Source: an uncultured Cetobacterium sp. (GTDB taxonomy: Bacteria > Fusobacteriota > Fusobacteriia > Fusobacteriales > Fusobacteriaceae). From it: 40,250 bases of DNA. How positions within the stretch are numbered: the stretch's first letter is position 1; each line of letters starts with the position of its first letter. Below are positions 1 to 40,250 of the stretch, piece after piece. A program made the translations under genes and the position numbers. The stretch covers positions 1 to 40,250 of the forward strand of contig CASFCG010000022.1 of the NCBI GenBank assembly GCA_949293295.1, written 5' to 3'. The notes under the pieces are model-generated. The model was not told where the DNA came from, ran no database searches, and saw only the letters and a list, made by a program, of their open reading frames with translations.

Positions 1-1
1 T

Positions 2-1339
2 AATAGAGTAGAGGTGGTAACAGATTATAATAAAATAGGGTTTGAGAATGATTATCTATTCATAGATAAATTAAAATATTGTGATAAAGACAGAACTTAC
101 TTGATAGAAGCATATTATAATGATGTGAAGCTTGGAGAGCTAAATCTTACGATTTCAAAGGACATTGCACTTGATATAGGAAATACCACAGTTAAAATGG
201 ATGCTAGGATAAAAACTAACTCTGTGGGAAATTGGATATTAGCTAATAAAGATGTTGGATATCAACCAACAGGTAATAATGCGAAAAACTATGATAAATT
301 GATTAGAATGGAAGATAAGTTTATAAATTTGAATAATATAAGAATAGCAGCTCTGTTATCAATAGAGGGAAGACCATATCGGGAAGTAACTTTTACAAAT
401 TCAATTTTAGGACAGAAGTATAGAAGGTTTTTAGTTGGAAGTAATATTTGGGAAGGGGAAGCAGCGGCTCCATATGATTTTAATTTACAAGATATAGCAT
501 CTCATACTGTTGTTTCAATATCAAATGGGACAAATCCTCAATATCTGGAAAACAAATTTACACTTTTGGGAGATGATGAAAGAGCCTATAAAGGAAATTT
601 TATAGAGGAGTTTGTCGGGGAAGAAGCTACAGTTTCAGAGGCTTTGATTGATTTTTCAAAAAGTAATGCTACTAGTGCTACTTGGGCTCCAAATTCAACT
701 GGAGATTCAAATATAAGTGATATTAAAATGAACTTTACTTCAGGAGGAAAAGTATTTGATACGAGAAGTGCCATTAATTTGGGAGCTGGTTCAAGTGCTG
801 ATAAACTTGTTGTAAAAGATACTACAGGTTCACAACTCAAAAGTGTTGGTTTAACTAATGGAAAATTAAGAGCTGTACTTGATACGGGAGAGATATTTGA
901 AATTGATAATGATGGAAATCTAACAGTTCAGAGAAGAGAAGAACCAGCAGAAGAGAGTTTTATATTAGAAACTTACTATCAAGATATTTTATTGGGGAAA
1001 ATGACATTAACTCTGAAAAGAAAAGTTTCATTAAAAATAGAGGGCGATGATACCTTTGATTTCGGAAAGATACAGAGGAATAAAAATTACAAACTAAATG
1101 GAAAATTTACAATAAAGAATGAAAATAATGTAAACATAATAAAGATTGATATTCCAAAGAGTGCAAAGATGCTTCATGAAACAGAAACTTCAAATGAGAT
1201 ACCACTTACAATAAATAGTACAACACACAAGGTTGGAACTGATGTAGAGGCAACAATTGATTTAGAAGCAAGAACAGCACAAAATCAACTTCCAGGAAAA
1301 TATAAGGGTGATATCATGATTACTGTAACCATAGATTAA
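2..1339 (+). CDS. Surface or pilin-like protein, 5' end outside the window
   Basis: The frame is open from base 2. A GTG at 14 could be read as a start, but the reading continues upstream without a stop and there is no signal peptide, so I read this as the C-terminal part (about 445 residues) of a larger exported protein. It contains an internal duplication: a segment with YYNDVKLGELNLTISK (about residues 30-50 counted from the GTG) recurs as YYQDILLGKMTLTLKR (about 320-338). Each is followed by a strand-rich stretch. The last 100 residues are beta-rich and end in PGKYKGDIMITVTID, the kind of terminal strand seen in Ig-like or pilin-type subunits (DUF4402-like folds). A middle Gly/Ser/Thr-rich stretch reads like repeat-rich adhesin sequence. 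It lies 20 bases before a chaperone-like gene, suggesting surface-fibre assembly. I cannot assign a named family; the surface role is an inference. Confidence 0.55.
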   Translation, partial: NRVEVVTDYNKIGFENDYLFIDKLKYCDKDRTYLIEAYYNDVKLGELNLTISKDIALDIGNTTVKMDARIKTNSVGNWILANKDVGYQPTGNNAKNYDKLIRMEDKFINLNNIRIAALLSIEGRPYREVTFTNSILGQKYRRFLVGSNIWEGEAAAPYDFNLQDIASHTVVSISNGTNPQYLENKFTLLGDDERAYKGNFIEEFVGEEATVSEALIDFSKSNATSATWAPNSTGDSNISDIKMNFTSGGKVFDTRSAINLGAGSSADKLVVKDTTGSQLKSVGLTNGKLRAVLDTGEIFEIDNDGNLTVQRREEPAEESFILETYYQDILLGKMTLTLKRKVSLKIEGDDTFDFGKIQRNKNYKLNGKFTIKNENNVNIIKIDIPKSAKMLHETETSNEIPLTINSTTHKVGTDVEATIDLEARTAQNQLPGKYKGDIMITVTID

Positions 1340-1359
1340 GATAAATTAGAGGTAAAATT

Positions 1360-1728
1360 ATGAAATGTATATTGATATTCCTACTAACTTTTTCTCTAGT
1401 TTCTGCTTTAGAGTTAAGTGAAAAAGATTTTAATGAGAGAGTAAAATTAAAAACTAGTAAAACAAAAGTGTATACTTTGACCAATAATTCAAAGTTATTA
1501 AAAGAGTATTATTTATCAACAGCAGAAAAAAATATTATTATATCTCCTAAAAGATTCATATTAAAACCTTTTGAAAAAGGAAAATTTAAAATAACAGTAA
1601 CAGCTGAGAAAAAAGGAAAAAAAGAGTATTACTTAGAGATAAGTGAGATGATAAAAAGAAAACCAAAAGAAAATAGTGTCAATCTGAATAAACTATTCAG
1701 GATAAAACAAAGTTATATAGGAGAATAA
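1360..1728 (+). CDS. Small secreted protein with PapD-like chaperone N-terminal domain
   Basis: 122 residues. An N-terminal signal peptide (K2 then a hydrophobic run ending LVSA, cleavage near residue 16) exports it. The mature part is one beta-rich domain. The segment ISPKRFILKPFEKGKFKITV (about 61-80) matches the late strands of the N-terminal Ig domain of pilus chaperones, where a Pro-containing turn precedes an alternating hydrophobic edge strand. Full PapD-type chaperones have two domains and about 230 residues, so this is half length, and it ends in a basic tail with the segment NKLFRIKQSYIGE. It sits 20 bases downstream of the surface protein and ends the transcript at a strong hairpin. 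A diverged paralogue of its C-terminus is encoded at the right edge of the window on the other strand. The function as subunit chaperone or accessory pilus protein is inferred from fold and context only. Confidence 0.5.
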   Translation: MKCILIFLLTFSLVSALELSEKDFNERVKLKTSKTKVYTLTNNSKLLKEYYLSTAEKNIIISPKRFILKPFEKGKFKITVTAEKKGKKEYYLEISEMIKRKPKENSVNLNKLFRIKQSYIGE

Positions 1729-1748
1729 TTATTTTATTAAAGATAAAA

Positions 1749-1787
1749 AATAATCGCAGGGCTTTTCACTCTGCGATTATTTTTTTC
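1749..1787. terminator. Bidirectional rho-independent terminator
   Basis: An 11-bp perfect stem (1749-1759 with 1771-1781), an 11-base loop, a T run on the plus side and an A run on the other side. It separates the converging chaperone-like gene and yjjW. Confidence 0.9.
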
Positions 1788-1797
1788 AAAAGAAGTT

Positions 1798-2643
1798 TTA
1801 TATTATAACTAATTCTCTAACACCATATTTTAATGCTAAATTTTTGAGTTTATTCATATATTCAGTGGGTGGAGTCGAAAGTTGATTTTGATATAACTCT
1901 CTAACACCATATTTTCTATATTTAATAAGCTTATATCTGATATTACTACCAGATATTATTTTTGAAACATTTTTTACAATCTCCTCATTATTTAGTAATT
2001 CTGGAACAACAACTGTCCTTACCTCAAATAGTTTCCCTAAATTTTTTAAAAAATGTAAATTTTCTACGACGCTCTTATTAGTAAAATTAGTTAAAAAGAT
2101 ATGTTCATCATCATTCCAAGCTTTAATATCTAACATAAAACTATCTGTAATCTCAATAAAATCCTTTAGTTTTTTATCTTGAAAATCTAATCCTCCATTA
2201 GTATCTACAAAACAGGTCAAATGTGGATAAACCTTTTTTACCTCTCTAAAAAGTTCTGTCAAAAAATCATATCTCAAACTACTTTCTCCACCACTAACCG
2301 TTATCCCTTTTATAAAATACTTAACTTTATCTATCTCATTAATTAAGTAGTCTACAGTTATCTCTTTAACTTTTGGTGAAGCACTATAAGGACAAATCTT
2401 TATACATCTATCACATTCAACACACTTTTTTTCGTACCAAGAAATAGATTTCTCACTACTAAATAAAGCACCTGTAGGACAGACCTTTAAGCAACTACCA
2501 CAGTTATTACAAATATTTATAGTCTCTGGATTATGACAATATCTACAGTTAAAATTACAACCTTGAAAAAATATAGCCATTCTATTACCTGGACCATCAA
2601 CGTTTGAAAACCTAATGATTTTATTTAAAATTGCCTTATTCAT
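1798..2643 (-). CDS. yjjW: YjjW-type glycyl radical enzyme activase
   Basis: 281 residues, a radical SAM enzyme that would generate the glycyl radical on the adjacent YjjI by reductive cleavage of S-adenosylmethionine. The radical SAM cluster motif CNFNCRYC (CxxxCxxC) lies near residues 29-36. It is followed by an inserted two-cluster ferredoxin domain with two CxxCxxCxxxCP-like motifs (CNNCGSCLKVCP and CVECDRCIKICP, about 45-85), typical of activases of the PflA/YjjW type. A GG(E)SS motif (TVSGGESSL) for SAM binding follows. The start overlaps the end of yjjI by 8 bases, so the two are translated as a coupled pair. YjjW is the assigned partner of YjjI in Enterobacteria. The physiological reaction of the pair is not established to my knowledge. 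Confidence 0.88.
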   Translation of the reverse strand: MNKAILNKIIRFSNVDGPGNRMAIFFQGCNFNCRYCHNPETINICNNCGSCLKVCPTGALFSSEKSISWYEKKCVECDRCIKICPYSASPKVKEITVDYLINEIDKVKYFIKGITVSGGESSLRYDFLTELFREVKKVYPHLTCFVDTNGGLDFQDKKLKDFIEITDSFMLDIKAWNDDEHIFLTNFTNKSVVENLHFLKNLGKLFEVRTVVVPELLNNEEIVKNVSKIISGSNIRYKLIKYRKYGVRELYQNQLSTPPTEYMNKLKNLALKYGVRELVII

Positions 2644-4123
2644 TTCTTAATTTTCTTTCTAGAGCTTTTGCATTATCTCTAGCCCCTTTACCTAATATTG
2701 TTGTATCTCTTAAAACAAGTTCTCCAGCATCTAATTTAGCCATTTCAGATTTTTTCACAAGATATCCTGTAACTCTAACAACATCGCAATTCGCACCATA
2801 TAAAGAGTAAAATCTAAGATTATGTTTGAATGCTCCTTTTATTATATCCAAAATAGCATCAGGATTTGATTTATAAGTCTCATCAAATACAAATATATCT
2901 CCTATTCCACTTGGAAAATATTTATGATATGGAGCTGAAGCTACTATATGTTCAAACATCTCAGGCTCCTCTCCAACTGGAATTCTGCAACCAGGACTTT
3001 CATTTACATCAGTTTCTATCCCTACTTGTGAGTGTAATAGATGTTCGTTATTAAAAAAGCTACCTGCATAAGCACTCTTATGAGTTTTAACTATATCTTC
3101 TAATTTTTGGATTATTTCAATTCCTAGTTTATTAGCTCTCTCAGAGTAGCCAAAACGCTCATCTTTTTTTTCAGCTTTTAAAAGATTATTTACGCACTCT
3201 GCTAGTCCAACAACCCCAAATAATCCTGTAAATTTTTCTTTCTCTATTAATCCCTCTTTTACTAAAAAATTACTTTCATAAAATCCACTTTCTTCTATTA
3301 TGAACCTAGAACGCTCATCTATGTAATTTAACATCTCTTTAGCAACATCTGGTAAAACCCTTTTTAAAAAATCTTCTTCCGAAGTCGCAAGCTCTGACAA
3401 TCTTCCTAATCTAACCCTTACTAAAGTATTAGCTCCTCCACCTACTTTTAATCCATTGTAACAACTAACAATCCCATATTCCCCTTTAAAATCCTCTCTA
3501 AACATCTTATCATTAGCAAAACTCGGCTTCGCTGTAAGAAGAGCGGTTTTGATTGCTTCTATTGAGATTTTATCTGTTGTTTCATCAGAATATTTCAAAG
3601 TCAAATTTGGCGTAGGTAGTTCTAATTCTGCCATAACTTTTAAAATTATTCTTCCTGCTTTAGTATCTTTTGGACCTATATTTGCATGACAAAATGAATC
3701 AGTTATAGTTGAATCTATATGTTTTAAAAATATTTTTATAGCTCTATACGCTTCCTCTTCATCTTTTATATATGGTTCTAGTAGATAATCTATATTCCCT
3801 AAATAAACTGGCATTGTTGTTATTGACGGAACGTGCTTATAAAGTATTAAAAGATTATTAATGGCTTCCCAGATATCAGAAGCAACTTCAAGATTTAGAA
3901 ATTTGCTTCCTTGTTTCATAAATAACTCGTAGTCTGGGACGATATATCGCGGTCTATAGGGAGCATTTCCTTCAAAAAGGTCGCAAATAATCCCCTCTTT
4001 CATATACTCTTTTAGTTTTTCACTTTTCGTTAAAACATCAACACTATTTTCTGCACATCTTGCTAATGAAACGACCTTTTGTTCAAAAGTCAATTTTTGA
4101 GTTTTTATAGTTTCTAAAACCAT
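2636..4123 (-). CDS. yjjI: YjjI-family glycyl radical enzyme
   Basis: 495 residues, slightly shorter than the E. coli YjjI family (about 516). The N-terminal segment GIICDLFEGNAPYRPRYIVP and the later HVPSITTMPVYLGN are close to the YjjI family (DUF3029). The glycyl radical site is RVTGY, with the radical glycine at about residue 453, 42 residues from the C-terminus. A candidate thiyl cysteine lies in GIVSCYNGLKVGG. Unlike PFL or the diol dehydratases it is only about 500 residues long. It is first in a two-gene minus-strand operon with its activase; a GGAGG ribosome site stands seven bases before the ATG and a TATAAT-like -10 lies at 4150-4155. The protein would work only under anaerobic conditions because glycyl radicals are destroyed by oxygen. 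Its substrate is unknown. Confidence 0.88.
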   Translation of the reverse strand: MVLETIKTQKLTFEQKVVSLARCAENSVDVLTKSEKLKEYMKEGIICDLFEGNAPYRPRYIVPDYELFMKQGSKFLNLEVASDIWEAINNLLILYKHVPSITTMPVYLGNIDYLLEPYIKDEEEAYRAIKIFLKHIDSTITDSFCHANIGPKDTKAGRIILKVMAELELPTPNLTLKYSDETTDKISIEAIKTALLTAKPSFANDKMFREDFKGEYGIVSCYNGLKVGGGANTLVRVRLGRLSELATSEEDFLKRVLPDVAKEMLNYIDERSRFIIEESGFYESNFLVKEGLIEKEKFTGLFGVVGLAECVNNLLKAEKKDERFGYSERANKLGIEIIQKLEDIVKTHKSAYAGSFFNNEHLLHSQVGIETDVNESPGCRIPVGEEPEMFEHIVASAPYHKYFPSGIGDIFVFDETYKSNPDAILDIIKGAFKHNLRFYSLYGANCDVVRVTGYLVKKSEMAKLDAGELVLRDTTILGKGARDNAKALERKLRNE

Positions 4124-4196
4124 ATCTATACCTCCTTACTTTTTACTTTATTATACACTATTTTTGTAAATAATAAAAGGGAGGCAACTCAAAAAA

Positions 4197-4889
4197 TTAA
4201 AATAACTTCAATATCAATGGAGCTATTAAAATTGTTATTATTCCAGCTATAACAATTGATAAAGCACTCATAGCTCCCTCAACCTCTCCCATTTCCATCG
4301 CTTTCGTTGTTCCAACAGCATGGCTTGAAACTCCAATTCCTAACCCTTTGGCGATAGCATGTTCTATTTTTAAAAGTTTCATTATTGTAGATGCAAAAAG
4401 ATTTCCAGTAATTCCTGTAACCACTATAGCAAATACCGTTATTGGTGGGTTTCCTCCTATAATTTTACTAAGTTCTATTCCAATTGGTGTTGTAATTGAC
4501 TTTGGAATAAAAGACAACAATACCAATTCTTGTATATTTAATAATCTTCCTAAAATTATCACAGAACTTATCGCGGTTATAGACCCCACAACTGCTCCAA
4601 TTATTATAATAGGAAAATATTTTTTTAAACTTTCCACCTCTTTATATAATGGAATGGCTAGACAAACAGTAGCAGGATTAATGAAAAAACCTATTATATC
4701 CCCACCTTTTGAATAATAATTTAAAGGGATATCAAATAATTTCATTATTAGCATTATAATTAAAATTGAAATTAACATTGGATTAAATATTGGTAAACGA
4801 TATTTTTTGAATATTGCCTCACCTATTTTTAAACTTAATATTGTTATTATCATTCCAAAAAAAATATTATTAAAAAAAATCTCTTTCAT
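4197..4889 (-). CDS. lrgB: LrgB/CidB-family membrane protein
   Basis: 230 residues, the usual LrgB length, almost entirely hydrophobic with several membrane helices. The segment PKSITTPIGIELSKIIGG and the later GIGVSSHAVGTTKAMEMGE are hallmarks of the family. LrgB works with LrgA; the pair was described as antiholin-like modulators of murein hydrolase activity in staphylococci, and related proteins in other organisms act in export of pyruvate or glycolate. Its start codon overlaps the stop of lrgA by one base, and the ribosome site GGAG lies inside the lrgA end, so translation is coupled. Which role applies here cannot be told from sequence. Confidence 0.9.
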   Translation of the reverse strand: MKEIFFNNIFFGMIITILSLKIGEAIFKKYRLPIFNPMLISILIIMLIMKLFDIPLNYYSKGGDIIGFFINPATVCLAIPLYKEVESLKKYFPIIIIGAVVGSITAISSVIILGRLLNIQELVLLSFIPKSITTPIGIELSKIIGGNPPITVFAIVVTGITGNLFASTIMKLLKIEHAIAKGLGIGVSSHAVGTTKAMEMGEVEGAMSALSIVIAGIITILIAPLILKLF

Positions 4890-5230
4890 TATTTTCTCCT
4901 TTTAATTAAAAAATCGACAGTCAGTGAGGTAACGGACATAGTTATCAACGTCGTTACAATTAATAAAAATAAAAGTTTAAAAAAATCTGATTTTAAAATT
5001 GGAATTACCTCTAATAGTTTTATACTTGGAGGAATAAAAGTGATTATCATATTTGCAATTAAAAACTCTCCTACTTCCTTTATACTTTTCAATCTAATAA
5101 TCTTAAAATTTAATAATATAAAGAATAAAATCAATCCATTTACTGTTCCTGGAGTAGGAAGATTAAAAAATTCTGTCAAAAGAGTTCCTATATAATTAAG
5201 AAATAAAATAATAAGAAATTGATATAACAT
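4889..5230 (-). CDS. lrgA: LrgA/CidA-family holin-like protein
   Basis: 113 residues, four predicted membrane helices. The segment FFNLPTPGTVNGLILFFILL matches the conserved P-G-(T/S)-(V/I)-x-G-(L/M) region after the first helix of the CidA/LrgA family. It ends with a basic tail (FLIKRRK) likely in the cytoplasm. It is the first gene of the lrgAB pair, with a GGAGG site at 5236-5240 before the ATG. It stands only about 50 bases after lysS, behind the lysS terminator. No separate promoter is obvious in that short gap, so some readthrough from lysS is possible. Confidence 0.85.
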   Translation of the reverse strand: MLYQFLIILFLNYIGTLLTEFFNLPTPGTVNGLILFFILLNFKIIRLKSIKEVGEFLIANMIITFIPPSIKLLEVIPILKSDFFKLLFLLIVTTLITMSVTSLTVDFLIKRRK

Positions 5231-5247
5231 AAAAAACCTCCTTAAGT

Positions 5248-5275
5248 TTTAAAAAGAGTGTTCAACGAACACCCT
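5248..5275 (-). terminator. Terminator after lysS
   Basis: On the minus strand an 8-bp stem (5267-5274 with 5256-5263), a three-base loop and a run of T (5251-5255). It ends the mutL-to-lysS transcript and lies before lrgA. Confidence 0.85.
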
Positions 5276-5279
5276 TTAA

Positions 5280-6758
<1,479 letters not shown>

Positions 6759-6782
6759 CTAAACATTACTCCTTTTCTTGAT

Positions 6783-8261
6783 TTATATTTTTAATAAATA
6801 TATACTACTTTTTCTTCCCCAAATACTTTTAGCATCAATCTCCTTAGCTTTATTTAAATATTCTCTAGCTTTATCCTTATTCTCTATAAAGTTATAAGAT
6901 ACACCTTGATAATAGTAAATTTCTGCCATATTTTCAGAAGTTAGATTTACTTTCTCAAAATTTTTAATTGCCAATTCATAATTTTTTAAATAAAAATAAG
7001 TTAAGCCCCTGTAGTAATTCACAGTCGAATTTTCAAAATTTTCTTGGTCTACTTTATTTAAAAAGATGATAGCTTCATTATAGCTTCTTCTTTTATAAGC
7101 CTCTATTCCTCTTTTTAAATCCGTTTCAGGAGTTGATGAGATCTCATTCTCCGTTTTAGTCATATTTTCTTCACTTCTATTATTTAAATTTAAGCTTTCC
7201 ACATTTCTTTCAACCTCTTTAGACTGCTCCTCCGTTACATAGGATTTTGCTCCCACTAAGTCTCCATTTTTTAGAGCGATTTCTTCTAAATATTTACCTA
7301 ACTTCTGGTCTTTTGTGTCCTGATAAACCTTATTTAAAAAACTAATCTCACTCGGTCTTAGAGAATCTAATTCCATTGCATATTTTACTATAGTATCATT
7401 TAATTTAGAATTTTTTCTATCATAGTCCAGATAATAATCATTTATACTAAAAAATCTAGAACTATTATTCATTTTTTCAATTCCTAATAATTTTACTTTT
7501 TCTTCTTCATTTAGCACATAATTATCTCTTAGATATTTAACTTTTTCATAGAAACGACCCTGACCTAACTTGGAACTGTTTAAAGATAATACCATAAATA
7601 ATACATCTTTTTGTTTTTTACTTGTTGGAAAATAATACAAATAAAGTTGTGAACTTTTATCTAAGAGTTCAATATTCTTTGCATTAAAACTATCTAAAAT
7701 AATGCTATATAACTCTTTCTCCTCAATTAAATGTTTTGCTATATTTTTTATCTTTATTGTAGCGACAGATTCTAAATCATTTAATAACTCAATTCTATAT
7801 TCTCCTTGAAAAGAACTGCTAAAAGTCAGGCTTCCTCCATTCAACTCCAATAAAAAATCATCCTTTACAGGAGCCGATAAAACTCTAAAATTATTTGCTG
7901 AAATATCCTTTATTATCAATGTTTCAGTCATGTATACCTCGAAAGGTGTTTTTTTATTATTTAATTTTTTCTCTCTAATAACATCTAAAGCCTTTTCTTG
8001 TTTTAACAAGTCAGAAAGATAAATTACTCCTGAATCACTCAAATAAAAACGTTCCTGTTCCAGCTTTTCTGTCTCTTCTTCTATTTCATTCACATCATCC
8101 TCTTTAGAAACTTCTGTTATCTTCGATTCTGAATCAGCAGTAGTAGAACTTTCTGTTTGTCTTTTATTAAAAGATGCCAAATATTCCTTATAAGTTTCTT
8201 GTAAAGAAGTACAGTTTGCCAAAAGTAAACTCATCACTGAAATAATAAGTATTTTTTTCAT
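6783..8261 (-). CDS. Lipoprotein with C-terminal TPR repeats
   Basis: About 492 residues from the start chosen here. The open frame continues upstream to 8288, but the ATG at 8261 begins a proper signal peptide (MKKILIISVMSLLLANC), has a GGGGGA ribosome site about 12 bases upstream and removes the overlap with the preceding gene. The lipobox is L-A-N-C, with an unusual Asn at -1. A Ser/Thr/Glu-rich linker follows (about residues 25-75), then a region without recognisable homology. About the last 110 residues hold two to three tetratricopeptide repeats (AYKRRSYNEAIIFLNKV, YYRGLTYFYLKNYELAIKNF, YYYQGVSYNFIENKDKAREYL). It is probably attached to the outer or inner membrane facing the periplasm, as a scaffold. 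The position between a DUF1934 gene and lysS gives no functional clue. Confidence 0.7.
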   Translation of the reverse strand: MKKILIISVMSLLLANCTSLQETYKEYLASFNKRQTESSTTADSESKITEVSKEDDVNEIEEETEKLEQERFYLSDSGVIYLSDLLKQEKALDVIREKKLNNKKTPFEVYMTETLIIKDISANNFRVLSAPVKDDFLLELNGGSLTFSSSFQGEYRIELLNDLESVATIKIKNIAKHLIEEKELYSIILDSFNAKNIELLDKSSQLYLYYFPTSKKQKDVLFMVLSLNSSKLGQGRFYEKVKYLRDNYVLNEEEKVKLLGIEKMNNSSRFFSINDYYLDYDRKNSKLNDTIVKYAMELDSLRPSEISFLNKVYQDTKDQKLGKYLEEIALKNGDLVGAKSYVTEEQSKEVERNVESLNLNNRSEENMTKTENEISSTPETDLKRGIEAYKRRSYNEAIIFLNKVDQENFENSTVNYYRGLTYFYLKNYELAIKNFEKVNLTSENMAEIYYYQGVSYNFIENKDKAREYLNKAKEIDAKSIWGRKSSIYLLKI

Positions 8262-8268
8262 AATAACA

Positions 8269-8643
8269 TTATATCCCCCTTTTCTCAAAAATTCTGACTT
8301 TTAATCTATTCAACACTATTTCCTTATCATAAAGAGTGTAAGAAAATTCTACAGCTTCTTCACTATATTTATAACTCTCACACTCTATTAAAAATCTTTT
8401 ATTCAAATAAGGATTCTTATATAAAAAATCTGTTTTCTCTCCCAGCTTTATAATAAGATGTGAAACTATTTCTCCGTTGCGGCTTATCTCTGTTTGTAGT
8501 GGAGAAGATTTTATAAATCCTTCCTCTTTATCCTTTTTATAAAAATAAACTCTTTCATCTTTATTCACTATCTTATTAGCTTTTATATGCTCTCTAATAA
8601 TCTCTCCAAACTGGTCTCTTGTTTCAATTAAAATATCAACCAT
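8269..8643 (-). CDS. DUF1934 (YwiB-like) beta-barrel protein
   Basis: 124 residues, cytoplasmic, no signal peptide. The pattern of alternating strands with TEISRNGEIVSHLIIKLGEK in the middle and a final EFSYTLYDKEIVLNRLKVRIFE fits the DUF1934/YwiB family of small lipocalin-like beta-barrels found mainly in Firmicutes. These proteins have no established function; some are encoded near argS or rRNA modification genes. Here it lies 24 bases after rlmH in the mutL-lysS series. Family assignment is by pattern only. Confidence 0.6.
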   Translation of the reverse strand: MVDILIETRDQFGEIIREHIKANKIVNKDERVYFYKKDKEEGFIKSSPLQTEISRNGEIVSHLIIKLGEKTDFLYKNPYLNKRFLIECESYKYSEEAVEFSYTLYDKEIVLNRLKVRIFEKRGI

Positions 8644-8667
8644 TTAAAATCCTTTCTAAAATACACT

Positions 8668-9135
8668 CTATTTGTGATATTTTGTATTTTTTAATATACT
8701 AAACCATCTATAAATCTGTTCTATCATTATTAAACGCATCAACTGATGTGGAAAAGTCATTTTTGAAAAACTTAACCTAAAATCAACTTTATTTTTCAAC
8801 TCTTCGGAAACTCCATAAGAACCACCGATAATGAAATTTATTGTACTATTCCCTCTCAATAAAATCTCTTCAATAGTTGATGCCATCTCTTCAGAAGATA
8901 ACATCTTCCCTTTTATATCCAAAAGAATATTATATCCCTTATTTCTTTCCAGATTATCCATAATTAAATTACTCTCTCTGACTATCGAAAGTTCTCTATT
9001 AAAATCATTTCCTTCCTCTTTTAACTCTAAAACTTTAAGCCTACAGAATGGTTTTAAACGTTTTGTAAACTCCAAAATTCCATCCGTTATGTATTTTTCT
9101 TTTATTCTCCCAATTACCACTAAATTTATATTCAC
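8668..9135 (-). CDS. rlmH: 23S rRNA pseudouridine-1915 N3-methyltransferase
   Basis: 155 residues, full length for RlmH (E. coli 155). This SPOUT methyltransferase methylates pseudouridine 1915 in helix 69 of 23S rRNA on assembled 70S ribosomes. The C-terminal trefoil knot motifs are present: FIIGGSYGVSEE (SAM-binding loop) and the end LRLIMIEQIYRWFSILKNTKYHK, which corresponds to the family's conserved EQiYRa...g.pYHr tail. The start overlaps the end of mutL by four bases (ATGA), showing translational coupling. Confidence 0.95.
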   Translation of the reverse strand: MNINLVVIGRIKEKYITDGILEFTKRLKPFCRLKVLELKEEGNDFNRELSIVRESNLIMDNLERNKGYNILLDIKGKMLSSEEMASTIEEILLRGNSTINFIIGGSYGVSEELKNKVDFRLSFSKMTFPHQLMRLIMIEQIYRWFSILKNTKYHK

Positions 9136-10982
9136 TTTCTCTTAAATCCTTTCTCTATCTCATTTAGCCCTAATCTGAAGATTATCGGTCTTCCGTGTGG
9201 ACAACTAAACTTTCCTATTCTATGCAACTGAGAAAGTAAACTTTCCATTTCAAATATATCAAGTTTCTGATTAGCTTTTATTGCTCCCCTACAAGAAAGA
9301 GAAATTATAAAACTCTCTATAACTTCATTTTTAGAATTTAATTTGTCAATTCCGCTTAGTATTTCAAAAAATATATTCTCAAATGAATCTTTAGTTTCAA
9401 AATTTGGAACTGCTCTAATTAAAAGTTCTGATTCACTGAACTCATCAATCTCAAATCCAAAATCCTGAAATAACGATATATTTTTCTTAAATAAGTCATA
9501 TTGTTTTGGTATTACTGTTACTCTTATTGGAACAAGTAAGCTCTGAGAGATAATCTTTTTTCCTTCATATTCTTTTTTTAATTTCTCATATAATATTCTC
9601 TCATGAACAATATGTTGGTCGTATAAAAGAAGCTCTCCCTCTTCTTCAGTTATAATGTAAGAGTTTGAAAACTGTCCAATTATTTTTATTTTGCTAAATT
9701 TTTTTTCATCCCTATTTAGTATATCATAATTATTTTCAGATTTCAAAGGGGAAGATATATCTTTTTCTTTTTCATTTTTTTCTAATAACATTAACTCCAC
9801 TTTTTCCGTCTTTAAAGGTGAATAGGAGTTTTTTTCTATGAAGTCTACCTTTTTATTTTTCTCTATTTGTTCATTTGATTTTATTTCGGAATCATTTTCA
9901 AAAAAACTTCTCTTTTCAAATTTTAATATTGATTCTCTTGTATCATTTTCCTTTGATTCCCGTACCTCAAAATCTTCAATCTCTTCCTCATTCTCATCTT
10001 TTAAACCAGTCATAGTAAAAGAGCTATTTTCTAGTAAAGATTTATTTATAATATTATAAACTTCGTGATATATTTGCTTCTCATTTGAAAACTTTATAAT
10101 CTTCTTAGATGGATGAACATTTACATCTATTGAATCAGGTTCAACTTGTAGATTAATTATTACAAACGGATATTTCCCTTTCATCAGATAAGTATAATAT
10201 GCATCAATAACAGCCTCTTCTACTACTTTTGCTTTTACTGGACGCCCATTAACAAATATAAACATATAATCTCTCGTTGCTCTATTTAAAGAGGGATTTC
10301 CTATATACCCTATTTCTGTTTTCTTTAGAGATTTTAAAATTTGAACTCCAAACACTTCTACAATAGTGTTTTCTAATCCATTTCCACTTGTACGTAAAAC
10401 CTGTTTTTCATCGATATTTAAAGTTATAGAAACATCAGGATTAGCTAAACTCTCTTGTAAAACAATCTCTTTTATTCTTGCATTTTCCGTACTATCTTTT
10501 CTCAAAAATTTTAATCTAGCTGGTGTATTAAAAAATAACTCCGTTATTTTTATTTCTGTTCCTCCATTTCTTTGATTTTCCTTTAAACCTGTAATCTTAC
10601 CCGCAGAAACATATATGCTATTTCCAATCTCACTTTTTTCTTGCTTAGATGATATATTCATCTTTGATACTGCTGAAATCGCCGCTAGAGCTTCACCTCT
10701 AAAACCATAACTTTTTAAGTTAAACAAGTCTTCTCTAGAAGATATCTTACTTGTCGCGTGCCTTTCTATACACAACAATAAATCCTCTTTTGACATTCCA
10801 ACTCCATCATCAATAATTGTAATTGATTTGCCACCATTTTTTACATCTATTTTTATATATTTACTTTTAGCATCCAATGAATTTTCTAATAACTCTTTTA
10901 CTAAACTTGCTGGATTTTCCACCACCTCACCAGCGGCAATCATATTAGATAGAGATTCATCTAAAATTTTTATTTTTCCCAA
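9132..10982 (-). CDS. mutL: DNA mismatch repair protein MutL with endonuclease motif
   Basis: 616 residues. The GHKL ATPase N-terminus holds ENSLDAKSK, DDGVGM and TSKI..F.L.SYGFRGEAL. The C-terminal domain has the endonuclease motif DQHIVHERILYE (DQHxxxERxxxxE-type), the metal motifs SCRGAIKANQ and CPHGRP, and a terminal FKR. It is therefore predicted to nick DNA itself, as in organisms without MutH. A low-complexity linker rich in Glu, Lys and Ser (about 330-430) joins the domains. The start is TTG at 10982-10980, eight bases after a clear GGAGG site (10991-10995); no ATG fits better. It is the first gene of the minus-strand series. No mutS lies in the window. Confidence 0.96.
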   Translation of the reverse strand: MGKIKILDESLSNMIAAGEVVENPASLVKELLENSLDAKSKYIKIDVKNGGKSITIIDDGVGMSKEDLLLCIERHATSKISSREDLFNLKSYGFRGEALAAISAVSKMNISSKQEKSEIGNSIYVSAGKITGLKENQRNGGTEIKITELFFNTPARLKFLRKDSTENARIKEIVLQESLANPDVSITLNIDEKQVLRTSGNGLENTIVEVFGVQILKSLKKTEIGYIGNPSLNRATRDYMFIFVNGRPVKAKVVEEAVIDAYYTYLMKGKYPFVIINLQVEPDSIDVNVHPSKKIIKFSNEKQIYHEVYNIINKSLLENSSFTMTGLKDENEEEIEDFEVRESKENDTRESILKFEKRSFFENDSEIKSNEQIEKNKKVDFIEKNSYSPLKTEKVELMLLEKNEKEKDISSPLKSENNYDILNRDEKKFSKIKIIGQFSNSYIITEEEGELLLYDQHIVHERILYEKLKKEYEGKKIISQSLLVPIRVTVIPKQYDLFKKNISLFQDFGFEIDEFSESELLIRAVPNFETKDSFENIFFEILSGIDKLNSKNEVIESFIISLSCRGAIKANQKLDIFEMESLLSQLHRIGKFSCPHGRPIIFRLGLNEIEKGFKRK

Positions 10983-11093
10983 AATTTATTCCTCCATTCC
11001 TCATAAATCTATTTACCTTTACTCTCATATTTTTTTAATATTTTATCATAAATCTAGTCAAAATAAAAAATAAATTATTGTATTTCATATCTC

Positions 11094-11122
11094 TTGAAAA
11101 TTTAAATAAAATTCACTATAAT
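11094..11122 (+). promoter_or_regulatory. Sigma-70-type promoter for the exporter genes
   Basis: TTGAAA (11094-11099), 17-base spacer, TATAAT (11117-11122). Transcription would start near 11129, leaving a leader of about 155 bases before the exporter start at 11285. The rest of the 302-base gap to mutL (10983-11093) holds the mutL ribosome site and no clear gene. Confidence 0.65.
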
Positions 11123-11132
11123 TATAGACAGT

Positions 11133-11152
11133 ATTAGTACTTTAGTATTAAT
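11133..11152 (+). promoter_or_regulatory. Hairpin or operator at the transcript start
   Basis: An 8-bp inverted repeat with one G-T pair (11133-11140 with 11145-11152) and a four-base loop begins about four bases after the predicted transcription start. It could be a 5' stabilising stem in the RNA or a repressor operator in the DNA. The sequence does not decide between these. Confidence 0.35.
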
Positions 11153-11284
11153 CTTATCTATGATTTTTTCTACCTCAGAAATAATCTTTTTCTTTAAATT
11201 TTATTTCAAAATTTGTTGATTTTATTAAATCTTTTTGATAAACTCTTTTCAGACAAAAAATTTCATTAGAAGGGGGGGATTGAA

Positions 11285-12070
11285 ATGTTTAATAATAAAA
11301 ACAAAATTGAACATAAAATTCTGCAGTTAGCAACATATGCTGGAAAGCTTGTCTTGACAAGTGGAGGAGAGATATATAGAGTTGAAAACACCATAAGTTA
11401 TATTGGAAACCAATTTGGAGCAAAAATTGATTCTTTTGCAACTCTAACTTGTATCATTTCATCCATAAAAAGCTCTAATGGAGAAGTTTTTACAATGGTT
11501 GAAAGAATTAAATCTCGTTCTACAGATTTGAATAAAATAAATCAAGTTCAATCTCTTCTAGCTTCTATTAAAGATTATAGATTTGACGAATTGAAAAAAG
11601 AACTACAAAAAATTGAAAATGAGAAATCTCACTCTCTAAAATTAAATGTATTAGCCGGTGCAGTTGGGGCTAGTGCTTTCTCATTTTTGTTCAAGGGAGA
11701 AAAGAATGACTTTATTTCAGCTTTTATTTCGGGAGCATTAGTTATTATTTTAGATAGAGCCTTAAAAAAGCTTTCACTTAATAGTTTTTTTACTAATCTC
11801 ATATTGGGTGGAGTTTGTGCTTTTATTTCTAATCTACTTTTCATAAATGGGTTAATCAAAAATCCAGCACTTAGTACAATCTCTTCACTAATGCTGTTAG
11901 TTCCTGGAGTTTCTTTCATTAACTCGATAAGAGATATCATAGATGGTGATTTGGTCGCTGGAACCTCCAGAATCACAGAGGTTTTTATGATTGGAACTGC
12001 GATTGCACTCGGAGCAGTATTTGCCACTAACTTTTTTACACGTTTTGGAGGTGCACTATGTTTTATATAG
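11285..12070 (+). CDS. Threonine/serine exporter, N-terminal subunit (DUF1212)
   Basis: 261 residues. A soluble N-terminal part (about 1-115, with LVLTSGGEIYRVE, a hallmark of the ThrE family) is followed by five or so membrane helices. The motif LVPGVSFINSIRDIIDGDLVAGTSR (about 207-231) is conserved in DUF1212. In Corynebacterium ThrE is one polypeptide; in many low-GC bacteria, as here, it is split in two. The next gene supplies the second membrane half. The start is preceded by a strong AGGGGGG site. Role: export of threonine, serine or a related small molecule across the inner membrane. The substrate is inferred from the family. Confidence 0.88.
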   Translation: MFNNKNKIEHKILQLATYAGKLVLTSGGEIYRVENTISYIGNQFGAKIDSFATLTCIISSIKSSNGEVFTMVERIKSRSTDLNKINQVQSLLASIKDYRFDELKKELQKIENEKSHSLKLNVLAGAVGASAFSFLFKGEKNDFISAFISGALVIILDRALKKLSLNSFFTNLILGGVCAFISNLLFINGLIKNPALSTISSLMLLVPGVSFINSIRDIIDGDLVAGTSRITEVFMIGTAIALGAVFATNFFTRFGGALCFI

Positions 12071-12489
12071 AGATTTTCTTTTCTTTCTTGGTAACCGTCG
12101 GATTTGCTATTCTTTTTAATGTACGTGGAAAGTTTATAATCTATTCTGGAGTTGGTGGTGCTATTAGTTGGTTTTTTTATCTCATTTTTAAAGAACAAGG
12201 ATATCAAGTTTCAAGTTGCTATTTATTAGCTACATTAATTACATCCTTGTACTGTGAAATTGTAGCCAGAAAAATAAAGACAACCGTCCCAACTTTATTG
12301 ATTGCTGCACTTATTCCTTTAGCTCCAGGAGGTGGAATTTATTACACTATGCTCCATCTTTTGAACAATCAATATAAACTTTCACTTTTAAAAGGAGCTG
12401 AAACTCTTGTCTTAGCTGGAGCTATGGCACTTGGTGTAATAATTGGAATGAGTTTTTCAAAAATCTTCTTCCGTTTGAAGAAAATTTAA
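12058..12489 (+). CDS. Threonine/serine exporter, C-terminal subunit (DUF3815)
   Basis: 143 residues, five predicted membrane helices. PTLLIAALIPLAPGGGIYYTM is the conserved loop of the DUF3815 half of ThrE (it mirrors LVPGVSF in the partner). The ATG overlaps the partner gene by 13 bases and its GGAGG site (12047-12051) lies within that gene, so the two halves are made in equal amounts. Together they should form one membrane exporter. Confidence 0.87.
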   Translation: MFYIEIFFSFLVTVGFAILFNVRGKFIIYSGVGGAISWFFYLIFKEQGYQVSSCYLLATLITSLYCEIVARKIKTTVPTLLIAALIPLAPGGGIYYTMLHLLNNQYKLSLLKGAETLVLAGAMALGVIIGMSFSKIFFRLKKI

Positions 12490-12500
12490 ACTTAAAAACT

Positions 12501-12523
12501 AAGAGAGTTGTCTAACTCTCTTT
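12501..12523 (+). terminator. Hairpin between exporter and MATE gene
   Basis: A 9-bp perfect stem (12501-12509 with 12514-12522) with a four-base loop. The following T run is short and interrupted, so it may act as a partial terminator with readthrough into the MATE gene 22 bases on. Confidence 0.6.
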
Positions 12524-12544
12524 AAATTATTTAGGAGTGTATAT

Positions 12545-13906
12545 ATGGAAAACAAATATTTAAAATTAAAAGAAGAACCAATAAAAAAATTACTATTAGA
12601 ATTTTCTTTACCTGCTATCTTAGGAATGCTAGTAAATGCCCTTTATAACATAGTTGATAGAATTTATATCGGAAATATACATGAAATTGGAAAAGCGGCT
12701 ATTACTGGTGTTGGAGTAACTTTCCCTGTTATGATATTATCTCTTGCTTTTGCTCTTCTTATAGGACTTGGAGGTTCTACAAATATCTCTCTTTTTTTAG
12801 GAAAAGGAGATATCAAAAAATCTGAAAAATATTTAGGTAGTATGTGTTTACTTTCAATAATTGTAGGTATCATATTGAGTTTTTTGACAATCTATTTTAT
12901 GAATAGTTATATTGAGATTTTGGGGGCTAGTCCTGACACAAAACAATTTGCGATGGAGTATTTAGAGATAGTAGCTTATGGATTTCCTATTTTCATTTTA
13001 GGTTATTCGTTAAATTCGGCTGTTCGTTCAGATGGAAATCCAAAAATAGCTATGATAACACTTTTACTAGGTGCTATAACTAATATTATATTAGACCCTA
13101 TTTTAATATTTGGACTAAATCTAGGTGTAAAAGGAGCAGCGATTGCGACAATATCTTCACAATTTGTTTCTACTTTATGGACTTTCTTTTACTTTATCTC
13201 AAGATATAGCGGAATTAAACTTCATTTTAAAAATATTAAAACTGATTTCACTACTTTTAAATCTATTATAACAATTGGTACAGGTCCGTTTATACTTCAA
13301 ATAGCTTCCAGCTTTATAACATTTTTATTTAATAGTACTTTTAAAGTTTTTGGAGGTGATATCCAGATTGGAGCTATGACTATTGTTAACTCTATAAATT
13401 CGATGATTTTGATGCCAATTTTTGGAATAAATCAAGGGCTTCAACCCATTTTAGGATTCAACTATGGAGCTAAGCACTATTCGAGGGTAAAAGAAGCGTT
13501 TTATCTTGCAATAAAAGGAGCTACAATAATATCTATTTTAGGTTTTACTTTAGTCCATATTGCATCTGTTCCAATTATAAGAATTTTCACTACTGACCCT
13601 GAGCTTCTATCAGCAACTAAGACTGGGATAAAATTGTTTACTTTAATGTTACCATTTATAGGATTTCAGTCTGTGGCTACGATATATTTCCAAGCAGTTG
13701 GAAAGCATCGAATGACTACATTTTTAAGTTTAATTAGACAGATTATTTTTTTAGTTCCATTGATTATCGGACTTTCTAGAGTTTGGGGGGCGATTGGAGT
13801 TTGGATTGCTGTTCCTTGTTCTGATTTTCTCTCCGTTATTGTTACAGCTATTCTAACCAAAAAAGAGATAAAGAATCTTAAAAAATTAGAATTAAAAAAA
13901 AATTAG
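12545..13906 (+). CDS. MATE-family multidrug efflux transporter
   Basis: 453 residues, twelve membrane helices in two similar halves, the usual MATE length. N-terminal motif LLLEFSLPAILGMLVNALYNIVDRIYIG and the G-(x)-NI-DPILIFGLNLGVKGAAIATISSQ segment (about 178-205) are typical of the DinF/NorM-like, BmrA-type MATE proteins of low-GC bacteria. It exports cationic drugs or dyes using a sodium or proton gradient; the specific substrate cannot be read from sequence. It lies between the threonine exporter and coaBC with only eight bases before coaBC, so those two are probably co-transcribed. Confidence 0.9.
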   Translation: MENKYLKLKEEPIKKLLLEFSLPAILGMLVNALYNIVDRIYIGNIHEIGKAAITGVGVTFPVMILSLAFALLIGLGGSTNISLFLGKGDIKKSEKYLGSMCLLSIIVGIILSFLTIYFMNSYIEILGASPDTKQFAMEYLEIVAYGFPIFILGYSLNSAVRSDGNPKIAMITLLLGAITNIILDPILIFGLNLGVKGAAIATISSQFVSTLWTFFYFISRYSGIKLHFKNIKTDFTTFKSIITIGTGPFILQIASSFITFLFNSTFKVFGGDIQIGAMTIVNSINSMILMPIFGINQGLQPILGFNYGAKHYSRVKEAFYLAIKGATIISILGFTLVHIASVPIIRIFTTDPELLSATKTGIKLFTLMLPFIGFQSVATIYFQAVGKHRMTTFLSLIRQIIFLVPLIIGLSRVWGAIGVWIAVPCSDFLSVIVTAILTKKEIKNLKKLELKKN

Positions 13907-13914
13907 GAGGATTA

Positions 13915-15093
13915 ATGAAAAATATTGTTCTTGGAGTTACAGGTGGAATTGCTGCCTATAAATCTGCTAATATTGTTTCGCTACTAAGAAAAAAAGGATA
14001 TGATGTTAAAGTTATAATGACTGAAAATGCTACAAAAATAATCACACCTCAAACTTTAGAAACACTGTCAAAAAATAGAGTTATAGTTGATATGTGGGAA
14101 AGAGAGCATCAGATTGAAGTTGAGCATATATCACTATCAGAATGGGCTGATTTAATATTGATTGCTCCCGCCACTTATAATATTGTAGGAAAGGTGGCAA
14201 ATGGGATAGCTGATGATATGCTTTCAACTGTTATCTCTGCCTCGAAAAAACCTATTTATTTCGCTTTGGCTATGAATGTTAACATGTATGAAAATCCTAT
14301 ATTAAATGAAAATATACAAAAACTTAAAAATTTTGGTTATCATTTTATTGAGGCAGATGAAGGATTTTTAGCCTGCAATATAGAAGCTAAAGGGCGGTTA
14401 AGAGATGAAAAAGAGATTATTGAAATTATTGAAAAAAATTTGAATTATGAGTTCCCCCTAAAGGGTAAAAAAGTTTTAATTACAGCTGGAAGAACCGAAG
14501 AAGCCCTAGACCCTATCCGTTATTTTTCCAATCATTCAAGTGGAAAAATGGGATATTCTCTCGCTGAGGAAGCTATTGAACTGGGAGCAGAAGTAACTCT
14601 TATCTCTGGACCAACAAATCTTACTACTCCTAGAGGTATTTCTAAATTTATATCTGTAAAATCTGCCCAAGAGATGTTTCAAGAGGTAATGAAACATTAT
14701 GAGTTTCAAGATATCGCCATCGCTTGTGCTGCTGTTGCTGATTACAGACCAAAACACTATTATAATGAAAAGATTAAGAAAAATGATGATGAATTGACCA
14801 TTATTTTAGAAAGAAATCCAGATATATTGTTAAATATGGGAAAGAATAAAAAAAATCAAATTTTAATAGGTTTTGCAGCGGAAACTGAAAATCTTTTAGA
14901 TAACGCTAAAAATAAACTTAAAAAGAAAAATTTAGATTTTATAGTTGCAAATAGTGCATATAATATGCAACAAGATAAAAACTTAATTCAAATAATTAAA
15001 AAAAATGGGGAAATCTTAAAATTTAATGAAGCAAAAAAAAGAATCGTGGCTAAGCAGATATTTAGCGAGATTATAAATGAAATAAACAAATAA
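13915..15093 (+). CDS. coaBC: Bifunctional phosphopantothenoylcysteine decarboxylase/synthetase
   Basis: 392 residues, normal length for CoaBC (Dfp). It performs two consecutive steps of coenzyme A synthesis: CTP-dependent joining of cysteine to 4'-phosphopantothenate (CoaB, C-terminal) and FMN-dependent decarboxylation (CoaC, N-terminal). The CoaC half begins with GVTGGIAAYKSA, contains the PA(T)YN segment and the catalytic cysteine in GFLACNIEAKGRL (about 163-175). The CoaB half starts at ITAGRTEEALDPIRYFSNHSSGKMG and includes the conserved KIKKND. The ATG follows an AGGAGG site by five bases. A perfect hairpin terminator closes the transcript. Confidence 0.96.
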   Translation: MKNIVLGVTGGIAAYKSANIVSLLRKKGYDVKVIMTENATKIITPQTLETLSKNRVIVDMWEREHQIEVEHISLSEWADLILIAPATYNIVGKVANGIADDMLSTVISASKKPIYFALAMNVNMYENPILNENIQKLKNFGYHFIEADEGFLACNIEAKGRLRDEKEIIEIIEKNLNYEFPLKGKKVLITAGRTEEALDPIRYFSNHSSGKMGYSLAEEAIELGAEVTLISGPTNLTTPRGISKFISVKSAQEMFQEVMKHYEFQDIAIACAAVADYRPKHYYNEKIKKNDDELTIILERNPDILLNMGKNKKNQILIGFAAETENLLDNAKNKLKKKNLDFIVANSAYNMQQDKNLIQIIKKNGEILKFNEAKKRIVAKQIFSEIINEINK

Positions 15094-15119
15094 AAAGCAG
15101 AGTAATACTCTGCTTTTTT
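15092..15119 (+). terminator. Terminator after coaBC
   Basis: Stem 15097-15103 with 15107-15113, extended by A-T pairs outside, three-base loop, then six T. It starts at the coaBC stop codon. Confidence 0.9.
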
Positions 15120-15236
15120 CTTATATTTCTCCTATATGAGTTAAATAAAATACAAAAAAAATTACAAAAAATGTACGTTTAAAATGAAAGGATTATAGAG
15201 TATACTTTATTAAATAAAATTATTAAAGAGGTGTAT

Positions 15237-17261
15237 ATGTTTACAAGTCGTTCAACAAAAATTCTAAAATATCTATTAGTTCACAATAAAGCAACTTTAA
15301 AGGAGGTTTCAAAAAATTTTAAAGTGAGTGAAAGAACAATCAGATACGAAATAGAAAAAATAAATGAAGAATTAAAAGAAAAAAATAATGAAGAAATAGT
15401 TTTAATTAGGGGAGAATATTTAATTAAAAACAAAGAAAAAATACTAGAAATTTTAAATCAAAATAATACTTATATTCCTTCAGCTGGAGAAAGAGAGATA
15501 TTTATTTTATTAAAAATATGTTTAACAAGAGAGATAAAACAATCCACTCTATCAGAGATATTAGATGTCAGTAAAAGTACAATAAAATCTCATTTGAGAG
15601 AAATAAGAAAAATCCTAAATGGCTACAATTTAAAATTAGAAATATTAGCAAGAAAGGGGTTAGTAATAGTTGGGAGTGAAGAGCAAATAAGACAATGTAC
15701 ATTAAAAGCCATTACGTTAGTAAAAAAAGAAAAAAGTAAATTTTTAGATGATGTACTAAAGAGATATTTAAATGAAATAGACCAAGCAGGAATAAAACTT
15801 TTTATAAATTATTGTCAAAAATTGATGGAAAAAATAATATCAGACGAAGCGTACGAAATTATATTAAAATATATAAGTTTAGTTATATATTTTAATAAAT
15901 ATGATAAAAAGATTAACAATATTAAAAATAGTAATTTTCTAAAAAATACAATGGAATATGGAGCTGTAATCCGTTCTAAAGCATTATTAGAAGGATTCTA
16001 TGAAATGGAGTTTTCCGAAGATGAATATTTAAAAATAACAGATTATTTTTTGGGAAGCCACACCTATAATATATCCTACTCTTATTATGAAAACTGGGTC
16101 GAAATAGAGATTATTGTAAAAAATTTTATTGAAAAAATAAATAAAGAGTTGGAAGTTAATATCACCAACGATGAAACCTTAATTTTAGGCTTAATAAATC
16201 ATATAAAACCAACAATATATAGAATAAAAAACGAAATAGAATTAGAAAATACTATATATGAAGAGGTAGTCGAAAGTTATCCTAAACTATTTACACTTGT
16301 AAAAAAAGGAGTAGAGGAATTAGAAAATTTTATAAATATAGAATTTACAAATGATGAAATAGCCTTTCTAACTATTCACTTCAAAGCGGCAATTGATAGG
16401 AATATAAAAACAAAAAAAGAAAAATTAAAAATTTTAATCGTATGTGGTTCTGGTTATGGAAGTTCAAAATTGTTGGCTCAACAAATAAAAGAACTCTACA
16501 GAGTTGAAATAGTAGATACAATTCCAAGATATTTATTAGAAAAAGTCGAAAGAAGAAAGGATATTGATTTAATATTAACGACAGTATCTTTGCAAGATTA
16601 TAAAACTACCAAAGATATAATGAAAGTAAACTCCATCTTATCAAAAGAGGATATTCAAAACCTGGATAGTTATCCAATTCCAAGAGATAATAAGAAAATA
16701 GTTTTTTCACAACTTATTAAGGTCATAGAAGAAAATTCAATGATTAAAGTAGATGATAAACTACTAGAAGCATTAAAGAACTTTTTAGATACAAAATTAA
16801 TAGATGATATTTGTCAGAAAAAAAGTACAATTTTTGACTTATTACCTGAAAATAGAATTATCCTGAAAGGTAAAGCTACTAACTGGGAAGATGCTATAAG
16901 AGAAGCTGGGGAATTATTGTTGAAAGATGAGTGTATTAATAAAGAATATATAGATGAAATGATAAAAATAGTAAGAGAGTTTGGTAGCTATATTTTATTT
17001 GTTCCTGGCGTAATTTTCCCTCATGCTAAAGTGAAGAGTAAAATTAAGAAAACTGGATTTTCATTAGTACTGTATAAGGATGGAATAGAATTTTTAGAAA
17101 ATAATAAAATAAATATAGTTGTATGTTTCTCATCTAAAAATGGAAGAGAACATTTAGATGGACTAGTGAAAATGATTGAAAATTTTGAAGAAAATAATCT
17201 TCTAAAGAAAATACAAAGGTGTAAATCTTCAAAAGAGATTTTAAAATTAATCGGGAAATAA
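15237..17261 (+). CDS. PRD-containing transcriptional regulator with EIIB-like and EIIA domains
   Basis: 674 residues from the ATG at 15237, which stands five bases after GAGG; a GTG at 15231 lies inside that site and is less likely. Numbering below counts from the GTG. Domains: a winged HTH (about 5-50; TLKEVSKNFKVSERTIRYEI), a second HTH (about 100-130), PRD1 (about 180-285), PRD2 (about 295-395), an EIIB-like domain with the Cys405 loop IVCGSGYGSSK, and a C-terminal EIIA domain with His598 in GVIFPHAK. PRD2 keeps both regulatory histidines (His324, His383). In PRD1 the first is replaced (YISLVIYF) and only His277 remains. This is the MtlR/LicR/UlaR-like layout of DNA-binding activators controlled by PTS phosphorylation. 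It lies directly before the PTS operon and very probably controls it. A weak TTTAAA-17-TATACT promoter lies at 15178-15206. Confidence 0.88.
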   Translation: MFTSRSTKILKYLLVHNKATLKEVSKNFKVSERTIRYEIEKINEELKEKNNEEIVLIRGEYLIKNKEKILEILNQNNTYIPSAGEREIFILLKICLTREIKQSTLSEILDVSKSTIKSHLREIRKILNGYNLKLEILARKGLVIVGSEEQIRQCTLKAITLVKKEKSKFLDDVLKRYLNEIDQAGIKLFINYCQKLMEKIISDEAYEIILKYISLVIYFNKYDKKINNIKNSNFLKNTMEYGAVIRSKALLEGFYEMEFSEDEYLKITDYFLGSHTYNISYSYYENWVEIEIIVKNFIEKINKELEVNITNDETLILGLINHIKPTIYRIKNEIELENTIYEEVVESYPKLFTLVKKGVEELENFINIEFTNDEIAFLTIHFKAAIDRNIKTKKEKLKILIVCGSGYGSSKLLAQQIKELYRVEIVDTIPRYLLEKVERRKDIDLILTTVSLQDYKTTKDIMKVNSILSKEDIQNLDSYPIPRDNKKIVFSQLIKVIEENSMIKVDDKLLEALKNFLDTKLIDDICQKKSTIFDLLPENRIILKGKATNWEDAIREAGELLLKDECINKEYIDEMIKIVREFGSYILFVPGVIFPHAKVKSKIKKTGFSLVLYKDGIEFLENNKINIVVCFSSKNGREHLDGLVKMIENFEENNLLKKIQRCKSSKEILKLIGK

Positions 17262-17369
17262 AAAGAATTGGGAGAAATAATTTCTAATTTTTTTGAAAAA
17301 ATTAAAATCTTTTATTAAACAACAGAAAATAATACAATGAAATAAAATCTTATAAGGAGACTAAAAAAA

Positions 17370-17795
17370 ATGTTAAAAGAAGAATTAAATGGAAACATAA
17401 TGATAAAACAAAAAGTAGAAAATTGGCAAGAAGCAATAAGGGTTGCTTCAAAACCTTTGATAGAAAAAAATAGGATAAACGATGAGTATGTAGAAGCAAT
17501 GATTGAAAATATAAGAAAATTTGGAGAATACATAATCATAGCTCCCAATATAGCCATGCCCCATTCAAGACCAGAAAACGGCGTAAATGAAAGCTGTGTT
17601 GCTCTTTTAAAACTTAATGAAAGTGTAAAATTTGATAGTGGGGAGGAAGTAAAACTATTTTTCATTTTAGGGGCAAAAGATAATAATTCACATATTAATA
17701 TTTTAACTGAACTTATGAAGATTATTGATGACGATGAAAAGATAAAAAAAATAATGAACGCCACAACAATAAAAGAAATAAAAGATATAATTTAA
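17370..17795 (+). CDS. PTS EIIA component, ascorbate/mannitol-fructose type (UlaC-like)
   Basis: 141 residues, a single EIIA domain (PTS_EIIA_2). The phosphoryl-accepting histidine is His65 in IIAPNIAMPHSRPENGV. It takes phosphate from HPr and passes it to the EIIB encoded 17 bases downstream. Its sequence parallels the C-terminal domain of the regulator just upstream: NWQEAIRVASKPLIEKNRINDEYVEAMI against NWEDAIREAGELLLKDECINKEYIDEMI. The regulator thus carries a copy of its own transporter domain. An AAGGAG site precedes the ATG. The 108-base gap upstream is where an operator and promoter should lie, but I see no convincing -35/-10 pair. Confidence 0.9.
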   Translation: MLKEELNGNIMIKQKVENWQEAIRVASKPLIEKNRINDEYVEAMIENIRKFGEYIIIAPNIAMPHSRPENGVNESCVALLKLNESVKFDSGEEVKLFFILGAKDNNSHINILTELMKIIDDDEKIKKIMNATTIKEIKDII

Positions 17796-17811
17796 TAAAG
17801 GAGAGTATAAA

Positions 17812-18087
17812 ATGATAAAAATTTTAACAGTGTGTGGAAATGGTATAGGTAGCAGTTTAATGTGTGCTATGAAAATTGATGAGATTTGTAAAGAGGAAGG
17901 AATTACAGCGGAAGTTGCTTCCTCAGACTTTAACTCTGTTTCTGGAAAACAAGCTGATTTAATTATAACAGTAAAGCAATTAGCAGAACAACTTTCAGGT
18001 TATAATGTAGCAGAGATTAGAAGTTACACAAATAAGAAAAAAATAAAAGAAGATGTACTAGGAAAGATAAAAGAATTGGCAAAATAA
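17812..18087 (+). CDS. PTS EIIB component, ascorbate type (UlaB-like)
   Basis: 91 residues. The phosphorylated cysteine is Cys8 in the P-loop-like ILTVCGNGIGSSLM motif of the lactose/ascorbate EIIB fold. Length and sequence fit the SgaB/UlaB group. It transfers phosphate from EIIA His65 to the sugar bound by EIIC. It has a GGAG site, and the EIIC gene follows after 33 bases. Confidence 0.92.
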   Translation: MIKILTVCGNGIGSSLMCAMKIDEICKEEGITAEVASSDFNSVSGKQADLIITVKQLAEQLSGYNVAEIRSYTNKKKIKEDVLGKIKELAK

Positions 18088-18120
18088 TTTAATGAAGATG
18101 AAAAATTTTAAGGAGGAAAA

Positions 18121-19491
18121 ATGGAGTTTTTTAAAATTATAGGAAATGATATTTTAACAAGTCCAGCTTTTTTGTTAGGAATTATATCATTAATTGGTTT
18201 GATAGCTTTGAAAAAACCTTTTAATAAATTAATAATAGGAACATTGAAACCAATACTCGGGTATATAATGTTAGGAGCAGGAGCAGACTTTATCACAAAA
18301 AATTTAGATCCATTGGGTAAAATGATAGAGCAAGGTTTTGGAATTACGGGAGTAGTACCAAATAATGAAGCTATAACTTCAATTGCACAAAATATATTGG
18401 GAAAAGAGACTATGTTTATCCTTGTTGCTGGTCTAGTAATTAATATAGTGATTGCAAGAGTGACAAAGTTTAAGTATATATTTTTAACTGGACATCATAG
18501 TTTCTTTATGGCATGTATGTTTTCAGCTGTATTATCAACTTCTGGAATAAAAGGAACAGCATTGATATTAATAGGTGGAATTTTGCTAGGAGCTTGGTCA
18601 GCAATTTCACCAAGTATAGGACAAAAATATACAGATTTAGTAACTGACGATGATGGAATTGCCATGGGACATTTTGGCTCTCTAGGATACTATTTAGCAG
18701 CATTCATAGGCGAAAAAGTGGGAAATAAAGAGGATAGTACAGAAGATATAGTTATACCAGAAAAAATTAACTTTCTAAGAGATAGTACAATTTCAACTGC
18801 AATAACTATGCTAGCATTCTATTTAATTGCAGCTATAGCAGCTGGTCCAGAGTATGTTATGAATAATTTATCTGGTGGAAAAAATTATATAGTATTTGCA
18901 GTGACAGCGGCATTGAGTTTTGCTGTAGGGGTAACAGTTGTATATAATGGAGTAAGAATGATATTATCAGAGTTAATTCCAGCTTTCCAAGGAGTATCAC
19001 AAAAATTAATACCAAATGCGATAGCCGCAGTGGATTGTGCAGTATTTTTTACTTATGCACCAAATGCAGTATTAATCGGATTTATTTCTTCATTTATTGG
19101 TGGAGTTATAGGTATGATAATTTTAGGAGCTATGGGGGCAGTGCTGATAATACCTGGATTAGTTCCACATTTCTTCTGTGGAGCAACTGCAGGAATATAT
19201 GGAAATGCTACTGGAGGAAAAAGAGGGGCTATAATTGGAGCATTTGTTAACGGTTTACTATTGGCATTTTTACCAGCAGCGTTGTTGCCAGTACTAGGAA
19301 ATATAGGATTTCAAAACACAACTTTTGGAGACTTCGACTTTGGAGTTTTAGGAATATTAATAGGAAAAACTGTTGAGGGATTCGGAAAAATTGGAGTTTA
19401 TGGAATAGTGGTGATATTCTTAGTAATATTATTAGTTCCAAACTTTATAAAAACAAAATCTCATGTTATAAATGCAAAAGATGAATATTAA
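18121..19491 (+). CDS. PTS EIIC component, ascorbate family (UlaA/SgaT-like)
   Basis: 456 residues, about eleven membrane helices. The early segment PILGYIMLGAGADFI, the loop LTGHHSFFMACMFSAVL, the later NAVLIGFISSFIGG and LVPHFFCGATAGIYGNATGG are typical of the ascorbate-specific UlaA family. In E. coli the UlaA transporter takes up L-ascorbate as the 6-phosphate, but many members of this family serve other substrates. Here none of the ascorbate catabolic genes (ulaG, ulaD, ulaE, ulaF) is present, and a kinase and an aldolase follow instead. The substrate is therefore probably a sugar, not ascorbate. It has an AAGGAGG site before the ATG. Confidence 0.92.
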   Translation: MEFFKIIGNDILTSPAFLLGIISLIGLIALKKPFNKLIIGTLKPILGYIMLGAGADFITKNLDPLGKMIEQGFGITGVVPNNEAITSIAQNILGKETMFILVAGLVINIVIARVTKFKYIFLTGHHSFFMACMFSAVLSTSGIKGTALILIGGILLGAWSAISPSIGQKYTDLVTDDDGIAMGHFGSLGYYLAAFIGEKVGNKEDSTEDIVIPEKINFLRDSTISTAITMLAFYLIAAIAAGPEYVMNNLSGGKNYIVFAVTAALSFAVGVTVVYNGVRMILSELIPAFQGVSQKLIPNAIAAVDCAVFFTYAPNAVLIGFISSFIGGVIGMIILGAMGAVLIIPGLVPHFFCGATAGIYGNATGGKRGAIIGAFVNGLLLAFLPAALLPVLGNIGFQNTTFGDFDFGVLGILIGKTVEGFGKIGVYGIVVIFLVILLVPNFIKTKSHVINAKDEY

Positions 19492-19508
19492 TTTGAGGTG
19501 TATAGAGG

Positions 19509-20405
19509 ATGAAAAAGATTTTATGTGTTGGTCATTCAGCATATGATATTACATATCTTTTACCTAATTTTCCGATAGAAAATAAAAAATATAAAGCTCA
19601 AGAAAGAATAATGGTAAGTGGTGGTCCTGCTGGGAACGCCTCTTATCTTTTAGGAAAATATGGAGAAGAGGTATCATATATAACAAGATTAGGAAATGAT
19701 GTTTATGGGAATGAGATATTGAATGATTTAAAAAGTGTTGGGGTAGACATCAAAAATATAGTAATAGAAGATGAATATGTTACTCCTTGTAGTATAATAA
19801 TAGCCAATGGTAGTAATGGTTCGAGAACAATAATCAATTACAGAGAAGAAACGAAAGTTGAAAATATAGAGTTTAAATATGAGAGTTTACCTCAAATTTT
19901 ACATTTTGATGGACATGAATTAGATTTAGCTCTAAAAGCAATAGAGTTGTTTCCGAATACTATAAAAGTTTTAGATGCTGGTACTTACAAGGAAGGAACT
20001 GTAGTTTTAGGAAAATTAGTTGATTATTTAGTATGTTCCGAAGATTTTGCCAAAGATTACTGTAAAATTGATAAAATTGAGGAAGATAATTTTTTAGATG
20101 TATTGTTGAAATTAAAAGAACTAAATAAAAAAACTGTAATAGTAACTCTAGGAGAAAGGGGTTCTATTTTAGAAGAAAATAGAAAAGTTAAAAAATTTAA
20201 GGCATTTAAAGCAAAAGCAATAGATACAACAGGAGCAGGAGATATTTTTCATGGAGCTTTTGTATATGGTTTAAGTAAAGGATTTTCAATAGAAGAGAAT
20301 ATAGAATTTGCTTCAGCTTGTGCCTCTTTATCGGTTGAAAAATTAGGTGGAAGAAACTCTATACCAGAGTTGTATGAAATTGATGAAAGAATAAAGAGAG
20401 GATAA
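19509..20405 (+). CDS. PfkB-family carbohydrate kinase
   Basis: 298 residues. The PfkB signature 1 is VSGGPAGNASYLLGKYG (about 36-52) and signature 2 is AIDTTGAGDIFHGA with catalytic Asp245. GSRTIINYREE (about 104-114) and the C-terminal GGRNSIPE resemble the kinases acting on ketose phosphates or sulfofructose (E. coli YihV group) more than ribokinase. With a PTS delivering a sugar monophosphate and an aldolase encoded next, the likely role is phosphorylation of a ketose monophosphate to a bisphosphate. The stop is one base before the aldolase start, so the two genes are translationally coupled. The substrate assignment is inferred from context. Confidence 0.88.
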   Translation: MKKILCVGHSAYDITYLLPNFPIENKKYKAQERIMVSGGPAGNASYLLGKYGEEVSYITRLGNDVYGNEILNDLKSVGVDIKNIVIEDEYVTPCSIIIANGSNGSRTIINYREETKVENIEFKYESLPQILHFDGHELDLALKAIELFPNTIKVLDAGTYKEGTVVLGKLVDYLVCSEDFAKDYCKIDKIEEDNFLDVLLKLKELNKKTVIVTLGERGSILEENRKVKKFKAFKAKAIDTTGAGDIFHGAFVYGLSKGFSIEENIEFASACASLSVEKLGGRNSIPELYEIDERIKRG

Positions 20406-20406
20406 T

Positions 20407-21369
20407 ATGAAAAAATATAATTTTAAAGAACTAGGACTTGAAAATACAAGAGAGATGTTTAGAAGAGCAAATGAAAATGGATATTCTATACCAGCTTTTA
20501 ATTTCTGTAATATGGAACAGTTACAAGCTATATTAGATGCTTGTGTTGAGAGAGATAGTGATGTTATTTTACAAATATCAGCTAGTGCTAGAAAGTACAT
20601 AGGAAGAGAATTACTTCCTCTTATGATAAAAGGAGCAATAGAAGAGATTAGAGCAAGAGGTTCAAAGATATCAGTTGCTCTTAATTTAGACCATGGAAAA
20701 GATTATGAGTTAATCAAAGATTGCTTGGATTACGGTTTTTCTTCTGTGATGATAGATGCTTCTAAATATGAGTTTGAAAAAAATATAGAAATAACAAAAT
20801 CAATAGTTGAATTAGCTAAGGAATATGATGCTTCAGTTGAAGGTGAAATAGGAATAATAAGCGGAACAGAAGATGAACATACTGCAGATAAAACACATTT
20901 TACTAAACCAGAAGAAGCAACAGAATTTATAAAAAGAACAGGAGTGGACTCATTAGCTATTGCAATAGGAACTGCTCATGGAGCTCATAAATTCAAATCT
21001 GGTGAAGAGCCAAAATTGAGATTAGATATATTAGAGGAAATAAAAAATAATATAGGATTATATCCTATTCTTTTACATGGGTCTTCATCTGTACCACAAG
21101 ATTTTATTAAGAAGTTTAAAGAATTTAGTGGAGAAGTAAAAGATGCTATAGGCATTCCAGATGAAGAATTAAAAAAAGCTTCTAAATCAATAGTAACTAA
21201 AATAAATGTTGATACTGATGGAAGATTAGTTTTTACAAGTTGTTTGAGAGAAAACTTATTCAAAAATCCAAAAGAAATGGATTTGAAAAAAATCTTGGAG
21301 TATCCGAGAGACGAAATGAAGAGATTTTATGCAGAGAAAATAACAAAAATATTCAAAAGAAAAGTATAA
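20407..21369 (+). CDS. Class II ketose-bisphosphate aldolase
   Basis: 320 residues, Zn-dependent class II aldolase (fructose- or tagatose-bisphosphate type, Gram-positive class IIB pattern). Asp95 and His96 (LNLDHGKD), His191 (IGTAHGAHKF) and His224 (ILLHGSSSVP) match the catalytic Asp and the three zinc ligands. GIPDEELKKASKSIVTKINVDTDGR gives the phosphate-binding region of the family. It would split a ketose 1,6-bisphosphate into dihydroxyacetone phosphate and a three-carbon aldehyde phosphate, feeding glycolysis. Being last in a sugar PTS operon, it is probably dedicated to that sugar; a role as the general glycolytic FBP aldolase cannot be excluded. Confidence 0.9.
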   Translation: MKKYNFKELGLENTREMFRRANENGYSIPAFNFCNMEQLQAILDACVERDSDVILQISASARKYIGRELLPLMIKGAIEEIRARGSKISVALNLDHGKDYELIKDCLDYGFSSVMIDASKYEFEKNIEITKSIVELAKEYDASVEGEIGIISGTEDEHTADKTHFTKPEEATEFIKRTGVDSLAIAIGTAHGAHKFKSGEEPKLRLDILEEIKNNIGLYPILLHGSSSVPQDFIKKFKEFSGEVKDAIGIPDEELKKASKSIVTKINVDTDGRLVFTSCLRENLFKNPKEMDLKKILEYPRDEMKRFYAEKITKIFKRKV

Positions 21370-21410
21370 AATCTCTAAATTCCATAGAAACTTTAAATCT
21401 AATTTTGTTA

Positions 21411-21595
21411 ATGAAAGATAAAATATATGTTTAATACAGAGATATCTTATAAGAGAAAATTGAAGTATAAAAAGAGTTAAATTTAGAAAAACTTCAAGAA
21501 ACACAATTTTATTTATCTATTTATTGTAATAATAATTTTATACAAATGATTATTAAAGCTTCATCAAATAATCAACACGTAATTAGAAATAAACA
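21411..21595 (+). pseudogene. Possible decayed small reading frame
   Basis: From ATG 21411 one frame reads through three TAA stops near the start (MKDKIYV-stop-YRDIL-stop-EKIEV-stop). After them it stays open for about 45 codons with protein-like composition (KELNLEKLQETQFYLSIYC, then IQMIIKASSNNQHVIRN), up to the terminator at 21596. It may be a remnant of a small gene behind the aldolase. In DNA this rich in A and T a frame of this length can also arise by chance. No family recognised. Confidence 0.2.
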
Positions 21596-21623
21596 AAAAG
21601 CCCTAATTATAATTAGGGCTTTT
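21596..21623. terminator. Bidirectional terminator, perfect 28-base palindrome
   Basis: A self-complementary 28-mer (14 + 14), beginning AAAAGCCC and ending GGGCTTTT. It separates the converging sugar operon and the PPIase gene and would stop both transcripts. Confidence 0.9.
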
Positions 21624-21647
21624 CTTCGCTCTTCCTGTCATAAATTA

Positions 21648-23411
21648 TCAATTTACAGATTGTTGCATCTCTTGTAACTTTTCTGTAGCTTTCTCTGCCT
21701 TATAGGCTGCTATAACTTGTACTTCTACTTGACTCAATACAGCTTTTTTATAAGGAATTTGTTTCAAAACTTGATAAATTATAAATCTACCATCATCTTT
21801 TATAGATGAAACTTGATTCAACTTTGCAGCGAATAATCTATCTATTAATTTTTTATTATCTCCTGGTAATCCAAAAATTCCTCGTGCTTCTGTAATTTTC
21901 ACATCTTTTTGAGAAAATTGTATATTAGGATTCTTATCTCTTAATTCACCAAAAGTTAATTTTCCACTTTGTAGCTCTTTTACCAAAGTAGCAACCTCTT
22001 CTGATTTCATATTTAAAGTCTCATCTGAAGGTTTAGGAGTGATTAAAATATGACTGGCTGTTACTGTTCCTGCCTTATCATCTTTCGACTGAACAAAAAT
22101 GATATGCTCCCCAAATTGAGTTTTTACCACCTTTGGATATATCTTTCCAACCTCTCCACTAAATGCTGCTTCTTCAAACTCTTTAGCCATCATTCCTTTT
22201 TTAAATGCTCCTAAAGCTCCTCCATTACTAGCACTAGGACAATTTGAATATTTTTTTGCGTATTCAGCAAAATTCTCAACATTCACTTCTTTTAAAAGCT
22301 TATTTGCTTTCTCTTCAGCTAATTTAATATCTTTCTGACTTGGCATAACTCCAAACACAGCAATATTTGCTTCTACAGCTCTTTCAATATCATAAAAGCT
22401 TCTATTTTTATCGAAATACTCCTCTAACTCTTTATCCGTTGGATTTATTTCTGACTTTAATTTATCAAAAGCTTTCTCATTAGCAAACAACATTTGAAGC
22501 TCTAAAGGTAATGATGCATCAACCTCTATCCCTTGTTGCTGCTCAAGAAGCTTTAAAAATCTAATCTCTTTTTCAATCTCTTTTTTTGCAATTGTCTTTG
22601 CTTCATCTAAACTCTTCGAATCCAAATAACTCAATGTTACTATAATTCTCTCATCATACTCAACATTTGTTACATCTATACCCTCATAAGTAAACTCTAT
22701 TTTTAAAAGATATGGCTTTAACTCTTTACTCACTGATGTCAATTCCATCCCTTTTCTTGCTTTCACTAACTCTAAAGCAAGCGTTTTAGCTGCCTTAACT
22801 GCTTTTAATCTCTGAATAATTTGTTCTTTTACTTCGTTATTTAAAGATTCCTCTTTAAAATAAATATATTTATTCTGGTTATAAAACTCTTCAACCTCAC
22901 TATCAGTTACCACTTCATCAGAAGTAACTTTTCTTGTCAATTCATTTATTGTTAATCCCTCTTCTAACTCTTTTCTAAGAGTCCTTTCAGTATAACCTTG
23001 AGCCAATAAAGCTTGTTTGAATTTATCCTTACCTCCAAAATTAGCTTCTATTGCGGCTATTCTTTCTTTTGCCTGAGATTCTGTCGACCCAATCTTCATT
23101 TTCTTTGCGATATCAAGAAGCAACATCCTATCAATAAATTCGTTTAATGTAACAGTATTTAGTATCTGTGAATCTAAATTCTGAGCGGCTGTTCCTTTAT
23201 AGGCTTGCTTGTACTCTGCTTCTGCTAAAGCCATTGCTCTTTGAACCGTATACATCGCAACTTTCTCTCCATTCAGTTTAAAAGCATACTGAGTTTTTTG
23301 AGCTCCTCCTCTAAAAGACATCACATATCCTGCAACCAAACTAATCAAAAAAAATAAAGTAATTAACCACACAATGGGTTTCATTTTTTTTCTAAGTCCT
23401 CTTAAAGACAT
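21648..23411 (-). CDS. Membrane-anchored peptidyl-prolyl isomerase (PpiD/SurA-like)
   Basis: 587 residues, similar in size to PpiD (about 620). A single N-terminal membrane anchor (residues about 12-31, WLITLFFLISLVAGYVMSF) with the bulk outside the cytoplasm. A SurA-N-like helical region (about 40-170) contains LNEFIDRMLLLDIAKKMKI and the repeated RKELEEGL pattern. A parvulin (rotamase) domain follows (about 345-460), with YAKKYSNCPSASNGGALGAFKKGMM and FSGEVGKIYPKVVKTQFGEHIIFV. A second partial parvulin-like segment starts at TASHILITPKP (about 467). It assists folding of exported and outer-membrane proteins. It lies 22 bases after the response regulator gene and is likely co-transcribed with it. 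Confidence 0.85.
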   Translation of the reverse strand: MSLRGLRKKMKPIVWLITLFFLISLVAGYVMSFRGGAQKTQYAFKLNGEKVAMYTVQRAMALAEAEYKQAYKGTAAQNLDSQILNTVTLNEFIDRMLLLDIAKKMKIGSTESQAKERIAAIEANFGGKDKFKQALLAQGYTERTLRKELEEGLTINELTRKVTSDEVVTDSEVEEFYNQNKYIYFKEESLNNEVKEQIIQRLKAVKAAKTLALELVKARKGMELTSVSKELKPYLLKIEFTYEGIDVTNVEYDERIIVTLSYLDSKSLDEAKTIAKKEIEKEIRFLKLLEQQQGIEVDASLPLELQMLFANEKAFDKLKSEINPTDKELEEYFDKNRSFYDIERAVEANIAVFGVMPSQKDIKLAEEKANKLLKEVNVENFAEYAKKYSNCPSASNGGALGAFKKGMMAKEFEEAAFSGEVGKIYPKVVKTQFGEHIIFVQSKDDKAGTVTASHILITPKPSDETLNMKSEEVATLVKELQSGKLTFGELRDKNPNIQFSQKDVKITEARGIFGLPGDNKKLIDRLFAAKLNQVSSIKDDGRFIIYQVLKQIPYKKAVLSQVEVQVIAAYKAEKATEKLQEMQQSVN

Positions 23412-23433
23412 CTCTTCTCTTCCTCCAATATTA

Positions 23434-24822
23434 TTATTTTGTATCTAAATCATATTTTCTAATTTTTTCATACAGAGTTGTTCTACCAATTCCTAACATT
23501 TTAGACGTCTCTTGTTTATTCCATTTTGTTTTTTGAAGTGCCATAGCTACAACAACTTTTTCCACTTCATCCAAATCATAAATCTCTTTTTCTAATACGT
23601 TTTTCAACGGTCCTATTCCAACAACTGTCTTATTTTCTAATTTACTAGATTTCATTTTTAACTCAAGTGGAAGGTCTTCCACATCTATTAAAGTATTATC
23701 CTCTGAAAGAATCACAACCCTTTCAATTAGATTTTTAAGCTCCCTTAAATTCCCTGGATAATTATACCCGACCAAATATTTCATCGCCTCAGCAGATATT
23801 ACTGGCGTTTTAACTTTTAACTCTTTAGCTATTTGACCTAAAAAATAATTTGCCAAAATTGGAATATCATCCTGACGCTCCTTTAAAGAAGGAACTTTTA
23901 TTATGTTCGCTATCAATCTATGATATAAACTTTTCTTGAACATTCCTCTTTCAGTTTCTATTTTCAAATCTTTATTTGTTGATACTAAAAACCTAATATC
24001 TGTCTTTTTAGTTTTTGTGCTACCTATTCTTTTATATTCACCATATTCAATAACATTTAAAATTTTCATTTGCATTTTTAGACTCAATGATGATATCTCA
24101 TCCAAAAATAAAGTTCCCCCATCAAGTTCTTCTAAAAGTCCTTTTCTAGAGACTACCGCCCCTTCAAAAGCTCCTCTCTCGTATCCAAATACTTCCCTTT
24201 CAAAAATCTCCTCAGGCAAAGTACTACATGATAATGGCTTATAAGCTTTTTTTCTTCTCTCACTTCTTTTATGTATCTCTTTTGCGATATGTTCTTTTCC
24301 TACTCCGTTCTCTCCAGTTATCAAGACCGTAGCATCTGTTTCAGCGATTTTATCAATCAGTTGTTTAACCTCTTTCATTCTCAAAGACTGAGTTACCAAC
24401 TCTCTATCATCCTCATATTCAGCCAATTTTTCTTCTAGCTTCTTTTTCTCTTTTGAAATTTCCAAGCTATTTAGAACCGAATAAATGATTCTATTCAAAT
24501 CCCTTTCTTCAATCGGCTTTAATAAATAATTGTATATTTTAGCCGCTCTCATCTCATAAATTATTTCATCATTCTCCTCATCAATCAATCCAATTATCGC
24601 AATCTCTTTTCCGATAGCTTCTATTTTCTTTTTGGCTTCCATAAAATTAAACCAAGTCAGATGTTGATCTAATAACACTATATCAAAATCACTTTCTCTT
24701 AACATATCCAAAGCATCCAACAAGTTGTTAAACATTATCACTTCATACGTTTCCGATAAAGATCTTTTTATTTGTTTTAATAGCTCTTTTTTTTCAGATA
24801 CAACCAAAATCGATTTTCTCAT
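23434..24822 (-). CDS. NtrC-type response regulator with altered GAFTGA motif
   Basis: 462 residues: receiver domain (1-118), AAA+ sigma-54 interaction domain (about 145-375), Fis-type HTH (about 420-460; WNKQETSKMLGIGRTTLYEKI). The receiver has phospho-Asp52 (IVLLDQHL) and Lys102, but the usual N-terminal acidic pair after the first strand is Ser-Glu (VVSEKKELL), so Mg binding may be weak. Walker A is GENGVGKE (170-177) and Walker B GGTLFLDE (235-242), both intact. The sigma-54 contact loop is GAFEGA (217-222), with Glu220 in place of the Thr that is essential in NtrC-type activators. ATPase activity looks possible, but contact with sigma-54 is doubtful. No sensor kinase gene is adjacent. 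The ATG follows a GGAGG site. Confidence 0.88.
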   Translation of the reverse strand: MRKSILVVSEKKELLKQIKRSLSETYEVIMFNNLLDALDMLRESDFDIVLLDQHLTWFNFMEAKKKIEAIGKEIAIIGLIDEENDEIIYEMRAAKIYNYLLKPIEERDLNRIIYSVLNSLEISKEKKKLEEKLAEYEDDRELVTQSLRMKEVKQLIDKIAETDATVLITGENGVGKEHIAKEIHKRSERRKKAYKPLSCSTLPEEIFEREVFGYERGAFEGAVVSRKGLLEELDGGTLFLDEISSLSLKMQMKILNVIEYGEYKRIGSTKTKKTDIRFLVSTNKDLKIETERGMFKKSLYHRLIANIIKVPSLKERQDDIPILANYFLGQIAKELKVKTPVISAEAMKYLVGYNYPGNLRELKNLIERVVILSEDNTLIDVEDLPLELKMKSSKLENKTVVGIGPLKNVLEKEIYDLDEVEKVVVAMALQKTKWNKQETSKMLGIGRTTLYEKIRKYDLDTK

Positions 24823-25303
24823 CTTGTCCTCCTTATCTTTATTCTCGTATATATTGTATTATAATAAATATATCAGATTTTTTCAATATCTTTTTATTAA
24901 TTTAAACTATAAAATTACAGTATGATTTAACAATATTCACATTAGAACACTTAATATACTTTTTTATCTGCCGTTTTAATATTTTATCAAATAAACTTCA
25001 AAATCTATAATTTAATAACTCTCTAACTCTAGTATGCTATAAACTACCTAATTTAGAATATCTAAGGTTAAAAGAAATAAACAATAAATATTTACAGTAA
25101 ATACATATAAGATTTAGATTAGGAATTAACCATATAACTTAGTACTTAAATAGTTCATTGAAATAAATTTAAATTACTGATACCTATTCCTAAATCTACA
25201 TATTCTATGTCAATTTTAAATCTAAAAAATTAAATTTTTAATTAACATTATATCTTTTCATATGATATAATTATTATATAATCAAATATTTTGGAGGTAT
25301 AAT
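24823..25303. other. AT-rich intergenic region, no gene recognised
   Basis: 481 bases between the divergent regulator and DUF454 genes. No reading frame of note. An imperfect inverted repeat of about 12 bases lies around 25110-25125 and 25186-25198 (AGATTTAG...GGAAT facing ATTCCTAAATCT). Several TATAAT-like boxes precede the DUF454 start at 25261-25285. I see nothing else. Confidence 0.4.
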
Positions 25304-25663
25304 ATGTTAAGATATTTTCTTATAGTTGTTGGAATAACATCTTTAGCTCTTGGAATTATTGGAATTTTTTTACCTTTACTACCAACAACCCCTTTTTTAT
25401 TATTAAGCCTTTTTTGTTTTAGTAAATCATCTGAAAGACTTCACTCTTTCATATTGGAAAATAAAGTCTTTGGTAAGTATATCCGTGATTATCAAGAAAA
25501 AAAAGGAATCACTTTAAAAAATAAATTAATCGCTTTATCAGTGCTATTTATAAGTATATCTTTTTCTATATTAAAACTTGATAATAGACATCTTCAAATT
25601 TTTCTTATATTTGTTTTTATAGGAGTTTCCTTTCATATAATAAAATTGAAAACACTCAAATAA
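25304..25663 (+). CDS. DUF454 (YbaN-like) membrane protein
   Basis: 119 residues, three to four membrane helices. The N-terminal pattern GITSLALGIIGIFLPLLPTTPFLLLSLFCFSKSSER (about 10-46) is the family hallmark (LG..G..LP.LPTTPF.LL....F.KS). The following loop with W/F-GKYIRDYQEKKGI also matches. Function unknown in the family; inner-membrane location. A TTGGAGG site precedes the ATG. The gene stands alone between two long non-coding stretches. Confidence 0.88.
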   Translation: MLRYFLIVVGITSLALGIIGIFLPLLPTTPFLLLSLFCFSKSSERLHSFILENKVFGKYIRDYQEKKGITLKNKLIALSVLFISISFSILKLDNRHLQIFLIFVFIGVSFHIIKLKTLK

Positions 25664-25991
25664 GAAAATTTTATTCATGTTTCTAAGAAGAGATTCAAAA
25701 AAGCTGAACTTTTTATTGACTTTCGTGAGAATTTCTATCATAAAATTTTTCAAAAAACTCTAAAATTATTGAAAGAAAAAATAATATTATATAAATGCTC
25801 AATCAAAATCATTAAAAATATCTCGAAATAATAAAAATTTTTGATGTAAATTAATAAATATTATGAGAATTAAAGCTTTTATATATGAAAAGCTGTATCA
25901 AATAACTTCTCAAATAATTATAAAAAAGATTTAATTTATAAGAGTATATATAAATATACTAGAATAATTATTTATTGTTCTCAAGGATAGA
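25664..25991. other. Intergenic region after DUF454
   Basis: About 330 bases. Past the DUF454 stop the same frame stays open for 55 codons to a TAA at 25829-25831 (ENFIHVSKKRFKKAELFIDF... composition), without a start codon. A 7-bp hairpin (25874-25880 with 25888-25894) lacks a T run. No gene is supported. Confidence 0.3.
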
Positions 25992-26018
25992 CAAAAAAGA
26001 GAAGCTATCACTTCTCTT
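25992..26018 (-). terminator. Terminator of the tRNA-Arg transcript
   Basis: On the minus strand an 8-bp stem (26018-26011 with 26004-25997), six-base loop and a run of T (25998-25993). It lies about 100 bases downstream of the tRNA. Confidence 0.8.
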
Positions 26019-26115
26019 ATCTTTACTTTTTTTAATTTTATAAATAGTTACAAAATCCCTGATTTTATAATACTCAACTCCATGGAGCTTCAACATCTTA
26101 AAAATCATAAAACAA

Positions 26116-26192
26116 TGGTGCCCCCAACAGGAATCGAACCCATAACCCTCTGATCCGAAGTCAGATGCTCTATCCAATTGAGCTATAGAGGC
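26116..26192 (-). tRNA. tRNA-Arg (anticodon TCG)
   Basis: 77 bases with CCA encoded. Acceptor GCCTCTA pairs with TGGGGGC, discriminator A; D-arm GCTC...GAGC; anticodon stem TCTGA/TCAGA with loop CTTCGGA, giving anticodon TCG; T-arm ATGGG/CCTGT with loop TTCGATT. It would read CGA and, with wobble, other CGN codons. It stands alone with its own promoter and a downstream terminator. Confidence 0.95.
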
Positions 26193-26203
26193 ACTTTTTT
26201 TCT

Positions 26204-26231
26204 ATTGTAACATATGTCATAAAAAATTCAA
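26204..26231 (-). promoter_or_regulatory. Promoter of tRNA-Arg
   Basis: On the minus strand TTGAAT (26231-26226), 16-base spacer, TACAAT (26209-26204), placing the start about five bases before the tRNA. Confidence 0.65.
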
Positions 26232-26292
26232 AGAATTTTTTTGTTCAATTATTTTCAATAATTACTCTATAAGGAAATATATAACTTTTACT

Positions 26293-27267
26293 TTATCTAT
26301 CTTTCAATGTTTTCTTTACTACCTTGTATAAATCTTTCTCAAAAAAAGAGTGTTCTATTACAATATCACTTGTGGGAAATGTATGAGTTGGAGAACTATG
26401 CACAACTATCGGAATGTTAAAAGCAGAAGCTATATGTGTTATTCCAGTATCTACTGATACAACCACATCAGCTCTCTCTATTAAAGCACACAAATCTAAT
26501 ATCGAATCCTCATGCTCTATTTTTCTTATTTCTACTCCATCAATTAATGATAAATTACCTAAAATCTCTTTTTCTCTCTTCTTTGGAATACTTCTATCAA
26601 TAGTAGATGCGTTTCCATTATAAAGTACCAAAGGCTTTTTTTTGCATAAATCTTGATATTTATTTCCATTTTTTAAGTAAATATCATATTTTTCAATACT
26701 TTCTGTTAATCCTGCCCCCACCCATGTATTATTTTCATACACTTTCAATCCGTTTTTAAAAAATGTATTTAATCCCAGTACTTTTAATACTTCTATTCCA
26801 TCCTCCCTCATATGAGGTTGTCTTTTTATAATAATATCAATCAACTCACACTTTCTCTCTTTTTTCCTCTCAATCCCTATAATCTTTTTAGCTTTCAATA
26901 GATTCATTAAAACAAAATCTCTCAGATATGTTCCTCCAACAAGCTCTATAAAATAATCAAATTTCCCTCTGTATTTTAATCCTGTTTTTATATTCCTAAA
27001 TATATCACTTGATTTTTTTCTATAACAATTATCAATAATAACCTCTTTTATATATGGATTTGTTTCTGCTAACTCCTTTGTTAGAACACTTCCTAAAATC
27101 GATATCTCATATCCAGCTAAAGCTAATCCTTTTATCATTGGTGTTTTTAAAATATAATTTCCTATTTTTTGACAATCTGCAATAAGAACTTTTTTTCCTT
27201 CAACTTTTAAATCTCTTTTTTTGTCAAAAATCAATCTACTTAAAAAATATGTTACTTCTTTTTTCAT
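26293..27267 (-). CDS. Glycosyltransferase family 9 (heptosyltransferase-like)
   Basis: 324 residues. The C-terminal GT9 signature is present in ADVVVSVDTGITHIASAFNIPIVVHSSPT (about 268-297); the N-terminal domain opens with a nucleotide-sugar-transferase Rossmann strand (KKVLIADCQKIGNYILKTPMIKGL). The family transfers ADP-heptose or a similar sugar to the LPS inner core. It implies an outer membrane with a core oligosaccharide. It is the last gene of the dnaN-side minus-strand series, with only 33 bases to dnaN. Acceptor and donor are not determined. Confidence 0.85.
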   Translation of the reverse strand: MKKEVTYFLSRLIFDKKRDLKVEGKKVLIADCQKIGNYILKTPMIKGLALAGYEISILGSVLTKELAETNPYIKEVIIDNCYRKKSSDIFRNIKTGLKYRGKFDYFIELVGGTYLRDFVLMNLLKAKKIIGIERKKERKCELIDIIIKRQPHMREDGIEVLKVLGLNTFFKNGLKVYENNTWVGAGLTESIEKYDIYLKNGNKYQDLCKKKPLVLYNGNASTIDRSIPKKREKEILGNLSLIDGVEIRKIEHEDSILDLCALIERADVVVSVDTGITHIASAFNIPIVVHSSPTHTFPTSDIVIEHSFFEKDLYKVVKKTLKDR

Positions 27268-27300
27268 TATATTACTTCCTTACCTCTTATTTCTTTAATT

Positions 27301-28422
27301 TTAATCTTTTAGTGCTAATGGCATAACAATGTAAATATACTCCTCTTCAGCCATATTTTTTATTCGAACCGCACTATTTGCAGTTGTAAATTCTAAACTT
27401 ATTGTTTCTAAAGCTCCAATCTGTACAAAATCAAGTAAAAACTTAACATTTAAAGAGATTTTAAATCTTTCTCCGTTAAAATCCACTTTAGCAATCTCCT
27501 GAGCCCTTGCCAACTCTCCTACTCCCTCGATTTTCAACTCATCATCATTTAAATGAAATATCGCACCATATTTTGATTCAGAGTTATTTTTTACAAAAAT
27601 CTGAATTCTTTTCAACATCTTTTCAAACTCTATTTTATCCACTTTTAATTCTTTGTTATATCCACTAGCTTCTAAAATAGTTCTATAATTTGGAAACGGC
27701 AAATCTATAATTCTACTCACTATTGAAATATTTCCTAATTTAAAATATAATTGATTATTTTTTAAAGAAAATTCAATAATCTCTTCATTACCATTTCTCA
27801 AAAGTTTGGATATAGCATCAATAGTATTAACCGGTATACTAACATTAAACTCTAACTCATTTTCTGGATACTCTCGTTCAAGATATGTCAATCTATATGT
27901 ATCCGTGGATATAAATTTAATTTTTTCTTTCTCAATCTCCATTTTTATACAATTTATTGACAAATTATCGCTCGATGAAGAAGCAGAAAATCTCACTTTA
28001 TCAAAACAATCTGCTAAATCTAACTTTTTCATTTTAAATTTAAATTCGTCATCTTTTAATTTAGGTTCTGCTAGTTTTGGAAATTCATCAGCATTCATTG
28101 AAACAAACTCTGAAGATGAATCTGATGTTTCAATAATCAATGTATCATTTTTTATCTTCATAACAATGATATCATCTTTTATCTCTTTTAAATATTCCTC
28201 CACTAAATTATGTTGAAATACAGCTTTTCCTCCCTCTAATATCTCACATTCCATTTCAGTTGATATTGTCAACTCTAAGTTTGTTCCACAAAACCACAAT
28301 TTATCTTCTATAGTTTCCAAATACACATATGATATTATCGGTCTTATTTTATTCTCGCTAATCGCTTTATTAACTATTTTTATTTTTTTTAAAAACTCAA
28401 CCCTATCAACTTTTAAAATCAT
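27301..28422 (-). CDS. dnaN: DNA polymerase III beta subunit (sliding clamp)
   Basis: 373 residues, normal length, three clamp domains. The N-terminal MILKVDRVEFLKKIKIVNKAI, the middle FSASSSSDNLSINCIKMEIE...FISTDTYRLTYLE and the end IYIVMPLAL (family MPMRL) identify it. It forms the ring that tethers the replicative polymerase to DNA. Unusually for bacteria it is not next to dnaA or recF here; it lies between gpsA and a GT9 gene. The gap to gpsA is 18 bases. Confidence 0.96.
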   Translation of the reverse strand: MILKVDRVEFLKKIKIVNKAISENKIRPIISYVYLETIEDKLWFCGTNLELTISTEMECEILEGGKAVFQHNLVEEYLKEIKDDIIVMKIKNDTLIIETSDSSSEFVSMNADEFPKLAEPKLKDDEFKFKMKKLDLADCFDKVRFSASSSSDNLSINCIKMEIEKEKIKFISTDTYRLTYLEREYPENELEFNVSIPVNTIDAISKLLRNGNEEIIEFSLKNNQLYFKLGNISIVSRIIDLPFPNYRTILEASGYNKELKVDKIEFEKMLKRIQIFVKNNSESKYGAIFHLNDDELKIEGVGELARAQEIAKVDFNGERFKISLNVKFLLDFVQIGALETISLEFTTANSAVRIKNMAEEEYIYIVMPLALKD

Positions 28423-28440
28423 TGCTCTCTTCCTCCTACT

Positions 28441-29439
28441 TTAAAACTCGCCTTTTAAATCTCTTTTCATAAGCTCTTTAACCTTTTCTTTTGGATTAGC
28501 ACCCTCATATATTATTTGATATATAGCTTTAACAATTGGCATATCTATTTCCAATTCTAACATCTTAAAATATACAGCTTTTACTGTTGGAACTCCCTCT
28601 GCAACCATCACCATTCCATTCAGTATATTCTCAATACTCTCTCCTTGCCCCAATTTTTCTCCAACATATCTATTCCTACTGTGTTTACTTGCACAAGTAA
28701 CTATCAAATCTCCTATTCCTGTAAGTCCTGTAAAAGTTTTTTCATCTGCTCCTAATGCTTTTCCAAATCTAATCATCTCAGCTACTCCTCTTGTTATCAT
28801 AGCAGCTTTAGCATTATCTCCATATCCCATTCCATCAATAATACCTGCTCCAATTGCCAAACAATTTTTCACTGCTGCACCAATCTCTGCTCCAACAATA
28901 TCTTCACTCACATAAACTCTAAAATACTCTGCATTAAACAGCTCTTGAACTTTTTTAGCATTTTCTAATTCCCCAACTGCAACAATTGTTGTCGGTAACT
29001 TTTGTGCTACCTCCTCTGCATGAGTTGGACCAGATAAAACAACTATATTTTTATGATATTTTCCTTTTATTTCATCTTTCATTACTTCTGATAGACTCTC
29101 TCCAGTTTTTATTTCAATCCCTTTTGCTGTATTTATCAATATCATATTATCCTTTATTTTCTCTGATATTTTTGCAACTACCTCTCTTAGAGCTTGCGAT
29201 GGAACTGAAAAAATAATAAACTCTGCTTCTTCCAAAACTTTATCCAAATCAGCTGATACTTTTAACGAATCAGGAAATTTTATATTTGGTAGTAGTTTTG
29301 TATTTTCTCTCTCACTATTTAATTTCTCAGCTATTTTTTCATCTCTCTCCCACATATTAACCTTATGATTTTTTTCAGCTAATACAATAGCTAAAGCTGT
29401 TCCCCAGCTTCCAGCTCCTAATACTGCAATCTTTTTCAT
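28441..29439 (-). CDS. gpsA: Glycerol-3-phosphate dehydrogenase [NAD(P)+]
   Basis: 332 residues. The N-terminal dinucleotide site is VLGAGSWGTALAIVLAEK; the substrate region NTAKGIE...LSGPTHAEEVA and the later AIGAGIIDGMGYGDNAKAAMITRG with the catalytic Lys (VKNCLAIG) are all present. It reduces dihydroxyacetone phosphate to sn-glycerol 3-phosphate for phospholipid synthesis. PlsY, which acylates that product, is encoded two bases upstream, so the pair forms a functional unit. Confidence 0.97.
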   Translation of the reverse strand: MKKIAVLGAGSWGTALAIVLAEKNHKVNMWERDEKIAEKLNSERENTKLLPNIKFPDSLKVSADLDKVLEEAEFIIFSVPSQALREVVAKISEKIKDNMILINTAKGIEIKTGESLSEVMKDEIKGKYHKNIVVLSGPTHAEEVAQKLPTTIVAVGELENAKKVQELFNAEYFRVYVSEDIVGAEIGAAVKNCLAIGAGIIDGMGYGDNAKAAMITRGVAEMIRFGKALGADEKTFTGLTGIGDLIVTCASKHSRNRYVGEKLGQGESIENILNGMVMVAEGVPTVKAVYFKMLELEIDMPIVKAIYQIIYEGANPKEKVKELMKRDLKGEF

Positions 29440-29441
29440 TT

Positions 29442-30047
29442 TTACCTCCTTAAACTAAATTTGCTCTCTTCTCCTTTATAAATTCTAACAATATTTGATT
29501 TATGTCTCCAAATAACAAACATTCCTATTACAAAAGTAACTAAAATCATATTATTTTTTGTTTCTGGATAAGAAATTGACATAAAATATGTCAATATAGG
29601 TAATAAAGCAGAGCACACTATTGAACCTAAAGATATATATCTCGTTATTGTTACCACAACTATAAATATCGCCACTAATACTACCATCACTTTAGGCATT
29701 AAAAATAAAAATACACCCAAGCTTGTTGCAACCCCTTTTCCACCTTTAAACTTTAAAAATATTGACATACTATGTCCAATGATAGCGATTAATCCCATTC
29801 TAACCAACTCAATACCATTTGCTCCAAAATGACTAGCAATTAAAAGAGGTAAATAACCTTTTAAAACATCCATTAATAACACTAATATTCCATATTTTCT
29901 CCCTAAAACTCTATACGCATTTGTTGCTCCAGAGTTACAACTTCCGTACTCTCTTATATCTATCTTTTTAAATATTTTTCCTATCCACACTCCAGATGGA
30001 ATAGCTCCAAACATATACGCTAAAATCATAAAATATAACTTTTCCAT
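29442..30047 (-). CDS. plsY: Acyl-phosphate:glycerol-3-phosphate acyltransferase
   Basis: 201 residues, about five membrane helices. The three PlsY motifs are visible: REYGSCNSGATNAYRVLG (motif 1), KFKGGKGVATSLG (motif 2) and a C-terminal VIWRHKSNIVRIYKGEE (motif 3, H.N..R...G.E). It forms lysophosphatidate from glycerol 3-phosphate and acyl phosphate in the inner membrane. It stands between rlmD (one base gap) and gpsA (two bases). Confidence 0.96.
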   Translation of the reverse strand: MEKLYFMILAYMFGAIPSGVWIGKIFKKIDIREYGSCNSGATNAYRVLGRKYGILVLLMDVLKGYLPLLIASHFGANGIELVRMGLIAIIGHSMSIFLKFKGGKGVATSLGVFLFLMPKVMVVLVAIFIVVVTITRYISLGSIVCSALLPILTYFMSISYPETKNNMILVTFVIGMFVIWRHKSNIVRIYKGEESKFSLRR

Positions 30048-30048
30048 T

Positions 30049-31413
30049 TTATCCTCCTATTTTTGTCAATCTTCCAATAACCTCTATATGTGATGTTTGT
30101 GGAAACATATCTACAGGCTTGACTCTCTCTAATCTATATCCCAATTTTTCCAATATCTGCACATCACGAGCAAAAGTTGAAGGGTTACATGAGATATATA
30201 CAATCTCTTTTATTCCAGTTTTAGAAATCTCTATCAATGTTTTTTCATCTATTCCTTTTCTTGGTGGGTCAAATATTATTGAATCAACACTCTCTTTTTT
30301 CATCAATTTTTCAATCTCTTTTGTAACATCTCCACATATAAACTCTATATTTTCTATTTGGTTCTCTTTAGCAGTTTTTTTACCATCTTCAATTGCAGAC
30401 TTAACAATCTCGATGGAATAAACCTTATTTGCTCTATCCGAAAGCAACATTGCCAAAGTTCCTGTTCCCGAATAAGCATCCACTATATTTTTCTCTTCAA
30501 TGTTATCAAACATATTTATTGCTTGACTATATAATCTCTCAATTTGAGATGTATTGATTTGAAAAAATGAGGTTGGAGATATGTTAAACTCAATTTTTCC
30601 TACTCTCTCTTTTATAGTTTTTTCACCAAATATCAACTGATTTTTATCTCCTATCGCTACATTTGTTTTTTTAGGGTTTAATGAAACATATATTGAAATA
30701 ATCTCTACAATACTTTCTTTGAGATTTAACAATATTTTTCTTATTTTTTCTGGAACCTCTATAGCATTAATTATTAATACAACCATAGCTTGATTATAAG
30801 AGTTTGTTTTTATCATTATATGTCTTAGTATTCCCTTATGTTTTTTTTCATCATATACAGATACTCCATCTTGATTCAACAATTCTTTTAATCTTTTTAT
30901 TATTCCATTTCCCAATTTAGAGTTCAGTATATTATTTTCTACTTCAAAGACATCATGAGTTTTTCTTTTAAAAAAACCTGTTATTATTTTCCCATTTTGA
31001 AAAGAAAAAGGTTCTACAATCTTATTTCTATAATTTTCAATAATAGGAGATTCTAATATTTCTTCAATCTCAACTTTTTTATTCTTTCCTATTCTTTCAA
31101 TAACCTCTTTTACCATCAACTGTTTATACTTTAATTGTGCTCCATAGTTCATCATCCCAAAATCGCAACCTTCAAACTCTTCAAAACTTATTAAACCATC
31201 ATTTTTTCTTTCACTACTTGGACGTATTATCTCGGTAATTATACCTCGAGCATAACTTTTTTTTACAGAGATAATTTTAATTTTCACTCTATCACCAGGT
31301 ACAGACATAGGAACAAAAATAGCAAATTCATCATTATAATATCCTAATCCCTCTCCACCATACACAATCTTCTCAATATCTAGTTCTATTATATCATCTT
31401 TCTTTAAAACCAT
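30049..31413 (-). CDS. rlmD: 23S rRNA uracil-C5-methyltransferase (RlmD/RumA family)
   Basis: 454 residues. TRAM domain at the N-terminus (about 5-62), then the methyltransferase core with DAYSGTGTLAMLLS, the FDPPRKG motif and the nucleophilic cysteine in YISCNPSTFARD. The 4Fe-4S ligands of E. coli RlmD (CGGC near residue 80) are absent: the matching segment reads GCDFGMMNYGAQL with a single Cys. Such cluster-less members in Gram-positives (RlmCD) can methylate both U747 and U1939. The site specificity here is not determined. Confidence 0.9.
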   Translation of the reverse strand: MVLKKDDIIELDIEKIVYGGEGLGYYNDEFAIFVPMSVPGDRVKIKIISVKKSYARGIITEIIRPSSERKNDGLISFEEFEGCDFGMMNYGAQLKYKQLMVKEVIERIGKNKKVEIEEILESPIIENYRNKIVEPFSFQNGKIITGFFKRKTHDVFEVENNILNSKLGNGIIKRLKELLNQDGVSVYDEKKHKGILRHIMIKTNSYNQAMVVLIINAIEVPEKIRKILLNLKESIVEIISIYVSLNPKKTNVAIGDKNQLIFGEKTIKERVGKIEFNISPTSFFQINTSQIERLYSQAINMFDNIEEKNIVDAYSGTGTLAMLLSDRANKVYSIEIVKSAIEDGKKTAKENQIENIEFICGDVTKEIEKLMKKESVDSIIFDPPRKGIDEKTLIEISKTGIKEIVYISCNPSTFARDVQILEKLGYRLERVKPVDMFPQTSHIEVIGRLTKIGG

Positions 31414-31414
31414 T

Positions 31415-31693
31415 CTATTCTCCTAAGTTATCATGATTTTTATCTATTCTGAAAAAGTTAATCTTCTCTGATATAATCATCCCCTGCTTCTCTTTCATCT
31501 CTTTCTCTATTTGGCTAAGGTCAGTTAACTTCTCTAACATTATTTTTTTTTCAATATTCTCTTTCTCTAAATTTTTCAAAACCTTATCAAGAGCTAAATT
31601 TTCTTTTTCAAGTTCAGATATATTCCTTATAAGAGTACCATAATACAACCAAACAGAAATTACTATCCCTATCATAGATATAATTTTTTTCAT
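31415..31693 (-). CDS. FtsL-like coiled-coil membrane protein
   Basis: 92 residues: a short basic start, one membrane helix (about residues 4-22), then a heptad-rich coiled coil (about 24-75: EKENLALDKVLKNLEKENIEKK). This layout and its place ten bases after rsmH match FtsL, the small bitopic protein that joins FtsB and FtsI/FtsW at the septum. FtsL sequences diverge too far for recognition by identity alone, so the call rests on shape and gene order. It is not followed by ftsI as in most dcw clusters. Confidence 0.55.
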   Translation of the reverse strand: MKKIISMIGIVISVWLYYGTLIRNISELEKENLALDKVLKNLEKENIEKKIMLEKLTDLSQIEKEMKEKQGMIISEKINFFRIDKNHDNLGE

Positions 31694-31703
31694 CCTTTCA
31701 CTC

Positions 31704-32642
31704 CTATATCTTTTCTATAATTCGTAATTTTGCTGAATGAGCTCTATTATTAAATTTTAGTTCCTCCTCAGAAGACACAATCGGTTTTTTCGTTATGAGC
31801 TTCCCTCTAGCTACTTCATTACACATACATATTGGTAGCTCTTTCGGACATTTACAACCTATCGAAAGCTCTCTAAATATATTTTTTACTATTCTATCTT
31901 CTAAGGAGTGAAAAGTAATAATTGCAAGTCTTCCTCCACTTTTTAATGAATCAAAAGATTTTTTTATAGCTTTTTCTAGTACCTCCAACTCTCTATTGAC
32001 CTCTATTCTTATTGCCTGAAACACTTTTTTTGCCGGATGTTTCTGACTTTTTGGAGGATATGATTTCTTTATTATTTCAACCAGTTCTCCTGTCGTTTCA
32101 ATCTTTTTTTCTTCTCTTTTTTTTACAATGTTCCAAGCTATTTTTTTTGCAAATTTCTCTTCACCATACTCAAAAAATATCTCCCTCAGTTTCTCCTCTG
32201 AATATTCATTAACTATATCATAAGCTGTTATTTTTTGTTCTCTATTCATTCTCATATCAAGCTTAGCATCATATCTATAAGAAAAACCTCTTTCTGGGTC
32301 GTCTAACTGGGTTGATGAAACTCCTATATCCATAAGTATTCCATCCACTTTCTCCACTCCGATAGAATAAAGAACAACATCTATGTTTTCAAAATTACTC
32401 TTCATAACTTTCCACTTGTCAGAGTATTTTTGTAATCTTTTTTCAGCAAATTTTATAGCTTCATCATCTTGGTCTATTGATATTAATCTTCCATCTTTAT
32501 CCAACCTTTGCAAAATCCCTTCAGAGTGTCCTCCTCCCCCCAAAGTACAATCAACATATATACCATTTCTATTTACTATTAAGTTATCCAGTGTCTCATA
32601 ATACAATACCGGAATATGATATTCATTTTCCAACTCCTTCAC
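31704..32642 (-). CDS. rsmH: 16S rRNA (cytosine-1402-N4)-methyltransferase
   Basis: 312 residues, typical for RsmH (MraW). N-terminal HIPVLYYETLD and the SAM motif YVDCTLGGGGHSEGIL, GILMDIGVSSTQLDDPERGFS and the C-terminal ITFHSLEDRIVKNIF are hallmarks. It methylates C1402 at the ribosomal P site. In many bacteria it follows mraZ at the head of the dcw cluster; here it follows yggT and has no mraZ. A hairpin with a T run lies 12 bases before its ribosome site. Confidence 0.97.
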   Translation of the reverse strand: MKELENEYHIPVLYYETLDNLIVNRNGIYVDCTLGGGGHSEGILQRLDKDGRLISIDQDDEAIKFAEKRLQKYSDKWKVMKSNFENIDVVLYSIGVEKVDGILMDIGVSSTQLDDPERGFSYRYDAKLDMRMNREQKITAYDIVNEYSEEKLREIFFEYGEEKFAKKIAWNIVKKREEKKIETTGELVEIIKKSYPPKSQKHPAKKVFQAIRIEVNRELEVLEKAIKKSFDSLKSGGRLAIITFHSLEDRIVKNIFRELSIGCKCPKELPICMCNEVARGKLITKKPIVSSEEELKFNNRAHSAKLRIIEKI

Positions 32643-32654
32643 AATCTCCTCCTA

Positions 32655-32682
32655 TAAAAAATAGAGAAGTTTCCCTCTCTAC
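32655..32682 (-). terminator. Hairpin with T run between yggT and rsmH
   Basis: Minus-strand stem of 6 bp (32681-32676 with 32667-32662), eight-base loop, then six T. It may end or attenuate the pnp-side transcript before rsmH. Confidence 0.6.
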
Positions 32683-32688
32683 TTTACT

Positions 32689-32943
32689 TCAGTATAAAAT
32701 AGACAAAATAATTTTTCTAATAAAAGTCAGAACAAAATATAAGATTATTGGTGATAAATCTATATTTATATTTTTAATCGGTATAAGATTTCTAAATGGA
32801 GCTAACAGCGGTTCTGTCAACTGATATACTAAATCTACAAACTCATTTCTAGAGTATGGTGCAAACCACGAGATAATAACTCTGATTAAAATCAATATAT
32901 TGATTACTGTAAATATAAAATCTATCAATTTATATAAACTCAT
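32689..32943 (-). CDS. yggT: YggT-family membrane protein
   Basis: 84 residues, two membrane helices with the conserved ISWFAPYSRNEFVDLVYQLTEPLLAPFRNLIP between them (family pattern W..P......V..L..P.L.P.R). The role is uncertain; relatives affect septum placement in plastids and cyanobacteria and osmotic tolerance in E. coli. It lies 12 bases after pgsA. Confidence 0.88.
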   Translation of the reverse strand: MSLYKLIDFIFTVINILILIRVIISWFAPYSRNEFVDLVYQLTEPLLAPFRNLIPIKNINIDLSPIILYFVLTFIRKIILSILY

Positions 32944-32955
32944 CTCTTCCTCCTC

Positions 32956-33516
32956 TTAATTTTCGCCTAAAAAATAATGTTTAGCCTTTACGGAATACTC
33001 CCATCCTGACCAAACTGTCAAAATAACTGGAACCATGCTTAAATAAAAATATATCTCTTTCCACATCTTCATCGTATTTTCAGTTTTACCTATACCAAAA
33101 AACAACATAATCAATATTACTATCATTTGGGTCGTAGTCTTATACTTTCCTAACATCCCGGCTGGAATTACTTCTCCTTTAGCTGCGGCAATAGTTCTTA
33201 TCCCACTTATTAAAAACTCTCTAGCAATAATAACTATTGACATCCAAGCTGGTATATAATCAAGTTTTACGAAAACAACCAAAGCAGATATCACCAGAAT
33301 TTTATCAGCTAAAGGGTCAATTATTTTACCCAAATCAGTGATTAAATTGTATCTTCTAGCTATATAACCATCTAGCCAATCAGTAAATGACGCCATAACA
33401 AATATAGTAAACGCTATCAATCTATACAAAGAATTTCCGTTTGATTCTTGTAGGTAGAAAATAAATGGTACAGCTAACACTAACCTTATAAAAGTTAATT
33501 TATTTGGTAAATTCAT
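32956..33516 (-). CDS. pgsA: CDP-diacylglycerol-glycerol-3-phosphate 3-phosphatidyltransferase
   Basis: 186 residues, multi-spanning. The CDP-alcohol phosphotransferase motif DGYIARRYNLITDLGKIIDPLADK (DGxxARxxxxxxxxGxxxDxxxD) is complete near residues 48-71. It makes phosphatidylglycerol phosphate from CDP-diacylglycerol and glycerol 3-phosphate, using the product of gpsA encoded farther down the same strand. It lies 13 bases after rimO. Confidence 0.95.
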   Translation of the reverse strand: MNLPNKLTFIRLVLAVPFIFYLQESNGNSLYRLIAFTIFVMASFTDWLDGYIARRYNLITDLGKIIDPLADKILVISALVVFVKLDYIPAWMSIVIIAREFLISGIRTIAAAKGEVIPAGMLGKYKTTTQMIVILIMLFFGIGKTENTMKMWKEIYFYLSMVPVILTVWSGWEYSVKAKHYFLGEN

Positions 33517-33529
33517 TTATTTTCCCCCT

Positions 33530-34867
33530 TTACTCTTCATCTGAAACTATAGCCCCTATATAATCATAGTCGAAATTTTGTTCAATTCTCACTTTTACTA
33601 TATCCCCTTGATTAGCCGTTCCGTCGATTGTAAGAACTTTTCCATCTATATCCAACGCTTGCCCTTTTGTTCTTCCCTCTAACATATATTCACTCTCGGT
33701 AGATATCCCATCAATTATCACATCAACAATTTTCCCCAACATCTCACGATTTTTCTTCTCTGCAATCTCTGTCTGTAAATTGACTAACTCTGTCCACCTT
33801 TTTTCTTTTATCTCTTCTGGTACTTGATTTTCTAATGAATACGCAACTGTTCCCTCTTCTCTCGAATATTTAAAAACTCCCACATAATCAAATTTAAACT
33901 CTTCTATAAAATTTTTTAACTCTTGAAACTCTTCCTCTGTTTCTCCTGGAAATCCAACTATCACTGTTGTTCTAATTGTAGCTTCTGGAATCTGCTTTCT
34001 CACTTTTTCTAAAATACCTCTTATGTATTGACCTGTTTTTGCTCTTCCCATATTTTGCAGAATCTTATCTGATATATGTTGAATAGGTATATCAAAATAT
34101 TTGCAGATTTTATCCTCCGATTTTATAACCTCCAATAGCTCATCAGTTATTGAATTGGGAAACATATAATACAACCTTATCCATTCTATTTTCTCAACTT
34201 TTACTATCTCTTTCAGTAATTTAGCTAAAGCTTTTTCTTTGTATAAATCAATTCCATACTCCGTTGTTTCTTGTGCCAATATGTTTAACTCTTTTACTCC
34301 ATTATCCGCTAGATTCTCTACCTCTTTTACGATATCTCCAATCTCTCTACTTCTTAACTCTCCTCTTAACGCTGGTATTATACAGTATGTACACTTTCTA
34401 TTACACCCTTCTGATATTTTTAAATAAGCTGTATGAGGAAATGTTGTTAGAACTCTCTCTGTTGTAGAGGATGGTAAGAAATCAAAACTATCACACTTGA
34501 CAACTCTCTTATTTTTCAGAATTTCATCAGCAATCATCTCTATCTTATCTATCTCTCCAGTTCCAATGACAGCATCAATCTCTGGTATCTCTTTTAACAG
34601 TTCATCAGCATATCTCTGAGCTAAACATCCAGCAACTACTATTTTCTTTAAGTTTCCTTTTTCTTTTTTTTCTGCTATCTCTAATATTGTTTGAATAGAT
34701 TCAGCTTTGGCGTCTCCAATAAATCCACATGTATTTATCAAAATTATTTGAGCTTCATCCAAATTATTAGTTAATTCAAAACCTTTTCTTGCTACTAATA
34801 TTCCAGTTAAATTTTCTGTATCAACCAGATTTTTACTACATCCTAAACTAATCAATCCCAATTTCAT
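33530..34867 (-). CDS. rimO: Ribosomal protein S12 methylthiotransferase
   Basis: 445 residues. The N-terminal methylthiotransferase domain begins LISLGCSKNLVDTE, which is diagnostic of RimO rather than MiaB; other cluster cysteines are in NTCGFIG and VAGCLAQR. The radical SAM triad is CNRKCTYC (about 151-158), and a TRAM domain follows after residue 375. It methylthiolates an aspartate in ribosomal protein S12. It stands between pnp and pgsA. Confidence 0.95.
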   Translation of the reverse strand: MKLGLISLGCSKNLVDTENLTGILVARKGFELTNNLDEAQIILINTCGFIGDAKAESIQTILEIAEKKEKGNLKKIVVAGCLAQRYADELLKEIPEIDAVIGTGEIDKIEMIADEILKNKRVVKCDSFDFLPSSTTERVLTTFPHTAYLKISEGCNRKCTYCIIPALRGELRSREIGDIVKEVENLADNGVKELNILAQETTEYGIDLYKEKALAKLLKEIVKVEKIEWIRLYYMFPNSITDELLEVIKSEDKICKYFDIPIQHISDKILQNMGRAKTGQYIRGILEKVRKQIPEATIRTTVIVGFPGETEEEFQELKNFIEEFKFDYVGVFKYSREEGTVAYSLENQVPEEIKEKRWTELVNLQTEIAEKKNREMLGKIVDVIIDGISTESEYMLEGRTKGQALDIDGKVLTIDGTANQGDIVKVRIEQNFDYDYIGAIVSDEE

Positions 34868-34896
34868 TTTATTCTCTCCATTAATTCAATACAGTG

Positions 34897-34927
34897 AAAA
34901 TAACACAGTGAAAATCTCCCTGTGTTA
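34897..34927 (-). terminator. Hairpin after pnp
   Basis: Minus-strand 8-bp stem (34927-34920 with 34908-34901), eleven-base loop, then only four T. It could be a terminator or an exonuclease-blocking stem between pnp and rimO. Confidence 0.55.
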
Positions 34928-34938
34928 AATCTAATCCA

Positions 34939-37050
34939 TTACGAATTTTGTTGTTCCTGTAATATTTTTTTTCTACTTAAACTAATCTTTCCATTTTCAA
35001 GAGATATAACTTCTACTTCAAATGTATCTCCAATCTTCAACACATCCTCTACTTTCGCTACTCTCTCTAGAGATATCTCTGATACATGTAACAACCCCTC
35101 TTTTCCCGGTAAAATCTCCATAAATGCTCCAAACTTTGTAATACTTACAACCTTACCAAGATATCTTTCATTTAACTCAACATCTTTTACATAGTAATTA
35201 ACCAACGAAATAGTTCTCTGTAAAGCTTCCATCCCTTTACAGAAAATAGTCACTTTTCCATCCTCTTCTATATCAACAGTTGCTCCAGTCTCATCAATAA
35301 TACTCTTTATATTTTTTCCAGCTGGTCCTATTAACACAGCAATCTTATCTTTTGAAATCATCATCTGATGAATTCTTGGAACCTCTGATGATATCTCATT
35401 TGATCTCTCTATAGTGCTATTCATTACCTCTAATATTTCAAGTCTTGCTGTTAAGGCTTGATTTAAAGCTATTCTCATTATTTCCTCTGAAATTCCAGTA
35501 ATTTTCATATCCATCTGTAAAGCTGTAATCCCTTTTTTCGTCCCTGCAACTTTAAAATCCATATCCCCTAAATGGTCTTCCAATCCCATTATATCTGTCA
35601 ATACAACATATTCTTCATCTTTTTTTATCAATCCCATTGCTATTCCAGCAACATGCTCTCTTATTGGAACACCTGCTGCCATTAAGGAAAGAGAACCTCC
35701 ACATATAGAAGCCTGTGAAGAGGAACCATTAGACTCCGTTATCTCTGAAACAACTCTGACCGTATATGGAAAATCCTCTTGTGAGGGCATCACATACTTC
35801 AAAGCTCTCTCAGCTAAAGAACCATGACCTAATTCTCTTCTTCCCGGTGCTCCCATTCTTCCACACTCTCCAACTGAATACGGCGGAAAATTATAATGTA
35901 AATAAAACTTTTTGTAATACTCCTCATCCAAGCCATCCACTAACTGTTCATCCTCTTTCGTTCCCAATGTTGTCGTCACTAGAGCTTGTGTTTCTCCTCT
36001 TGTGAATAATGCTGAACCGTGTACAATAGGTAAAACTCCAACTTCTGAACTCAAACTTCTTATCTCTGTTGTTTTTCTACCATCAACCCTATGTTTATGA
36101 TAAAGTATAGCATCTCTCACAAGTTCTTTCATCAAATCATGATAATACTTTTTAAACTCCAACTCCACCTCTTCTGGCATCTCTTCCTCAGAATAGTGTA
36201 TGTTTTTAAATTCCTCGATTAAAAGCTCTTCTAAACTATCCACCGCTTCTTGTCTTGCATGTTTTCCAGTTGTCAGGACAGCCTCATTCAATCTCTCTTT
36301 TCCATTATTATCAATAAAACTCTTTACCAACTCTAAAGGAAGTGGAGATGTAAATTCTATCTTTTCCTTTCCGGCTAATTTTCTAAATTCTAATTGAAAC
36401 TCACAAATCTTTTTTATATTTGAATGAGCAAACATCATAGCCTTTAACATAGTTTCTTCATCAATCTCTTTTGCTCCAGCTTCAACCATATTTATTGCAT
36501 TCATACTTCCTGCAACTGTCAAATCTAAATCACTTATCTCTAATTGTTTCGGCGTTGGATTTAATATGAACTCTCCATCTATCATACCAACAACAACCCC
36601 AGCAATTGGCTCTATAAATGGAATATCTGATATCATTAAAGCTAAAGATGACCCTATTATTCCCATAAAGTCCGGTGTAACCTCATTATCATATGATAAC
36701 ACTGTATTTACGATATGTACATCATAATTAAATCCCTCTGGAAACATTGGTCTTATTGGTCTATCTATCAATCTTGCTATCAATGTAGCATTTGTAGAGG
36801 GTCGTCCCTCTCTCTTATTGAATCCACCAGGAAACTTACCAGTAGCATAGTATTTCTCCACATAATCCACCGTCAATGGAAAAAAATCTACTCCTTCCCT
36901 TGGAGTTTTGCTTCTGTTTACTGTTGATAACACTGTAGTATTTCCACATTTAAGTATCACAGCCCCATTTGATTGACGTGCTATCTTTCCAGTTGTAGCA
37001 GTTATAATTCTTCCATTCAGTTCTAAACTTAAACTTTTCTCTTCAAACAT
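34939..37050 (-). CDS. pnp: Polyribonucleotide nucleotidyltransferase (PNPase)
   Basis: 703 residues, full length: two RNase PH domains (about 10-220 and 310-540) joined by a helical region, then KH (about 550-615, [14 protein letters not shown]) and S1 (about 620-695, [27 protein letters not shown]). Signature segments [15 protein letters not shown] and [25 protein letters not shown] are present. It degrades RNA 3' to 5' with phosphate and joins the RNA degradation machinery. It is the first gene of a long minus-strand series, with its own promoter and a structured leader. No rpsO is found upstream, where it is often located. Confidence 0.97.
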
Positions 37051-37096
37051 ATTTTCCTCCTAACTAAAGTTTTTGAGGATAAATACTGCAAATAAT

Positions 37097-37138
37097 AAGG
37101 GATTAGAACTAAGACACAAATCTTAACTTTAATCTCTT
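37097..37138 (-). promoter_or_regulatory. Stem-loop in the pnp leader
   Basis: A two-part hairpin: 9 pairs with one mismatch on the transcribed strand (37097-37105 with 37130-37138), a 4x4 internal loop, 5 pairs (37110-37114 with 37121-37125) and a six-base loop. No T run follows. In E. coli the pnp leader carries a stem cut by RNase III for autoregulation; a similar role here is an inference. Confidence 0.5.
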
Positions 37139-37175
37139 ACTACTTACTCTATATTCACCCTCATCCCACGTTTTA

Positions 37176-37204
37176 AGTATACCATTTTTAATATTAAAAA
37201 GCAA
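37176..37204 (-). promoter_or_regulatory. Promoter of pnp
   Basis: Minus-strand TTGCTT (37204-37199), 17-base spacer, TATACT (37181-37176). It gives a leader of about 118 bases that contains the stem-loop at 37097-37138. Confidence 0.7.
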
Positions 37205-37257
37205 TTTCTTATTTCTAATTAAATCGTACGTTTTTTTGTACGCTATTTAATTGTTTT

Positions 37258-37438
37258 CTAAATTTTTCCTTTTCTTTCTTCGCTATTACTATTTTTTTTA
37301 TCCATTTGCTCTAATAATTTTAATAGAGTTTCAACATTTGGGCAAGATATCCCCCTTTTTTATTTTTGCCTTAAAATGCTCACACCAATCACACACCGTT
37401 ATAATAAAGCTCATCACAAAACAAATCAATTTCATCAT
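37258..37438 (-). pseudogene. Frameshifted small membrane/Cys-rich reading frame
   Basis: On the minus strand an ATG at 37438 opens a 35-codon frame: a hydrophobic start (MKLICFVMSFIITV) then CDWCEHFKAKIKKGDILPKC and a TGA at 37333-37331. One base out of register, a frame continues from 37341 as PNVETLLKLLEQMDKK to a TAG at 37258. Together they read like one protein of about 62 residues with a CxxC pair and a further Cys next to the break, disrupted by a single-base indel. Family not recognised; a phage- or mobile-element-type remnant is possible. A separate 33-codon frame lies just upstream at 37511-37612 (minus). Confidence 0.35.
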
Positions 37439-37648
37439 TCCAGCTTATTCCATAAAATCTAGCTATTACTGCCATTTTTAATATTTTCTTTTTTTATTTG
37501 TGTATGTTTGTTATAACTTTAAAATTATAATAAACCAAGAGAAATTATTTTTTAACTTATTTGTTGAGATTCCATACTTTTCATTATATTTTAGACAAAG
37601 TTTCTCTTTCATTTTTACAGAAGAAATACAATATTAAAAAATTTTTTC

Positions 37649-37676
37649 TTGCAAAAATAAAAAAATATGTTATAAT
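37649..37676 (+). promoter_or_regulatory. Promoter of the predicted tracrRNA
   Basis: TTGCAA (37649-37654), 16-base spacer, TATAAT (37671-37676). Transcription would start near 37683. Confidence 0.7.
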
Positions 37677-37682
37677 GACATT

Positions 37683-37779
37683 GTCAAGTTGATAGATTTG
37701 ACATTATACTCAAATTTTCCAAGGCCTACTAAAATAAGGTTTTGGACCGGAATCGCTCACTTATGTGAGCTTTTTTTTA
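37683..37779 (+). ncRNA. Predicted type II-A tracrRNA
   Basis: About 97 bases from the promoter to a perfect terminator. The anti-repeat ends in CTACTAAAAT, followed directly by AAGG and a short nexus hairpin (GGT 37738-37740 with ACC 37746-37748), then CCGGAATC. The order AAAATAAGG, small nexus with CCG, AATC is what type II-A tracrRNAs show, and it resembles the S. thermophilus CRISPR1 type. The 3' end is a hairpin (37755-37760 with 37765-37770) followed by eight T. The anti-repeat predicts CRISPR repeats starting (G/A)TTTTAGTAG and, after any bulge, CCTTGGAAAA. No such repeat is seen in the window. It stands 25 bases before cas1 with no cas9 between. The call rests on motif order and context. 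Confidence 0.72.
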
Positions 37780-37803
37780 TAACTGTTATTTATGAGGTAA
37801 ATT

Positions 37804-38712
37804 ATGAGTTGGAGAATTGTTTATGTAACACAATGCGAAAGATTATCTCTCTATCTGGATAATCTGTTAATTGTAAAAGATAATGTCGAATATAAGATTC
37901 CACTTAAAGATATTGGAACAATTGTAGTGGAAGATTATAAAGCCACATTCACTATGAAAATTTTGAATAAATTTATAGAGCATAATATTCTTTTAATAAC
38001 ATGCGATGAAAAGCACAATCCATATGGGGTAATAAACTCCTTAGGACATCACAGCAGACAATATAAAATTGTCTCTAATCAAATAAAATGGAAAGATTTT
38101 GAAAAAGATATTTTATGGAAAGAGATTGTAAAAAATAAACTTCGAAATCAACTAAAAATAATGAAACTGCTTGACTGCAATGAAAAATTGTTGGATAAAA
38201 TAAAACAATATATTGAAACAGTTGAAGTTGGAGATGCAACAAACCGTGAGGGGATAGGAGCTGGAGTTTATTTCAGGGCAATTTATGGAGATGAATTTAA
38301 AAGAAAAGTAAATATCTCTGTTCAAAATAGTGCTTTAAATTATGGGTACGCTGTTTTAACTTCTAAAGTGGCAAAAATTATTGCTGGAAAAGGACTTTTA
38401 AACTATATAGGAATACACCATAAGAATGAATACAATCGGTTTAATCTAGCATGTGATGTGGTGGAGGTTTTTAGACCGATTGTTGACTATTATGTTGCAA
38501 AACACTTAAAAGAGGCGAGTTACTTTGCTAAAGAGGATAGAATAGAGCTACTAAATCTAATGAATTCTAAAATTTTATACCAAGGTAGAAAAGAGTTTTT
38601 AACCAATTGTATCGAAAAATATGTAGAAGCAATTATCAACTATTTTGAAAATGGAGAGGAGATTGAAAGCAAAATTCCGACATTAGAGGGGTTGGAATTT
38701 TATGAGTTATAA
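37804..38712 (+). CDS. cas1: CRISPR-associated Cas1, type II
   Basis: 302 residues, near the 289-305 typical of type II Cas1. It is the integrase that inserts new spacers, as a complex with Cas2. The type II pattern is clear: MSWRIVYV start, NREGIGAGVYFRAIYGDEF (about 147-165), NYGYAVL and HHKNEYNRFNLACDVVEVFRP (205-225). The metal ligands are Glu149, His206 and Glu221, all conserved. A GAGG site (37794-37797) precedes the ATG and it follows the tracrRNA terminator by only 25 bases, so it must be expressed by readthrough or a promoter inside the tracrRNA. Cas2 overlaps its end by 11 bases. In standard type II-A loci cas9 lies directly upstream; here it is missing. Confidence 0.95.
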   Translation: MSWRIVYVTQCERLSLYLDNLLIVKDNVEYKIPLKDIGTIVVEDYKATFTMKILNKFIEHNILLITCDEKHNPYGVINSLGHHSRQYKIVSNQIKWKDFEKDILWKEIVKNKLRNQLKIMKLLDCNEKLLDKIKQYIETVEVGDATNREGIGAGVYFRAIYGDEFKRKVNISVQNSALNYGYAVLTSKVAKIIAGKGLLNYIGIHHKNEYNRFNLACDVVEVFRPIVDYYVAKHLKEASYFAKEDRIELLNLMNSKILYQGRKEFLTNCIEKYVEAIINYFENGEEIESKIPTLEGLEFYEL

Positions 38713-39025
38713 ATTTATGAGATTACTAATTATGTTTGATTTACCAATGGACAACAATCAAGAAAAAAGGGAATACAGAATATTCAGAAAATTCCTGATA
38801 GAAAATGGATTTTTAATGTTACAATATTCCGTATATGTGAGAATCTGTACTAATCAAACTATGGCAAATCTATATTTAAAGAAAATAAATAATAATCTTC
38901 CAACCGATGGAAATGTTAGAGGACTTATTATAACTGAAAAACAATATGAAAAAATGAAGTTATTTTTAGGAAATAAATCTAAAAATGAGTCTATCATTAC
39001 AGACAAAAGATTAATTATATTTTGA
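38702..39025 (+). CDS. cas2: CRISPR-associated Cas2, type II
   Basis: 107 residues, usual Cas2 length. The ferredoxin-like fold starts with FMRLLIMFDLPMDNNQEKREYRIFRKFLIENGF, where Asp13 after the first strand is the conserved residue, and continues with MLQYSVYVRI. It bridges two Cas1 dimers in the integration complex. The ATG lies inside cas1 and the TGA is followed within a few bases by csn2, so all three genes form one translationally linked operon. Confidence 0.95.
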   Translation: MSYKFMRLLIMFDLPMDNNQEKREYRIFRKFLIENGFLMLQYSVYVRICTNQTMANLYLKKINNNLPTDGNVRGLIITEKQYEKMKLFLGNKSKNESIITDKRLIIF

Positions 39026-39032
39026 GGTGAGT

Positions 39033-40100
39033 ATGTATAGTATAAATGATATTTCTCAAGAAACAACTTTATTACTTAAAAAAGCTAACTATATATCTAT
39101 AATTGATGATAACAATATCTACTCCAAAGAGTTATTAATCAACATTTATAATTATTTTTCCGAACAAGATAAAAAAATCATTATTTTAAACTACTTAACT
39201 GGAGAAAAAGAGCAACTTTCATCTAAATATCCAATTTTAATTTCAGATTATGAAATTGAATCAGATATAGCACTTGGAACTAAAACACTTCTATACAAGA
39301 GATTATTGTCTTTTTTTAAGGAAAAATTTCCTATAGAGCCTACATTTTCAACCTTAAATCTCTTGATTGATGACTTTTTAGAGGAGGAAGCTTTCAAAAC
39401 GCTAAAAAAAGAGTTAACAATCCATTCAGATATCTCTTTAAAATTTAAATTTAATGAGTTTACCCCAAATGATTTAATAAAAAAAATGGAGATTAATTGT
39501 ATTGTCGGCGATGAAGAGAAAAAGTTTTATGATATCCCATATCTTGAACGTCTAAAATTTAAACTATCTCTTCACACTACACTTGAAAATAGTTTGAATA
39601 GAGAGTTTATCTATCTTTTTTATTATCCTGAAAGACTTCTGTCGACAGCAGATATAAAGGAGTTAAAAAGATTTCTAAATAATCTGATTAAAAATAATGG
39701 AGTTGTCATAGTTACAACTACTTCTAAACATCTATTAGGCGACAGTTTAGATGAAATAAATATTATTCAAAATAAAAAACTTTTAAATTTTCAAAAAAGT
39801 TATGAGTTAGAAAAATCTTATTTAATGAGCTATCCCGAAATTAAAGAGTGGAACTTCATCGGGGAGAGGCTGCTTTATCTGGTAAAAAACTATCTTCTTG
39901 AAAATATACATGATATAAAAATTACTAATAAATCAAAAAATGATATAGATGAAATCTTTCTGAAATCATATGAGGATATCTTTATACTAGTCTTTTATCT
40001 CGAAAAGATAGGTTTAAATTACAAACTAGATTTAGATTACAATGATTCCTGTGTTTTTTCTAATTATATAAAGAAAAATTTTTACTTTAAAAATTATTGA
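39033..40100 (+). CDS. csn2: Csn2-like adaptation protein, long form
   Basis: 355 residues from the ATG at 39033, five bases after a GAGG site. A GTG at 39027 overlaps that site and is less likely as a start. The long form (about 350 residues, as in S. thermophilus CRISPR1) fits better than the short form (about 220). The N-terminal half alternates strands and helices like the degenerate P-loop core of Csn2, and EFIYLFYYPERLLSTADIKELKRF... VVIVTTTSKHLL (about 205-250) resembles the central Csn2 segment. No Walker motif is visible, as expected. Csn2 rings bind DNA ends and act with Cas1, Cas2 and Cas9 in spacer acquisition. The identification depends strongly on position after cas2, with moderate sequence support. 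Confidence 0.8.
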   Translation: MYSINDISQETTLLLKKANYISIIDDNNIYSKELLINIYNYFSEQDKKIIILNYLTGEKEQLSSKYPILISDYEIESDIALGTKTLLYKRLLSFFKEKFPIEPTFSTLNLLIDDFLEEEAFKTLKKELTIHSDISLKFKFNEFTPNDLIKKMEINCIVGDEEKKFYDIPYLERLKFKLSLHTTLENSLNREFIYLFYYPERLLSTADIKELKRFLNNLIKNNGVVIVTTTSKHLLGDSLDEINIIQNKKLLNFQKSYELEKSYLMSYPEIKEWNFIGERLLYLVKNYLLENIHDIKITNKSKNDIDEIFLKSYEDIFILVFYLEKIGLNYKLDLDYNDSCVFSNYIKKNFYFKNY

Positions 40101-40123
40101 AATAATTTGAAAATTTCACAACA

Positions 40124-40153
40124 AAAAAGAGTAGAACTCTATCTACTCTTTTT
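40124..40153. terminator. Bidirectional terminator after csn2
   Basis: A perfect 12-bp stem (40124-40135 with 40142-40153) around a six-base loop, with A run and T run on opposite sides. It separates csn2 from the converging chaperone-like gene. No CRISPR repeat lies between csn2 and this hairpin. Confidence 0.9.
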
Positions 40154-40157
40154 CAAT

Positions 40158-40250
40158 CTACTCCCCAACGTAGTTCTGTTTTATCCTAAACAGCTTATTC
40201 ACATTCACACTATTCTCTTTCGCTTTCTTTTTTATTAGCTCCTTTATCTC
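40158..40250 (-). CDS. C-terminus of a second chaperone-like protein (partial)
   Basis: The last 30 codons and a TAG stop are in the window; the gene continues beyond the right edge. The peptide ends NKLFRIKQNYVGE and is identical to the C-terminus of the 122-residue protein at 1360-1728 at 23 of 30 positions. The two coding segments agree at 68 of 90 bases. This copy ends many codons in G or C (GAG, GTG, CTG, AAC, TAC) where the left copy uses A or T, so its recent history differs. It is in opposite orientation to the left copy. Confidence 0.7.
   Translation of the reverse strand, partial: EIKELIKKKAKENSVNVNKLFRIKQNYVGE

Follow-up and report, generated by a model that had tools for sequence, protein, structure and literature searches.

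A type II-A-derived CRISPR adaptation module with its tracrRNA, found without cas9 or an array in a draft Cetobacterium sp. genome

The type II-A CRISPR systems that resemble CRISPR1 of S. thermophilus combine a compact Cas9 with a long Csn2 of about 350 residues (Csn2b; PMC3936727). A tracrRNA encoded between cas9 and cas1 is known from Bifidobacterium merycicum, where it lies on the minus strand (PMC4521832), and adaptation genes that serve an array in trans have a precedent in Flavobacterium columnare, in which the Cas1 of a II-C locus serves a VI-B array (PMC8092290). Our comparison set of 96 genomes of the order Fusobacteriales holds four loci that are closest to the one described here, in Fusobacterium mortiferum An814 (G023; L042, L079, NZ_JACSNP010000001.1) and in genomes G029, G065 and G076. 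All four have the order cas9-tracrRNA-cas1-cas2-csn2-array, with the tracrRNA in a gap of roughly 150 bp between cas9 and cas1, a Cas9 of 1091–1106 residues where the gene is unbroken (a contig break falls inside cas9 of G076) and an array of 36-nt repeats to the right of csn2.

The window, by which we mean the whole stretch of DNA analysed, is one entire contig (C22, 40,250 bp) of the draft assembly of a Cetobacterium sp. At its right end, about 430 bp with no intact gene separate pnp, on the minus strand, from a promoter with its tracrRNA; cas1, cas2 and csn2 come next, then a hairpin and the end of a convergent gene, and the contig stops 150 bp past csn2. The features are as follows.

37200–37648, no strand assigned: expected place of cas9; holds no remnant of that gene, shows no homology to the region upstream of pnp in congeners and contains a broken small gene
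37250–37478, minus strand: broken small gene (MAVIARFYGISWNDEIDLFCDELYY...), frameshifted, between pnp and the tracrRNA
37649–37676, plus strand: tracrRNA promoter, with a −35 box TTGCAA (37649–37654), a 16-nt spacer, TG and a −10 box TATAAT (37671–37676)
37684–37778, plus strand: predicted tracrRNA, with a 5' hairpin, anti-repeat, nexus and terminator with a T run
37700–37735, plus strand: anti-repeat; the repeat expected to pair with it has the form GTTTTAGTACCTTGGAAAATTTGAGTATAAT and is a prediction, not an observed sequence
37755–37770, plus strand: tracrRNA terminator stem-loop; the letters of the stem differ from those of the relatives and the pairing is kept
37804–38712, plus strand: type II cas1, 302 residues, intact (TIGR03639, 284 bits against a cut-off of 120)
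38702–39025, plus strand: cas2, 107 residues, intact (TIGR01573, 80 against a cut-off of 24.5)
39033–40100, plus strand: long-form csn2, 355 residues from the ATG at 39033 (357 from the GTG at 39027), intact
40128–40152, no strand assigned: hairpin between csn2 and the convergent gene, read directly from the sequence
40158–40250, minus strand: last 30 codons of the convergent gene, cut by the contig end

The three protein-coding genes had been named correctly in the initial annotation. Besides the two family models that cas1 and cas2 pass, the best PADLOC models for them are Cas1_II and Cas2_II, and csn2 is recognized by the PADLOC Csn2 model (E 1.3e-21, residues 12–348), with no match in Pfam or NCBIfam and none in sequence between the long Csn2 and solved structures. 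Gene order and overlaps are those of the four relatives, to which Cas1 is 53–55% and Cas2 78–81% identical; csn2 aligns end to end with its counterparts at 32–36% identity, and this comparison makes the ATG at 39033 the more likely start. Aligned with the solved S. thermophilus Cas1, the protein keeps E149, H206 and E221, the catalytic positions. By Csn2 length and layout, the module and its relatives resemble the long-Csn2 (Csn2b), CRISPR1-like branch of II-A (PMC3936727), from which the window differs in having neither cas9 nor an array. Nothing firm pointed to relaxed selection on the module: Cas1 has more unique changes than two of the four relatives (38 to 16, p 0.004; 38 to 20, p 0.025) but shows no such excess over the other two, Cas2 has none, and pnp places the whole Cetobacterium sp. 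lineage on a long branch.

The promoter and the tracrRNA-like RNA with its anti-repeat and terminator, also read from the sequence at the outset, were confirmed. The RNA, the start of which is an estimate based on the −10 box, folds from about position 37684 with −26.5 kcal/mol (z −4.1 against shuffles). Duplexes of its anti-repeat with the real repeats found in the four relatives have energies of −21.1 to −27.7 kcal/mol, and the best pairing of each relative's tracrRNA is with its own repeat, one repeat being common to G029 and G076. The five homologous tracrRNAs can be aligned throughout and share the identical core stretches CCTACTAAAATAAGG and ACCGGAATC; a covariance model of them matched 5 of the 96 genomes, namely the Cetobacterium sp. 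(E 4.5e-16) and the four with a close cas1, and, as the model was built from these same five RNAs, its contribution is the lack of matches in the remaining genomes. Terminator-like sites number 3, including 37755–37770, against 0.7 expected, whereas promoter-like sites are not in excess (23 in the sequence and 20.5 in shuffles). The repeat proposed initially (...TTTTAGTAG...) came near and was slightly off, since the relatives' repeats read GTTTTAGTACCTTG... and the extra bases form a bulge in the anti-repeat. All five tracrRNAs also begin with a hairpin (window 37684–37706; same place in L042, L043, L089 and L090) whose 3' arm extends into the start of the anti-repeat. Across the five, the stem differs in its letters and largely keeps its pairing, and the hairpin may be a candidate for protection of the 5' end or for a switch against repeat pairing.

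The position of cas9 in these loci changes how the window is to be read. The initial annotation took cas9 normally to lie between the tracrRNA and cas1 and placed a possible deletion there, which is wrong for this branch: the four relatives have cas9 to the left of the tracrRNA, and the interval between their tracrRNA and cas1, corresponding to 37780–37803, never held it. Because the relatives share the order cas9-tracrRNA-cas1-cas2-csn2-array, the tracrRNA of the window lies just where it should, and what is missing is cas9 to the left and the array to the right.

Neither cas9 nor a CRISPR-like array is present in the window, the region after csn2 included, as had been stated from the start; the largest listed frame is pnp, with 703 residues. 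The search was extended to the readable part of the Cetobacterium sp. assembly, which leaves aside three contigs (C10, C13 and C26, 6.6 kb together) that read as N only. No Cas9 was found there by the family model, by a close Cas9 query or by a profile of two Cas9s, which does detect the protein in 16 further genomes of the order. When the pattern of the predicted repeat was searched for, the anti-repeat itself and chance-level matches were all that came up, and about 160 kb of sequence from contig ends and C16 held no array. The genome-wide search proposed initially for cas9 and matching arrays thus yielded neither in the readable assembly.

Set against the order, this is a singular arrangement. 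Of 20 genomes among the 96 with this kind of Cas1, 15 have Cas9, four carry Cas13a loci and the Cetobacterium sp. has neither; in the 16 genomes whose type II Cas1 is not beside Cas13a, cas9 is missing only here. The four Cas13a (VI-A) loci, of Leptotrichiaceae (L046, L050, L051 and L052), are like the window in having a type II-like cas1 and cas2 without cas9. They differ in that Cas13a adjoins cas1 and an array is present, and their Cas1 is only 34–36% identical to that of the window, where a Cas9-type tracrRNA and csn2 are found instead. No match to Cas13a was found in the window or in contig ends, no frame of the window exceeds 703 residues, and with no Cas13a adjoining cas1 the locus was not taken for type VI-A. 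Since cas9 is absent from the locus, we do not class it as a working II-A system either; the most fitting description is that of an adaptation module derived from II-A and accompanied by its tracrRNA. A literature search found no published cas9-free II-A module, which is weak evidence, as most journals lay outside its reach.

The flanks indicate where the locus was altered. On the left, the untranslated leader of pnp, which is long and conserved across the genus (window 37050–37200; L066–L075), is homologous to that of congeners up to about 37,200, and beyond this point the FtsW/RodA-like gene that lies upstream of pnp in the 10 congeners with a readable flank is replaced; nor was that gene found in the Cetobacterium sp. 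assembly, with a query that had no positive control. The end of the leader homology and the absence of the FtsW-like gene therefore place a rearrangement breakpoint between pnp and the tracrRNA. Homology to the CRISPR relatives stops at the −35 box, which in those relatives follows immediately on the stop codon of cas9, and tblastn with the Cas9s of G023, G029, G065 and G024 detected no Cas9 remnant at 37050–37650. On the right, only about 30 bp separate the csn2 stop from the leader and first repeat in G023 and G029; at this place the window has the hairpin and another gene. The convergent gene has no match in phages, plasmids or PHROGs, and the 20-residue match of the broken gene at 37250–37478 to a phage hypothetical protein is too weak to be of use. 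A phage origin of the module was set aside, as no Csn2 was found in phages and viral contigs contained no repeat, tracrRNA core or relative of this Cas1, and so was a plasmid origin, the best plasmid Cas1 being that of Ilyobacter polytropus, with 37%.

None of 11 congeners has this cas1 or tracrRNA, so the system was either gained by the Cetobacterium sp. lineage or lost by the others. Elsewhere in the same genome, beside six tRNA genes on contig C16 (193 kb), lies a dead fragment of a second, sister type II cas1 (C16:84738–84899; L011:14775–14876, minus strand) with in-frame stops, whose closest relative is the cas1 of the window (75% DNA identity over 96 bp); 21 of 35 residues are like the window Cas1, against 10–14 like others. 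This dead sister shows that such loci decay in the Cetobacterium sp. genome and that this cas1 lineage belongs there.

The sister fragment bears on the possibility that the arrangement is an artefact of assembly or binning, in which the end of a CRISPR locus was misjoined to pnp or a complete locus was cut or collapsed. Such an error would fit with the metagenome-like character of the draft assembly, with the loss of synteny at the junction (about 37200) and with a contig that stops 150 bp past csn2. However, the dead fragment closest to the window cas1 sits on a large contig of the same genome, which argues against a chimera. Several other contig ends of the assembly overlap by exactly 141 bp, so that sequence of about this length would have to be shared for a chimera to form, and the AT-rich junction has no shared copy in the contig ends looked at. 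We therefore consider an artefact unlikely. Many contig ends of this assembly also carry a dispersed, MITE-like repeat that measures about 170 bp and has inverted ends (GTGTCTATCTGGGGTATACCCC ... GGGTATACTCTATTTAGACAC, mirrored; copies at L098 1–180, L099 1–180, L104, L106, L130, L133 and L142). At the opposite end of the window, a large open frame (2–1339) is cut by the contig end, and a diverged paralogue of it (70% DNA identity over 125 bp) lies at the end of contig C9 (L132).

A second explanation supposes that the system still works in two parts: a rearrangement would have separated the module from a cas9 and an array that lie in an unassembled, unbinned or unreadable part of the genome, and the module would act in trans. 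Arrays tend to break short-read assemblies. The present one amounts to 1.175 Mb in 26 contigs and is 82.8% complete, with three N-only contigs, so a hidden locus has room. The best argument for this explanation is the combination of intact genes with clean edges, to which the intact promoter and the changed terminator stem with its pairing kept may be added, and the joint absence of cas9 and the FtsW/RodA-like gene is what one rearrangement with both beyond its breakpoints, in unassembled sequence, would leave. Against this, cas9 and the array must both fall in the missing part, the search for the FtsW gene had no control of its own, and no split II-A locus occurs in the other 15 cas9-bearing genomes, the case of G076 being a contig break inside cas9 only. 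Unlike the II-C locus of F. columnare, which serves a known second locus, the module has no partner locus that we could find. We regard a split, working system as possible, at less than even odds, and place it next after the amputation described below, from which the data set it apart only loosely. The suggestion that cas9 and the array lie elsewhere thus survives as one of the leading explanations, with neither found in the readable assembly.

Another suggestion of the initial annotation, that the module has a different role, gained no positive support. The genes and the RNA are intact, type II-like Cas1s beside Cas13a in four Leptotrichiaceae genomes imply that such Cas1s change partners, and the F. 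columnare case would be a model for feeding another CRISPR type in trans. Cas1, Cas2 and Csn2 assemble on DNA without Cas9 (PMC6620040); the same paper, citing Heler 2015 and Wei 2015, nevertheless states that II-A acquisition in cells requires Cas9. A kept anti-repeat, moreover, makes sense only with a type II crRNA, and the 96 genomes contain no second cas9-less case and hence no sign of a lineage that maintains the module. A module retained for another role or for a different effector is very unlikely. The same holds for a II-A module that does stably without cas9, its Cas1-Cas2-Csn2 and tracrRNA working in trans for a distant array or different effector or having some other DNA-handling role.

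Our preferred reading, to which we give a probability of roughly 0.45, is that of a recently amputated II-A locus that lost cas9 and the array on two sides. What remains would be the middle piece of a CRISPR1-like locus with a compact Cas9 of about 1100 residues, a tracrRNA between cas9 and cas1 and a Csn2 of about 350 residues. One event between pnp and the promoter of the tracrRNA, either a rearrangement or a deletion, would have taken cas9 together with the FtsW-like neighbour, and a second change past csn2 the leader and the array. The earlier proposal that cas9 was lost thus remains a leading explanation, with its site moved out of the gap between the tracrRNA and cas1. The remaining piece is expected still to be transcribed and to yield a tracrRNA, a Cas1-Cas2 integrase and Csn2. 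Spacer integration requires a leader and a repeat. The piece alone lacks an array that could receive spacers, a crRNA partner for the tracrRNA and a Cas9 to select the PAM, so it would not be expected to immunise the cell, and the locus is probably inert.

The data show the parts, their homology and the order in which they natively stand, and they show that the readable assembly contains neither cas9 nor repeats. We infer that cas9 and the array have been lost from the genome and are not merely unassembled, and the loss was probably recent, since all frames and the RNA are intact. Amputation draws its best support from the dead sister of cas1 and from the array being missing altogether. Against it stand the roughly 17% of the genome that lies outside the assembly, the N-only contigs and the right end of C22, for which no overlap with any readable contig end was found, so that the loss is not proven; the three intact genes and RNA and the clean left edge at the −35 box are also more than random erosion usually leaves.

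Taken together, these data make a separated locus, produced by rearrangement or deletion, the most likely interpretation, rather than a new kind of system. If it is mere decay in a draft genome, it has little import, except that a tracrRNA directly left of cas1 is normal in this branch. If cas9 and the array are elsewhere, it would be a rare case of a II-A locus split in nature. If cas9 is truly absent, the Cetobacterium sp., whose genome looks reduced beside the 2.1–3.1 Mb of well-assembled congeners, would have a natural Cas1-Cas2-Csn2-tracrRNA set without an effector, with which one could study what II-A adaptation does in the absence of Cas9 and how CRISPR systems come apart in shrinking genomes.
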